Shown: positions 1 through 48,637 of the stretch, one piece after another
How positions within the stretch are numbered: the stretch's first letter is position 1
How the letters are laid out: each line of letters opens with the position of its first letter
Origin: a virus
Length of the DNA stretch: 48,637 nucleotides
IMG/VR virus record: IMGVR_UViG_3300028027_000080
Coordinates: 1-48,637 of that record
Direction: 5' to 3' (one strand)
Position numbers and translations under genes: made by a program
Notes under the pieces: generated by a model
What the model was told of the DNA's origin: nothing
Database searches by the model: none
The model's input: the letters and a program-made list of their open reading frames with translations, nothing else

Positions 1-247
1 CATCGTTAGAATATCCTTTGCAACGGCACCAGTTATTCCGGTGTGAACCGAGAGTGTCTCGGCCTATTTTGTAACCAGCTTTTGTCAGTTCGGAATGAAT
101 ATCCCTAGTTGACGCCGGCGAAACCATAACCCGCTCGAAAGCAGTTTTTGTTTCGGTGTCGAACCCTGCAAGAAGACGACCGACAGGACATAGTTCGCTT
201 GACTCTTCGTCAGCCATCTTGGAAAAGATTTCTCTAAGCTCTGTCAT
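1..247 (-). CDS. Partial small protein, possible DNA-binding (3' end outside window)
   Basis: An open frame runs from an ATG at 245-247 leftwards off the window edge (82 codons visible). A GGGAG Shine-Dalgarno sequence lies 6 bases upstream, which fixes the start. The visible part has an acidic N-terminus followed by a stretch that reads like a short helix-turn-helix (around residues 45-80: TRDIHSELTKAGYKIGRDTL). It ends with two closely spaced Cys in WCRCKG. Compact proteins with a 'degree of freedom' helix and a C-terminal basic segment occur in phages as small DNA-binding proteins, but I cannot name a family. It is divergent from the winged-helix gene at 332 and probably shares its promoter region. 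Confidence 0.6.
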   Translation of the reverse strand, partial: MTELREIFSKMADEESSELCPVGRLLAGFDTETKTAFERVMVSPASTRDIHSELTKAGYKIGRDTLGSHRNNWCRCKGYSND

Positions 248-273
248 TTTTTCTCCCGGCCAGTGCGGCACCA

Positions 274-326
274 TTGTGGTTTTTTGGTTTGCTGCAGTAT
301 ACTCCATAACTTTTTGCTAGTGTCAA
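274..326. promoter_or_regulatory. Divergent promoter region with AGTATACT palindrome
   Basis: In the 84-base gap between the two divergent genes, the minus strand has a perfect -35 TTGACA (321-326) and a -10 TATACT (296-301) with a 19-base spacer. The plus strand has TTGTGG (274-279), an 18-base spacer and TATACT (298-303). The two -10 boxes overlap in the 8-base palindrome AGTATACT at 296-303, so polymerase could bind in either direction but not both at once. The winged-helix protein encoded at 332-784 is an obvious candidate to act here; no clear extended operator repeat is visible. Confidence 0.45.
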
Positions 327-331
327 ACATT

Positions 332-784
332 ATGGGCACAAAAGATAGTAAAACTAGAGAACATGTACTGCGTCAGCCTCTAAGCGACATTATTAAGAGT
401 GCAATGGCAAACGGAGCGAACACGGAAGAGCTTCTTGAAGGCATTATGCGAACACTCGACCAACAGAAGATGATTTCTTATTGCTCTAAATCCGAGCTAT
501 CAATACTCTCTCCTTCTGGAAGGGTTCTTGTAGCAATCATGGAAGACAGCTCAATCACTCAAAGAGCCTTAGCTGTTTACTTGGGGGTTACTGAATCAAA
601 CATCCAAAAGTCCATTAAGTCACTATCAGACGCAGGGCTTATAACAAAACACAAAGACAAGGGCAGAAACGCTTACCGGGTCAATACTGATAAAGCTATT
701 AGTCACCCAGATGTTTCTAGGTTTCACGACGGAATTCTTCAGATTATTTCTGCGGCTGTTTCCGATGATGAGTCACCGTTCTGA
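332..784 (+). CDS. Winged helix-turn-helix DNA-binding protein
   Basis: The only convincing plus-strand gene. The longest open frame begins at 263, but the first 23 codons cover the promoter region and look non-protein-like, so I place the start at the ATG at 332 (150 residues). Residues about 62-118 form a MarR/ArsR-type winged helix: helix, then ITQRALAVYLGVTESNIQ as helix-turn-helix, then SLSDAGLITK and a short basic wing ending in NAYRV. No ligand or metal motif is visible. It probably regulates transcription of the leftward early or lysis genes, possibly its own divergent promoter. No good ribosome binding site precedes the ATG. Its 3' end overlaps the convergent gene at 739-1107 by 46 bases. 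Confidence 0.7.
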   Translation: MGTKDSKTREHVLRQPLSDIIKSAMANGANTEELLEGIMRTLDQQKMISYCSKSELSILSPSGRVLVAIMEDSSITQRALAVYLGVTESNIQKSIKSLSDAGLITKHKDKGRNAYRVNTDKAISHPDVSRFHDGILQIISAAVSDDESPF

Positions 785-1107
785 GTATCTAGCCACGCGG
801 CGAATACTGCATCAGATGTTGGTATTACCCACACTTGCCACAGTTCGGGGTCGTATGGAGAATCGGTTACAAGAGTCCAGGCAATCTCGAGCTCGCTTGC
901 TGCTGGAACTACGCCAACATTACAGTCAAAGCCATACCTCATTAAAAACCACCTAACCAAGCAGCCTTCAATGGATTCGTGTAAACAAGCTGCCTTATCT
1001 TCGGTGGCAGGGCAAATAACTTCATCGATAGCAAAATTGGATTTATTGAGCATGACCTTCATTACATGGTGGTCATTGTGCCATTCGATTATTGATTCTT
1101 CACTCAT
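739..1107 (-). CDS. Hypothetical protein, 122 residues
   Basis: Not recognised. The product is acidic, with a Trp-rich middle (residues about 75-107 contain WTL, LWQVW and AAWL) and a conserved-looking segment VRWFLMRYGFDCNVGVVP. There is no signal peptide or membrane segment. The start ATG at 1105-1107 lacks an obvious Shine-Dalgarno sequence. It converges on and overlaps the winged-helix gene by 46 bases at their 3' ends, unusual in this otherwise co-directional region. Functional assignment is not possible from sequence alone. Confidence 0.6.
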   Translation of the reverse strand: MSEESIIEWHNDHHVMKVMLNKSNFAIDEVICPATEDKAACLHESIEGCLVRWFLMRYGFDCNVGVVPAASELEIAWTLVTDSPYDPELWQVWVIPTSDAVFAAWLDTQNGDSSSETAAEII

Positions 1108-1130
1108 TAGATAAATTCAGGTAAACATGG

Positions 1131-1146
1131 GCACCCCAGTTGGTGC
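1131..1146 (-). terminator. Hairpin between two small genes, weak terminator candidate
   Basis: GCACC and GGTGC form a 5-bp inverted repeat around a 6-base loop in the 58-base gap after the zinc-ribbon gene. There is no U tract on either side, so it may be an RNA stabiliser or chance rather than a true intrinsic terminator. Confidence 0.25.
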
Positions 1147-1165
1147 TGTTTGAATATTATCCTAA

Positions 1166-1408
1166 TTAAGCCTCTACTACTGATTGCTGGTTATTTGTCC
1201 AGTTTTTCTTGGCGCACGTAGATGAACAATAAAATGTTTCTTTCTTTACGCGCACGATTCCACGAATAACTTGCCGGCCACATTCCCCACAAGTGCATGG
1301 GCTTTGCTTTGTACCCATGAACTTAATTAGGGAGCCAAATATTTCTGGGTCCTGAGGAGCTGGACGGGTCTGGCCCGCCATTGGTTTTGCCGGCTTCTTG
1401 GCAGCCAT
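1166..1408 (-). CDS. Small zinc-ribbon-like protein
   Basis: An 80-residue protein with a basic, Pro/Ala-rich N-terminus (residues 1-20) and a four-Cys knuckle: CTCGECGRQV (about residues 38-47) followed by FYCSSTCAKKNW (about 59-70). The CxxC...CxxxC spacing is typical of treble-clef or zinc-ribbon folds that bind one Zn ion and often contact nucleic acid. It sits directly downstream of the endolysin (stop and start 3 bases apart), so it is probably cotranscribed with the lysis genes. The exact role is unknown. Confidence 0.65.
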   Translation of the reverse strand: MAAKKPAKPMAGQTRPAPQDPEIFGSLIKFMGTKQSPCTCGECGRQVIRGIVRVKKETFYCSSTCAKKNWTNNQQSVVEA

Positions 1409-1411
1409 TAT

Positions 1412-1942
1412 TTATGCGCCTGGCTTAGGAAGCGCGCGCCATGCTGCTTCAAATTTTGCGGCGTCTTTTGCCATCTCTGGAGAAAGTTCTATGTGCAACC
1501 ACTGCCCGCCGAAACTTCCAGCATTGTCATCCTTGGTAAAAATTTTTACCCCTTTTGAATTTTCTCCTCTTGAGCACCTGAAGCCTCTTCCGTACCCTTG
1601 AACCTTGTCCTTAACGTCTGTGTCAAATGCGTAGTCGTGGATTTCTTCAATGCCGAGTTCTAAAGTGTGTGCAAGGAACCAGTCCCACATCTCAACGCCG
1701 GTCTTGCGGTCCGGATACCCGAGGTCAACAGCAGCGCCAGTTGCATGAACCGACATCCATTTCTCCATACCTGGGTCACCCATCTTCTTGCCTTCAGTGT
1801 GAGAGTTTCTCATCAATCTGGCGACATAGATTCCCATATTCTTGGCTTTCCATCTCTTCGCACAAAGCTCAGCGAGTTTTTCAGTTCCAGGCTGTGCTTT
1901 TTTACCGTCAAAACTTGGGTAGTAGCTATATTTTCTGGGCAT
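1412..1942 (-). CDS. Endolysin, M15-type D-Ala-D-Ala / L-Ala-D-Glu peptidase
   Basis: A 176-residue peptidoglycan hydrolase. The zinc-binding signature of the peptidase M15 (VanY/DD-carboxypeptidase) superfamily is clear: SVHATGAAVD (His66, Asp73) and GQWLHIEL (His150). IHDY around residue 101 is typical of phage members. Such enzymes cut peptide cross-links in the cell wall and release progeny. No signal peptide and no separate wall-binding domain is present, so release through a holin is expected. A strong GGAGG ribosome binding site precedes the ATG. Two small membrane-protein genes follow at 2005-2439, completing a lysis cassette. A second M15-like domain is found in the tape measure protein of this phage. 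Confidence 0.88.
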   Translation of the reverse strand: MPRKYSYYPSFDGKKAQPGTEKLAELCAKRWKAKNMGIYVARLMRNSHTEGKKMGDPGMEKWMSVHATGAAVDLGYPDRKTGVEMWDWFLAHTLELGIEEIHDYAFDTDVKDKVQGYGRGFRCSRGENSKGVKIFTKDDNAGSFGGQWLHIELSPEMAKDAAKFEAAWRALPKPGA

Positions 1943-2004
1943 GTTCGGCCTCCATATGTTGGTATCTATATTTTACCAAGGCTTTGATTTACCCAGTAGA
2001 TGAT

Positions 2005-2253
2005 TTATTTGGTAGACTTTCCAGGTTTTGGAGTACCACCAAAGGCTTGTGAAATTTCTTCCTTGTCAAGCACTCCGTCTTCGGCATACGCGGCCATAAG
2101 TGACTCAGTAACACGAGCTGCAGACATGACGCCAGCGATAGCGGCGCTCTTCCATAGCTCGACACCAAACACAGCTCCGCCGGCAATAGCTGCCAAAGCG
2201 CTAGAACCAAATACGGCTCCGATTCTTGTTAACAGTGAAATTATTGTTTCCAT
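2005..2253 (-). CDS. Candidate holin (membrane protein, 82 residues)
   Basis: Residues about 8-31 form one hydrophobic, Gly/Ala-rich membrane segment, followed by an amphipathic helix (WKSAAIAGVMSAARV) that may be a second, weaker one. The C-terminus is charged (DGVLDKEEIS) and ends in a basic tail. Size, topology and position immediately upstream of the endolysin fit a phage holin. It could also be a virion or antiholin-type membrane protein. The neighbouring 56-residue gene is a second candidate, so the two may form a holin/antiholin pair. Confidence 0.6.
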   Translation of the reverse strand: METIISLLTRIGAVFGSSALAAIAGGAVFGVELWKSAAIAGVMSAARVTESLMAAYAEDGVLDKEEISQAFGGTPKPGKSTK

Positions 2254-2268
2254 TTGTTTCTCTTTCTT

Positions 2269-2439
2269 TTAATCTTCGCTACTACTAATAAGCAAACCAA
2301 AAAAATAGACAGCTAGCGCAACGGCTGATATCCATAATCCGTAAGTTCTTGTTTGGCCACTGAGGGTTATGAGAACCAATGCTGTTCCAGCAAGGGTCCA
2401 AGACAAATCGCTCAATCCGTCCTTAATTTTTCTGAACAT
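2269..2439 (-). CDS. Small two-helix membrane protein (56 residues), candidate holin or antiholin
   Basis: ATG at 2437-2439, stop TAA at 2269-2271, with an AGGAG ribosome binding site about 7 bases upstream. The product has two hydrophobic segments: SWTLAGTALVLITL (about residues 13-26) and YGLWISAVALAVYFFGLLI (about 33-51). A short turn (SGQTRT) separates them and the tail is acidic (SSSED). This class II holin-like hairpin sits 15 bases upstream of the other holin candidate. Its ATG overlaps the stop of the preceding 794-residue gene as TAATG, implying translational coupling. Confidence 0.65.
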   Translation of the reverse strand: MFRKIKDGLSDLSWTLAGTALVLITLSGQTRTYGLWISAVALAVYFFGLLISSSED

Positions 2440-4823
2440 TATTTTCTCCTTGTTACGGGTACTGGCGCGCTAAATATTGCAAGAGCACTTACGCCGATGA
2501 TTACTCTTCTTGTTTTAACTGGAACACTTGAGCCAATTGCTACGTAGCTATCTACTGGGCCCGAGAACACGTTGATTTCTACTTCAAACGATTCTTTAAC
2601 TTCAATAGGCGCGTCTTGAACCGCATTAACAAGCTGTTCTGCTTCTGCGGCAGTTACGTTTGTAATCTCAACGGCATCAAAGATTTCCGCAGCCTGGTCT
2701 CCATCAACGCTCTGCAAAACCTTTTCACTAGTAGCAAGGCTTACTGCTTGGTCTTCCGATACACCGCTCTCAATGACCGAGTCGACAGCAGCTGAAACTT
2801 GCTCTTCCGTAACAGTGTCTAATTCCAAAACATTGACCAGTTCTTCAAACTGTTCACTTGAGATAGGTTCATCCAAAACGGCCGAGATAATTGCATCAAA
2901 CTTCTCGTCAGTAATCGGCTCGTCAAATACCTGCTCAAGAGCGGCACTAAACTGCTCTGTTGTTAACGGTTCGTCAAATACGGCCTGAACTGCAGTATCA
3001 AACTGTTCGTCACTCAATGTAGAAGTATCTTCGAAGACTGCAGCTACGGCGTCCTCAAACTGCGCGTCCGAAAGTGGACCATCAAAGACCGCGGTCACTG
3101 CGTCCTCAAACTGTGCCTCAGACAATTTAGTTGGGTCTTCAAATACTGCGTTTACAGCAGCAGCAAAGTTTTCATTAGACATAGGTCCATCAAAAACTGA
3201 ATCAATGACGGTTGCAAACTGGGTATCTGTAAGTTCCTGGTCAAGAAGCGAGGAGACGACAGCAGTTAGTTCTTCTGGCGTTCCTGCGTCTGCCACTAAA
3301 TCACTAACAGCATTTGCAATTCCTGCATTAGACATGGGTCCGTCAAAAATATCCGCAACCGCAGCATCGGCTGCATCTTGAACTTCTTCTGGAACAACTA
3401 CCGGCGGTTCGTCCGTTTGTGTTGTTGTCTCTTGTTCTGGGGCATATTGTGGTACCGAGGTGGCGGGTCCATCACCTTCGGTGTTACCTTCGCTCGTGGG
3501 TGTCTCAACTGGGTTTACCTCCACTGGGTCAAATATTGTTTCAATAACAGTTGTAGTAGTAGGCGATACGGGTGTTTCGATTTCGGGTCCAGTAGTAGTT
3601 GTATTATCAATAGGTGAAACTGTTGTTGTGCTTGTGGTCGTTGTGGGCACTGTTGATGTACTTGTCGTACTGGTAGTAGTAGGAGTTTCTGTACCAAGAA
3701 GCTTTACAAAAAAACCACACCATCCTGAGTCGTAATCATTTGTATGCACGCCATTTACGTGTGTTCCTTTATACATTGAATAGTTGTCCACGGCGTAAGG
3801 CTCAATAACGGCAGTCTCTCCAACTTCAATCAGTCCTGCGTGAACAGCAACGGCACCAAACGCTGAATCGTCTGTATATGGTCCAGAACCCCACACTGTT
3901 CCGCCTGTAGTTCCGGTAACAGTAAATGCCCGATACGGCCCACATCCATTATTTCCTTGAGTTAAAGGCAGCGTGGTGGTAGTTGTAGTGCTACTAGTTG
4001 TAGTTGTTGGCGGAATAGGAGCCTGAACGTCTAAGTCTATATAGGCACATTCTGAGTCGGTGAGGCTTGAACCTTCACTGCCGTCCCAGGTAGATGCTTT
4101 GATACAAAAGCGAACAGGACCATAGCCTGTTGTAACCGGATTGTTACCCGTGAACATTGTGTAGTCCATGAGAAACGAAGTATTAGATGACGGAGTCCAA
4201 ACCCCCCAGCCGCCGCTTGTTGTTCCGCCAATTTCATCTAAGTCCCAAAAGTTAATTGAGTAAGAACCAATATTGGTATTACTTGAATTCGGCGCACCCC
4301 AGTCAAGCACGACGCCGTTAGCAGTGTTTGTAGCAGTGAGTAGTTGTGGGGCGTTTAAATAAGGAGCAAGAGTAGTTGTAGTAGTACTTGTGGTGCTCGT
4401 GCTCGTGGTGCTCGTGCTTGTAGTCGTTGTTACTGCGGGTTGGTTAATAGGGCCAATGCTTGGCTCAACTAGATAAGAGATTCCATTCCAGCGATTAGGG
4501 TCTCCGCAACATACGCCAGCACGAAGTCTGTATTGCTGCTGGGGAATCATTTCAAAACTGACATAAGAGTCAAGCCCGAAATAGTCATCGTTTGCAGTGA
4601 TTACGTTGTTTTGCTCGTCGTAGACCCATAACATTGAGTCAATCCCGTATTGTTGTTGGGCATACGTACGTATCGTCAGGGTGGCTGGCTCTTCAGAAGT
4701 GAAGTAAAAATCTCTGTTTCCTTCTGAGGCGGTATATGTGTCTGCCTTAGCCGGCGAGGTAAAGCAAAGTACAACTATTGGTAAAAACAGTATTATTCTT
4801 GGTATTTTTAGTAAGTTCTTCAA
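2439..4823 (-). CDS. Exported multidomain surface protein: PPC-like, FnIII, LCCL and repeats
   Basis: A 794-residue protein starting at TTG (4821-4823) with an AGAGG ribosome binding site; the early start is needed for the signal peptide (residues 1-27, cleavage expected after PAKA). Order: a PPC-like beta domain (30-122); Thr/Ser linker (131-152); fibronectin III-like domain (157-265); Thr linker (272-286); LCCL-type domain (about 293-376, starting CGPYRAFTVTG); Thr linker (380-425); acidic Pro-rich stretch (430-485); then eight or nine repeats of about 22 residues of the form FD.P(L/M)S..QF..AV.AV (490-670). Near the end are a hydrophobic stretch (773-785) and a TRRK tail. Thr-rich linkers and LCCL domains are common in exported proteins of aquatic Actinobacteria. 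It may decorate the virion or the infected cell, or serve in superinfection exclusion; none of this is proven. Confidence 0.75.
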   Translation of the reverse strand: MKNLLKIPRIILFLPIVVLCFTSPAKADTYTASEGNRDFYFTSEEPATLTIRTYAQQQYGIDSMLWVYDEQNNVITANDDYFGLDSYVSFEMIPQQQYRLRAGVCCGDPNRWNGISYLVEPSIGPINQPAVTTTTSTSTTSTSTTSTTTTTLAPYLNAPQLLTATNTANGVVLDWGAPNSSNTNIGSYSINFWDLDEIGGTTSGGWGVWTPSSNTSFLMDYTMFTGNNPVTTGYGPVRFCIKASTWDGSEGSSLTDSECAYIDLDVQAPIPPTTTTSSTTTTTTLPLTQGNNGCGPYRAFTVTGTTGGTVWGSGPYTDDSAFGAVAVHAGLIEVGETAVIEPYAVDNYSMYKGTHVNGVHTNDYDSGWCGFFVKLLGTETPTTTSTTSTSTVPTTTTSTTTVSPIDNTTTTGPEIETPVSPTTTTVIETIFDPVEVNPVETPTSEGNTEGDGPATSVPQYAPEQETTTQTDEPPVVVPEEVQDAADAAVADIFDGPMSNAGIANAVSDLVADAGTPEELTAVVSSLLDQELTDTQFATVIDSVFDGPMSNENFAAAVNAVFEDPTKLSEAQFEDAVTAVFDGPLSDAQFEDAVAAVFEDTSTLSDEQFDTAVQAVFDEPLTTEQFSAALEQVFDEPITDEKFDAIISAVLDEPISSEQFEELVNVLELDTVTEEQVSAAVDSVIESGVSEDQAVSLATSEKVLQSVDGDQAAEIFDAVEITNVTAAEAEQLVNAVQDAPIEVKESFEVEINVFSGPVDSYVAIGSSVPVKTRRVIIGVSALAIFSAPVPVTRRK

Positions 4824-4853
4824 GCCACACCTCTTATTAAGTGTAGCAAAATT

Positions 4854-5339
4854 TTAACTTAGCTTTTTACCAATTACCGTTCCGTCGAGATTCACAAGGC
4901 CCAGGTTTGAGTTTTTGTTAGAACTCAACGTTGCCCATGCTGGCCAGATATAGCCGGTTCCTTGTTGTGGTGCAAAAGTCTCTGTTATAGACCCAACTGA
5001 GACAGAAAATTCTTTTCCTTCATGGCCGGACAGCGGAACAAAAACGCGCATCTTTTTCTCAAGGTCATTTGGTCCCCAGAACATACTGTCAGCGTAAAAG
5101 CTGGTACTGCCGTGGATGTGGATATCCAGGTTGCTTAAAGCCGATACAGCAATCTTCATCCGGTTGTTGTTTTTTATGGCAGTGAACACGATTTCAAACC
5201 ATGAATCATCTATGCCTCGCTCTAAAGCATAAAGATGATAATTAGACGTTAAGGAATTGGGGTCAGGAAGGTTTGCAGAAAGACGACCGCACTCTTCCTG
5301 CGTAAATAATTTAAACGCATTGACAAGATGTACTGTCAT
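4854..5339 (-). CDS. Hypothetical protein, possible degenerate 2OG-oxygenase-like fold
   Basis: A 161-residue protein whose layout (helical N-terminus, then alternating beta segments ending in a GTGYIWPAWATLSS strand) resembles the double-stranded beta-helix proteins phages often carry beside fibre genes. The HxD...H iron-binding triad of active 2-oxoglutarate oxygenases is not present (His-containing segments are HIHGS and SGHEG). It would therefore be inactive if related at all. It lies between the exported LCCL protein and a small conserved virion-associated protein. Function unknown. Confidence 0.55.
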   Translation of the reverse strand: MTVHLVNAFKLFTQEECGRLSANLPDPNSLTSNYHLYALERGIDDSWFEIVFTAIKNNNRMKIAVSALSNLDIHIHGSTSFYADSMFWGPNDLEKKMRVFVPLSGHEGKEFSVSVGSITETFAPQQGTGYIWPAWATLSSNKNSNLGLVNLDGTVIGKKLS

Positions 5340-5360
5340 TTTTTTATATTTCTTCCTGGG

Positions 5361-5657
5361 TTATTCATTTGGAGGGAACCATTCGTATGTGTCTTCATTT
5401 AAAATCCAATCAGCGTTTGGTTGTGGTGCAATAAATATGTCTAGTCCTTCGTTGTATGAAAACCCAAGACCAGCATAACGACCACGAATACGGTTATTAA
5501 ACGATGTTTGTATCCAGCGACCTCCTAAAAGGTCTGCACAAAATTTTGCGCCTACTGTTTCTGATTCAATACCTTCGGAATCAAAACAATTATTATCTGC
5601 AACCACAATAACTTGTGTCACTATGTTGTTTTCGTCTAGTTGTGCAAAATGAGCCAT
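5361..5657 (-). CDS. Conserved small phage protein (MAHFAQLDENN family)
   Basis: A 98-residue protein beginning MAHFAQLDENNIVTQVIVV and ending in a Pro/Trp-rich tail. I recognise the pattern (N-terminal 'AHFA.lDenN.V', then FC..LLGG.W.QTS, RYAG.G and a 'PQP...W.LNE' end) as a small protein found widely in aquatic phages, typically encoded beside tail fibre genes. No biochemical role is established to my knowledge. Its start overlaps the stop of the glycine-rich fibre gene (TGATG), so the two are translationally coupled and may act together. Confidence 0.7.
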   Translation of the reverse strand: MAHFAQLDENNIVTQVIVVADNNCFDSEGIESETVGAKFCADLLGGRWIQTSFNNRIRGRYAGLGFSYNEGLDIFIAPQPNADWILNEDTYEWFPPNE

Positions 5658-6553
5658 CAGACTAGATACCTAATAATCACAACACCAGAACCACCGTTAC
5701 CGCCATACACAACGGTGCCAGAGTTTATTCCGTTTCCGCCGCCACCGCTCCCAAGGTTTGCTGTTCCGGAAGTTGCGCCAACATTTGCTTTTCCACCATT
5801 GCCGCCACCCCCTGAACCTCCCGTGCCAGACGTGCCGGTAGACGTACGTTTGCCTCCTCCGCCTCCGCCTGCATAAGTGACAGATGAACCACTGTAGGAA
5901 TAGGCCGAACCTGCACCGCCATTACCACCGGTACTTGAAGCAGCGTTTCCACCTACGGCACCCTTGCCTCCGCCTCCGCCTCCGGCCTGCAAGTTTGCGT
6001 CAGTTCCAGAACCCCAACCTGAACCACCGTTGTTTCCTTGACCTGCGGTTCCCGAACCACCAGGGTACTGAGCGTCAAATACTGCCATTCCGCCTCCTCC
6101 GCCTGAGCCACCATTAGCGCCAGAAGATTCCGCTCCTCCTCCGCCTCCGCCCAAAGCGGTAGTACTGGCGAAAGTAGAAGAACCGCCGTTTGTTCCGTTG
6201 GAACCGGCAGAGCCTGAACCACCAGCTCCAACCACAACTGAGTAAGTGCCAACTGATGATGACACGGCAGACGTACCGGTAACTATTCCGCCCCCGCCTC
6301 CGCCTCCGCCGCAGCGCTCAAAAGAAGAACCGGCACCCCCTCCGCCTCCGGCTAAAAGAAAGTACTCCACACTGCTTGAACCGCTGACGACAGTAAACAC
6401 GCCGGTAGATGTAAAGGTGTGTATTTTGTAACCACCTGACGTAGTTTCGGTACCACCAGAAGCAATAAAAGGAGAGCGGCCTGGAACAACAATCGTGTCG
6501 CTATACCATCTTGAAACTTGAGTTGACGGCAATGTTCTTGGACGAAAACCCAT
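5657..6553 (-). CDS. Glycine-rich tail fibre / adhesin
   Basis: 298 residues, dominated after residue 65 by runs of 4-8 glycines separated by short Ser/Thr/Ala segments, and ending GGSGVVIIRYLV. The N-terminal 60 residues are an ordinary beta-rich attachment region. Poly-Gly runs of this type form sandwiches of polyglycine-II helices in phage adhesins such as the S16 gp38 tip, and the terminal VIIRY strand is typical of the glycine-rich class. The likely role is receptor binding at a fibre tip. Overlaps its neighbours at both ends by stop-start coupling. Confidence 0.75.
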   Translation of the reverse strand: MGFRPRTLPSTQVSRWYSDTIVVPGRSPFIASGGTETTSGGYKIHTFTSTGVFTVVSGSSSVEYFLLAGGGGGAGSSFERCGGGGGGGGIVTGTSAVSSSVGTYSVVVGAGGSGSAGSNGTNGGSSTFASTTALGGGGGGAESSGANGGSGGGGGMAVFDAQYPGGSGTAGQGNNGGSGWGSGTDANLQAGGGGGGKGAVGGNAASSTGGNGGAGSAYSYSGSSVTYAGGGGGGKRTSTGTSGTGGSGGGGNGGKANVGATSGTANLGSGGGGNGINSGTVVYGGNGGSGVVIIRYLV

Positions 6554-6903
6554 TATAAAATCCTGTTTACGTATCCGCCGATGACAATAACATTTGCCGT
6601 TGCTGCAAAAGCTCTGACAACTAAAGAGTTTTGAATAATTAATCCGGGCACAACCAACGTATAGCCGCTTTCAGCAGGAATAGTTAATTCGATTAAATCA
6701 TCCGGAGACGTTGTTCCGCCCCACTGAATTGTAAGTTTTCTGGAAGTCGTATCCGTGTTTGTTGCATAAAGCCATACTTCGTCTAGCCCTGTCTCTCCAG
6801 ACACTGCGGTATGTATGAGTGTTCCGGTTCCAGAAGTGGCATCTACTTTTATTTGTTTTCCGTTAGTGCTTCCAGAAAGAAGCAGTTTTGAGATTGTGGC
6901 CAT
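6553..6903 (-). CDS. Small beta-rich virion protein
   Basis: A 116-residue protein with beta-strand periodicity and little helix: ISKLLLSGSTNGKQIKV, then DEVWLYATNT, IQWGGTTSPDD and a closing VVRAFAATANVIVIGGYV strand. I have the impression of a conserved small structural protein encoded next to fibres in aquatic phages, but cannot name a family. It is coupled (TAATG) to the glycine-rich fibre downstream, suggesting that it may cap, attach or help assemble that fibre. Confidence 0.65.
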   Translation of the reverse strand: MATISKLLLSGSTNGKQIKVDATSGTGTLIHTAVSGETGLDEVWLYATNTDTTSRKLTIQWGGTTSPDDLIELTIPAESGYTLVVPGLIIQNSLVVRAFAATANVIVIGGYVNRIL

Positions 6904-6915
6904 TTGGTTATTCTA

Positions 6916-7977
6916 CTACTTTGACAGCTCGTAGAAGCCTTTGCCCCAAAGCCCCTGCAGGCGAGTGAAGTACTTCTCGTACCTAAGCCCAACCGCGTCT
7001 AGTCCATAGCGGTCTTTTGAGTACTTGCTAATCGCGGCCCTATCTAAGGTCTTAACCTGCTCAGTTGCGTCAGCGAACTCTTGCATGGTGTGACAGCGGA
7101 ATCCCGTCACTCCATCAATGACGGTTTCGGTAAAAGCGCCCCAGTCTGTGGAAATAATTGGGGACCCACAAGCCATCGCTTCGATAGCAACTGTCCCAAA
7201 AGGCTCCACGTAAATAGTCGGGGTAAAAGTGGCAATTGCGCCCCCCATGAGCTTGGCTCGCTCTTCTGTCCCCACAACGCCGACATACTCCCCATAATCG
7301 GGCGCAGAACCCTGTCCAGCGACCACCAGACGCTTTCCTAGGGCCTTACAGGTGTCAACTGCAATCTGATAGCCCTTACGCTCAATAAGGCGTCCTATGA
7401 AGAGATAGTAGTCATCCGGCTCTTCTTGTAGGGGAAAGTCCTTAATGTCGATGTAACTCGGTATTACCGTGTCATAGAACTTGCCGTCAAGTGCATGGGG
7501 GTCGGTCACCTTGGACCCGTAGCAGGAGTGCATCCACGCATAAGACTCAAATACTTTGTAGGGGGCAAATGAGCCACCATAGCCAATTCCGAACTCCACG
7601 CTCAACTCATCAGGGAAAGCATCAGCTATCGGCTTGGAGGCAAAACCGGCGATAAGGCAAATAAAGTCCTTGTGTTCTAGTCGCTCTTGAATTCCCCTAA
7701 TGACATTGATATTGAAGTTCACCCAATGTGGAAGGTTCCAGTCAAACGATGCAGCCGAGTAGTGATTTGGACCGACTGCCTCTAAACGCTGTTCTTCGGT
7801 AATACAGGTTATGTGCTCGTCGCAGGGGGCTTCGTTGAACTCGCCACCGTACAGAAACACGGTATGTCCGAGGTCCTTCATCATGATGCAGAACTTACGG
7901 ACTTTCTCCGTATAGGCACACGCCGTGAATTCTTCGGTCGTATTGGTGTGAGGCAGGGAAACTACATGAAATCTCAT
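6916..7977 (-). CDS. Glycosyltransferase, GT4 family
   Basis: 353 residues with the GT-B, GT4 layout. The nucleotide-sugar half contains FIGRLIERKG (193-202) and the EX7E motif VEPFGTVAIEAM (Glu258, Glu266), followed by ACGSPIISTDWGAFTE. The N-terminal acceptor half begins MRFHVVSLPHTNTT. The enzyme would transfer a sugar from an activated donor with retention of configuration. The acceptor is not evident. It stands alone between the glycine-rich fibre and a collagen-like fibre, so glycosylation of fibre Thr residues, virion proteins or host wall polymers are all possible. It has no membrane segment, and its sequence looks more G+C-rich than the fibre genes beside it, hinting at separate acquisition. 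Confidence 0.88.
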   Translation of the reverse strand: MRFHVVSLPHTNTTEEFTACAYTEKVRKFCIMMKDLGHTVFLYGGEFNEAPCDEHITCITEEQRLEAVGPNHYSAASFDWNLPHWVNFNINVIRGIQERLEHKDFICLIAGFASKPIADAFPDELSVEFGIGYGGSFAPYKVFESYAWMHSCYGSKVTDPHALDGKFYDTVIPSYIDIKDFPLQEEPDDYYLFIGRLIERKGYQIAVDTCKALGKRLVVAGQGSAPDYGEYVGVVGTEERAKLMGGAIATFTPTIYVEPFGTVAIEAMACGSPIISTDWGAFTETVIDGVTGFRCHTMQEFADATEQVKTLDRAAISKYSKDRYGLDAVGLRYEKYFTRLQGLWGKGFYELSK

Positions 7978-8016
7978 GCCGAAATACTAGCAAGGTTTTC
8001 TTTTGTTGGGGATTAT

Positions 8017-9558
8017 TTAGGCTGCGAACTCTTGAATAGTAAGTGAAAAGTTCAATGGACCACCAGTATTTCTAGGGCAAACTACTTGCCCACTTGCACC
8101 CTTTACATATGTCCTAATATTAGAAATAGACGAAGATGCAGTATAGGAATTTATTGACCTGAATGTATAGTAAGGAAACTCATTATAGGTGACAGTGTTA
8201 GTGGAATCACTAAAGGAAAACTGGTCAACGCCATTAATAGAGAAGCCAATCTGCATAGCGTCAGACGATGTGTTTAATTCATACGCCACACCAACTGTAA
8301 TCAGTAAATAAGAAGTAGCGAGAGGGTTGGTTGTGTAGGTGGCTATGTTGTCAAGTGTGTCGCCAGTTGCCGCATAAATTTTTTGAGTCAACGATAACTG
8401 ATTGCTATAAATCTTTAGAGGCTGCCCTGAATATATTGCATTAGGAGCGAGAAGGTTTGTTGCTACCCCAGCACCAGCAGCGGCGATATCAATGTATGCA
8501 CCGCGAGCAGTCCCACCTTGCTCAAAAAATCGTAGACGGTTCTGCCAAACATCAATAGTCACTCCACCATTAATGGTTGTATTGGTGGCTGCTTTGTTTA
8601 AGAAAAGTTCTCCACCTTCGTCTCCTGCCGAAACAGTGGAACTAATTTTCCCCCCAACAGAAAAATCTGTTCCGTCATATGCAAGACCAGAAGAACCAGT
8701 CGGGTTGTTGGAGCCGTTTTTATAAATTACTTGATTGGCCGTTCCGCTAACAGGTCCAGTCGGTCCAGTCGGTCCTGTAACTCCAGTTGGACCAGTAGAA
8801 ACTGGGAAATATGTAACAGAAACATCTTCGTTAAAAGAGGAAGAAGCAAAAGTAACGGGGTCTTCATAATACCCAAAAGATAATTCTAAAAATCTTGCAG
8901 AATCCCAAACATTGAAATTTGAAACATCAATAGTGTAGATAGAACCAGTAATATCTGGAATAGAAGCCAATGTAAACATTGCTACATCACCAGTGCTGTT
9001 GGAAATAAATAACTGACCGCCAATGCTCCACTGACTAATCCAACTGGTGTTAAGAGTTGAATTCTTTGAATTAGCATGAATTTTTATTTCAGTAACATTG
9101 TTAAAGTAAGCACTGTTAAAGACGATTTGTCCAGCAGTAGGGGTTGCATAGTTGTTGTAGTTGTAAACATATTTAACTCCTCCTCCTCCGTCTGCGCCAG
9201 TCGGGCCTGTTGCTCCAGTGGGTCCTTCTGGACCAGCTGGGCCTTCTACGCCAGGTTCTCCAGGCATACCAGGTGCCCCTTCTGCGCCTACTGCACCTGC
9301 TGCACCTTCTGGACCTGTAGCACCAGTCGGACCTGTTGCGCCATCTACTCCACCTAGCCCACCAGTACCAGCCTCGCCAGGAACACCACTAGGACCTGTT
9401 ACTCCAGTTGCCCCAGCAGGACCTGTGGCTCCAGTTGGACCCTGAACGCCACCGACTCCGACATTTAGCGCCCACTTACCGTCAGTAAAAGTCCAAGTTT
9501 TGCCATCTACAGTGTGATTAGTTCCCGGCGCAGGGGAGTTGGGAAAATCAATAGCCAT
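8017..9558 (-). CDS. Collagen-like tail fibre A
   Basis: 513 residues. Residues 1-33 ([20 protein letters not shown]...) are a fibre N-terminal attachment module of the type ending [12 protein letters not shown], shared with the gene at 12611-13606. Residues about 38-125 are Gly-X-Y triplets rich in Gly-Pro-Thr and Gly-Ala-Thr. A beta domain (about 128-250) and a second short collagen segment (about 253-270) follow, then a C-terminal globular region with a '[21 protein letters not shown]' -like fibre domain and a TNF/C1q-like sandwich that probably trimerises and binds receptor. The -10-like box TATAAT lies exactly 7 bases before the ATG. Confidence 0.85.
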
Positions 9559-9565
9559 AGCGCCT

Positions 9566-9571
9566 ATTATA
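9566..9571 (-). promoter_or_regulatory. TATAAT box 7 bases before fibre A start
   Basis: On the minus strand the sequence reads TTAGGTATAATAGGCGCTATGG: a perfect -10 hexamer, then 7 bases, then the ATG. Transcription would begin at or within a base or two of the start codon, giving a leaderless message, a mode common in Actinobacteria. There is no good -35 box; AGG inside the spacer could alternatively act as a weak ribosome binding site. Confidence 0.4.
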
Positions 9572-9584
9572 CCTAACGCGGCTT

Positions 9585-9619
9585 ATGTACTAAGAACCAC
9601 CGAGTTGTAGCTTAGGTGG
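9585..9619 (-). terminator. Possible terminator hairpin after the acyltransferase-like gene
   Basis: On the minus strand CCACC and GGTGG form a 5-bp stem around a 12-base loop, starting at the end of the gene at 9612-10259, followed by TTCTT. This is a weak intrinsic-terminator-like arrangement, and it sits just ahead of the fibre A promoter-like box. Confidence 0.25.
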
Positions 9620-10259
9620 CTGGGTTTACGGAGCCTATGCGCGGTGATATTCGGTCGTTGTCCGTAGGGTATATTTCTCGCAACTTTTCACCGTCTGCCG
9701 TAGTGACGGCACCACCATAAATAACTTTGCCAGGACTAAATCCGTAACATGCGTTCACTACGTCACATACGCCGAACATCATTACCGAAATCCTCTTACG
9801 TCGCCAATTTGGAGCTGTAGCAATCTGCTGAATCATTGGGTCTCCGGCACGCCAGTTAATCATCCCGGCCCATGTAGACATGTATTCCTTCTCAAGAACT
9901 CGAGAAGCTTCCGCGCCCTCCAGTACGGTTCCCCAGGGGTATCTATCGTCAGCAAACCCAAGAAGGATTAAATGGGCAGGCTGAATGTGTCGACCGTCTA
10001 GAAGAACAAACCACATTTTTACTACTTCGTCTTCAGAACCAAAGACTTCCTCGCGGTAATACTTAACTACCAAACGGCCTTCAGAATCAACTTCTCCCCA
10101 GCCCCACTCGGTTAGGTCTTCGGTAGGCAGCTCTTCGCTAGTCGTGTACCACCTTTTTGGGGGTGGTCTCATGCCGGCCGAAAGCCAGCGAATATCAAAG
10201 AAGCTATCGCTTAACTTATTTCCAGTATCAAGCGCAAATGTTGAAGGTAGTTTTGCCAT
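9612..10259 (-). CDS. Hypothetical protein, possible GNAT-like acyltransferase
   Basis: 215 residues. The C-terminal half has the look of GNAT motif A: a strand containing MINWRAGDPMIQ, then IATAPNWRRKRISVMMFGVCD, where the basic stretch followed by a helix could hold the acetyl-CoA pyrophosphate. The canonical Q/RxxGxG/A sequence is not perfect, so the assignment is tentative. The N-terminal half is Trp-rich and acidic. It stands between two fibre genes; if it is an acyltransferase it could modify fibre or host surface groups. It may equally be an unrelated structural protein. Confidence 0.45.
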   Translation of the reverse strand: MAKLPSTFALDTGNKLSDSFFDIRWLSAGMRPPPKRWYTTSEELPTEDLTEWGWGEVDSEGRLVVKYYREEVFGSEDEVVKMWFVLLDGRHIQPAHLILLGFADDRYPWGTVLEGAEASRVLEKEYMSTWAGMINWRAGDPMIQQIATAPNWRRKRISVMMFGVCDVVNACYGFSPGKVIYGGAVTTADGEKLREIYPTDNDRISPRIGSVNPAT

Positions 10260-10268
10260 GCGGCAAGA

Positions 10269-10958
10269 CTAGTCATTCCACCATGCTGTCCAGGGCTTAG
10301 CAGGAGCAGAAACTGCCGTTTCGTTGCTGACGCCAGTGTAAGCAACCGAGATTGTGACCTTTGCATCATTCTCATAGCCTGTCCAGTCGCCGCCATCTGA
10401 ATAAACAAAAAGTTGAAGAATTTCGTCGGTGTTCATAACGGCAACATCTGCGAGATAGGTATTTGCGTTGTACTCCGCTTCGTTCCAACTGTAGTTAATC
10501 GCATGTGCTTTATCGATAGGCGTTGCGGCTGTACTGCGAAGGTCAAGTACGCCATTGCCAAAGTATGGCTGTGTCCCAAATGCACCAAATTTGCCAATTC
10601 CTTCATCTGGGTTTCCAAGCCACATTGTTGGCTTCAGTTCGTCAGTCACTGAGCCGTCATAGCCAACATCCTCAAAGCCAAACATCCAATCTGATGGATT
10701 ATCGTACTGGCTATGCTGTGTCTTGGAGTTTTTGGTCTTGATTGCTGCAAGGCGGAGCAGTCGTTCGGTTGTATCAACATTAACAGTTTGCTCGTCACCT
10801 TGCCAAAGACCTGCCGTTGCTCCATAAACCTGCTGAGTGGTGAACCAAATTGACTCAATCTTGACACGGAATGGGAAAGACACATTCAGGTAAGAAGGGT
10901 CGCTCTGCCTTACTGTCCAGTCGTAGTTGACGATTGATGGTGCGATGATTCCAGACAT
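10269..10958 (-). CDS. Hypothetical virion protein, 229 residues
   Basis: A beta-rich protein with no signal or membrane segment: a leader (MSGIIAPSIVNYDW), Trp- and Tyr-rich middle and a C-terminal ATVSVAYTGVS-like strand before WTAWWND. The composition and the position between fibre genes suggest a virion or fibre-attached protein, but no family is recognised. An AGGAG ribosome binding site precedes the ATG. It appears to be the first gene after a promoter-like gap, so it may head a transcript running through the acyltransferase-like gene. Confidence 0.6.
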   Translation of the reverse strand: MSGIIAPSIVNYDWTVRQSDPSYLNVSFPFRVKIESIWFTTQQVYGATAGLWQGDEQTVNVDTTERLLRLAAIKTKNSKTQHSQYDNPSDWMFGFEDVGYDGSVTDELKPTMWLGNPDEGIGKFGAFGTQPYFGNGVLDLRSTAATPIDKAHAINYSWNEAEYNANTYLADVAVMNTDEILQLFVYSDGGDWTGYENDAKVTISVAYTGVSNETAVSAPAKPWTAWWND

Positions 10959-10991
10959 TGTTTCTCCTAGAAAGAGTTAGGGTTCCCGAAC

Positions 10992-11032
10992 ATTATGACA
11001 TATATTGTTTGATTTTTAGAGTACAAAAAATC
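10992..11032 (-). promoter_or_regulatory. Extended -10 promoter candidate and A/T inverted repeat
   Basis: The 78-base gap is one of the largest in the window. On the minus strand it holds TGTCATAATG, an extended -10 (TGn plus CATAAT at 10992-10997), about 34 bases before the ATG. Immediately upstream is an A/T-rich 7-bp inverted repeat, GATTTTT / AAAAATC (11011-11017 and 11026-11032), which could end the transcript of the preceding gene. No -35 box is evident. Confidence 0.35.
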
Positions 11033-11036
11033 TACA

Positions 11037-12610
11037 TTAGTAGTAATAAGTGTCGGTCCTGGATGCAGGGACATAATCCTGCCTGCTGCTGACGTTCCAT
11101 CGCTGTTGCGAGCCTGTTATGTTTACCCTAACTCTAATTCTTTGGTCAGGACTTGTTGACCATGTGGCAATAGAGCCGGCCCCCCTGACTCGTATTCTTC
11201 CTCCTCCTGGTGCCGTTCCGATACTTACGTCTGGAACATTCCAGCCAAGGCTTCGTATGGTCGTCCCAGAGTTGTTGGAAAAAGGTGCTTGCAAGCAGTT
11301 TATTGAACTATCAGTATTGGCCGTTGTTGACGTACCGGAAAAATCAACTAAAAAGTTTCTAGAGGAAGTAGTTATGTTTACACCGGTAATAACAACCCAA
11401 GCTTCTATGTCAAGAGAAGAAATAGAGTATCTTCTTTGACCGTCAGAATAAGGGCCAGTATTTCCAACTCCAGGTATTGCGTAGACTGATGTCTGACTAA
11501 ATCCATTTCCGGTTACAGTAAAAGTTCCGGTCACATCACTATAAGATTCGTTCCCACCCCAACTGCTTGTATCTACTGTTACGTAGTATGAAGTATCAAC
11601 AACGACATTATAGGACTGGGTTGCTGTTGTTACAACAGAAGCTTCCGCACTGTCTACATAGTCACCGTCAGTGTTCCACGTTCTTGTGAATACATAGTAT
11701 GTTTCACTTGCCAACAATGTCCTGTACGAACCCCAGGACGAAGAATAAAGCGTGCTGATTGTCCACGTCTTTCCGGCACCTGAGTTTGTTGTATTTAAAT
11801 AAGCACTGTTGGCGTTATAGCTATACGCATAGCCAGAAAGTTTTATGTACGTTTCCGTGTTGGAAAATCCACTACATGCAAGAGGATTGTAGGTTACCGA
11901 AAACTGTCTAGCCCCCGAACCGCTTCCGGATGCTGGCTGAGTGGGTGAAATAGCTGCAAGAGTTGGTGTTGATGGGGTTCCAAAGTTTGGCGTAACCGAT
12001 GAAGAGGTAGCAACAGTTCCAGCACCCACAGCATTGTTTGCGGTAACTCTAATTTTATATGAACGAGCCGTAGCCGCAGAGTTGTTTCTGACCGTAAAGG
12101 AAACACCGCTTGCCTGAGAGCCTCGATTAACCCATGCCTCAGCGTTTAATTGGGTTTCTACCGTGTATGAAGTTATCGCAGTTCCCCCATCGCTTGTTGG
12201 GGCTGCCCATGTTGCTGATATGGTTCGGTCAGATGCAGTTGCAGAAAGGCTCGTTACCACACTGGGGGTAGTTACTGGAACAAACGACGAGGATATTGAC
12301 GAGTACTGACTCGGCCCTACCGTATTAACGGCAGCCACCCTGAAGTAATAAGCGGTGCCGTTTGTTAAACCAGTAACCGTTGTTGAAGTATTGGACGAAA
12401 CTCCGTCACTAAACGTTGTTACCGAAGATGCAAAAGTGGCAGAGGTTGAGTACTGAATTATGTAGTCGGTTATGTTTGTGTATCCAGTAAATACCGGAGC
12501 GGTCCACGAAAGAGAAACCTGAGTATTGCCAGCAGTTCCCGTTACGGATGTAGGAGGATTTGGTGCTGTATAAAAAACACTACTAGCTACGGTTCCTCGG
12601 CGGATGGCCA

Positions 12611-12611
<1 letters not shown>
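11037..12611 (-). CDS. Fibronectin type III tail fibre / adhesin
   Basis: 524 residues. Two clear fibronectin III domains: PNPPTSVTGTAGNTQVSLSW (from about 17) and a second at about 115-208 (PSVVTSLSATASDRTISATW). A third FnIII-like domain follows at about 210-330. The last 170 residues form a beta domain containing EAWVVITGVNI, RIRVRGAGSI and DQRIRVRVNITG that is clearly paralogous to the end of the Ig-like protein at 28504-30519. FnIII modules are common in phage tail fibres and bind surface carbohydrates weakly. The start is coupled to the stop of the collagen-like gene at 12611. Confidence 0.8.
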
Positions 12612-13606
<995 letters not shown>

Positions 13607-13613
13607 GTTGGCA

Positions 13614-13636
13614 ATTATACCCCAAGATGCTTGAGG
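13614..13636 (-). promoter_or_regulatory. TATAAT box before fibre B, abutting a 7-bp hairpin
   Basis: On the minus strand TATAAT (13614-13619) stands 7 bases before the fibre B ATG. Directly upstream is an inverted repeat CCTCAAG - CAT - CTTGGGG (13620-13636) with a 7-bp stem (one G-U). The hairpin ends the transcript side of the upstream membrane gene, or would be part of a switch; its T-poor tail makes a classical terminator doubtful. The upstream GGTGGTT at about 13643 is also found ahead of fibre A at a similar distance. Confidence 0.4.
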
Positions 13637-13639
13637 GTC

Positions 13640-13891
13640 CTAAAACCACCAGAAGTGTTTAAGGATGGAAAGACTAGCCAAAACCACCCAAAGTACATTG
13701 AAGAGAATAATTGTTGGGAGGGTTTTTTCAGTTGAAGACCAAATGAGAGCAATGCTTGAAGCAATAGCAAATATGTAAACCCACCACCACTGGTAGCCAA
13801 AAAGCAAACCAGGAAAAATAATGGCAATCTTGGTGGCAAAACCCCAGGCCTCTACAATGTTTGGCTTAGTCCAATAACCCTTGTGGGACAT
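13640..13891 (-). CDS. Small three-helix membrane protein (83 residues)
   Basis: I start at the ATG at 13889-13891 (MSHKGYW...), which has an AGGA ribosome binding site; the frame is open further upstream but without support. Three hydrophobic segments are visible: TKIAIIFPGLLFG (about 15-27), WVYIFAIASSIALIW (about 32-46) and LPTIILFNVLWVVLA (about 53-67), ending KHFWWF. The pattern, including the aromatic PNIVEAWG start, recalls PnuC-type or SemiSWEET-like small transport modules, but the evidence is thin. It is the last gene of the halogenase cassette and overlaps its upstream neighbour by 26 bases. Confidence 0.6.
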   Translation of the reverse strand: MSHKGYWTKPNIVEAWGFATKIAIIFPGLLFGYQWWWVYIFAIASSIALIWSSTEKTLPTIILFNVLWVVLASLSILKHFWWF

Positions 13892-14078
13892 CGTCCTGGT
13901 TGCTGTTATTACTTTTTTCAGCATCCCTACGTGCCTCTTTCTCTTTTGCAATTAAGTAATATACGAATCTTATAGAGGCTCCACCAAGAAAGTGAAGTTT
14001 CCAGTGAAAGGCTTCCCACTCTTTAGGAGTGTTTGGGAGAGTCAAATTGTCTGTTCTCCCTATATATTCCTCAAACAT
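13866..14078 (-). CDS. Hypothetical protein (70 residues)
   Basis: Start chosen at ATG 14076-14078 (MFEEYIGRTDN...), which overlaps the stop of the preceding 372-residue gene by 8 bases; earlier in-frame starts would run far into it. The product is helical, with a segment WKLHFLGGASIRFVYYLIA that is moderately hydrophobic, followed by a charged stretch KEKEARRDAEKSNNSN. It overlaps the membrane-protein gene downstream. No family recognised; it may form a pair with that membrane protein. Confidence 0.55.
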   Translation of the reverse strand: MFEEYIGRTDNLTLPNTPKEWEAFHWKLHFLGGASIRFVYYLIAKEKEARRDAEKSNNSNQDDVPQGLLD

Positions 14079-15189
14079 TTTGATTATACGCCATATAGGA
14101 AAGAAATGCCTTTCTGGCTTTGTAAGTGTCGGCGCGACCCAGTTTTTCTGAATTGTATATATTTGGATATTCAATTAAAGCCAACGCCTGTTCCGGAGTA
14201 ATGCTTTCATCGTCAACATCTAAAAGCGCACAATACGCATAGGCGCTTGTTTCAATGGAAGTTTTTTCTTCTTCCAGCACTGTTGGGTCAATATTTACTT
14301 CTTCTGGATACTGTGCTACTAATGAGTTCAAAGATGTATAACGAACCTTCTTTCGCAACCATGCATTAAGTAGCGGGCTAATAGTTGTTGTTTCCTCAAA
14401 CCCTGTTCGTGCATTGTCAACATTCTTTAGATATCTATAGAGAGGCATGTCTTCTTGATATTCGGAAATTTCGTCAATAATGTCTTGTCCAAGTTCTAGC
14501 GTTTCTAAAAAATTTCTAGCATCAAGCACAATTTCTTCATTAAGGCTAAAAGGCTCAGCAGCAAGAGAAGCCCATTCAACAACCAATTTCATTGCTCCCA
14601 TAAATGTCTTAGACATTCCAGCAACACAAGGCCAGTCTTGGTGTGAGGTGCCAGCACCTTCTATTGCAAAATATTCAATATGGGCTGCACCGCAGACGCT
14701 TAAAAACGGAATCATTGATTTAATGTTCTGCCCATTAACTACGTCTGGGTCTGAAACAGATGGTTTTACCCCGTCTGTAAGCTGGTATGGAAATACACCA
14801 TAAGAAGTTGTGTCGCATCGCTTGTCATATGAAATAATTGTAGGAACATGAGTTGCCATCAAATTAGGCATTGATACAGAATCTAAAATAGCATATACGT
14901 CATAAGTATTTATTTGTTTTTGATTAAACTGGTAATAAGTCGATTCATAAGTTGCCCACTGAACAATTGACTCATTGCCAGCAGATACCAGCACATAGTT
15001 GTACTCAGCTTTTGTTATGTCAAAATCTTTAAAGGCAATGATTGTTTTATCATCTGCCGTAAAAGCGTCATATTCTGTATATTCCATATCGCCATCTGGA
15101 TACCGTCTATAAAGCTTAAATGGTTCTAGCGATTCGTATACGTAGTAACAACCATAAAGTGCTGCATTGATTTGTGACGTGTTGTTCAT
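14071..15189 (-). CDS. Hypothetical protein of the halogenase cassette, 372 residues
   Basis: Not recognised. The product is soluble, acidic and Tyr-rich in the first 110 residues, with IPFLSVCGAAHIEYFAIEGAGTS in the middle and a helical C-terminus (from about 200). The C-terminal part has many charged residues and WLRKKVRYTSLN. The GAGG ribosome binding site upstream and the 2-base gap to the dUTPase/cupin-like gene show that it is cotranscribed with the halogenase genes. It may be a partner, substrate carrier or virion protein of that cassette. Confidence 0.6.
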   Translation of the reverse strand: MNNTSQINAALYGCYYVYESLEPFKLYRRYPDGDMEYTEYDAFTADDKTIIAFKDFDITKAEYNYVLVSAGNESIVQWATYESTYYQFNQKQINTYDVYAILDSVSMPNLMATHVPTIISYDKRCDTTSYGVFPYQLTDGVKPSVSDPDVVNGQNIKSMIPFLSVCGAAHIEYFAIEGAGTSHQDWPCVAGMSKTFMGAMKLVVEWASLAAEPFSLNEEIVLDARNFLETLELGQDIIDEISEYQEDMPLYRYLKNVDNARTGFEETTTISPLLNAWLRKKVRYTSLNSLVAQYPEEVNIDPTVLEEEKTSIETSAYAYCALLDVDDESITPEQALALIEYPNIYNSEKLGRADTYKARKAFLSYMAYNQNV

Positions 15190-15191
15190 AC

Positions 15192-15971
15192 TTAACCTCG
15201 TTTAAAGATTTTGTTAAAAATATTTTTATTGACTTTTTCTTCCTCTAAAGCCTTGTCTACTCGTATTTTTTCGCGCCTATATGGGCCTGCGGTGCCCTCA
15301 AATGGAGCAACGTGTCCCATTCCAAATCCAGTAGTAGCAACATACTTAAAGTACGATTCATCATTGAAATCAATTTTTTCAAAGTCTAAATTTCTCTTAA
15401 ACGGGATTAACTGAGCTAGCGATGTCCCTTGCCGTATGCCAAAAGCAGAGTCTGTGGTGATGTTTAGAACGATATTTGCAAGGTGATAAAAATCAGTATG
15501 AACTATCGCTGGGATTACTGAATAGTTTTCATTCGGTTCCCAGTAAATAGGCAAGACCAAGGTTGACCACCCTGGTGCTGTTTCAATACGCCATGGGTTC
15601 ACTATCTTTGGGTACTGACCGGTTTCCATTTTACGAACGCTTGTCATCGGGCACTGACCTGTTGATTCGTATGGAAATCCAGAAATATGATTTATCCCAG
15701 CGGCAGGATTAAATTCATCTCCACCAGTTTCCCAATTTCCATCTTCAGCAGGCCTGAATCTAAAATTTGTCCATGCTGGAAGTGTTACTCCAGCTGCAAG
15801 AAGGTCTATTGTCCCTGCACATTTACGAACAGAACCCTGATTCTTCCCAATCATTTTAAACCATGTTGGTGGGTTAGATATTGAGTTAACAAACGGAGGA
15901 CTCTCCATGAGACGGTTGTCTATAGGGGTGCAACGAATAGACCCCGGCTTTACCTTGGGCAGTTTTTTCAC
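15192..15971 (-). CDS. DUF6065-like protein (cupin/dUTPase-like fold), halogenase neighbour
   Basis: About 259 residues from a GTG at 15969-15971, preceded by GGA at good spacing; a TTG at 15992 would add 7 residues and overlap the halogenase by 20 bases. The protein has the run LVLPIYWEPNENYSVIPAI, then HTDFYHLANIVLN, and finally IRQGTSLAQLIPF. That last segment resembles the 'G..IAQLIPF' strand of trimeric dUTPase/dCTP deaminase folds, and the whole resembles the phage family known as DUF6065. The catalytic motifs of true dUTPases are not all present. Such proteins occur beside halogenases in phage and bacterial natural-product-like cassettes; the role here is unknown. Confidence 0.55.
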   Translation of the reverse strand: MKKLPKVKPGSIRCTPIDNRLMESPPFVNSISNPPTWFKMIGKNQGSVRKCAGTIDLLAAGVTLPAWTNFRFRPAEDGNWETGGDEFNPAAGINHISGFPYESTGQCPMTSVRKMETGQYPKIVNPWRIETAPGWSTLVLPIYWEPNENYSVIPAIVHTDFYHLANIVLNITTDSAFGIRQGTSLAQLIPFKRNLDFEKIDFNDESYFKYVATTGFGMGHVAPFEGTAGPYRREKIRVDKALEEEKVNKNIFNKIFKRG

Positions 15972-15972
15972 T

Positions 15973-17505
15973 TTAATTCCATTCGCTATCAATTGTTCTT
16001 ATTTCGCGCAACGCTGTTGCATGGTCGACCATCTCATGGTTGTGGCGATTATGCCGCATTTCATCCATCTTCGTAAATAGTTCTTCTCGAATCCCAAGCC
16101 TATTTATTGCAGTTGTGCACGAATCTTTGTTTAACAAACCCTGCCCTTGAGCAACGTGAGCCATATGTGGAGCTAAAAACATTTCACCAGACGAATTGTC
16201 AAAATCATACCTAGACGGAGGACGCTCAGCCCATAGGTCAATAATCATCTGCAGTTCTTCATTGATTGGCATGTGGGACATTTCTTGCCAGAATTTTGAA
16301 TCTTGTCTATCTGAATAATAATGCAACCTAATCATAGAAAGAATATTACGCATCATTTTTTCAAAGCCTTGATTGTAATGTTTTTGAGACGCAACATTAG
16401 ATGGCACATACGAAGCAAGATATGGAATCAAATATTTAATCTGCTGAATGGTTGAACCAATACTGCTGGCTTCCAGGGGCTCAACAAAAGAAGATGACAA
16501 ACCTATTGCGCAGCAGTTTTTAACCCAGCAATTTTTTAAATATCCGGCATCAAAGTTAATTACGCGAGTATTTTCTACCTTATACCCTGTCATCTGCTCT
16601 AGTTCATGAACGGCCTCATCGGTAGATATGAATTGAGATGAAAAAACATAGCCATTACCGCGGCGCTCCTGGGTGGGTATTTCCCACACCCATCCAGCGC
16701 TTGCGGCACGCGCGCGCGTATAGGCTTTTATTTTTCCACTAGGGTCACTTTCGGTTGGGAAAGGTATTGCCGTATCGCAAAGAAGATTGTCACTAAACGA
16801 ACACCACTCGTCGGCTCCTAGTTCTTTCATTAATACCCTATTGAAACCGCTAGCGTCAAACCAAAAGTCAGCAACCACGTTTTCGTTGAACTCGGTTGTG
16901 ACGGAGTTTATTGTTCCATTTTCTGAGTTAACAAGAACACTTTTTACTGATGCGTCAACAAATTTAATACCACGCTTAAAAGCAAGAGAAGTAAAATATT
17001 CGTTAAGTTTATTTGTGTCAAAATGAAACTGGTTTGTTGCTTTATGAAGAGATTGGCGACTAATTTTGTCTTTTATTAAACCAATACTTGATGTTTGTGT
17101 AGTAAAAAGTTTGTCTTGCTCAACAAAACCCATATAACTAGCAAATAAACCATGAGCATAAATATCATCTATTTCGCCAACGCTATGAAAATAGTCTTTC
17201 GTATGAGTTGACCAATTTTCAAATCTAATGCCGTACTTGTGTGTTGCGGCGGTTGCTTCAATCATCGCTTCTCTAGGAATATCGCACGTGTCCATAAACT
17301 GAGCCCAATGCTCCGTGCTTCCTTCGCCAACTCCAATAATTCCTATTTTTGATGACGACACAACCGTAATCGGTGACAAAGGAAAAGCTTTGCGCATGTA
17401 TAACGCTGTTATTAGGCCGGCAGTTCCTGAACCAACTATCCCAAACGACATAGGGGTTGTCCCTGATGCTGTCCTAAAATCAACTAATTCTTTATCTGTG
17501 AGCAT
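15973..17505 (-). CDS. Flavin-dependent tryptophan halogenase
   Basis: 510 residues, the normal length for the PrnA/RebH class. The FAD-binding GxGxxG is GIVGSGTAG (22-30). The catalytic lysine (PrnA Lys79) is Lys90 in THKYGIRFENW. The halogenase signature WxWxIP is WVWEIP (272-277), and the second catalytic acid lies in SSFVEPLEAS (Glu345, PrnA Glu346). These enzymes use FADH2, O2 and Cl-/Br- to make a bound hypohalous species that halogenates the indole ring of tryptophan. No flavin reductase is encoded in the window, so the host would supply FADH2. Substrate may be free Trp or a protein-bound one. It is followed by DUF6065-like and unknown genes and preceded by a 2OG-Fe(II) enzyme, a tight five-gene cassette between two fibre blocks. 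Confidence 0.88.
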   Translation of the reverse strand: MLTDKELVDFRTASGTTPMSFGIVGSGTAGLITALYMRKAFPLSPITVVSSSKIGIIGVGEGSTEHWAQFMDTCDIPREAMIEATAATHKYGIRFENWSTHTKDYFHSVGEIDDIYAHGLFASYMGFVEQDKLFTTQTSSIGLIKDKISRQSLHKATNQFHFDTNKLNEYFTSLAFKRGIKFVDASVKSVLVNSENGTINSVTTEFNENVVADFWFDASGFNRVLMKELGADEWCSFSDNLLCDTAIPFPTESDPSGKIKAYTRARAASAGWVWEIPTQERRGNGYVFSSQFISTDEAVHELEQMTGYKVENTRVINFDAGYLKNCWVKNCCAIGLSSSFVEPLEASSIGSTIQQIKYLIPYLASYVPSNVASQKHYNQGFEKMMRNILSMIRLHYYSDRQDSKFWQEMSHMPINEELQMIIDLWAERPPSRYDFDNSSGEMFLAPHMAHVAQGQGLLNKDSCTTAINRLGIREELFTKMDEMRHNRHNHEMVDHATALREIRTIDSEWN

Positions 17506-17528
17506 GGTGAAATCCTACACTAATATCT

Positions 17529-18113
17529 TTACTGATACCACGTCACCAAAGAGTACTTAATCCCAGCTTTTACTTCGTGCGCAACATGTAAATATGGGAA
17601 ATTGCTAGGAAACAAAATTACCGAACCAATTTTTGGTTCAACCGTAACTCCAAAAGTTGGAAACTCAAGCTGCCCCCCCTCTTCAGGTTCACCCAATATA
17701 GCAACCATACTAAACACACGAGCATTGTCCCTAAAGTGGTCGTAATGAGCATGGTATTCAGAGCCTGGCAAATATTTTAAAACAGAGTACGGTTCAAAAA
17801 ATCCCATTGGAATCATGTTTTCAGATGTGTAATCTTTTACCAATTCTTCTACCGGAAACCTAACATTCCTGTCAAATAACTCTGATAATTCAGTTGGTTG
17901 GTAAGGCTTCATTAGGGGGACAAGAGAACAACCCAAAGAAGTCCTATAGGATGTAACTGCGCCATTCCCGCCAACGCCGGAGTTTCCCCAAGTGAGCTCA
18001 CTCCATCCACTTTCTATTTCCTCGTTTAATGCGTCGGTAAACGATTTAAGCCCAGAAGAATTTAAAGCATTTTCATAAACAGAAATACACGGAGCAGGCG
18101 ATAAGTGATTCAT
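17529..18113 (-). CDS. 2-oxoglutarate/Fe(II)-dependent oxygenase, prolyl 4-hydroxylase-like
   Basis: 194 residues. Iron ligands: HxD in YHAHYDHF (His123, Asp125) and the distal His in VAHEV (His179). The 2-oxoglutarate-binding Lys is in IKYSLVTWY (Lys186), and the supporting GSVILFPSNFPY is typical of prolyl 4-hydroxylase-type enzymes. These hydroxylate Pro (or other side chains) of proteins and peptides. The neighbours are collagen-like fibres rich in Gly-Pro-Thr, an obvious candidate substrate. It overlaps the gene upstream by ATGA and the halogenase begins 23 bases downstream. It is the second oxygenase-shaped protein in the region, but the first with a complete triad. Confidence 0.85.
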   Translation of the reverse strand: MNHLSPAPCISVYENALNSSGLKSFTDALNEEIESGWSELTWGNSGVGGNGAVTSYRTSLGCSLVPLMKPYQPTELSELFDRNVRFPVEELVKDYTSENMIPMGFFEPYSVLKYLPGSEYHAHYDHFRDNARVFSMVAILGEPEEGGQLEFPTFGVTVEPKIGSVILFPSNFPYLHVAHEVKAGIKYSLVTWYQ

Positions 18114-18526
18114 ATTACCTCAAAACAACCTTCATGATATTGGGTACCGTTTTCTGAACGTACTGAGAAAACTTTAGCACCTGGGGTAAAGAACCTTTCC
18201 CTAAACCTAACTACATGTTTTTCCCGTAACCGAGGCTTAAAGACCTTAAAGTACCCTTCGTCAAAAACTTCAAGAAATGTAGTTGTATCAAAAGTTACAA
18301 ACTCGTTGGTTATGTCTATTGAGTAAATAAATCCAGCATTAACTGAAGGCTTGTGGTCAATGTCAGTCTTTTCCGGTGTTGATATAATTTCAATTTTACT
18401 TGCAGATATTCCATCATTTATCCCACCTATTCGTATTGAAAGATGAGAGTCTTTAGCCATTTTTGTGGCTATTTCTGGAATTCCGTCTTGTGCCATATTT
18501 AGCGGCACATAGACAAAACGTTTCAT
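18110..18526 (-). CDS. Hypothetical protein, 138 residues
   Basis: Not recognised. The sequence starts MKRFVYVPLNMAQDGIPEIATKMAKDSHLSIRIG, then has a segment ISTPEKTDIDHK and a C-terminal region with many aromatic residues (FDTTTFLEVFDEGYFKVFK, REKHVVRFRERFFTPGAKV). No membrane segment. The ATGA overlaps on both sides (18110-18113 and 18523-18526) show that it is translationally coupled to the 2OG oxygenase and to the 75-residue gene, so it is part of that operon and probably acts with the oxygenase. Confidence 0.6.
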   Translation of the reverse strand: MKRFVYVPLNMAQDGIPEIATKMAKDSHLSIRIGGINDGISASKIEIISTPEKTDIDHKPSVNAGFIYSIDITNEFVTFDTTTFLEVFDEGYFKVFKPRLREKHVVRFRERFFTPGAKVFSVRSENGTQYHEGCFEVI

Positions 18527-18750
18527 GACAGTTCAGCTAATTTGCTTTCTATCATTTCTAAAGAGCTAGCCAATGTTGCTACTCGTGCTCGTTCACCAAT
18601 GACCATGTCTCCACCGGTCTCTTCGGCTGGGTCGTAAGTATCTGGGTCTACACCAATGCGGATGAGGAGAGAATAAATCTCCGACTGTATGCCTGCCCTT
18701 ACGCTTGTCAATGCTGCCAGTTTTTGTTCTTTTGTAAGACCAAGGTCCAT
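18523..18750 (-). CDS. Small helical protein, 75 residues
   Basis: A short helical, coiled-coil-prone protein: LTKEQKLAALTSVRAGIQSE, then IGVDPDTYDPAEE and a second helix with ARVATLASSLEMIESKLAEL. The 'LTKEQK...' opening and the 'GvDP' turn give the impression of small conserved phage proteins. A TAGGAG ribosome binding site precedes the ATG. It is coupled by ATGA to the 138-residue gene and begins 9 bases after the histidine-rich fibre gene, so the cassette is transcribed with the fibres. Confidence 0.65.
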   Translation of the reverse strand: MDLGLTKEQKLAALTSVRAGIQSEIYSLLIRIGVDPDTYDPAEETGGDMVIGERARVATLASSLEMIESKLAELS

Positions 18751-18759
18751 CTTTTTCTC

Positions 18760-20583
18760 CTAAATATTTATAAGAACGTATGCCGCTCCAGAAGAAGCTG
18801 CAAAACTATCGGAGTCAGCAGTTAAGCCAGCCCGAGTATCGTATGTAATTGTACCCGCTACTGAGTCACTAACTACGAGAATAGCACCGCCCCCGCCTGC
18901 GCCACCCCTTTTGCCTGCTGAACCTGTAGCTCCGGTTCCTCCTGCGCCACCAGAACCACCTGCTCCACCAGAGCCTCCTGCTCCTCCTGCTCCTCCTGCT
19001 CCTCCTGCTCCGCCTGAACCACCTCCGCCACCTGGATAAACACTGGGAGGGTTAGGGACTGAAGTTGCAGGGTTGGGGTGATGGGACCAGGTGTTGCTTC
19101 TAGTTGGAGCATGAGAGTGCCCACCATCGTTTGGAGTATGAGCATTGGGGTGAGTATGGTAATCGTGTGTTGAGCCAGCAGCCCAATGATTATCGTGTCC
19201 AACATATTTTGCATGGTAAAGACGAGTATCGTGCCCACCAGTTGTGTCCCCGTGGCTATGCCCACCGTGACCGTTTGGTTTTTGATGATAGTGAGGGAAC
19301 GGGTAATGATGACTTAATTGCCAATATGCATGCCACCAATGAGGGTTCCAGTGATGTGTTCCTCCATGCGGGCCATCATTATGAGGATGATGAAAGTGTC
19401 CATTGTGGTGATGGTGAGGGTTGTTGTGGTGAGCAGCGGGGTGATGGGACGCAGGAGTAATTTTGTCCCCGCCATAATGGCCTGCCGGATTGTGGTGATT
19501 TCCAGCCTTAGTTGCGTGGCCGTGTCTATCTGAATGGTTCGTATAGTGGTGATGATGAGACGGGTTATGTGTTGCAGGATTCGGATGTGTATGTGGTGCA
19601 TTATGAACACTTAAAGTTGGCGCAGATGCGCCACCAGAACCACCCGCTCCAGATGCTCCAGATGCTCCTACCGAACCTGATGCACCAGTAGAACCGGAAG
19701 CACCTTGCAAACCAGTAGAGCCAGTTGCACCAGCAGACCCAGTCCCACCGGAGGAACCGATAGAAACAAACTTTCCTGAACCAATAACAGTTTTAGCAAC
19801 TACGCAAACAATTCCTCCACCAAGACCGCCAGACCCTCCGGCACCACCTGCTCCGCCTGCCCCACTAAGCCCAGTTGCCCCAGGAGCTCCTGATGAGCCT
19901 GGAGAACCAGAAGAACCAGGAGACCCTGACGCACCAGCGCCTCCTGTTTGTCCACGACCACCAGAAGCGCCAACAATACCTGCATTTGGACCGTATGTTC
20001 CAGCATATCCAGTTGCTCCAGGAGACCCAGTTGCACCAGGGCTTCCTGTTGCCCCAGGGCTTCCAGTTGCACCTGCACTTCCAGTTGCACCAGGGCCAGT
20101 TGCCCCCGAAGGGCCAGCAGAACCAGTCGTTCCTTTTGAACCGCCACCTATAGCAATCATTCCCGATGTGTGCATGAACACCCCACCAGACATTGCGTTG
20201 ATGTCTTTGTACAGATACTCGGGAAGGGCGGTTATTCCAGGGCTAGTTCCGCCTCCGCCTTCTCCACCAGCACGATAAGTAATTGCGGATTGAGAATGGC
20301 CCTTAACTGTTCCGTCAGAAACAGTAGATGCGGCTTCGCCAACTGTCCCAGAAGAGACAGAACCAATTCCGATGTAGCCATTATTTGTAAGAGTATTCTT
20401 AACAAAGACTCGGTAGCCGTTTGTATTTAGAAAAACTCCTGTATTAATCACCAGATTGTTATAAAACATGTCTGACGTGATTGCCGTGTTTGATGTGACG
20501 ACTACGTCCCCGTCTCCACCATGCCCGTAAATTTCGTCGTTTGCAGCGCGTGCAACACTTTTTTCAATTCTAGAAATAGCCAT
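18760..20583 (-). CDS. Histidine-rich collagen-like tail fibre
   Basis: 607 residues. N-terminal 75 residues: an attachment domain (VVVTSNTAITSDMFYNNLVI...TNGYRVFVKNTLTNNG) homologous to the next gene. Residues about 150-257 and 280-320: collagen-like and Ser/Gly triplets. Residues 327-502 contain 50 histidines in 176 residues, with repeats such as HTH, HGH, HFHH, HYH, HSH and HHHH, together with many Asn, Pro and Gly. Residues 518-568 are a second Gly-rich run, followed by a 40-residue C-terminal beta segment (ILVVSDSVAG...AAYVLINI). A metal-binding stem or tip is likely; T4-type fibres bind iron through HxH motifs. The His domain corresponds to 19078-19605. Confidence 0.82.
   Translation of the reverse strand: MAISRIEKSVARAANDEIYGHGGDGDVVVTSNTAITSDMFYNNLVINTGVFLNTNGYRVFVKNTLTNNGYIGIGSVSSGTVGEAASTVSDGTVKGHSQSAITYRAGGEGGGGTSPGITALPEYLYKDINAMSGGVFMHTSGMIAIGGGSKGTTGSAGPSGATGPGATGSAGATGSPGATGSPGATGSPGATGYAGTYGPNAGIVGASGGRGQTGGAGASGSPGSSGSPGSSGAPGATGLSGAGGAGGAGGSGGLGGGIVCVVAKTVIGSGKFVSIGSSGGTGSAGATGSTGLQGASGSTGASGSVGASGASGAGGSGGASAPTLSVHNAPHTHPNPATHNPSHHHHYTNHSDRHGHATKAGNHHNPAGHYGGDKITPASHHPAAHHNNPHHHHNGHFHHPHNDGPHGGTHHWNPHWWHAYWQLSHHYPFPHYHQKPNGHGGHSHGDTTGGHDTRLYHAKYVGHDNHWAAGSTHDYHTHPNAHTPNDGGHSHAPTRSNTWSHHPNPATSVPNPPSVYPGGGGGSGGAGGAGGAGGAGGSGGAGGSGGAGGTGATGSAGKRGGAGGGGAILVVSDSVAGTITYDTRAGLTADSDSFAASSGAAYVLINI
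19078..19605 (-). repeat. His-rich domain: 50 His in 176 residues
   Basis: Low-complexity coding stretch of the gene at 18760-20583 (residues 327-502). The codons are mostly CAC/CAT in irregular spacing, so it is not a perfect tandem DNA repeat. At least six HxH motifs can be seen. The flanking collagen-like and poly-Gly parts are very poor in histidine, so the boundary is sharp. Confidence 0.9.
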
Positions 20584-20584
20584 A

Positions 20585-21349
20585 TCACACCTGTGACATA
20601 TAGTAGACGGTTCCTGGGTTTTGTCCAGTTACATCAGTGGTTATTCCAGGAGCCAATGCCTCAGCGGAAGAAACAATGAGTATTACTCCTCCACCTGCAG
20701 GTGCAGTTCCTGGGGCTTTAATGTAAGCCGTACCTGACGCAGGACCGGAAATGTAGCGAGCAGCGATAATGACTATTCCGCCCCCAACTTGGCCTAATCC
20801 GCCAGCACCTCCACGCAAAAAGGTAGGACCGCCTGCGGCAGTGACGGAATAACCAGTAACTGCTTGTCGTGGAATTCTGAAGTAGTTAGCGCCACCCATT
20901 GATGAGTGGGGAACAGTTGCCAAAACACCAGTTGCAGAGCCTCCCAATGAATGCAGTACTGCTTCTAGTATTCCGCCACCCTGAGCGATAGAGCCAGCAG
21001 TTGCAAAACCAGTCGTAAAACCAATCGTAGAGTCAGTTCCCATGAACTTCAATGTGCCTTTAACGAAGATTCTGTATCCGTTTGGCTGTAGGCGACAACT
21101 CGTGTTAATCGTCAAATCGTTGAAGTACATATCGCGGGTCATTGTGTAAACGCTTGCAGACGGAGCCATACTCAAAACGGTTGTGGTTCCGTCTAGTACG
21201 GCGTCACCATCAGCGCCTGTTCCATAAACAGAGTCAACTGCTTCGTTGAAGTAGGCGTTCCATACAGCCCCATCCCATTGCCAACTCTTAGGACCAACAG
21301 TAAAAATCTGATTTACATACGGAGAAGCAGGAAAAGTAATTGCTGGCAT
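20585..21349 (-). CDS. Tail fibre protein with Gly-rich lobe
   Basis: 254 residues. It begins [20 protein letters not shown], a fibre N-terminal module ending SWQWDGAVWNAYF. The middle (about 65-115: MTRDMYFNDLTINTSCRLQP...GYRIFVKGTLKFMG) corresponds to the N-terminus of the His-rich fibre downstream, and the end is Gly-rich with VGGGIVIIAARYISGP and AGGGVILIVSSAEA. This is a Gly-rich adhesin of the same class as 5657-6553, only shorter. It is coupled to both neighbours (TAATG at 21349; 1 base from the next gene), so it probably forms part of the same fibre complex as the His-rich protein. Confidence 0.75.
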   Translation of the reverse strand: MPAITFPASPYVNQIFTVGPKSWQWDGAVWNAYFNEAVDSVYGTGADGDAVLDGTTTVLSMAPSASVYTMTRDMYFNDLTINTSCRLQPNGYRIFVKGTLKFMGTDSTIGFTTGFATAGSIAQGGGILEAVLHSLGGSATGVLATVPHSSMGGANYFRIPRQAVTGYSVTAAGGPTFLRGGAGGLGQVGGGIVIIAARYISGPASGTAYIKAPGTAPAGGGVILIVSSAEALAPGITTDVTGQNPGTVYYMSQV

Positions 21350-21506
21350 TACTCAGGGTTCCATTCTTCAGCGGTGTTACCTTCAGCAACCCACGCAAGA
21401 TACGCCTGATAATCAGAGTTGGCGGGGTCAGGTGGGATGCACGCTCCATCAACGAGCCTACGAATCATTAATCCGTCAGAAAATAATGGTTTATATGTTT
21501 CGTACA

Positions 21507-21507
<1 letters not shown>
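21349..21507 (-). CDS. Small tail-fibre-associated protein (52 residues)
   Basis: ATG at 21505-21507 ([12 protein letters not shown]...), overlapping the giant fibre stop as TAATG; the frame is open a little further, but an earlier start would lie inside the giant fibre without a ribosome binding site. The protein contains [20 protein letters not shown] and [15 protein letters not shown], the pattern of short phage proteins found next to tail fibres ('R..DGA.IP.DPAN.DYQ.YL.W.A.GNTP'). It may be a fibre assembly factor or a fibre-tip cap. Confidence 0.7.
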
Positions 21508-25652
<4,145 letters not shown>

Positions 25653-25672
25653 GACCTCGGTCGTTTCTCTTG

Positions 25673-25699
25673 TTAATGCCCCTCAGGGCTAAGCATTAA
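25673..25699 (-). other. 7-bp inverted repeat between holin-like gene and giant fibre
   Basis: TTAATGC ... GCATTAA forms a perfect 7-bp stem with a short inner GC-rich hairpin (CCCTGAGGG) inside its loop, covering the stop codon of the holin-like gene at 25696. No U tract follows, so it could be an RNA processing or stability element or a weak terminator. Confidence 0.4.
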
Positions 25700-25884
25700 G
25701 CTTTCTTACCGAAAGCTGTGTCTTTTGGATTCAGGTAACGAATGATAACAGGAAGCGCTGCTGCCCAGAGAGCATTAGCTGCCAACTTGATGTCGCTTGT
25801 TGCCGCGTATGTTGCGACTGCTGCACCAAAGACGCTTCTTGCGTACGATGCTGCCATTGCTTTTTGTTCTGCTGTAATTTTCAT
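25696..25884 (-). CDS. Holin-like membrane protein (62 residues)
   Basis: The sequence MKITAEQKAMAASYARSVFG then AAVATYAATSDIKLAANALW and a second hydrophobic segment ALPVIIRYLNP, ending in a basic tail (AFGKKA). The closing ALPVIIRYLNPKDTAFGKK is characteristic of a small phage membrane protein family found near fibres and lysis genes, related to r1t-type holins. It is the third small holin-type gene here (others at 2005-2439) but is not next to the endolysin. AGGATAGG precedes the ATG. Confidence 0.65.
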   Translation of the reverse strand: MKITAEQKAMAASYARSVFGAAVATYAATSDIKLAANALWAAALPVIIRYLNPKDTAFGKKA

Positions 25885-25890
25885 ATTTAC

Positions 25891-27228
25891 CTATCCTGTA
25901 ACGATGATTCTATAGTCCCCGATGCCGATGGTGCCATAGAGGGTAACGCTAAGCGTGTTGGCATCAGAGCGGACGGTGTCTCCAAAAACTGTTGCTCCGG
26001 TGGCGACTTCTACAATTTGAACTATGACGTCAAGGGTGTTGAAGTTGTGAACTACTGACGTTGTTGAAACCCCAGCAGCGGAAGCCACACAGGCCTTGGT
26101 GGCAACACGGGCAAGTGATGGTGTGCTTGTTGTTCTTCCCGACGCCTCAGCAGCAGAAGAAGCAAGGCTGGTACGAGCACCTGATTCTGTAGACGAATTA
26201 GTACCACCATGCTCGACGGCAACATCCGTAGCTGCCCAGGTACCGGTTCCAATTGTCCCAAGAGTCGTGATTGAAGACTGGCCGACATAAGTTGAAGCAA
26301 TGTCAATCGCATCTGCAGTAATTGCTGTTCTGTTAGCGGTAACGTTAACGTTGATTGTGTTTCCGGATTGACTAAGTCCATCACCGGCAGTGAATGAACC
26401 AGCACCAGAGAACTGTGTCCACACAATTGCCGTAGAATCAATTGTGATTGCTCCGTTTGTCGAAACAACAAAACCCTTGTCAGAATGGGTAGAACCCTCT
26501 TCAACAAAAGTGAACGTTCCAGCCTTTAGTTCCCCAGTATCAGCAGTTCCGTTTGCGTCAGACGAACGAGAAGCAGCTCCAGCACCAGAAGCGACAGCAA
26601 CATAAATACCGTTTTCCGATGCTGTACTTTGGTCTTTTACCAAAACGCGGTCGCCGGCAACAAGGGTTACTCCGTCAATTAAGTCCCCAGCCTCAAGGTC
26701 GGCAGCAATGTTGATTGGTGCCGTAGTAGCAACTCTTACGGATTGCTTTACATCAAGGCCTTGACGAGCAGCGTCTACATAGCCTTTTGTGGCAATGTGG
26801 GTGGCCTGTGTCGGGGTGGCAACCTTGGCATTTCCGCTTCCGTCACGAATTACTAATTTGCCATTAGTCGCATCGGCAGTAGCATCCGCAAGTTTAGTAA
26901 AATCTGCTGCTGTTAAAAGACCAGCAATTGAAGATGTTGCAAGTTCTGGTGTGACCGTTATTTGACCATTTGACTCAGTGATTGTAAGAGCGGTCGCATA
27001 AGTGCCACCAGAAATTACACCAGTAGTGCCTGCACCGGTTTGAGCGGTTGACGAGATAAGCGTTCTCCACGCACTCCCAGACCAAACCTTGATGACGTCT
27101 TCGCCAGTATGATATACAAGGCGACCCTCAAAGTTGCCAGATACAGGGTCTGAAGGAACTTGCTGCAAGGTGGCATTGACAAGTTGGTTCTGATTTAGGT
27201 CAATATTTGTGAGAAATTTTTGTGCCAT
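25891..27228 (-). CDS. Tail fibre protein, 445 residues
   Basis: The N-terminus (MAQKFLTNIDLNQNQLVNAT) resembles the fibre C start. Residues about 145-240 hold a domain with LVAGDRVLVKDQSTASENGIY and GTFTFVEEGSTHSDKGFVVS that also occurs in fibre C ([20 protein letters not shown]). This is a typical phage fibre module. A repetitive shaft (INVNVTANRTAITADAIDIAS) and a C-terminal domain (FNTLDVIVQIVEV...YRIIVTG) follow. The last domain resembles the protein at 27241-27549. It is probably a minor fibre or baseplate-attached spike of the same adhesin set. Confidence 0.78.
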   Translation of the reverse strand: MAQKFLTNIDLNQNQLVNATLQQVPSDPVSGNFEGRLVYHTGEDVIKVWSGSAWRTLISSTAQTGAGTTGVISGGTYATALTITESNGQITVTPELATSSIAGLLTAADFTKLADATADATNGKLVIRDGSGNAKVATPTQATHIATKGYVDAARQGLDVKQSVRVATTAPINIAADLEAGDLIDGVTLVAGDRVLVKDQSTASENGIYVAVASGAGAASRSSDANGTADTGELKAGTFTFVEEGSTHSDKGFVVSTNGAITIDSTAIVWTQFSGAGSFTAGDGLSQSGNTINVNVTANRTAITADAIDIASTYVGQSSITTLGTIGTGTWAATDVAVEHGGTNSSTESGARTSLASSAAEASGRTTSTPSLARVATKACVASAAGVSTTSVVHNFNTLDVIVQIVEVATGATVFGDTVRSDANTLSVTLYGTIGIGDYRIIVTG

Positions 27229-27240
27229 TTTTACTCTACC

Positions 27241-27549
27241 TTACGTGAGATATGCTTTTCCAGAAAACGCTGCAGAAAACAGGACTGTTATCTGAGTATT
27301 ACTATTGTATTGTACCTCACCAAATACATGGGTATCTGCAGAGTCCACAATGGTTACAGAAGGCTTACCTCCCAAGGAGTGGGTTATAACCCAGGTGGCC
27401 AGGGCAACCTCTTGATTGAAGACAAATCTTCGAGTATTTCCAGCAGACCCACTAGACCGGATTATGACCTGATTGGGTGCGTCCTGGTTGACAAGTACTT
27501 GATTTGGGGTGTCTTGGTAGATATTTACATTATTGGGGACATTGCTCAT
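27241..27549 (-). CDS. Small fibre-tip-like protein (102 residues)
   Basis: Residues 1-40 are polar (MSNVPNNVNIYQDTPNQVLV); residues about 41-102 carry a beta domain with ATWVITHSLGGKPSVTIVDS, then VFGEVQYNSNTQITVLFS and AFSGKAYLT. The latter resembles the C-terminal domain of the 445-residue fibre and of other phage structural proteins. It might be a separately made fibre cap. The start overlaps the stop of the 121-residue gene as ATGA. Confidence 0.65.
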   Translation of the reverse strand: MSNVPNNVNIYQDTPNQVLVNQDAPNQVIIRSSGSAGNTRRFVFNQEVALATWVITHSLGGKPSVTIVDSADTHVFGEVQYNSNTQITVLFSAAFSGKAYLT

Positions 27550-27911
27550 CTAGTCACCTCGTAGGACAATATGAACTCGCCCTGAACCATTCTGGATATA
27601 TCCCCAGAACCATCTATTAATTCAATATCGTAAACACCACTATTTGTAATGGATGATGTTTGAGTTGCTGTCATTACGACCATAACTGAGCCAAATTCAT
27701 CATCAATTACTATTCCGCCATTCTCGGTAGTTAAAGTAATCATAGCTGTGGAGGATTCTATGGTTCTTCTTACCTGCATGCGGGCGGAATAGCCAGACAG
27801 GTCCCACGTCAGGTAGATGGTTGGGTCCACTGGGTCGGGGTATTGAAGCTCGAACTTACGTGAGAACGAAGTCCCTTGCTCGCATACTATGTTGTAATTT
27901 CCAGCAAGCAT
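27546..27911 (-). CDS. Hypothetical virion protein, 121 residues
   Basis: A beta-rich protein: MLAGNYNIVCEQGTSFSRKF, then YSARMQVRRTIESSTAMITL, ending GEFILSYEVTR. The layout of two similar beta modules (ARMQVRRT... and YDIELIDGSGDISRMVQGE) is reminiscent of N-terminal fibre-linker domains such as the BppU type, which would place it between fibre and baseplate. This is a guess from pattern only. A GGAGG site precedes the ATG and the next gene is coupled by ATGA. Confidence 0.6.
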   Translation of the reverse strand: MLAGNYNIVCEQGTSFSRKFELQYPDPVDPTIYLTWDLSGYSARMQVRRTIESSTAMITLTTENGGIVIDDEFGSVMVVMTATQTSSITNSGVYDIELIDGSGDISRMVQGEFILSYEVTR

Positions 27912-27960
27912 TTACTCACCTCCGTCCCTAAATTGTAGACCAATAGCTGGTTTCTCAGAC

Positions 27961-28197
27961 TTATTCGTCATCTTCTTCGTCTTCATCATCTTTTTCTGAT
28001 GTAATCATGTCAATTGCGTACTCGAGCATGCCGTGAGCTAGCCAGGGGGACATTGTGTCGCTTACAAAAAGACTTAGCTGTGAACCTACGTCATCGGCCA
28101 CTTCGGCAACAATTACAAAGTTGACAATTAATTTATCGGGAAGCGACTTGTGAACTAATTCGCGAAATATTTCGTTCATGTCTTCGCTATTTGCCAT
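27961..28197 (-). CDS. Small acidic protein (78 residues)
   Basis: Start at ATG 28195-28197 (MANSEDMNEIF...) chosen over the upstream ATG because GAGGAG lies 7 bases before it. The protein is helical with a mid-segment LIVNFVIVAEVADDVGSQLS and an extremely acidic tail (KDDEDEEDDE). Its acidic C-terminus could serve for binding basic partners or as a chaperone-like mask. Family unknown. It overlaps the coiled-coil gene upstream by 11 bases. Confidence 0.55.
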   Translation of the reverse strand: MANSEDMNEIFRELVHKSLPDKLIVNFVIVAEVADDVGSQLSLFVSDTMSPWLAHGMLEYAIDMITSEKDDEDEEDDE

Positions 28198-28501
28198 TAT
28201 TGTGCTCCTCAAGTATGCAGAGCCGTCCCATGACTTCTGTTATCTCTTTTTCTAGCACAACATTGCGCTCTTCACATATCTCTGTTTCTCGATGTAATTC
28301 ATCGACAAGAGTATGCAGGCGCTGTACTTCGGCATGAAGGTCGGCCACTATTCGACTATAGCCATCAAATATGGTTTGAATCTGCTCGGTGTTGTTAGTT
28401 ACATTCGTGCGCTTTTCTTCACTACGCTGCCCACGCATTATTGCGTACGTAGAAAGAAAGGCAGCAATAGCTGCTGCTATAGGAGACAGGATTTGTTCCA
28501 T
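28187..28501 (-). CDS. Membrane-anchored coiled-coil protein (104 residues)
   Basis: Residues about 5-22 (LSPIAAAIAAFLSTYAIMRG) form one membrane segment or signal anchor. They are followed by a long helix with heptad-like leucines and valines (IVADLHAEVQRLHTLVDELH, then VVLEKEITEVMGRL). The topology recalls inner-membrane spanins or the small membrane-plus-coil proteins of lysis and tail loci. In a Gram-positive host a spanin role would not be expected. It may be a baseplate-membrane or lysis-associated protein. Confidence 0.6.
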   Translation of the reverse strand: MEQILSPIAAAIAAFLSTYAIMRGQRSEEKRTNVTNNTEQIQTIFDGYSRIVADLHAEVQRLHTLVDELHRETEICEERNVVLEKEITEVMGRLCILEEHNNGK

Positions 28502-28503
28502 AG

Positions 28504-30519
28504 TTAGTATGTATAGTTTCTAGTTGCAGAGTAGAGAGTCCAGGTTTTTTGTTTTCCAGTTATGTATACCTTGACGCGAATTCTTTGGTCAGTAGGGGTT
28601 ACCTGGACGGTACCAATAGACCCCGCCCCACGAACCCTGATACGACCAGCTCCTGGATTTCCATAAGCAAGAGTCCATGCCATGGTTTTATCCTGAGTTG
28701 CGGTGCCTGAACTCGTACTCCATGGGGATTGGTTGCCTGCAACCGTTCCACCAGAAGTAGATGCGGATGTATCGGTGCCCGAAAAATCAACATGAAAACT
28801 TCTTGACGATGAAGCTATGTATATACCGCTAATTACAACCCATGCTTCGACACGTACAGAAGTGATTTTATACTGAGTGCCGCTATTGTCGCTCGTTCCT
28901 GGAAGCGAGTAGATACTTGTCTGCGTAAAGCTATTGCCGGTAACTTCAAATGTTCCAGTTTCTGCGGTGTAGTTTGCTTCAGCGCCCCAGTCGTAGAACA
29001 GGTATGAATCAACCCCGCCATAAGTACTAAGAGTTGCCAGTGTTGTGCTTCCACTATTTGCAGTACTATTTGTTCCGCCATATTCGTCTGTGGAGGTTGC
29101 GTAAATATAATAATTAGTACCCCCAGCAAGGCTTCCAAACGTTCCGGTCAGTGCTCCGGCTCCCCAAGCTGCACCCTTGAGATGTTCTACTGAACCCATC
29201 GATACTCCATCCGAAGAGCGAATACAGTAGACGGTTACTTTTGCCACTTCTGAAGTTAGGTAGGTAGACGGAGTAGCGAAAGAATAACTAAGAGAACGCA
29301 CTACAGCGGCTCCAGGCCATCCTGGGTCAGATGGGACATTGGCAGTAACGGAAGGAGCAGCAAGTGTTGGGGGAGTCCTGTCTGCGCCGGTAGTTACTTC
29401 AGAACGAGTAGACAATGGGCTAGAGAGAGAAAGAGTATTTAAAGTCTGCGTCCTAACAAAATATTTTGTTCCTGGATTTCTGCCAACATTAAAACTTCCA
29501 TCTGCCGTAAACGCGGCTGATGAGTCGGTTACATCAATTGTTTGAGAGGTGCCCGTGTAGTTATCGTTTGCGTCGTATAGGTATGCAATCACATGACTGA
29601 TTGTCGTAAAACCAGCAGGAACACTCGCCGTATAGTTGATTCTTCTGTTATGCAGCGTTAGGTCGGAAGAACTAATGGCCGATATGGATGGAGTAACGGG
29701 GGTTCTGGCTACGTTAAATGTTGTAGATGTTGCGGTGCTTGCTGGCCCCAAGTTTCCAATTGCGTCAGATACACAGTCTGTTGGTATAGACAACGTAAGC
29801 GTTCCACTTGTTGTGCTGTTAGCCGAAGACTCGGTAAGAGTAATTGAATAGGACGTTCCGGAGCCGGTAAACGAGCTCAATACCCACCCTGTTGATGTTC
29901 CGCCAATGGTGAATTCTGAAGACAGTAGCCCAGTTACAACTTCAGAAAATCTAAGCGTAAACACAACTGTAAACGCGGTAGCGGCAGACACAGAGGCAAA
30001 CTCGGCAACAGTTGGTTTAGTTACGTCTATCGAAAAAGTCTGAGACACGGTGGCGCTTCCGGTCCACGGGTTAATGCCTGATTCGTCCGTTACTCCAGTA
30101 GGAAGAACAGACAGTCTGACGTCGCCAGAAGTCTGAGTTCCACCCATGCTTATGTTTATTGCATAAGTTTTGTTATCAGGTGTCGTTATGGAACTTATAG
30201 ACCACGCCGTGCCAGGGTTTGAAGAAAACGTAACCATTGAATTATTCCACGAAGCAATAGTTTCACTAAACTCCAAAATGTAAGAAGCTGTTGTTTTAGT
30301 AGCTCCATATGTTCCGCCGCTTACAGTTCCAGAAAGTTCAAACCTTACAATCGTAGGAGCAATGGCGTCGTACGCATAAACTCTTTTCCATGCGCCGGCC
30401 TGACGAATGTATGCCTGGTTTATTCTTTTCCATGCGCCGCTTTTATAGACAAACGCTTGCTCAACTGTTTTCCAGGATGAGCCAATCCTTACGTAGGAGG
30501 GCTGTTCGGGGTAAGCCAT
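28504..30519 (-). CDS. Tail fibre / adhesin with bacterial Ig-like and FnIII domains
   Basis: 671 residues. N-terminus: three GxWK..-type units (GSSWKTVEQAFVYKSGAWKR, then INQAYIRQAGAWKRVYAY), as in baseplate-attachment modules. Two bacterial Ig-like domains of the SbsA/S-layer type follow (about 50-165, then 168-275: TFSIDVTKPTVAEF). FnIII-like domains lie at about 280-490. The C-terminal 160 residues (EAWVVISGIYIASSSRSFH, RIRVRGAGSIG, DQRIRVKVYITG) are paralogous to the end of the FnIII protein at 11037-12611. It is a long-shaft adhesin; the shared end may be the receptor-binding or trimerising tip. Confidence 0.8.
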   Translation of the reverse strand: MAYPEQPSYVRIGSSWKTVEQAFVYKSGAWKRINQAYIRQAGAWKRVYAYDAIAPTIVRFELSGTVSGGTYGATKTTASYILEFSETIASWNNSMVTFSSNPGTAWSISSITTPDNKTYAINISMGGTQTSGDVRLSVLPTGVTDESGINPWTGSATVSQTFSIDVTKPTVAEFASVSAATAFTVVFTLRFSEVVTGLLSSEFTIGGTSTGWVLSSFTGSGTSYSITLTESSANSTTSGTLTLSIPTDCVSDAIGNLGPASTATSTTFNVARTPVTPSISAISSSDLTLHNRRINYTASVPAGFTTISHVIAYLYDANDNYTGTSQTIDVTDSSAAFTADGSFNVGRNPGTKYFVRTQTLNTLSLSSPLSTRSEVTTGADRTPPTLAAPSVTANVPSDPGWPGAAVVRSLSYSFATPSTYLTSEVAKVTVYCIRSSDGVSMGSVEHLKGAAWGAGALTGTFGSLAGGTNYYIYATSTDEYGGTNSTANSGSTTLATLSTYGGVDSYLFYDWGAEANYTAETGTFEVTGNSFTQTSIYSLPGTSDNSGTQYKITSVRVEAWVVISGIYIASSSRSFHVDFSGTDTSASTSGGTVAGNQSPWSTSSGTATQDKTMAWTLAYGNPGAGRIRVRGAGSIGTVQVTPTDQRIRVKVYITGKQKTWTLYSATRNYTY

Positions 30520-30527
30520 TATTTAAC

Positions 30528-31352
30528 CTACGCCAAATATTGGAGGTATATGTCACCCTCGTTGGCTGTACCGCTAGGCGCTGCTGTTCCGTATGTAATT
30601 GCTCCACCACCAGAACCGGTGCCGTTATGATAAACACCAGGACCACCAGCTACTGTGGTATTTACCTTTGACTTAATTATTGAAGTGTTAGCAATCTTGT
30701 CTACAGTTACAGCGCCGTCGTTAATTTTTCCAGTCAAAATCGCATTGTCTCTAATGTGGTTTGTCGTAACTGCACGACTTGCGTCTGTAGAAACGCTGTC
30801 TGCTAGCTTGGCTGAAGTGACCGCATCATCGATTATTTTGTCTGTTGAAACAATAGAGTTGGCCAGCAATGCAGTGGCATTTATGGCTCCATTGGCTATG
30901 ACGTGTACGTGTCCAGCATCAGAAACGTTTCCGGATGAACCGATTGCCGCGGTTGTTCCAATAGCCTGAGGGGCTGTTACTCCAACGCTTAGCGAGTGTG
31001 CGTGGTCTTGTCTAGCAGCCAGCAGTGACGTCCCTACAACCGAAGACCCACCAGCAGTAACGGACGTGACTGCTGTGGCCATCTCGTTAATTTTTACCCA
31101 GCTACCGGCCGTAAAAGCACCAACCGACGTTACTGAGCCTGTATAGAAATAAAGAACAGACGTGGAAGTATTGTAAAAAAACGCCCCAACATATAAGGCC
31201 GAACCCTCTGGCGGAGCGCCGGCTCCAACAAGGAATTTTGCAGCGCTAGCGTCAATGGCAGCATGTGTGTCGTCAAAGTGCGTACGGGTGAGCTCATCGT
31301 CATCCGAGCTCCAGCGCGTCAATAGAAATCTTGGTGTTGTGCTTACAGCCAT
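30528..31352 (-). CDS. Tail fibre / baseplate-attached protein, 274 residues
   Basis: Residues 1-45 are helical (DDDELTRTHFDDTHAAIDAS). Then there is a 'GSALYVGAFFYNTSTSVLYF' strand region and a repetitive shaft of short repeats of the type NGAINATALLANSIVSTDKI / DDAVTSAKLADSVS, typical of triple-stranded beta-helical phage fibre shafts. The C-terminal segment has APSGTANEGDIYLQYLA. It sits first in the fibre array after the gpI-like gene, a usual place for the fibre anchored on the baseplate. Confidence 0.72.
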   Translation of the reverse strand: MAVSTTPRFLLTRWSSDDDELTRTHFDDTHAAIDASAAKFLVGAGAPPEGSALYVGAFFYNTSTSVLYFYTGSVTSVGAFTAGSWVKINEMATAVTSVTAGGSSVVGTSLLAARQDHAHSLSVGVTAPQAIGTTAAIGSSGNVSDAGHVHVIANGAINATALLANSIVSTDKIIDDAVTSAKLADSVSTDASRAVTTNHIRDNAILTGKINDGAVTVDKIANTSIIKSKVNTTVAGGPGVYHNGTGSGGGAITYGTAAPSGTANEGDIYLQYLA

Positions 31353-31355
31353 TTT

Positions 31356-32780
31356 TTATACATCCGCTAGAATTACATGGTTTACTTCAATACCGATTGG
31401 TTTTGATATTTGTATGGCGGCTCTGACTAGCTCGCTTGTTCCACCAACATTTGTAGCATCAGGAGTATCGCCAATATAAGTATACAATGTCACCGAGAAC
31501 CGGTTAGTACCTGACGGATTTTTGTCGATTAGAACATATTTATTGTTATCTAAGAAAAATTTAACTGTTTCTGTAATTGCTTCTTCAGTGCCAGCCCTAA
31601 AACCTATATAACCAGTAGATATTGCATATCTAAGATATTCAATTAATTTTGAAAAACTGGGAGAGTATGTCTCTATTTCGCTCCACGACACACCATTAGG
31701 TGGGGCGTCAGTATCCACCAAATCAATAATTTGTCCCCACGTTCCAGGAACTCCCGACCACGCCGTGGACGTCGGCTTAACTGCGTCGCGCTGAATTCCC
31801 ACAAACTGACTTAACCACAAAAGACTAGACAAAGGTGCAACTTCGACATTTACTAGTTTACTTTTTGATGAGTCGTCATCTTCAGAGGCCCCACTCATTA
31901 CGTCCATGTATGCCCAGTTGTTGACAAATTCGTCGGCTAGTTCTGAGTGATGCGTTAAGACGTCAACCAGCCTACCTAGCGGCCTATCAAGACGGTTGTC
32001 TATAGAGTCGTTTGAAACAATTACGTCTGGCAGGGTCCAGTACAAGGCGTTGTGTCCAATATTGTTCCTGGCGAAACCGTACCTAGTTGTTAGTGAAGGA
32101 TATGTTAAATACGTTTTTGCCGCCGCTGGTGAAATACCCGAGGTGTCGTAAACAACCTCTATAAAGATTCCAAGATTTCTAGATAACGTAACTGCAGGAA
32201 GTGTATGCCAGTCAGTTCTCAGTACTGTCCATTTGTTGCTTGTCAAAAACCCCATACCATCAACGTCGTACGGGGACTTTTTGATGTTTATTGACGTAAG
32301 CGTGCCGACAAGGCCATTATTTTCTACTCTGTTATTAAAAAATGTGGCTAAGTCTTTTTCTCCCGAAGTGTAAGGCCAGCTACCTAAAGCCCCCTCGTGT
32401 GGAAAATTGTTTGTCCACTGCATAAACCACGAACCCAGTTCACTATCGTCGTCGTGAAAAACATCAGAACTAGTCTCATAAACAACTATATTTACAGTCG
32501 CTGCATCATTTATTTGCGCAAAAGCAGTAAAAGCGGTCTGGCGTCCATCAAATGCTTGGTCATACGAAACAGAGTTGGTGCCTAGCCACACCCGCGGACG
32601 ATAAGCACTAGAATATGTATAGTCTGGGTGAAGTTGAACGGTTTTTTTGCCAGGGTAATAAAGCGACAAGTCTGACTCCCCCAAGTCAATTGGGTGAGTG
32701 TCCGGCGTATCCCAACTAGTGAGAACCCCGTTTAGAGCAGCGAGCGACTTAAGTTTATCTGATAATAAATCACGAACCAT
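31356..32780 (-). CDS. Baseplate wedge protein, gpI-like (phage tail protein I)
   Basis: 474 residues. The middle (about 285-370) has SLLWLSQFVGIQRDAV, followed by W-rich region and later AGTEEAITETVKFFLD, the layout of tail protein I ('..LpwLa..lg...W...', then 'RGT..ai...v..'). The N-terminal region carries an additional Trp-rich domain, making it longer than the P2 gpI type. The protein links the baseplate wedge to fibres. Overlaps gpJ-like gene by 11 bases at its start. It lies in the canonical J - I order. Confidence 0.72.
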   Translation of the reverse strand: MVRDLLSDKLKSLAALNGVLTSWDTPDTHPIDLGESDLSLYYPGKKTVQLHPDYTYSSAYRPRVWLGTNSVSYDQAFDGRQTAFTAFAQINDAATVNIVVYETSSDVFHDDDSELGSWFMQWTNNFPHEGALGSWPYTSGEKDLATFFNNRVENNGLVGTLTSINIKKSPYDVDGMGFLTSNKWTVLRTDWHTLPAVTLSRNLGIFIEVVYDTSGISPAAAKTYLTYPSLTTRYGFARNNIGHNALYWTLPDVIVSNDSIDNRLDRPLGRLVDVLTHHSELADEFVNNWAYMDVMSGASEDDDSSKSKLVNVEVAPLSSLLWLSQFVGIQRDAVKPTSTAWSGVPGTWGQIIDLVDTDAPPNGVSWSEIETYSPSFSKLIEYLRYAISTGYIGFRAGTEEAITETVKFFLDNNKYVLIDKNPSGTNRFSVTLYTYIGDTPDATNVGGTSELVRAAIQISKPIGIEVNHVILADV

Positions 32781-34377
32781 ATATGCTCACGTTTGCCGTG
32801 ACGCTCGGCATGCTTCCTGCAAACAGGAACTGCAAATACTGAGGATTTACTGGGTTTCCTGGGTCGGTCACGGCCATCAGCGAGTTATTGAAGTAGGTGC
32901 TTCCAGTCACTGCAGTGACGGTTCCAGCACCATAGGATGGAAGATTAATAGTCACCGAAACAACCCGCTTAACGCCGGTTACTTCTGATGTTTTTACAAC
33001 AAACTCGTCTCTATAAAGATATTCACTCCAGTTACCGTAATATTCAGGACTGAAAGATGAATTTAAATAATCCGTAACGTCAGCCAAAACACTAGATGCT
33101 ACATATCCTGGAAGCACCTCTATTTCTACTTCAACATAAACCTCGACCGGCATCACTGTGTGAATAAAAGCATCAATACCAACAGGTGTTCTAGTAGAAA
33201 TATCGTCGTAAATTGCCTGTTTTGTTTCGAAAGTAATAGGTTGACCCTCCACTCCCCATGTAAAAATTACATACATGCCGCGAGCATCTGGAGTTCTAAG
33301 AGCTGGCGCTGTTCCGTCCAGAAGCGCGTAGGTTAGGCCTCCAACCAATTGAACCATTGTCTCGCCAAGGTTTGCAGAAGCTGCTGGGGAAGTGACCCCA
33401 ATGCCGGAAATGGATACTGTCTTTGCAATAGAGTCGAAGTTTGTTATTTCGGCACCAAAACCCATTGCTCCAGATGGAAATACTTCTTTTGTAACCTCAG
33501 CGCTGCCATACATTTGTTGCGTGGTTACCCATACTGTTTCGCCGTCAATATCTAAACCTAAGCCGTCATTGAAAGAAAACAGCTGGTTATCTTCAGTTGA
33601 GCAATCGATAACAACATCAAGAAAACCGCCAAAAGTTGTTGCTGATGTTGTGGTTGTTGAAACTGGAGAAGTGGAAGAACCGTAGGCAAGGTCGTAAACC
33701 TTACATCTCGTTACCCCTGCGTATGTTGACAAGATATACGCCTCAATCTGTGCTGCAGTGCAGAGAGAGTTACTTAATGAGTTCAAATAGGTAACGCCGC
33801 GTGTCAAATACTCGATATCCGACTCTGCTGTTGCTGCTGACGACGGAACCGAAGTAGTAACACACGTGAATAACTCAGAAGACGGCTGAGTTATGGTAAG
33901 CGAGGTTCCTATAGGTATGGACGGAAGCGGTCCAAGAGCCAACGATTCAAGAGTTACGTTTACGGTATTTGAACCGACTGCCGCGCTGGCTGTTTGTAAA
34001 ACAAAAAATGGATACTGAACAGGTTCTCCATCATTGTCCGTATCGTAAGAAACGCTGGTTCCTTCCAAAACAGTCCCACCAGGTGTCAAGATGGTGAATG
34101 AAGCATTTATGGTTGATACTCCATCCTCTCTCCGTTCTAGGCCCAAAAGTCGCAAAACGCCCTCAATTGTGCCATTGGGTATTCTATTTGCCGCAGCTAT
34201 ATATAAAGAGTTGATAAGAGAAAACGACTGAAGAAGAGCATCTTCAACAGAACCAGCGCGGGGTTCAAATTCAGGGAGGGCAGTTCTTGTGTAATCTAAG
34301 GCAGCGGCATAGAGCTCTTCCGGCTGAAGGTCGTTTACCGTTAGGTCAATATATTCTGAAAAGTCTGGTGATGCCAT
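32770..34377 (-). CDS. Baseplate J-like protein (wedge)
   Basis: 535 residues. Contains the family's N-terminal helical part with DALLQSFSLINSLYIAAANR and the LRLLGLERREDGVSTIN segment, followed by a beta region (GTVLEGTSVSYDTDN) and ESDIEYLTRGVTYLNSLSNS with the AAQIEAYILSTYAGVTRCKV 'gpJ' helix-strand. These are hallmarks of P2 gpJ/Mu gp47/T4 gp6 baseplate wedge proteins, which form the ring whose change triggers sheath contraction. A TATACT box lies 7 bases before the ATG. Confidence 0.88.
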   Translation of the reverse strand: MASPDFSEYIDLTVNDLQPEELYAAALDYTRTALPEFEPRAGSVEDALLQSFSLINSLYIAAANRIPNGTIEGVLRLLGLERREDGVSTINASFTILTPGGTVLEGTSVSYDTDNDGEPVQYPFFVLQTASAAVGSNTVNVTLESLALGPLPSIPIGTSLTITQPSSELFTCVTTSVPSSAATAESDIEYLTRGVTYLNSLSNSLCTAAQIEAYILSTYAGVTRCKVYDLAYGSSTSPVSTTTTSATTFGGFLDVVIDCSTEDNQLFSFNDGLGLDIDGETVWVTTQQMYGSAEVTKEVFPSGAMGFGAEITNFDSIAKTVSISGIGVTSPAASANLGETMVQLVGGLTYALLDGTAPALRTPDARGMYVIFTWGVEGQPITFETKQAIYDDISTRTPVGIDAFIHTVMPVEVYVEVEIEVLPGYVASSVLADVTDYLNSSFSPEYYGNWSEYLYRDEFVVKTSEVTGVKRVVSVTINLPSYGAGTVTAVTGSTYFNNSLMAVTDPGNPVNPQYLQFLFAGSMPSVTANVSIYGS

Positions 34378-34382
34378 GGTCC

Positions 34383-34676
34383 CTAGTATACGTAAGAAAG
34401 GTTTACTGAATAAGATGAGGTGTTTTCATTTTTGGAAATGGCCAAATCTGTAACTGTTATTTCTGGAAAGTAAAATGCAATAGTTTGCCTTATTGCAGCT
34501 TCGGACGGGTCGCTAAAGGTCATATTCCTAGTTCCAAAATCAAGCTGTAGAGCAAGTTCTCCGGGAGCAATTTGTAACGCCAAGGCAATCAATTGATTGT
34601 AATAGGCATCAGTCCCCTCATCTAAGGAAGCTATGTGGTTGTCCGTAAACCGTACAGGAAAAGCAAGTGTGTCCAT
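34383..34676 (-). CDS. Baseplate wedge protein, gp25/W-like
   Basis: 97 residues matching the small gp25/gpW wedge family: MDTLAFPVRFTDNHIASLDE, LIALALQIAPGELALQLDFG (the conserved 'l.l.PGE.......fG' turn) and AIRQTIAFYFPEITVTDLAI. These form part of the inner baseplate wedge beside gpJ. Ends 5 bases before gpJ, consistent with the canonical W-J-I order. It begins by overlapping the stop of the gene upstream (TAATG). Confidence 0.82.
   Translation of the reverse strand: MDTLAFPVRFTDNHIASLDEGTDAYYNQLIALALQIAPGELALQLDFGTRNMTFSDPSEAAIRQTIAFYFPEITVTDLAISKNENTSSYSVNLSYVY
34385..34390 (-). promoter_or_regulatory. TATACT box 7 bases before baseplate J start
   Basis: Minus strand: GTATACTAGGGACCATGG. 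The -10-like hexamer stands 7 bases before the ATG, exactly as for fibres A and B. AGGG in the spacer may instead be an ordinary ribosome binding site, so the reading as a leaderless promoter is only suggestive. Confidence 0.3.
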
Positions 34677-34996
34677 TAGTCAAAAACCCTTGCTTCCAGT
34701 ATGTTTTCAATATCTACGTTCAGTACGTTCTTTTTTGCAATAACTACAATATGGTCATACCTGCCATCAATATAGCTACATAAAACATTTTCCCCGACTT
34801 GTGGAAACTCACAATAAACATCACATGGGCCAAATTCTATTACTGAGTTAAGTTTTGGTATTTGTAAAATAACCTGGGAACCTACAATTCTAGTTATGAT
34901 TCCAACATAGGTCGCGGCAGGGTTTGATAGGCGCGACGAACCTTTGGCAGAATTCGTATATGTTGAATTATTGATAGCAATATTTGCAATAGACAT
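34676..34996 (-). CDS. Baseplate/spike-associated OB-like protein
   Basis: A 106-residue protein. After a polar 25-residue N-terminus, the beta segment AATYVGIITRIVGSQVILQI and VGENVLCSYIDGRYDHIVVI read like an OB-fold as in spike (gpV-like) N-domains and in small hub-associated proteins. It lacks the long beta-helix of a full spike, so it may be the spike base or a hub adapter. It lies between hub and W-like genes, where the spike usually is. Confidence 0.6.
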   Translation of the reverse strand: MSIANIAINNSTYTNSAKGSSRLSNPAATYVGIITRIVGSQVILQIPKLNSVIEFGPCDVYCEFPQVGENVLCSYIDGRYDHIVVIAKKNVLNVDIENILEARVFD

Positions 34997-35002
34997 GAGT
35001 AC

Positions 35003-36646
35003 CTACGGAACGTCTTTTTGATTGACTGGTTTTTCGGGAGTTCTAAAAGAAATTTCTACAGGGTCATTTGTTCCCTCTGAAAATGAAACTTCAGTTACTA
35101 TGTATCCACCCTGAAACAGTGTTGGCTTAGGTCCAATAATAACAGTCTGACCCGGCCTAATGAGGCAACCGTTCGGTTTAGCTACAACAATTCTGCCATC
35201 ACCCTCAAGCGGGTCATTCTCTGATTGTCTTATGGTTGGATATTCCAGCACTGTAAATTTTTGAGCATCGGCAGGTATGGTTCCGCCAGGATTATAGTAA
35301 AGACGACAGTATTTTTTTACTGACGGCTCTTTCTTGGATGAGTACAATTTCTCCTGCTGAGCAGATAAGGCGACGGCATAAACTGTGGCGTCTTTGGGGT
35401 TAGAAAATTTTCCTAGATGTTGACCAGTTTTTTTATAGTAGCTAATAGCGTCTTTGTCGCTTACAATAATTCCTTTGCCGTCCTGTTTTTTAATTACGGT
35501 AGGAATTAAAACCGTTAACTTTCCTTCGCCAATGCTTATTGAGCGAATAGTGCTAATTGAACCATTGGTGTTTTTAACAATGGGCCTGCTGTTTAAATCA
35601 ATATTACCTTTAACAACAATTCCTTTAGCCGTCTTAAGCTGCGTGCTGACGATTAATTTTGAATCTATTCCATATTTCCACATGAGCCATTTTTGCGACC
35701 CATACACCATCACCCCATCCATTACATAAAGTACAAACTCGTCTTGATTAGCTGCGCTCTGCAGAACCGACCATACGCTTTCGTCAGAGTTGGCTCCGTT
35801 TCCTTTATTGATAGTTTGTGTTTTGTTCGATTTTTCAGCGACCAGTTCAATGCCAAATTCCCTAGCGACATTAACCGCATATTCATAAGCAGAACTTCCG
35901 GATATTGAGTCAGGTTTTTTGTTTCTTTTCATTGCTTGAACAGCAGCATCCCATGCTGTAACCGTTACTTGTGGCGAGCTTGCAGGTCCTTGACCGACTT
36001 CAACAACCCCTATTTCATACATGCATCCTCTGTACAGAAGTTTTCTGCGAGCCGCAAAAAGATTATTTTCCATCATTAAATAGTCTCTATCTATGACTGT
36101 AAATTGAATTTGGTTAGCTCCGTCTATTGAGTAACTCAAGTTAAGAGACGTAACATAGGGGCCGAATTGAGAAACTTCAGAAAGTGATTTTTTTTGCAGG
36201 TTTGTAGCAAAATATGATTCGAGCGCTTTTTTGTAGGCTTGCGCATTTCTTTCTATCGCAAATTTGCCAAAATGCTTACCGTCACTTTTGTATTTTTTTA
36301 AAGCTTCTGATTTAGAGATAGGCTTGCCGCTTTTGGATGACGAACCAGGAATAAGAACCCATAAATTTTTATCTTTTATTAGGTACACAGAAACAGAAAC
36401 GAGGGTTTTATTAACCATATAAGAAACTATTGTGGTTTCTAAAAAAATAGTTCCTTCAACCGTAGGTACGTTTGGTTTCTTAAATGCGCTAGGCTTATTG
36501 AACAACTGAATAATAGAGCCGAGACCATATTTTTGAAATGCAGCATTATTTCTTAACCTGTCAGTGTCGTAAATGCTTGAATCCCCTTTGGAAAAATCTA
36601 ATTCTAAAGATAGAAAAAAATCTTCCGGGCTCAGTATGGTAGACAT
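35003..36646 (-). CDS. Baseplate hub protein (gpD / XkdQ-like) with two inserted repeat modules
   Basis: 547 residues. The hub signature region runs from about 163: YVTSLNLSYSIDGANQIQFT, LLYRGCMYEIGVVEVGQG, AWDAAVQAMKRNK, AYEYAVNVAREFGIELV and ESVWSVLQSAANQDEFVLYV, ending with a beta domain (VIIGPKPTLFQGGYIVTEV). This matches the gpD/XkdQ class that joins tail tube to spike. It is unusual in carrying two copies of a small module with the motif Y..TG.H.GKF...A..Y...L (about 111-150: KKYKSDGKHFGKF; about 397-436: SYYKKTGQHLGKF). A beta strand 'VLIP' precedes each copy. Confidence 0.8.
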   Translation of the reverse strand: MSTILSPEDFFLSLELDFSKGDSSIYDTDRLRNNAAFQKYGLGSIIQLFNKPSAFKKPNVPTVEGTIFLETTIVSYMVNKTLVSVSVYLIKDKNLWVLIPGSSSKSGKPISKSEALKKYKSDGKHFGKFAIERNAQAYKKALESYFATNLQKKSLSEVSQFGPYVTSLNLSYSIDGANQIQFTVIDRDYLMMENNLFAARRKLLYRGCMYEIGVVEVGQGPASSPQVTVTAWDAAVQAMKRNKKPDSISGSSAYEYAVNVAREFGIELVAEKSNKTQTINKGNGANSDESVWSVLQSAANQDEFVLYVMDGVMVYGSQKWLMWKYGIDSKLIVSTQLKTAKGIVVKGNIDLNSRPIVKNTNGSISTIRSISIGEGKLTVLIPTVIKKQDGKGIIVSDKDAISYYKKTGQHLGKFSNPKDATVYAVALSAQQEKLYSSKKEPSVKKYCRLYYNPGGTIPADAQKFTVLEYPTIRQSENDPLEGDGRIVVAKPNGCLIRPGQTVIIGPKPTLFQGGYIVTEVSFSEGTNDPVEISFRTPEKPVNQKDVP

Positions 36647-37680
36647 TATCCTCCAGGGTTAGCTTTCTGCAGCTCTGTAGATATTTTATACGCCGTTTTT
36701 GCTTGCCCTTTTAAGTTTTTGGGGACCACTGCGTCCTTGTCCATCTTAATATTCTTATTGTTTGTCAGTTGATATGTTGGATATGGGAAGGCGCTGCCCA
36801 CGCCATACAAAACCCACGCATTTCCTTCTTTTGTCCATAGCTGCTTACCAGATGAAGTCAATGGTGGCGTGAATCCTGGAGGGGTTTCACTTCCTCCGCC
36901 TTTATACCTGTATTCGTATCTCCATGCTTTTGGAGGCAAAGGCGTGGTCTTGACGGTTGATGCACCTGTTGTGACGGGCGCAACCTGCTCTCCGCCAGTA
37001 TCTCCTACAGGCTTGCTTGTAATGGGGTCAACTTCGCCGGAGCCCCCACCTGTGGTTGTTGTTGTTTTTTTGCGATTGGAGTTTGTGTATTTAATTTTAG
37101 GAAACTTTGAAAATACGGATTTTGTTTCTTGATACTCAAGCAATCCAATAGTGCATTGAGCTGCAACTATTTGACCATTTGCATTTACTCTGCTGGTTTT
37201 AATTGAGAACTGAGCTATGTACCAGTGGCCTGTATTTAAGAACGTATCAAAGTTAGTAAATGCGACTGGCTCGGCAGTGTTAGCCATCCATTCAAGCGTT
37301 CTTAATTGACTTTCAACGCTTGTGGTTAGCCCATCGCCGCTTGCAGCTACAAGAAATTCAAAACTTGCCTTATAGTTATAATTTCCTTTAATGTCAATTA
37401 ATGGTCTAAGTAGTGGGCGCGGTATTTCTTGAATATCCATACCTATGCCTTCGTAGGAAACCTGCGTTGGCGGATACGTAAACTCAAAAAATACAGCCGT
37501 ATTGTTTTTTTGAGCCATCCTGCGCGTAGCCGACCTTTGCCCGACAGTAATGGTTTTTTCCCTAATGTCATATATTGAGGGGTTGTCTTGGGTTGGAGCT
37601 CGTCTTCCTACTATGACGTTCAGCTTTACGGTACTGGTTGACCTAATTACGCTAGTAACTGATGCTGGTGGAGTTGCCAT
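36646..37680 (-). CDS. Tail tip / baseplate hub-associated protein (XkdP/gp53-like region)
   Basis: 344 residues. The N-terminal 200 residues (FFEFTYPPTQVSYEGIGMDI, then IPRPLLRPLIDIKGNY and AQFSIKTSRVNANGQIVAAQ) look like the domain that joins the tape measure end to the hub. The remainder is a Pro/Thr/Gly-rich linker (about 205-265) and a short domain with RYEYRYKGGGS and SGKQLWTKEGNAWVL. It is placed between the tape measure and hub, as XkdP is. No LysM motif could be confirmed. TAATG couples it to the hub. Confidence 0.65.
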   Translation of the reverse strand: MATPPASVTSVIRSTSTVKLNVIVGRRAPTQDNPSIYDIREKTITVGQRSATRRMAQKNNTAVFFEFTYPPTQVSYEGIGMDIQEIPRPLLRPLIDIKGNYNYKASFEFLVAASGDGLTTSVESQLRTLEWMANTAEPVAFTNFDTFLNTGHWYIAQFSIKTSRVNANGQIVAAQCTIGLLEYQETKSVFSKFPKIKYTNSNRKKTTTTTGGGSGEVDPITSKPVGDTGGEQVAPVTTGASTVKTTPLPPKAWRYEYRYKGGGSETPPGFTPPLTSSGKQLWTKEGNAWVLYGVGSAFPYPTYQLTNNKNIKMDKDAVVPKNLKGQAKTAYKISTELQKANPGG

Positions 37681-40600
37681 TATCTTCTCTCCCTATAGTT
37701 TCTTTGCGACTTGTTTATTTCATCCATAACCATTCGTGCAATTGCTTGTTCGTCTTGACCTTCTGAAGCATAAACATTAATAGTTACAGCCCCACCAGTT
37801 TGTTGAGGCAATGCCGCTGGTGCCGCCATACCTATCCTGGATGTTCCCGTATCTCCTGATGGGGCTGCCGGTGGAACAACGTGTAGGTGTCTAGAGCCTG
37901 CAGCTCCGTGGAATTCCGCAAATCCTCCAGCGTTTTTAATTAGGGTTGAGTACTGGCCAAGATTTTGTCCCGTTAGGTCATACGCATTTCCCGTGACGTG
38001 GTCAGAGCTTGGAGAGCCTAGGGAATGATTTCTCCATGCCGAAGTGACGGTTCGTTTTCCAGTAAGCATTGAGTTAAAACTATTATGACGAGACATTGTA
38101 CGACCCAAGCGAGATGAGACAGTGTCCCCAACAGTAGAAGCACGTGGGGAAGAAGTGTCAGGGTCTGGTGGATTAGCAGCCCACCAATCTGGCCTGCCTG
38201 TCCACCAGTCTGGTTTGGTGCTAAATCCGGAGCCAATAGCAGCGACTATGTCGGTCCTCATTTTTAATGCGGCACCTTCAAGTTGGTCTGACAGAGTTCC
38301 GGCAGTGCTGGTTTGTAGGCCTCCGCCTGCAGTTATATCAAATCCAAAACTTGCCAATTTTTTCGCTATATCGTCTTTGTTAGCACCAAGACCAGAGCCA
38401 CTAATTAAGAAGTTTTCTAGTTCTCGGGCTTTTTTACGCTCTTCAGGGTCTGTAGAGCTATACATGGAAGTTAGTCGAGACTTTATTCCCTCAAAACCGG
38501 CAGCGCCATCTGTGAATTCAAAACCACCCTGGTTGACTAGTTGCATGATTCCTTGAGAACGCACGGTTGCTAGGTTTGCGACCTGGTTAGCTACTACTTT
38601 TTCGTATTCTCCTCCAGCATTGTTTACGAAGTCAGCTCTTCCAACAGTACTAAGAGCACCATTTTTTCCAAAAGCACTTCCATCAGCACCGAATATATTC
38701 TGAAAACCATAAAGCTGATTTAATGCATCATCAGGGTTGGTGTTTGCAAGAAATTCTGAGGTTTTTTGCATTAAATCTAAGTACTGGTCGCGCGACCCAC
38801 CACCGCCTTGCTCAATCCCTTTAGCAGCCGCGTCAGCAGCGTAACGAATTTTTTCTTTTTCTCTCAATTCGTCAATAAACGAATATGATTTCAATATTGC
38901 ATCTGTTCCAGATTGTGCAAGACCTTTTAGTGTCAAGTCCATCTGTTTGCCCAAAGCACCAAGAGCGTCGGTTAACTGCAGTGTTGGCTCGTAGAGGTTA
39001 ACCCCCATGGACTTAGCTAGCTCCATGATTGCATCTCTTGACATGCCGGTAGAACCTTGCAGTCCATTCATTAAATTCTCAAACGAACTAGATAGGTCTT
39101 CTGTTGCGAGCTTCATGTTTGCTGCATTTTTGGTTAATTCTTCTCCAAATGTTCCTTTATGCTGACGTGCTCGCTGCGCCTGAGTCTTGCCGAGTATTCC
39201 TTTGCTTTCTAAATCTGTTATGAAAGCACCTTGCTGCTCAATAGTCATTGAGTTGTATTTTTTGGCGTCTTTAGACAATTTTCCTACAACACCCTGAGCA
39301 CCTTTAGTATCTCCGGTTATAAATTTGGATACTGCATCTCCAAGCTTGTCGTAAGCAAATGCTTTGGCTGCTTCTTTAGCAACCATTTTTTCTGCTTTTT
39401 TACCACCGAAGAATCCAATAACTCCACCGATTACTGCTCCACCAATTGCTCCAGCAGCAGTTCCGAAGAATGGAACAACAGAACCAAGAGCGGCACCAAC
39501 TGCAGCTCCAGACGCGGCACCGGTTAGAGCACCGCCGCCGGCAGTTCTTGCGCCAGTGCCCTTCATTAGGTTTACAAGGGTTCCGGCACCCATGGCTCCA
39601 AGGCCGAGCGCTGGGTTAATGGCCATCAGGCCAGCACCCATATTTATGGCTCCAGCATTTTCTGAAAGCATTGACGGAGCGTATTGAGAGTTGGCGAGAG
39701 CGGCAATTCCTGCTCCTGCAACCATTCCCCCCATGCCGAAGCCACCCCTGAAACCAGCCTTAGCTCTGCCCCATTTTGCTTTTTTACCAGTCAACTTGTC
39801 CGGGTTATCAGTAATTCTGTCACCGTGATATGTCATCGATACGGGGTCATATGTTGAGCCAGGGAATGGGGCCGCTGCGCCTTGACCTTTTACGAGTGTT
39901 TCCACTCTTTTATCGTTGTAAAAATCCCATTGGTCCATCGCTGCTTTGGACGAACCCCATGTATTAAATTGACCACCAAGAGAATCTACTTTTCCTCTCA
40001 ATCCGCCAAATCTGCCGTTTTTAAAAATCTTCGACCCAAGTCTCCCCGTGCTTGGAAGCGTCCTGCCGAACGGGCCTATCATTTGCCCGCCTCTATTATT
40101 TGCAGGGTTGGAGGTGAGAGGGTTTCCATCCTTGTCGACCATTGATTCCCATCCTCGGCCGGCGTACATGGGCATACCTAAGAGAGACGTTGCAGCGTCG
40201 CCCATATGAGCCATTCTTCCTTTAGGAGTTCTTCCATTACGATACGCGGCCCGTTGTGCGCTTCTGCGACCCTTTATTATTCCGTACCCAGCAATGCCCG
40301 TTATGAGCTCTCCACCAATACCCGGTATTCCCGCAACAAACCCCATAAGCATGGTTATGCCTTTAATCACTTTTTCAACAATGGTCAAAATAGTATTAAT
40401 GGTTGGTAGTGCGGCTGTAAATGCTTCTTTAAATTTCTTTGAAAAATCCATTAAGGCGTCAACGACGCCTCCCATGCTGTCTCCAAATTTAAGAAAGTTA
40501 TCTTTGTTGTCTACTGCTAATTTAGAAAAAGCTTCAACGTTTTCACCAATGCCTTTAAATAGTTCCTTGAGCGGTTTGGCAAACATGTCGATAACAATCG

Positions 40601-41882
40601 AACCGCCAGCTCTCAATTTATTCCATGACTCATTTATGCTTTTAAAGAGTTGCTTAAAGTCAAGCCAAAACTGCCGTATTTGTCCAAGCATTCCTTCTGA
40701 CTGAGGAAGGTATTTATTAAAAAGTTTTACTGTAAATTCAGTTAGTTTTTCAATTGACTTCACAATCGTCGGCAACATAATTTTTCCAAAAGCCGTAATG
40801 GCTGGACTGACTCTTAATAGTCCATTTTTTATTATGTTAAAGATTTTTTCTAAAGCGTCTTTGGCTGGACCAAGTAGCGGCTGTCCAATGTCTCCAAATA
40901 AACCAGTTAATAAAGTCTTATATTTCTTAAACATTCCAAACAATGTTCCGCTCAGCAGGTCTGCTTGACCTGTTATGCCTGCCGATTTAGACATATCGCC
41001 GGAAAGTATTGACTGGAAAATCTCTTGTACGCCGCCGCCGCTCTTTTTTATTTTCTTAAATGCTTTTTCAAACTCTGGACCTATGGCTTTTGCGGCTTCC
41101 GAAACCTTAGAGGTGACTTTTCCTTCTTTTTGAAGTAAGCCCACAAAATTACCTATGGAGGCCAAGCTCTTTCCTGGGTCCCCACCAATGGCTGCAAAGT
41201 CTCTCAGCGCCCTAATTACGGCCTGGGTCTTTCCTGTAAATTGACTATTTTTGCTTACTGCTGTAAACGCGGCATTAAGGCTTTCGACGCCAAATACGGC
41301 GAGCTGCGTATCTGCTGTTAGGTTTCTAACCATTGCCATGCTGTAGTCCATTGCTGAACCAAATTTTGGAGTAGCTTTTTGCGTATAGGCCATCTGTGCA
41401 GCCGTGTATTCTCTTTGTGCAGCAGCCGCTATAGACAGCGCTGCAGCGACGGATGCTACTGCGGCTGCCACTCCACCCATAGACCATTTATAAGCCTTCA
41501 CAAGGGCGTTACCGATGGCAAAGGCGGCGTTTACAGCCATTAAAGAAGCGGCCGTAACAGCAAATTCGATACCCAGACCGATAACTGCAAACATTAGAAA
41601 ACGGGACAATTTTGTAAATATCTTAGACGCACTGCTTGCGCGGTTCATGTGATTTTCTAGGATTTTAAACCTGTCTGTCAGGCTTGTTGTGGCAGCAAGG
41701 TTTTGTTTCGTCTGCTTCGTAGACGCCGACATTGCTCCAGAAAGTCTTGAAAAACTCTTAGAAGACCCATTTACCTTATTAGAGAGGGCTTGAGAAGCTG
41801 TACCAACGGCGGCAAGCTGTGCTGAAGTACTGGCAGTGCCTTGCGCCTCAACCCTAACAACTACGTTTTCAACTTCTGCCAT
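37680..41882 (-). CDS. Tail tape measure protein with C-terminal M15-like peptidase
   Basis: 1400 residues, the length of the tail set by this protein. N-terminus: alpha-helical with Ala/Ser-rich parts and hydrophobic segments (FLMFAVIGLGIEFAVTAASL; AAAVASVAAALSIAAAAQ). Others include FVAGIPGIGGELITGIAGYG and a glycine-zipper region (GAASGAAVGAALGSVVPFFG...AVIGGVIGFFGGKK). Residues 1278-1334 form an M15-type domain: SDHVTGNAYD (His1295, Asp1302) and SRHLHV (His1332/His1334). Tape measures are ejected into the cell envelope, so this domain may open the peptidoglycan during DNA entry. C-terminal tail EGQDEQAIARMVMDEINK is typical of tape measures. Confidence 0.88.
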   Translation of the reverse strand: MAEVENVVVRVEAQGTASTSAQLAAVGTASQALSNKVNGSSKSFSRLSGAMSASTKQTKQNLAATTSLTDRFKILENHMNRASSASKIFTKLSRFLMFAVIGLGIEFAVTAASLMAVNAAFAIGNALVKAYKWSMGGVAAAVASVAAALSIAAAAQREYTAAQMAYTQKATPKFGSAMDYSMAMVRNLTADTQLAVFGVESLNAAFTAVSKNSQFTGKTQAVIRALRDFAAIGGDPGKSLASIGNFVGLLQKEGKVTSKVSEAAKAIGPEFEKAFKKIKKSGGGVQEIFQSILSGDMSKSAGITGQADLLSGTLFGMFKKYKTLLTGLFGDIGQPLLGPAKDALEKIFNIIKNGLLRVSPAITAFGKIMLPTIVKSIEKLTEFTVKLFNKYLPQSEGMLGQIRQFWLDFKQLFKSINESWNKLRAGGSIVIDMFAKPLKELFKGIGENVEAFSKLAVDNKDNFLKFGDSMGGVVDALMDFSKKFKEAFTAALPTINTILTIVEKVIKGITMLMGFVAGIPGIGGELITGIAGYGIIKGRRSAQRAAYRNGRTPKGRMAHMGDAATSLLGMPMYAGRGWESMVDKDGNPLTSNPANNRGGQMIGPFGRTLPSTGRLGSKIFKNGRFGGLRGKVDSLGGQFNTWGSSKAAMDQWDFYNDKRVETLVKGQGAAAPFPGSTYDPVSMTYHGDRITDNPDKLTGKKAKWGRAKAGFRGGFGMGGMVAGAGIAALANSQYAPSMLSENAGAINMGAGLMAINPALGLGAMGAGTLVNLMKGTGARTAGGGALTGAASGAAVGAALGSVVPFFGTAAGAIGGAVIGGVIGFFGGKKAEKMVAKEAAKAFAYDKLGDAVSKFITGDTKGAQGVVGKLSKDAKKYNSMTIEQQGAFITDLESKGILGKTQAQRARQHKGTFGEELTKNAANMKLATEDLSSSFENLMNGLQGSTGMSRDAIMELAKSMGVNLYEPTLQLTDALGALGKQMDLTLKGLAQSGTDAILKSYSFIDELREKEKIRYAADAAAKGIEQGGGGSRDQYLDLMQKTSEFLANTNPDDALNQLYGFQNIFGADGSAFGKNGALSTVGRADFVNNAGGEYEKVVANQVANLATVRSQGIMQLVNQGGFEFTDGAAGFEGIKSRLTSMYSSTDPEERKKARELENFLISGSGLGANKDDIAKKLASFGFDITAGGGLQTSTAGTLSDQLEGAALKMRTDIVAAIGSGFSTKPDWWTGRPDWWAANPPDPDTSSPRASTVGDTVSSRLGRTMSRHNSFNSMLTGKRTVTSAWRNHSLGSPSSDHVTGNAYDLTGQNLGQYSTLIKNAGGFAEFHGAAGSRHLHVVPPAAPSGDTGTSRIGMAAPAALPQQTGGAVTINVYASEGQDEQAIARMVMDEINKSQRNYRERR

Positions 41883-41897
41883 ACGACACCTTGTTTG

Positions 41898-42580
41898 CTA
41901 AGTCGCAGCGTTCTGCTCTTCGTTGTCGGCCTCAATAACTTTAGCACATGCGTGCCTAATTAGCCATTCATCTTCAGTAGAGCGAAGTATTTCTATTGGG
42001 TCTGTCCCGAAGACTTTCCCTATTCTGGCCGCGGAAATAATGCGCGAGTCCTCAACTAAGAAGTCGAGGACTACTTGGTAGGGTTTTCCTGTTCCGCCTC
42101 AATCGTGTCACCATAGCCTGCGGCATCGATGATAGCCAAGGCGGCTGATTCTAGGTGTGGGTCCAGACCAAAAAAGTTCTGTACTGAGTCGGGGATAGCC
42201 CGGTCGGCACCTGTCATCTGTAGAACCGATGGTGAGGCAAATCCAAGTGGACGACCGCCTTCGTAGACTTCCGCGCCATTCAGATAGATACCTTTAGTTG
42301 TCTGGCCAATAACGGTACAAGCAAACTTAATTGCATCAAGGCCGTTTTTTGTCTCCGAGCCACAGTTGCGCTGCCATGAGCGAAGCTGGTTTTGGGTGAT
42401 GTTTGGGCTAACTAGAAGCTTTACGCCTGGTCGTTCCGGAACGTCAATGAAAATAGAAGGACGTGAAACCTTCTTGGAAATTACACCCTTGAGCTGGTCA
42501 AGGATTGTTTCACTACTGACAACATCATCCATAGGAGTGAGGTCAGCGTCTTCTGGGATTGAATAGAGTTCATCTGTCAT
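41898..42580 (-). CDS. Tail assembly chaperone fusion made by -1 frameshift (G-T type)
   Basis: The zero-frame chaperone (42071-42580) is followed by a 60-residue open -1 frame that begins at the slippery site and ends at TAG 41898-41900, with no start codon of its own. Translated, it continues ...ENP|YQVVLDFLVEDSR..., with IGKVFGTDPIEILRSTEDEW and AKVIEADNEEQ, a helical, charged extension typical of the T part of tail assembly chaperones. A -1 shift at AAACCCT gives a 227-residue fusion. Lambda gpG/gpGT and its counterparts in myoviruses need this fusion, in low ratio, to assemble the tail around the tape measure. Translation coordinates: 683 bases plus the re-read base equals 228 codons including stop. 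Confidence 0.85.
42048..42086 (-). promoter_or_regulatory. -1 ribosomal frameshift signal: slippery AAACCCT plus stem-loop
   Basis: On the minus strand A-AAC-CCT (42080-42086 by plus coordinates) fits X-XXY-YYZ exactly. Eight bases later (42048-42071) is a hairpin with a 10-bp stem GTCCTCGACT/AGTTGAGGAC (one G-U) and tetraloop TCTT. Spacing of 8 and a strong stem are the textbook arrangement for -1 programmed frameshifting. The zero-frame TAG lies just inside the stem region. Confidence 0.88.
42071..42580 (-). CDS. Tail assembly chaperone (zero-frame product, 169 residues)
   Basis: Acidic N-terminus (MTDELYSIPEDADLTPMDDV), a beta segment (RPSIFIDVPERPGVKLLVSP), then a helical body with FACTVIGQTTKGIYLNGAEV and DSVQNFFGLDPHLESAALAI. 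Ends ENPTK with the frame-shift site in the last codons. Placed between the tail tube and the tape measure, as tail assembly chaperones always are. The upstream reading gives the abundant chaperone, and the frameshift gives the fusion. Confidence 0.8.
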   Translation of the reverse strand: MTDELYSIPEDADLTPMDDVVSSETILDQLKGVISKKVSRPSIFIDVPERPGVKLLVSPNITQNQLRSWQRNCGSETKNGLDAIKFACTVIGQTTKGIYLNGAEVYEGGRPLGFASPSVLQMTGADRAIPDSVQNFFGLDPHLESAALAIIDAAGYGDTIEAEQENPTK

Positions 42581-42623
42581 GACGTGAACACTACCACCTA
42601 GGTGGCCCTAGCGGTGAAAGTAA

Positions 42624-43091
42624 TTAGGCTTGAGTTGGAGCGCCGGAGATTGCAAACGTCAGCGCGTATGTTGCTGGAGCACCCGAAGATGAGTCACCGT
42701 CTGGTTCAGTAATACCAACCAAAAGAGCTCTTGAATAAATACGCTCTGACTGCATGTTTGCAAGGTCGCAATCGGCATCGTAAATCTTGATTGTGTAATA
42801 CGCACGCCCAACCACAAGTCGTGCTGCCTGAAGAGTAGTTCTTTCAGAGTCCGTGTAGTGCTTTGTCAAGGTTATGTCACCGATTTCTGCAGGTGCACAT
42901 AGTGTCTCTGGAAAAGGCTCTCCACCTAGATAAATTTTTTCTACAGAAGCTGTAATTTCTCCACCAGAAACCTGGGCAAAATACAAGCCAACATTTGTTG
43001 AGCTTCCAATCGCAGGACCTGAAGTTTCACCGGTTGCTACAACAGGGGTTATTTCGGCCAATACTTGACGCTGTGAAATTCTTTTTGCCAT
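42624..43091 (-). CDS. Tail tube protein
   Basis: 155 residues, beta-rich, with an N-terminal basic part (MAKRISQRQVLAEITPVVAT), AQVSGGEITASVEKIYLGGE, a central strand DITLTKHYTDSERTTLQAAR and VGRAYYTIKIYDADCDLANM. It ends with YALTFAISGAP. The size and position between sheath and chaperone match the tail tube of myoviruses. GAGG gives a ribosome binding site. Tube monomers form stacked hexamers around the tape measure. Confidence 0.8.
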   Translation of the reverse strand: MAKRISQRQVLAEITPVVATGETSGPAIGSSTNVGLYFAQVSGGEITASVEKIYLGGEPFPETLCAPAEIGDITLTKHYTDSERTTLQAARLVVGRAYYTIKIYDADCDLANMQSERIYSRALLVGITEPDGDSSSGAPATYALTFAISGAPTQA

Positions 43092-43104
43092 TTTTTTACC
43101 TCAA

Positions 43105-44568
43105 TTAGACTAGCGATGCCGTTAGTGATGACTTTGTGACCTCGACCTCAATTTTGTCACCTATACCTGAAACGCGTGCTCCAACTTTTGCCACAATCTT
43201 GCCTTCAGCAAGCTGTGTGACTGGGTTAAGCGCATCAGAGACGACAACTGAGTATCCAGGGTCTATTTCTTTACCGTTCACATCATAGATGGCGAACAGG
43301 CCGCCAGCTTTTGCAAGCGGGTCAAGAATTGATACAAGAGTTGATGCAACTCGAGCAAAGATTGTCTTACGTCCATCAATTGGTTGAAAGAGGAGGCCTT
43401 CAAGATTTACCTCTGCAAGGTAAACAACATAGTTGAGAACTTCTTGTCCGGTAATAAAGCGGAAGTTGTCAGTGTCGATAGACATCGAGCGCGCACCGTA
43501 GATACGAAGGCTTCCCTGAACGATACGGATAGCGTTAACATTTCCTGCATCAACAGTGTCGGTGTCTTCTTTTGAAACAGACGTTTCTAGACCAACCACG
43601 TAAGAGGCTGCACCCGCTTCTCCAGCATATGGGTAGAAAACACCGCGTGAGTTTTGAACGGCAGCTCTACGCGCCGCTACAAAGCCTTCTGGTGGGATTG
43701 TCATTGTTAGGGTCCCGTTAGGAATCTTAACCCACGGCCAGTAGATGGCAAGGTGTTCAGAGTTTGCAGTGCCGAGATAAGCAGCAGCGTCGGTAGTTGC
43801 GTCTCCTGCTGTGCTTCCAGCAGCAACGCTCGAAATAGCGATTCTGTGGTTTGTATTTGCATTAGCAACAAGGGCGTTTACGGTTGTATTGTCGTAATAC
43901 CCAGGAGCCATTACGGCACCAGAACCAAGGTCGTAAGTGAAGCTACCAAGAGCAACAACTATGTCAGCAGCGGCCACTGTTGAACCATCGGTTCCAGAAG
44001 TGAAATCTTGCTTCACAACCGCAGCAGGGATGATGCTTCCGGTTGAGGCGGCCGTTACGTAAAGTGACGCAACTGCGCTGTTGTTGATTTCGTTAACGAA
44101 ATCTGCTTTGGTTGCTGCTGTATAGGTAGCAGACACGTAAACCTTGGCACCGTTTAGCCAGATTTCAACATAGAAGGTTGTAGCGCTTGGCAATACAACG
44201 CTTGCTTCAAGCACTCCAGTATGGGCCCAGGTACCTTTACCGGCAGCTGTAAGCGTAAGGGATGTAGCTGGTGACACTTCAGCATCTACCAAAACACACG
44301 TAGCAGGAGTTGAGCCTGTACCAACTGCGCGCGATACGTAAATACGTGCGCCGCCTTCTTCAAAAAAGGTCTTAACAGTCTGATGAGTGTATCCAAGCGA
44401 TGTGTAACCGCCATAGATAGCTTCGTATTGAGCAATGCTGCTGATGAGAGTTGCGGAACCCGAAGGGCCGCGGCTCGTAACACCAGCAACAAAAGCAGTA
44501 GCTGTTGGGGTGACCTGAACTGAGGTCGGACCTGTTCTTACTGCTGTTGTAACGACTACACCTGGCAT
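43105..44568 (-). CDS. Tail sheath protein
   Basis: 487 residues from ATG 44566-44568 (MPGVVVTTAVRTGPTSV), with GGAGG 6 bases upstream; a TTG at 44586 would lie ahead of that ribosome binding site. Early motifs: PTATAFVAGVTSRGPSGSAT, YEAIYGGYTSLGYTHQTVKT FFEEGGARIYVSR split around Thr, a typical sheath signature. The last 150 residues include DTDNFRFITGQEVLNYVVYL and an ending with KVGARVSGIGDKIEVEVTKS. Sheath subunits surround the tube and contract; this gene shows that the phage is a myovirus. Confidence 0.9.
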   Translation of the reverse strand: MPGVVVTTAVRTGPTSVQVTPTATAFVAGVTSRGPSGSATLISSIAQYEAIYGGYTSLGYTHQTVKTFFEEGGARIYVSRAVGTGSTPATCVLVDAEVSPATSLTLTAAGKGTWAHTGVLEASVVLPSATTFYVEIWLNGAKVYVSATYTAATKADFVNEINNSAVASLYVTAASTGSIIPAAVVKQDFTSGTDGSTVAAADIVVALGSFTYDLGSGAVMAPGYYDNTTVNALVANANTNHRIAISSVAAGSTAGDATTDAAAYLGTANSEHLAIYWPWVKIPNGTLTMTIPPEGFVAARRAAVQNSRGVFYPYAGEAGAASYVVGLETSVSKEDTDTVDAGNVNAIRIVQGSLRIYGARSMSIDTDNFRFITGQEVLNYVVYLAEVNLEGLLFQPIDGRKTIFARVASTLVSILDPLAKAGGLFAIYDVNGKEIDPGYSVVVSDALNPVTQLAEGKIVAKVGARVSGIGDKIEVEVTKSSLTASLV

Positions 44569-44622
44569 ACTTTTCCTCCGTCCCAAATGGAACTTTTAAA
44601 TAAAAAACCTAACTGATTATAG

Positions 44623-44985
44623 TTAGATATCTGTTGATTCTATTGCAACTACTGAATCTTCTTCTAAAGCTTCTACAGGAATTACCTCTTCAGCCTCAGG
44701 TTCTACTGATTCAACAGCAGTTTCTGTCTTTTTTGTTTTTTTAGCATTTTTTGCATCCTGAGATACATCTTCCTTAGCTACGGAAGAAAATTCAACAGCT
44801 ACGAGCCATCCATTACGGACGGCGCGCTGTATGTGCGAGTTGTCAAAACATACAACAACTTCAGCAGGACCTAGATAATCTCCGCCTGCATTGAGCTGAA
44901 CAGATTTGTCTGTTTCGTTAACGTACTGGCCCATGCCTGAACACCCACTTGGGACCGTGTTTTGTACATCTTTAAAAATTTTCAT
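44623..44985 (-). CDS. Hypothetical neck/tail protein with Glu/Lys-rich tail (120 residues)
   Basis: Residues 1-75 include DVQNTVPSGCSGMGQYVNET, DYLGPAEVVVCFDNSHIQRA and VRNGWLVAVEFSS, probably a small beta domain. Residues 76-120 are low-complexity Lys/Glu/Ala/Val (KNAKKTKKTETAVESVEPE). It lies between the tail terminator-like gene and sheath. No family recognised. It may be a head-tail joining factor or minor tail component. Confidence 0.6.
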   Translation of the reverse strand: MKIFKDVQNTVPSGCSGMGQYVNETDKSVQLNAGGDYLGPAEVVVCFDNSHIQRAVRNGWLVAVEFSSVAKEDVSQDAKNAKKTKKTETAVESVEPEAEEVIPVEALEEDSVVAIESTDI

Positions 44986-44987
44986 AG

Positions 44988-45581
44988 CTACTGTGCCTCT
45001 AATTGGTTCATAGTCATTGCGGTAAAATCGATTTCATCAAGCGTGCCATATGGTTCACGCGTAATTACTTCTTCTAGCTCTATATCATAACCTAAATAAG
45101 CACCAGCCATTACACGGTCGCCCTTTAGCAAAGTTAGCTCGGAAAACTCTTCCGTTAATGTTTCTTCCATTATTTTTGCCTGCCTGAGGGTGTCATGCCT
45201 CATTAAGCATGGACGGTCAAGTAACGCCGAACGAACCAAAGTTGTGAGCTGGTCCCTCATGAGCGTTGCTTCCTCTGAACCTTCGGTTCTTACCCATATA
45301 TAGGTTCTCATGCCGTAGACAACTGAATACATAGGGTCGTAGTTTCCAACGTGATTTATTCTTTCGAACCTCTTCGTTGATATGGCTACGGTAATTATTG
45401 TTGGCCATTCATCTAAAGCGAGGGGTTCGTACGTTATGTACTTCAACGGCGACGGAAGGGCCGTAGAGTCCAGATTCCACGAGTTTCTATATTTTACAAG
45501 TCTTTGCGGAATATCTTGTTCCAAATAGCTGTTTACATATTGCTTTGCAAACTGTGCACCATACATTGTTTCTAGAGTCAT
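44988..45581 (-). CDS. Tail terminator / neck-like protein
   Basis: 197 residues. The sequence has an N-terminal helix (MTLETMYGAQFAKQYVNSYL), a beta domain with YMYSVVYGMRTYIWVRTEGS-like strand pattern, and a helix with EATLMRDQLTTLVRSALLDR. The 'tail terminator' class (gpU/gp15) has the same helix-strand order, and position next to virion morphogenesis gene supports it, but the similarity is low. It overlaps the neighbouring gene (ATGA). Confidence 0.55.
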   Translation of the reverse strand: MTLETMYGAQFAKQYVNSYLEQDIPQRLVKYRNSWNLDSTALPSPLKYITYEPLALDEWPTIITVAISTKRFERINHVGNYDPMYSVVYGMRTYIWVRTEGSEEATLMRDQLTTLVRSALLDRPCLMRHDTLRQAKIMEETLTEEFSELTLLKGDRVMAGAYLGYDIELEEVITREPYGTLDEIDFTAMTMNQLEAQ

Positions 45582-46042
45582 AGGACTTTCCCGTCAACGA
45601 CCCACGAGGCATAAGACGAACCAAGCCACTCAGCGAACCTTCTGGGAACAAATACAATCTGACGCTTGGGCATCTTTTCTGTGCCCATCTGGTGGAACTT
45701 AGCATAAGACACCGTAGTGCCAAATTGAAACTCGGTATTGGTAGCGCGCGTTGCTGTGTTTGTTAGGTTAGCCAGGCTTGAAAACAGCTTTCCGGTGCGA
45801 ACCATTGGAGGTGCCCCAGGGAACCTAACTGCTTTCCAAGCCCCATATTTAGCATCAAGGGGAGCCCAACCACCTGACAGAAGCCCATTAGATGCAAAGT
45901 TAGCAGCGTTCGCCATTTGAAGTTTTGCCTGTGCCTCTGGAAAAAGTGGAAGCATCGTCAATGACCTCTTGGCCATGGCGTATAGCTTTTTGTCTAAATC
46001 CCCAATATCTATTTCAACAGATATCTTGACATCGTCACTCAT
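45578..46042 (-). CDS. Tail completion / HK97 gp10-like protein
   Basis: 154 residues. Recognisable features of virion morphogenesis proteins of the HK97 gp10/Mu gpG class: helix with LDKKLYAMAKRSLTMLPLFP, then GGWAPLDAKYGAWKAV, PPMVRTGKLFSSLAN (the 'R.TG.L..sl' motif) and FGTTVSYAKFHQMGTEKMPK RQIVFVP. It would join the tail to the connector. ATGA overlaps link it with both neighbours. Confidence 0.8.
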   Translation of the reverse strand: MSDDVKISVEIDIGDLDKKLYAMAKRSLTMLPLFPEAQAKLQMANAANFASNGLLSGGWAPLDAKYGAWKAVRFPGAPPMVRTGKLFSSLANLTNTATRATNTEFQFGTTVSYAKFHQMGTEKMPKRQIVFVPRRFAEWLGSSYASWVVDGKVL

Positions 46043-46662
46043 CCGATTCGACGCCTTCTCCAGCGCTTAATTGCAAGCAGCTCTTTTTCGAGAAATCCCG
46101 TCTCCATGGGAGCTACGCCTCGCGGGTTTAAGTCTTTTATACCGACTACGTCATCATGCATGTTCTGCATTTCGCGCGTAGCTGCGCGTAAAATCATTAA
46201 TTTAAATACGTGGATTTGGTCCCCATCGAGGCCTGCCGTATATGTGACCGTTACTTCGTCATTTGACATGGCTCTATACATGTCGATGCCGTACCGCTGA
46301 ACTATGTAGTCTCTTTCCGCCACTTGAACCACAGCGTCTCCCTCCGGGGTCCTTAGGGAAACTTCAGATACAGAAACTATGGGGGTGTTTCTAAGGTAAA
46401 CCGTAGCTGGGGTCAACAGGTATGGAAGAGTGTTTCCCGTCGTGTCGAGCGTGTAGTCGTAAAAAAACGACGCCTGAGGTATAGACCTAAACTCGCCGGC
46501 AATAACATGCACTTCCTCAAACGTCTCAACCTCAATTGGTCTCCGAAGATACGCCTCAAGTTCGCTTTGAAGGCCAAGAAGGACCATTTCAGCCGCGTCT
46601 CTCTGCCTGTTGGTCAGAGAAATATCCATATACGTGATTAGGTCGCTTATACTTACGAGCAT
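46039..46662 (-). CDS. Head-tail connector (gp6-like adaptor)
   Basis: 207 residues. N-terminus MLVSISDLITYMDISLTNRQ and helix QRDAAEMVLLGLQSELEAYL RRPIEVE, then the strand LRNTPIVSVSEVSLRTPEGD. A helix VFKLMILRAATREMQNMHDD and a C-terminal basic stretch RRRRIG complete the layout of the gp6/gp15-like adaptor. Such proteins form a ring under the portal. A GGAGC ribosome binding site precedes the ATG. This is the first tail-proximal structural gene here; head and portal genes are outside the window. Confidence 0.75.
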   Translation of the reverse strand: MLVSISDLITYMDISLTNRQRDAAEMVLLGLQSELEAYLRRPIEVETFEEVHVIAGEFRSIPQASFFYDYTLDTTGNTLPYLLTPATVYLRNTPIVSVSEVSLRTPEGDAVVQVAERDYIVQRYGIDMYRAMSNDEVTVTYTAGLDGDQIHVFKLMILRAATREMQNMHDDVVGIKDLNPRGVAPMETGFLEKELLAIKRWRRRRIG

Positions 46663-46678
46663 CTTTGCTCCTTACGAC

Positions 46679-46879
46679 TTATCTACGACCCAGGGCTATA
46701 TCCCGGCCTTCTGATGCCAGCGCGCGACCTTCCCCCTGGGATGTACGGGTACGATTGCCTCTACCGTACTGGAGACGGTCTGCAAGGCGATTGAGGGTAT
46801 AAGAGACGGCACGACGCCACCATGGTGGTTTTACTTCACCTGTGAGTTCTACGTCCTCTATGTCGTTAGGAGCTGGCAC
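46679..46879 (-). CDS. Small hypothetical protein with basic tail (66 residues)
   Basis: Starts at GTG 46877-46879 with GGAGG 7 bases upstream. Residues include IEDVELTGEVKPPWWRRAVS, YTLNRLADRLQYGRGNRTRT and a disordered, Arg/Gly-rich tail. No similarity is recognised; the basic composition suggests contact with nucleic acid or an acidic partner. It appears to be the first gene after a promoter-like TATAAT, so it may head the neck/tail transcript. Confidence 0.55.
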   Translation of the reverse strand: MPAPNDIEDVELTGEVKPPWWRRAVSYTLNRLADRLQYGRGNRTRTSQGEGRALASEGRDIALGRR

Positions 46880-46907
46880 GCTAAACCTCCGAATTGGTTG
46901 CGCTACG

Positions 46908-46913
46908 ATTATA
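46908..46913 (-). promoter_or_regulatory. -10 box (TATAAT) at the head of the neck/tail operon
   Basis: Minus strand TATAAT lies 28 bases before the GTG of the 66-residue gene, in a 61-base gap downstream of the ParB-like gene. No convincing -35 box; upstream is an inverted repeat CCACT/AGTGG (about 46920-46939), which may be a weak terminator for the ParB-like gene. Confidence 0.4.
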
Positions 46914-46940
46914 GGTTACCACTAACAAATTCGAGTGGAT

Positions 46941-47489
46941 TCACCTATCGGCGTTTGGTGGCCCCTCTAGCTCTACTATTTCCTCTGCTGAGCCTTGTGG
47001 AGCCTCTATGGGAACCCAGGCTTTTGAGTAGTTGTACTCGGTTATTTTACGCTGCTTAATCACGGAGCTGTCCATCATTAGGGTTAGTTCGGCGTAGCTC
47101 ATGTTAAAGATGTCTTTAATCTCGTCCATGCTGTACTTGCCAGAGTGGTAAACATCCTTGACAATAGCCGACATATATTTGGCCACAATCTGCCCTCGGC
47201 CCCTATTTAGACATATATGCATGACCATGGCATCTATGGCGTCAACGTCTTTGAAGATTACCGGCACGGTCTTTTTGTCTCGTTTAAGAACGCGCTTGTC
47301 TGACTGAGCACATATCCACCGGTGAAAACCGTCAATAATAAATCCGGTTGACTTCTGGACAATGATTGGAGAAACCCATCCATAGTCGTGCAGGGAGTCG
47401 GCCAAGACTTGTAGGTCTGGCTTCAGTACATGAGTTGCTCGCCATGGGGCCGGCTGTATCTGGTCCCATTTAACTTTTTCAATTTCCAT
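46941..47489 (-). CDS. ParB-like nuclease-domain protein (IbrB-type)
   Basis: 182 residues. The ParB/sulfiredoxin-like core covers 1-95: WDQIQPAPWRA, LADSLHDYGWVSPIIVQ and IIDGFHRW (51-58), where GxHR binds nucleotide or carries out the NTPase/nuclease function of the fold. Residues about 105-145 are helix-turn-helix-like (SMDEIKDIFNMSYAELTLMM). It overlaps the PAPS-reductase-like gene by 11 bases, giving the IbrA-IbrB order seen in phages and mobile elements. The role of such pairs is not settled. Confidence 0.75.
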   Translation of the reverse strand: MEIEKVKWDQIQPAPWRATHVLKPDLQVLADSLHDYGWVSPIIVQKSTGFIIDGFHRWICAQSDKRVLKRDKKTVPVIFKDVDAIDAMVMHICLNRGRGQIVAKYMSAIVKDVYHSGKYSMDEIKDIFNMSYAELTLMMDSSVIKQRKITEYNYSKAWVPIEAPQGSAEEIVELEGPPNADR

Positions 47490-48612
47490 TTTCTTCTGCC
47501 TGAATTGCTTTCTGGAGTGAGTAGGCCTTTGTTCCTGGACCTATTGGGTTTACCGCTGTTATGTTTATTTCGTTAAGCAAAACATTTCGTATAAGCCAGT
47601 GAAGCGGATACGAGTTTGGGTCTTTTGCATGTTTCTTCCTAAATTCAGAAGCGTACGCCATGGCTCGTTTTTTTAACCCAGGCGTCAGAACGTTGTCTTC
47701 AATACATTCCTTGACTCCCTCCCATCCGTTTTTTGCGTAGCGCATAATCACGGCTTCAATATCAAATTCTGGCCACCATCGACGCTGAGCATCAATCTGT
47801 GGAAAACATGCAACTAGGCGGTCATAGAAGTCCGGCTCAGTAGCAACAACGTCACCAATCCTCCTAATCGCAACGGCGTGCAGTGGAATACCAACGCGAG
47901 AGTTACTACCAGTCAGGGCGGCATAGTCGTAGTAATCACAGTAAGAAGCGTCGTGTTCTTCGGTAATAAACTTGAATACATCGTCAGTAGTCCAGTCATA
48001 AATCACTTTTGCAAACCTAAGCGGTATATTTTTTCGCATCTTGTAAGGTATGACGATGTAGTTCTCATGCAGTTTCTGTACACATGAGCGGTAGCGAATC
48101 ATTGACTCGTTTGCCCTCACGCCAGTAATGAAAGCAACCTTACCTTTTTTACCCTGCATAGTGTAATAGTCAATGGACTCAGGTATTTTCTTGTCTGGGT
48201 CTAAACCAAAATGTTCAGCCCTTATGGCCCAGTCAGGTATAGGGCGAATTAGTCGTCCTTGTTTTTGTCGCATCCCTGACCACAAAAGACAATATTCACG
48301 ACGTCCAAGAACCCATATCTCTTGGCTCTGCGGCAGGCAGTACCATTCCATATCAACCCAGTCGTAATTGCGAACCTGCTCCACAAAGCGCACAACAGAC
48401 GGACTAACCATCTCTTCGTCACGGAAAATTACTTTTACCGGGCCAAGACCGCGCTCTTCATGTATTTCTTTTGCCAGGTACAGCGCTGCCGTGCTGTCCT
48501 TACCTCCAGAGAACTGAACACACACGGTGTCAAACGTGTCATAAACATGACGCATGCGTTCGCGTGCTGCATCAACGCAGGAGATATCTAAATAGAGTTT
48601 TTGCCTGCTCAC
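47479..48612 (-). CDS. PAPS reductase-like PP-loop protein (IbrA-type)
   Basis: 377 residues, start GTG at 48610-48612. The PP-loop ATP-binding motif is FSGGKDSTAALYLAK (SGGKDS at 35-40). KVIFRDEEMVSPSVVRFVEQ, ITGVRANESMIRY (about residues 165-180: the family's 'GvR..ES..R') and the Trp-rich WTTDDVFKFI follow. This is the phosphoadenosine phosphosulfate reductase / N-type ATP pyrophosphatase fold. It pairs with the ParB-like gene. Family members include IbrA, regulators and proteins of DNA-modification systems (DndC), so DNA or RNA modification or host gene regulation are possible. Right edge: 25 bases upstream only, so the promoter may be outside. Confidence 0.8.
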   Translation of the reverse strand: MSRQKLYLDISCVDAARERMRHVYDTFDTVCVQFSGGKDSTAALYLAKEIHEERGLGPVKVIFRDEEMVSPSVVRFVEQVRNYDWVDMEWYCLPQSQEIWVLGRREYCLLWSGMRQKQGRLIRPIPDWAIRAEHFGLDPDKKIPESIDYYTMQGKKGKVAFITGVRANESMIRYRSCVQKLHENYIVIPYKMRKNIPLRFAKVIYDWTTDDVFKFITEEHDASYCDYYDYAALTGSNSRVGIPLHAVAIRRIGDVVATEPDFYDRLVACFPQIDAQRRWWPEFDIEAVIMRYAKNGWEGVKECIEDNVLTPGLKKRAMAYASEFRKKHAKDPNSYPLHWLIRNVLLNEINITAVNPIGPGTKAYSLQKAIQAEENGN

Positions 48613-48637
48613 TTTTTTAACTCTGAAACAATTGGCC

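Follow-up and report, generated by a model that had tools for sequence, protein, structure and literature searches.

A putative two-part surface-display module in a virus of probable actinobacterial host, with relatives in Acidimicrobiales genomes

A surface protein gene in a 48,637-base IMG/VR virus record (the window, meaning the whole stretch of DNA that was analysed; no end repeats were noted) and the small two-transmembrane (two-TM) gene that follows it do not look like a holin cassette; they look like a surface-display module that Acidimicrobiales share with phages that probably infect them. The preferred reading, to which a probability of roughly 0.5 may be attached, is that the two proteins form a display module that is made late in infection and whose domains mask sites on the cell surface.

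The surface gene and its domains

The features concerned all lie on the minus strand of the window, and are given below with the evidence for each in brackets.

4854..5339, minus strand: gene upstream in the same orientation, separated from the surface gene by 30 bases (open reading frame list).
2439..4823, minus strand: surface protein gene, 794 amino acids, TTG start (open reading frame and translation).
4740..4823, minus strand: predicted signal peptide, residues 1-28, AKA/D site (sequence, hydropathy, family N-termini).
4458..4736, minus strand: beta domain, residues about 30-122, earlier labelled PPC-like (model; related stretch in 15 family loci).
4368..4436, minus strand: Thr/Ser linker 1, residues 130-152 (sequence).
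4014..4367, minus strand: FnIII domain, residues about 153-270 (structure-model match, Z 13.2).
3957..4013, minus strand: Thr/Ser linker 2, residues about 271-289 (sequence and model).
3726..3902, minus strand: LCCL domain, Pfam stretch at residues 308-366 of a whole domain at about 300-380 (Pfam).
3414..3683, minus strand: disordered Thr/Pro/Glu stalk, residues about 381-470 (sequence and model).
2577..3389, minus strand: alpha-solenoid and conserved C-domain, residues about 479-749 (family alignment and model).
2829..3248, minus strand: eight 17/19-residue repeats, residue 526 to about 665 (repeat spacing).
2442..2510, minus strand: C-terminal RR-hydrophobic stretch and basic tail TRRK, residues 772-794 (sequence, hydropathy).
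2269..2439, minus strand: 56-amino-acid two-TM partner, whose ATG overlaps the stop codon of the surface gene by one base (open reading frame list, locus comparison, hydropathy).
2005..2253, minus strand: 82-amino-acid hydrophobic open reading frame, probably the better holin candidate (open reading frame list, hydropathy; phrog_26427).
1412..1942, minus strand: 176-amino-acid putative endolysin with an M15-like motif (open reading frame list; no family match).

An earlier note on this DNA had described a 794-residue product at 2439-4823 as an exported, modular surface protein. Exactly these positions contain a minus-strand open reading frame of 794 codons, which starts at TTG, and the description is supported by the predicted signal peptide, the domains and the C-terminal hydrophobic stretch. 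The signal peptide with its AKA/D site follows a simple rule (charged n-region, hydrophobic core and A-X-A-type site) that all 31 of the 31 distinct family N-termini pass, seven loci with an open 5′ end having been omitted. The Thr/Ser linkers are plain in the sequence, as are the hydrophobic C-terminus and the basic tail (TRRK). The LCCL domain is matched by PF03815 in the window protein with an E-value of 1.5e-6 and 28.7 bits against a cut-off of 22.6, and the best Pfam E-value among the 19 family members of set A5 is 7.3e-13. For the FnIII domain, the AlphaFold model resembles FnIII structures over residues 154-268, with Z 13.2 and an rmsd of 2.0 Å over 96 residues; Pfam fn3 has no match in the window surface protein itself and is matched by 8 of the 19 members of A5. 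The region that had been called PPC-like has no Pfam match to PPC in the window protein; it is modelled as an eight-stranded beta domain at about residues 30-121, and the fold matches listed for the model are taken up by FnIII.

The repeats, which had been put at about 22 residues, are in fact eight units of 17 or 19 residues, with spacings of 17, 17, 19, 17, 19, 17 and 17, and the structure models fold them as an alpha-solenoid. The full-length model of the window protein has a mean pLDDT of 70 and a pTM of 0.42, so that the relative placement of its domains is not interpretable, and residues 749-794 have pLDDT below 50. The model of a relative in which the two proteins are fused contains the solenoid and, starting at once behind the RR motif, a 21-residue helix, which a disordered linker separates from two more membrane-type helices. 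The alpha-solenoid matches designed and HEAT-like repeats (Z 11.2 at best), but no more closely than helical repeats commonly do; these matches were set aside, as were calmodulin matches in the PDB with E-values of 0.4-0.9. The repeats have a weak similarity to GatB/YqeY (15 of the 19 members at E-values up to 1, the best being 5.3e-7), which may be due to convergence. No model of known function in Pfam, NCBIfam or PHROGs covers the C-domain or the two-TM protein.

The two-TM partner

The 56-amino-acid product has two hydrophobic stretches and belongs to phrog_29041, in which no function is assigned. The viral collection yielded 59 loci with the surface gene, encoding 43 distinct proteins, several of the loci being from near-identical contigs. 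All 55 uncut loci of this first search (the 59 less four that are cut at a contig end) have the partner. It is fused to the surface protein in 14, the two-TM domain then being the C-terminus of the surface protein itself, and is encoded separately and directly downstream in 41, with a stop/start overlap in 27, a spacing of 2-12 nt in eight and of 47 nt in six. A further 20 of 20 processed loci carry it too, nine fused and 11 separate; these represent 16 contigs (L102, L105, L112 and L113 repeat the contigs of L097, L100, L095 and L096), include L062 from the genome collection and omit L098 as well as L115, which is on the contig of L099. The two-TM profile was built from family members and therefore detects some of them by construction; adjacency and frame are independent of it. 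The metagenome-assembled phage DSL-LC01 also has the fused form.

Two holin-type genes and an endolysin had been proposed downstream of the surface gene. The order of the 56-, 82- and 176-amino-acid products stands, but the first of the three genes is better explained as the obligate partner of the surface protein than simply as a holin, because it is fused or adjacent to the surface gene in every uncut relative, including cell copies that are away from lysis genes. A small two-TM open reading frame that adjoins an endolysin need not be a holin.

Variation among viral relatives

The C-terminal half of the surface protein is conserved across the family, with repeats gained or lost as whole units, and the N-terminal halves differ. 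Stretches like the first beta domain of the window occur in 15 loci, a propeller-like module typified by L004 in 17, a beta-helix ectodomain in L047 and L036, and, within the 59-locus comparison, a PA14-type module (Pfam PA14) in L022 alone, while the LCCL region of the window matches four loci on viral contigs. Among loci found later, PA14 is present in L099, a SUEL lectin domain with LCCL in L097, and LCCL in L095. An LCCL module is also found inside a long repeat-rich protein of another virus contig (L098:3-2039), in which neither the C-domain nor the partner was seen. One virus contig of 267,766 bases has two copies of the surface gene (L028 and L029), one of them at its very end, which may reflect a chimera or end redundancy.

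Most of a stretch of about 10 kb can be aligned between the window and a near relative (L048), with a DNA identity of 73-80%. Two central segments of the surface gene, 4403-3512 and 3429-2930, do not align, apart from a short piece between them, and there are further gaps at glycine-rich and collagen-like fibre genes. Because the first gap starts beside the first Thr linker, the alignment suggests that ectodomains may be exchanged via the repetitive DNA of that linker. The window ectodomains have no match at an E-value of 1e-4 among the other genes of the window.

Several other genes of the window may be mentioned. A glycosyltransferase-like open reading frame (6916-7977, minus strand) is 65-96% identical in relatives, and is found near the surface gene in loci that differ in their ectodomains and in the position of the endolysin. 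A tryptophan halogenase (15973-17505, minus strand; phrog_2928, E 3.6e-105) lies among the tail genes, and a PAPS reductase domain (PF01507, E 9.3e-10) is encoded at 47479-48612 on the minus strand. A divergent open reading frame at 263-784 on the plus strand resembles a DNA-binding regulator, and has a look-alike, judged by eye, in L062 (4087-4521).

Homologues in Acidimicrobiales and the probable host

A single scan of genome contigs, for which the C-terminal alignment rather than the LCCL or FnIII domain was the query, gave two matches: L062, a phage-like contig in a Gammaproteobacteria MAG, and L063, a chromosomal contig of an Acidimicrobiaceae MAG (genome G001). Four of 397 genomes sampled from the order of the latter MAG match, and 3 of 396 from the phylum, two of which were already in the order set and one of which is weak (G703, E 2e-4); the stretch listed for G703 (L094) contains no recognisable surface gene, and this genome is not counted as a relative.

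Within the genus of G256, 3 of 21 genomes match: in two, the gene is complete and is flanked by groEL and by a NUDIX-like gene, after which comes a guaB-like gene, and the third has a fragment at a contig end with the same gene order. Within the genus of G001, 4 of 13 genomes match, all between P450-like and MFS-like genes, and in a fifth (G794) the gene begins in the same place and is cut off by the end of the contig. All five genomes with a P450 that is at least 91% identical carry the surface gene beside it, and no surface gene was found in the flank examined in four genomes with a P450 at 77-78% (about 0.9 kb in G791). These neighbours are named from a reading of their open reading frames and not from database annotation; no lysis genes were seen among them. 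The cell homologues are fused to the two-TM domain in G256, G344, G001, G788, G790 and G797, and G112 has the unfused form as two adjacent open reading frames. The G001 copy is split into two open reading frames near a T run (L063:3656-5100 / L078:9811-11255), which may indicate a pseudogene or an assembly error.

The ectodomains of the cell copies consist of RCC1, DUF285, DUF4082 or Ser/Thr/Pro repeats. The link to host surface proteins that the earlier note suggested is supported for the C-terminal module, which has homologues in cells; no donor of the LCCL, FnIII and first beta domains was found, the genome scan having used the C-terminal alignment. In a tree of the C-domain and two-TM domain (46 rows), cell sequences fall in two places, each with viral sequences, and holding them together is rejected with a p-AU of 0.006, subject to the caveat of long branches. 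At least two exchanges between cells and viruses, in either direction, would therefore have occurred.

An actinobacterial host had been proposed for the virus, and agrees with two observations. Of 25 records searched for the actinobacterial marker WhiB, made up of one phage record and 24 virus records with the window among them, 19 encode it, though the window does not; and verified cell homologues of the module were found only in the order of the Acidimicrobiaceae MAG. The host of DSL-LC01 is predicted by its authors to belong to Actinomycetia, as stated in a passage of PMC10611076. The best inference is that the virus belongs to freshwater actinobacteria, with a host in or near Acidimicrobiales, and the surface/two-TM pair could serve as a marker for assigning environmental phages to this order. 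A second exported protein, with GGGPIVLDGMDPVCHSG near its start, is encoded near the pair in two relatives (L095:6898-8181, L097:7888-9303); in L095 it ends in an LPXTG anchor, which suggests a sortase in the host.

Proposed role

The gene structure, the domains, the obligate partner, the fusions, the turnover in the middle of the gene and the chromosomal relatives are results of computation. We infer export, topology, late timing, glycan binding and a role in exclusion, which may be connected as follows. The surface protein would be exported by the secretion pathway of the host and its signal peptide cleaved, and the C-terminal hydrophobic helix would anchor it in the cytoplasmic membrane with the basic tail inside. 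The two-TM protein, co-translated or fused, would complete the anchor in the same membrane. The alpha-solenoid and the Thr-rich stalk would hold the exchangeable binding domains (beta, FnIII and LCCL) outward, where they may mask, or compete for, the surface sites on which the same phage and its rivals depend, so that infected cells and debris would no longer adsorb virions.

Anchored surface display of the window protein is regarded as likely. The envelope location of this phage-encoded protein is predicted from its signal peptide and TM stretches only; the C-terminal helix of TM length and the two-TM domain in the model of the fused relative count in favour of display. The models are consistent with a topology in which the ectodomain is outside, the basic tail or linker inside and the two-TM hairpin in the membrane, but a helix that runs from outside to inside is not usually preceded by RR, as the C-terminal helix is, and this counts against it. 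Late expression is suggested by the position of the gene in the run from tail to lysis genes, 30 nt after the gene before it. Many superinfection-exclusion proteins are made early, according to PMC9586334, and this counts against an exclusion role for a gene whose position suggests late expression.

A role in superinfection exclusion or receptor occlusion is put somewhat short of even odds. Of the possible uses of display, receptor occlusion would be the likeliest, because lectin-like domains are among the modules and the middle of the gene turns over as tail-fibre genes do; against this, FnIII and LCCL domains need not bind glycans. Among the three predicted roles in the earlier note, a change of the host surface fits best, and virion anchoring and assistance with lysis fit worse.

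The same anchored display might instead bring another benefit, such as adhesion of infected cells or their debris to other cells, particles or surfaces, or altered uptake of them by grazers, as the chromosomal relatives may bring about for uninfected cells. Phage and cell have the same anchor, the chromosomal copies have adhesin-like RCC1 and DUF285 ectodomains, and it is possible that the module has a general adhesion role, as Acidimicrobiales carry it themselves. Such a benefit would be less obvious for a cell that is soon to lyse, however, and the turnover in the middle of the phage gene fits conflict between phages or between phage and host better, so this alternative is considered unlikely.

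Still less probable is a function accessory to lysis, in which the 56-amino-acid protein would be a holin and the surface protein would link membrane and wall and aid or time lysis. The putative endolysin has no match in Pfam, PHROGs, NCBIfam or PDB sequences; its H..G.A.D / H.E motif is one that we take to resemble that of M15 peptidases. The two hydrophobic stretches of the 56-amino-acid protein would suit a holin, and 25 of the 59 viral loci have a relative of the window's endolysin candidate, the only type of endolysin looked for, no more than 1 kb downstream of the pair. However, it is placed further downstream in four loci and upstream in 11, and in 10 loci with long flanks none was found (the remaining nine gave no reading); the two-TM domain is part of an exported protein in the 14 fused loci of the 55; and the cell copies are beside groEL or P450 and MFS genes with no lysis genes. 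Searches of cell genomes with the endolysin candidate, made as a test of the host, gave 0 of 248 in the order and 1 of 396 in the phylum, the latter weak (E 4e-4), and carry no information on the host.

It is improbable that the protein joins the particle as a fibre-like or decoration component, for instance during passage through the membrane, for although its gene adjoins the tail-fibre genes and varies like them, and other phage proteins too have FnIII and LCCL modules, a signal peptide, a membrane anchor and an obligate membrane partner would be unexpected in a virion protein of a tailed phage.

If the display module does mask surface sites, it would offer a testable system for competition among freshwater phages at the cell surface. 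A broader proposal, which is doubtful at present, is that the alpha-solenoid/C-domain and the two-TM anchor constitute a new two-part display system common to Acidimicrobiales and their phages, and that its lectin-like domains, swapped at the Thr linkers, are the shield of a lineage against phages.

Comparison with known systems

Alteration of the host surface by phage-encoded proteins is known; the anchor with its obligate partner appears to be undescribed. No paper on the family was found by title and abstract start within the open-access literature, in which a search on the LCCL domain together with bacteriophage also gave nothing related; PMC6802176 mentions none of LCCL, fibronectin, holin and signal peptide. 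Deposited proteins of uncultured Caudovirales that resemble the family in a structure search are named by single domains or are uncharacterised. The C-terminal half of A0A6J5P167 (Fibronectin type III, BFVD) matches the window protein at 51% identity and that of A0A6J5Q6G8 (TerB_like, BFVD) at 34%; for both, the listing names single domains and gives neither function nor partner. A set of orphan phage open reading frames, of which some seem to be deposited under the names Fibronectin type III or Uncharacterized protein, is brought together here as a single family, for which the anchor is defined, the partner is obligate and relatives exist in cells.

To our knowledge, Llp of phage T5 has neither a modular ectodomain nor a two-TM partner. 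Like the pair in the window, for which this is a prediction, it is a phage-encoded envelope protein that alters the susceptibility of the infected cell, abolishing further infection by acting on the T5 receptor; unlike the window protein, it is a small periplasmic lipoprotein of a diderm host and is directed at one receptor (PMC9586334). CwpV of Clostridioides difficile is, like the window protein, a surface protein with variable repeat types, and gives protection against phage that resembles superinfection exclusion; unlike it, CwpV is host-encoded and phase-variable and acts after adsorption (PMC4737114). Both proteins show that a protein of the envelope can guard a cell against further infection, by mechanisms other than the one proposed here. 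Neither is a direct precedent for masking, because Llp acts from the periplasm and CwpV leaves adsorption unblocked.

Sortase-anchored LPXTG proteins share with the window protein (P0001) a signal peptide, a stalk, a hydrophobic C-terminus and a basic tail, but P0001 has no LPXTG motif in its sequence and no match to TIGR01167 at E-values up to 1, and in L095 the LPXTG protein is a separate one that comes after the pair. The homologues in Acidimicrobiales (P0003-P0005; L075-L078, L090-L092) differ from the window protein in having RCC1, DUF285, DUF4082 or Ser-Thr-Pro ectodomains and no lysis or tail genes nearby; they resemble it in their N-terminal signal or hydrophobic segment and low-complexity stalk, and they have the same C-domain, the same RR-hydrophobic stretch and the same two-TM domain, fused or next door.

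Follow-up and report, generated by a model that had tools for sequence, protein, structure and literature searches.

Why a phage should encode a fibre protein in which more than a quarter of the residues of one long stretch are histidine is the question raised by the locus described here. The window, meaning the whole stretch of DNA that was analysed, comprises the 48,637 bases of an IMG/VR virus record, and the fibre gene sits among its tail and fibre genes. An earlier, sequence-only reading had reported 50 histidines in the 176 residues from 327 to 502, and translation of the minus strand gave exactly these coordinates and counts, amounting to 28.4% His with 13 HH and 12 HxH pairs. The collagen-like and poly-Gly flanks that it had described were likewise borne out: the collagen repeat scored 32.3 bits against the Pfam cut-off of 27.2 for PF01391, and only 3 of the 53 histidines of the whole fibre, at residues 21, 96 and 138, fall outside the domain. 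That reading had also proposed looking for the domain in environmental phages, and viral contigs yielded 71 distinct inserts of this kind. The features on which the analysis draws are collected in Table 1.

Table 1. Features of the window in and around the His-rich fibre gene, with the basis of each assignment
Feature	Position	Strand	Basis
phrog_7084 protein, last invariant cassette gene	15192..15992	-	presence in 53/53 loci
Flavin-dependent halogenase (PF04820)	15973..17505	-	Pfam, motifs, tree
2OG-Fe(II) oxygenase, prolyl-4-hydroxylase-like (PF13640)	17529..18113	-	Pfam, profile
orf138, small conserved cassette ORF	18110..18526	-	cassette comparison
orf75, small conserved cassette ORF	18523..18750	-	cassette comparison
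His-rich collagen-like fibre protein (HISFIB), 607 aa	18760..20583	-	translation, Pfam, orthologues
Conserved C-terminal scaffold strands GGGGAILVVSDSVAGTITY..., residues 565-607, past poly-Gly	18763..18891	-	alignment, AlphaFold2
His-rich insert, residues 327-502, 50 His/176	19078..19605	-	composition, conservation, 71 related inserts
Conserved scaffold strand GGGIVCVVAKTVIGSGKF, residues 256-275, ahead of insert	19759..19818	-	alignment, AlphaFold2
Fibre Gly-X-Y (collagen-like) stretch, residues 148-253, Pro mostly at Y	19825..20142	-	PF01391, register count
Fibre N-terminal beta module, residues 15-85, conserved scaffold	20329..20541	-	AlphaFold2, cross-cluster identity
PARA254, 254 aa, upstream paralogue of fibre	20585..21349	-	same N-domain and strand pair

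From its N-terminus to its C-terminus, the fibre consists of the beta module, a Gly-X-Y stretch, the strand GGGIVCVVAKTVIGSGKF, a second Gly-X-Y run, the His-rich part, poly-Gly and GGGGAILVVSDSVAGTITY. AlphaFold2 modelling of the full fibre placed the beta module mostly at pLDDT 83-93 from residue 20 onwards, and the His domain at 24-35, that is, with no confident fold or beta-needle and no coordination geometry that could be modelled. The upstream paralogue PARA254 possesses the N-domain and strand pair of the fibre without its His/collagen insert, and because the same pair, GGGIVCVVAKTVIGSGKF and GGGGAILVVSDSVAGTITY, flanks the His-rich part of the fibre, the latter is a loop inserted between two strands of the scaffold. 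The predicted PARA254 fold resembles collagen-like proteins of Pandoravirus and Orpheovirus (BFVD, E 1.6e-10) and of uncultured Caudovirales, and a fold search of its model against solved structures in the PDB returned nothing below E=1. The fibre and its His domain had no match among the 50,697 phage records of INPHARED, hence no isolate there, and a search of a genome contig collection with both also returned nothing.

Comparison of relatives revealed that the fibre gene belongs to a cassette with the order PARA254, His fibre, orf75, orf138, 2OG-Fe(II) oxygenase, halogenase and phrog_7084. Searches of orf75, orf138 and phrog_7084 against Pfam, NCBIfam and PDB suggested no function, apart from a weak hint of a dUTPase fold for phrog_7084. 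The relatives comprised at first 17 full or partial orthologues from viral contigs, to which later scans added more. In the first 17 flanked relatives the cassette order was the same, barring short contig ends or an interposed extra ORF, and the genes outside the cassette varied. A scan with PARA254 returned 80 loci, and one with a halogenase alignment returned 80 loci at 47-76% identity, with about 500 further candidate stretches lying outside the examined set; of nine new loci found through the halogenase only, all nine encoded a His fibre. Among the 53 cassette-type loci that were non-redundant at 95% and had enough flank, each of which was found by similarity to cassette genes, so that very distant exceptions could be missed, the paralogue and the phrog_7084 protein were present in every case, and the His fibre was intact in 52 (11-43 His per 100 aa). 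The exception, L184, has a frameshifted fibre in which the His-rich insert is still encoded; the break, at 10571-11083 of that locus, is either a frameshift or an assembly error. The oxygenase was found in 50 of the 53 and was missing from the flanks of three, and its proximity to the fibre, for which coincidence had been allowed, is thus that of a conserved cassette with fibre and halogenase.

The cassette halogenases form one clade (97/93), and in the neighbourhoods of eight outgroup halogenases from cyanophage, pelagiphage, single-cell marine and gut sources no His-rich fibre was found, the highest content being about 10 His/100 aa, in fibre genes of Syn10 that are rich in Gly. Linkage within the cassette persists through rearrangement. 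The fibre lies on the opposite strand in L141-L144, the oxygenase is relocated to a position behind phrog_7084 in L095-L098 and L106 and lies about 2.9 kb further on in L138, and one 100-kb phage contig (L215, 2173-17999) carries two tandem cassettes. Both of these include a fibre, an oxygenase, a halogenase and phrog_7084, and the His content per 100 aa is 13 in one fibre and 34 in the other. Furthermore, the histories of cassette and phage backbone are discordant. The contig of L122 matches the window at 81% in the sheath, 65% in the baseplate and 93% in a head-side protein, whereas its halogenase is only 53% identical and its His insert is unrelated; the contig of L025 matches at 46% in the sheath and 32% in the baseplate, yet its halogenase is 76% identical and its insert is of the same type. 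The cassette passes between phage backbones as a unit, and vertical inheritance as the only source of the linkage is ruled out by this discordance.

Several additional features of these regions were observed. An extra ORF of about 230 aa stands between oxygenase and halogenase in L030 (10507-11211; no Pfam match) and just ahead of the halogenase in L171 (2921-3598), and may encode an additional modifying enzyme. One in-frame TGA lies inside the halogenase match of G013, the contig of L103 (69880-71352). In the window, a group 1 glycosyltransferase is encoded amid fibre genes (6916-7977), and in L028, L030, L044 and L045 close homologues of it (67-93%) lie downstream of the cassette. Also in the window, a ParB-like gene adjoins a phosphoadenosine phosphosulfate reductase-like gene (phrog_2302; 46941-48612).

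In the oxygenase, H123, D125, H179 and K186 are invariant, corresponding to the HxD...H motif and the 2OG-binding lysine, and the best solved chains in a profile search were prolyl 4-hydroxylases (1e-8). The target of prolyl 4-hydroxylases in collagen is the Y position of Gly-X-Y. In the Gly-X-Y repeats of 22 His fibres, proline occupies Y 101 times and X 12 times; Y exceeds X in 19 of the 22, the reverse occurs in none, and the remaining three lack proline in these repeats. In 32 further collagen ORFs from these loci the register is the opposite (44 Y versus 523 X), with none favouring Y, although the sequences are related and treating them as independent in Fisher's test overstates the significance of the difference. 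The phage of the window also has an X-Pro collagen fibre, at 21507-25652. The prospect that the oxygenase modifies the fibre is about an even one. No paper that connects phage and collagen with prolyl hydroxylase and tail fiber turned up in the library that was searched.

The halogenase scored 340.8 bits against PF04820 (cut-off 21), and its GxGxxG motif, Lys90 and WxWxxP motif are invariant or nearly so, with the lysine aligning with that of a solved halogenase. Its nearest solved relatives are tryptophan halogenases, and VirX1 of cyanophage Syn10 is among the matches. The PF04820 family is named for its action on free tryptophan. The tryptophans of an HHW..HWWHAY motif in the insert were considered as the substrate; this candidate was weakened by the finding that 19 of the 71 inserts are missing tryptophan. 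Tyrosine is present in all 71, and if the insert is what the halogenase acts on, Tyr or His would be a likelier target than Trp. That the fibre is its substrate is, in our estimate, somewhat less likely than not. In the cyanophages Syn10 and S-SZBM1 (L063, L067), too, halogenase genes have Gly-rich fibre genes as neighbours, together with annotated 2OG oxygenase and cupin genes in S-SZBM1 and a run of similar-sized unannotated genes in Syn10, and the association of fibre, halogenase and oxygenase may be a wider theme.

The halogenase, with the oxygenase and phrog_7084, might instead make a halogenated small molecule or modify a host component, and co-segregate with the fibre merely as part of an exchange block. 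The usual substrates of this halogenase family are indeed free Trp or small aromatic compounds (PMC8407142), there are cyanophage halogenases with no His fibre nearby, and the inserts without Trp would pose no difficulty. However, a plain neighbourhood predicts no linkage through inversion, relocation, duplication and backbone exchange, and the cassette-clade halogenase was never without a His fibre in the 53 loci, making this alternative an unlikely one.

The histidines themselves bear the marks of selection. They are encoded by mixed codons (29 CAT and 24 CAC over the whole protein), which indicates that the domain did not arise by one recent codon expansion, and the tandem repeats of the fibre gene are confined to its Gly-X-Y and poly-Gly parts, the His part being free of them. 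In the alignment of the window with L009, 49 of 50 histidines are kept, compared with 100 of the 152 residues that are not His (p = 6e-7), and the corresponding figures are 38 of 45 and 63 of 132 for L010, and 33 of 47 and 46 of 139 for L020; because distant alignments are biased towards His-His matching, the close pair of window and L009 provides the cleanest evidence. In this pair, 25 His codons are identical, 24 synonymous and 5 replaced, and 51 replacements have occurred in the 195 codons of the insert, versus 4 in the 140 codons of the N-domain. Thus, the insert evolves faster or gets exchanged, with its histidines held nonetheless. Histidine accounts for 23 of the 41 invariant columns in an alignment of 11 sequences, and when 22 sequences are aligned, 11 histidines never change and a further 8 are conserved in 90% or more. 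The His richness is far beyond chance and under selection.

At greater distance the sequence of the insert is lost and its composition stays. The 71 distinct inserts were taken from the fetched loci (190 with halogenase, redundant) and were cut from first to last histidine, which slightly raises their His percentage; His makes up 13-38% of every one, with a mean of 24.6. As the 71 inserts and 22 fibres are kin, these counts are not independent. In composition-adjusted BLAST, the inserts fell into 15 mutually unalignable clusters, and cluster representatives were no more identical to the window insert than shuffled sequences (e.g. 31% versus 31%, or 43% versus 43%). Across the same clusters the N-domain is 46-62% identical to that of the window. 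Some inserts are repetitive, as with HHTPGGHHH in L096 and HHFHQQSN in L121, and some clusters contain paired Cys beside His. To judge from the sequences, selection keeps the histidine composition of the insert and not its sequence. Content kept without sequence is what would be expected of a many-site metal-binding or cross-linked material, as opposed to one fixed fold, and the insert probably binds metal.

A different use of so much histidine would be as a pH-dependent polycation, neutral at lake pH and positive in acid, that binds teichoic acid, polysaccharide or membrane, metal being irrelevant. Charged residues are scarce in the 71 inserts (D+E about 4%, K+R about 3%); the many histidines and few acidic residues would suit a polycation, as would the anionic cell-wall polymers of the probable hosts (see below), but Lys and Arg should then be able to replace His, yet they are rare and His is kept. 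The low K/R content favours metal ligands over a polycation, the paired Cys beside His in some clusters also agrees better with metal, and the polycation is considered improbable.

The sequence-only reading had pointed to a more specific view, in which repeated HxH motifs would coordinate iron as in T4-like fibre tips and the phage would enter via iron uptake systems. That the domain is His-rich and that HxH is present are not in doubt, and iron binding has been put forward as a role of HxH motifs in the fibres of other phages (PMC11705849). Nevertheless, the frequency of HxH is close to that expected from composition (z = 1.9 for the 71 related inserts and -0.8 for the 15 cluster representatives), HH is at the expected level, and H..H and H...H are depleted among the related inserts, from which it follows that the domain has no recognisable metal motif. 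HxH is indeed repeated in the domain, but without enrichment beyond what its His content would produce. Nor did a T4-like iron tip find support, given the pLDDT of the domain and a profile search of PDB chains that produced no match at E<10, T4 gp37 included.

The probable hosts also speak against entry by this route. WhiB is a marker of actinobacteria and their phages, and a WhiB gene (PF02467) was detected above cut-off in 17 of 20 related contigs, the window itself having no match above it. The nearest isolates to the sheath are mostly Gordonia, Brevibacterium and Arthrobacter phages. The hosts are probably (aquatic) actinobacteria, which have anionic cell-wall polymers. Such hosts, being monoderm, are not known to possess siderophore receptors of the TonB-dependent outer-membrane type. 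Because such receptors would be absent from the probable Actinobacteriota hosts, entry through siderophore or iron uptake receptors with iron held in T4-like HxH sites, as in the Ferrojan Horse hypothesis, is unlikely, and together with the findings on HxH this leaves the iron Trojan horse very little credence. Still less can be said for a flexible spacer or low-complexity filler of drifted composition, for, although the AlphaFold2 confidence is low, the insert is Gly/Pro/Asn-rich and some relatives contain repeats, such a function needs no histidine, a costly residue, which is under strong purifying selection in the alignable cluster and abundant in all 71 inserts.

The explanation that accounts best for these observations is that of a metal-coordinating, enzymatically modified collagen-like adhesion fibre with a His-rich loop, which as a whole we consider to have about the same chance of being right as of being wrong. 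According to this explanation, a scaffold composed of the beta module and the Gly-X-Y and poly-Gly stalks would display one long His-rich loop, and this loop would coordinate many divalent metal ions, whether Zn, Cu, Ni or Fe, among which the sequence does not discriminate. Metal would most likely give fold and stiffness to a tip that is otherwise disordered, and cross-link it. Location of the fibre at the tip and a role in adhesion are reasonably likely, and the residues between the histidines vary fast, as might be expected on a host-contacting surface. The oxygenase would hydroxylate Y-position prolines of Gly-X-Y and so stabilise the stalk, and the halogenase would act on aromatic side chains in the loop, whether Tyr, His or Trp; fibre, oxygenase, halogenase and phrog_7084 are inherited together as a cassette. 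The fullest version, in which a mobile cassette builds a metal-hardened tip with halogenated and hydroxylated loops and its own fibre is the natural substrate of the halogenase, is tentative and rather unlikely to hold in every part.

Should it hold, the consequences would extend beyond this locus. Viral flavin-dependent halogenases are already known and used as biocatalysts, and the cassette offers a concrete candidate natural substrate for one clade of them. This is perhaps, to our knowledge, the first phage fibre in which His composition, not sequence, is kept. The putative metal-binding domain is also far larger than the HxH motifs behind proposals that phages act as metal ligands in natural waters.

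Known systems resemble parts of this arrangement. VirX1, a flavin-dependent halogenase of cyanophage Syn10 (PDB 6qgm), has the PF04820 fold and matches the window halogenase at 8e-41, but it is on a separate branch from the cassette halogenases, and its locus, also beside Gly-rich fibre genes, is without a His-rich fibre; a review names no natural partner for it (PMC8407142). Bacterial prolyl 4-hydroxylases, such as that of Bacillus anthracis (3itq/5hv0), are the best PDB relatives of the oxygenase and have HxD...H and the lysine in common with it, whereas the cassette enzyme is short (194 aa) and aligns with them over the C-terminal half only. In fold, the PARA254 scaffold matches collagen-like proteins from Pandoravirus dulcis and Orpheovirus (BFVD S4VX73, A0A2I2L5F3). 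The T4-like gp38 adhesins consist of a poly-Gly sandwich with hypervariable loops, and the Gly-rich stalk and variable loops of the present fibre are alike in plan; homology or a fold match to them was not found. In the T4 gp37 tip and, as has been proposed, in the fibre of Alteromonas phage R22Y (PMC11705849), metal binding is likewise based on histidine, a role that is only proposed for the present fibre. Fibres of that type have about 6-7 spaced HxH in a trimeric fibre, whereas here a single loop of a collagen-like fibre contains 50 His and, unlike in gp37 and R22Y, the sequence is replaced between relatives and the His content stays. Finally, the jaw of Nereis/Alitta, an extracellular animal structure, contains the His/Gly-rich proteins Nvjp-1 and Nai11527, which are Zn-loaded and reported to be halogenated and cross-linked (PMC13120676). 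The phage fibre is likewise His/Gly-rich and encoded beside a halogenase, a likeness of function and not of homology, and if the proposed reading is true, it would represent a microscopic parallel to the halogenated, Zn-hardened jaws of nereids.
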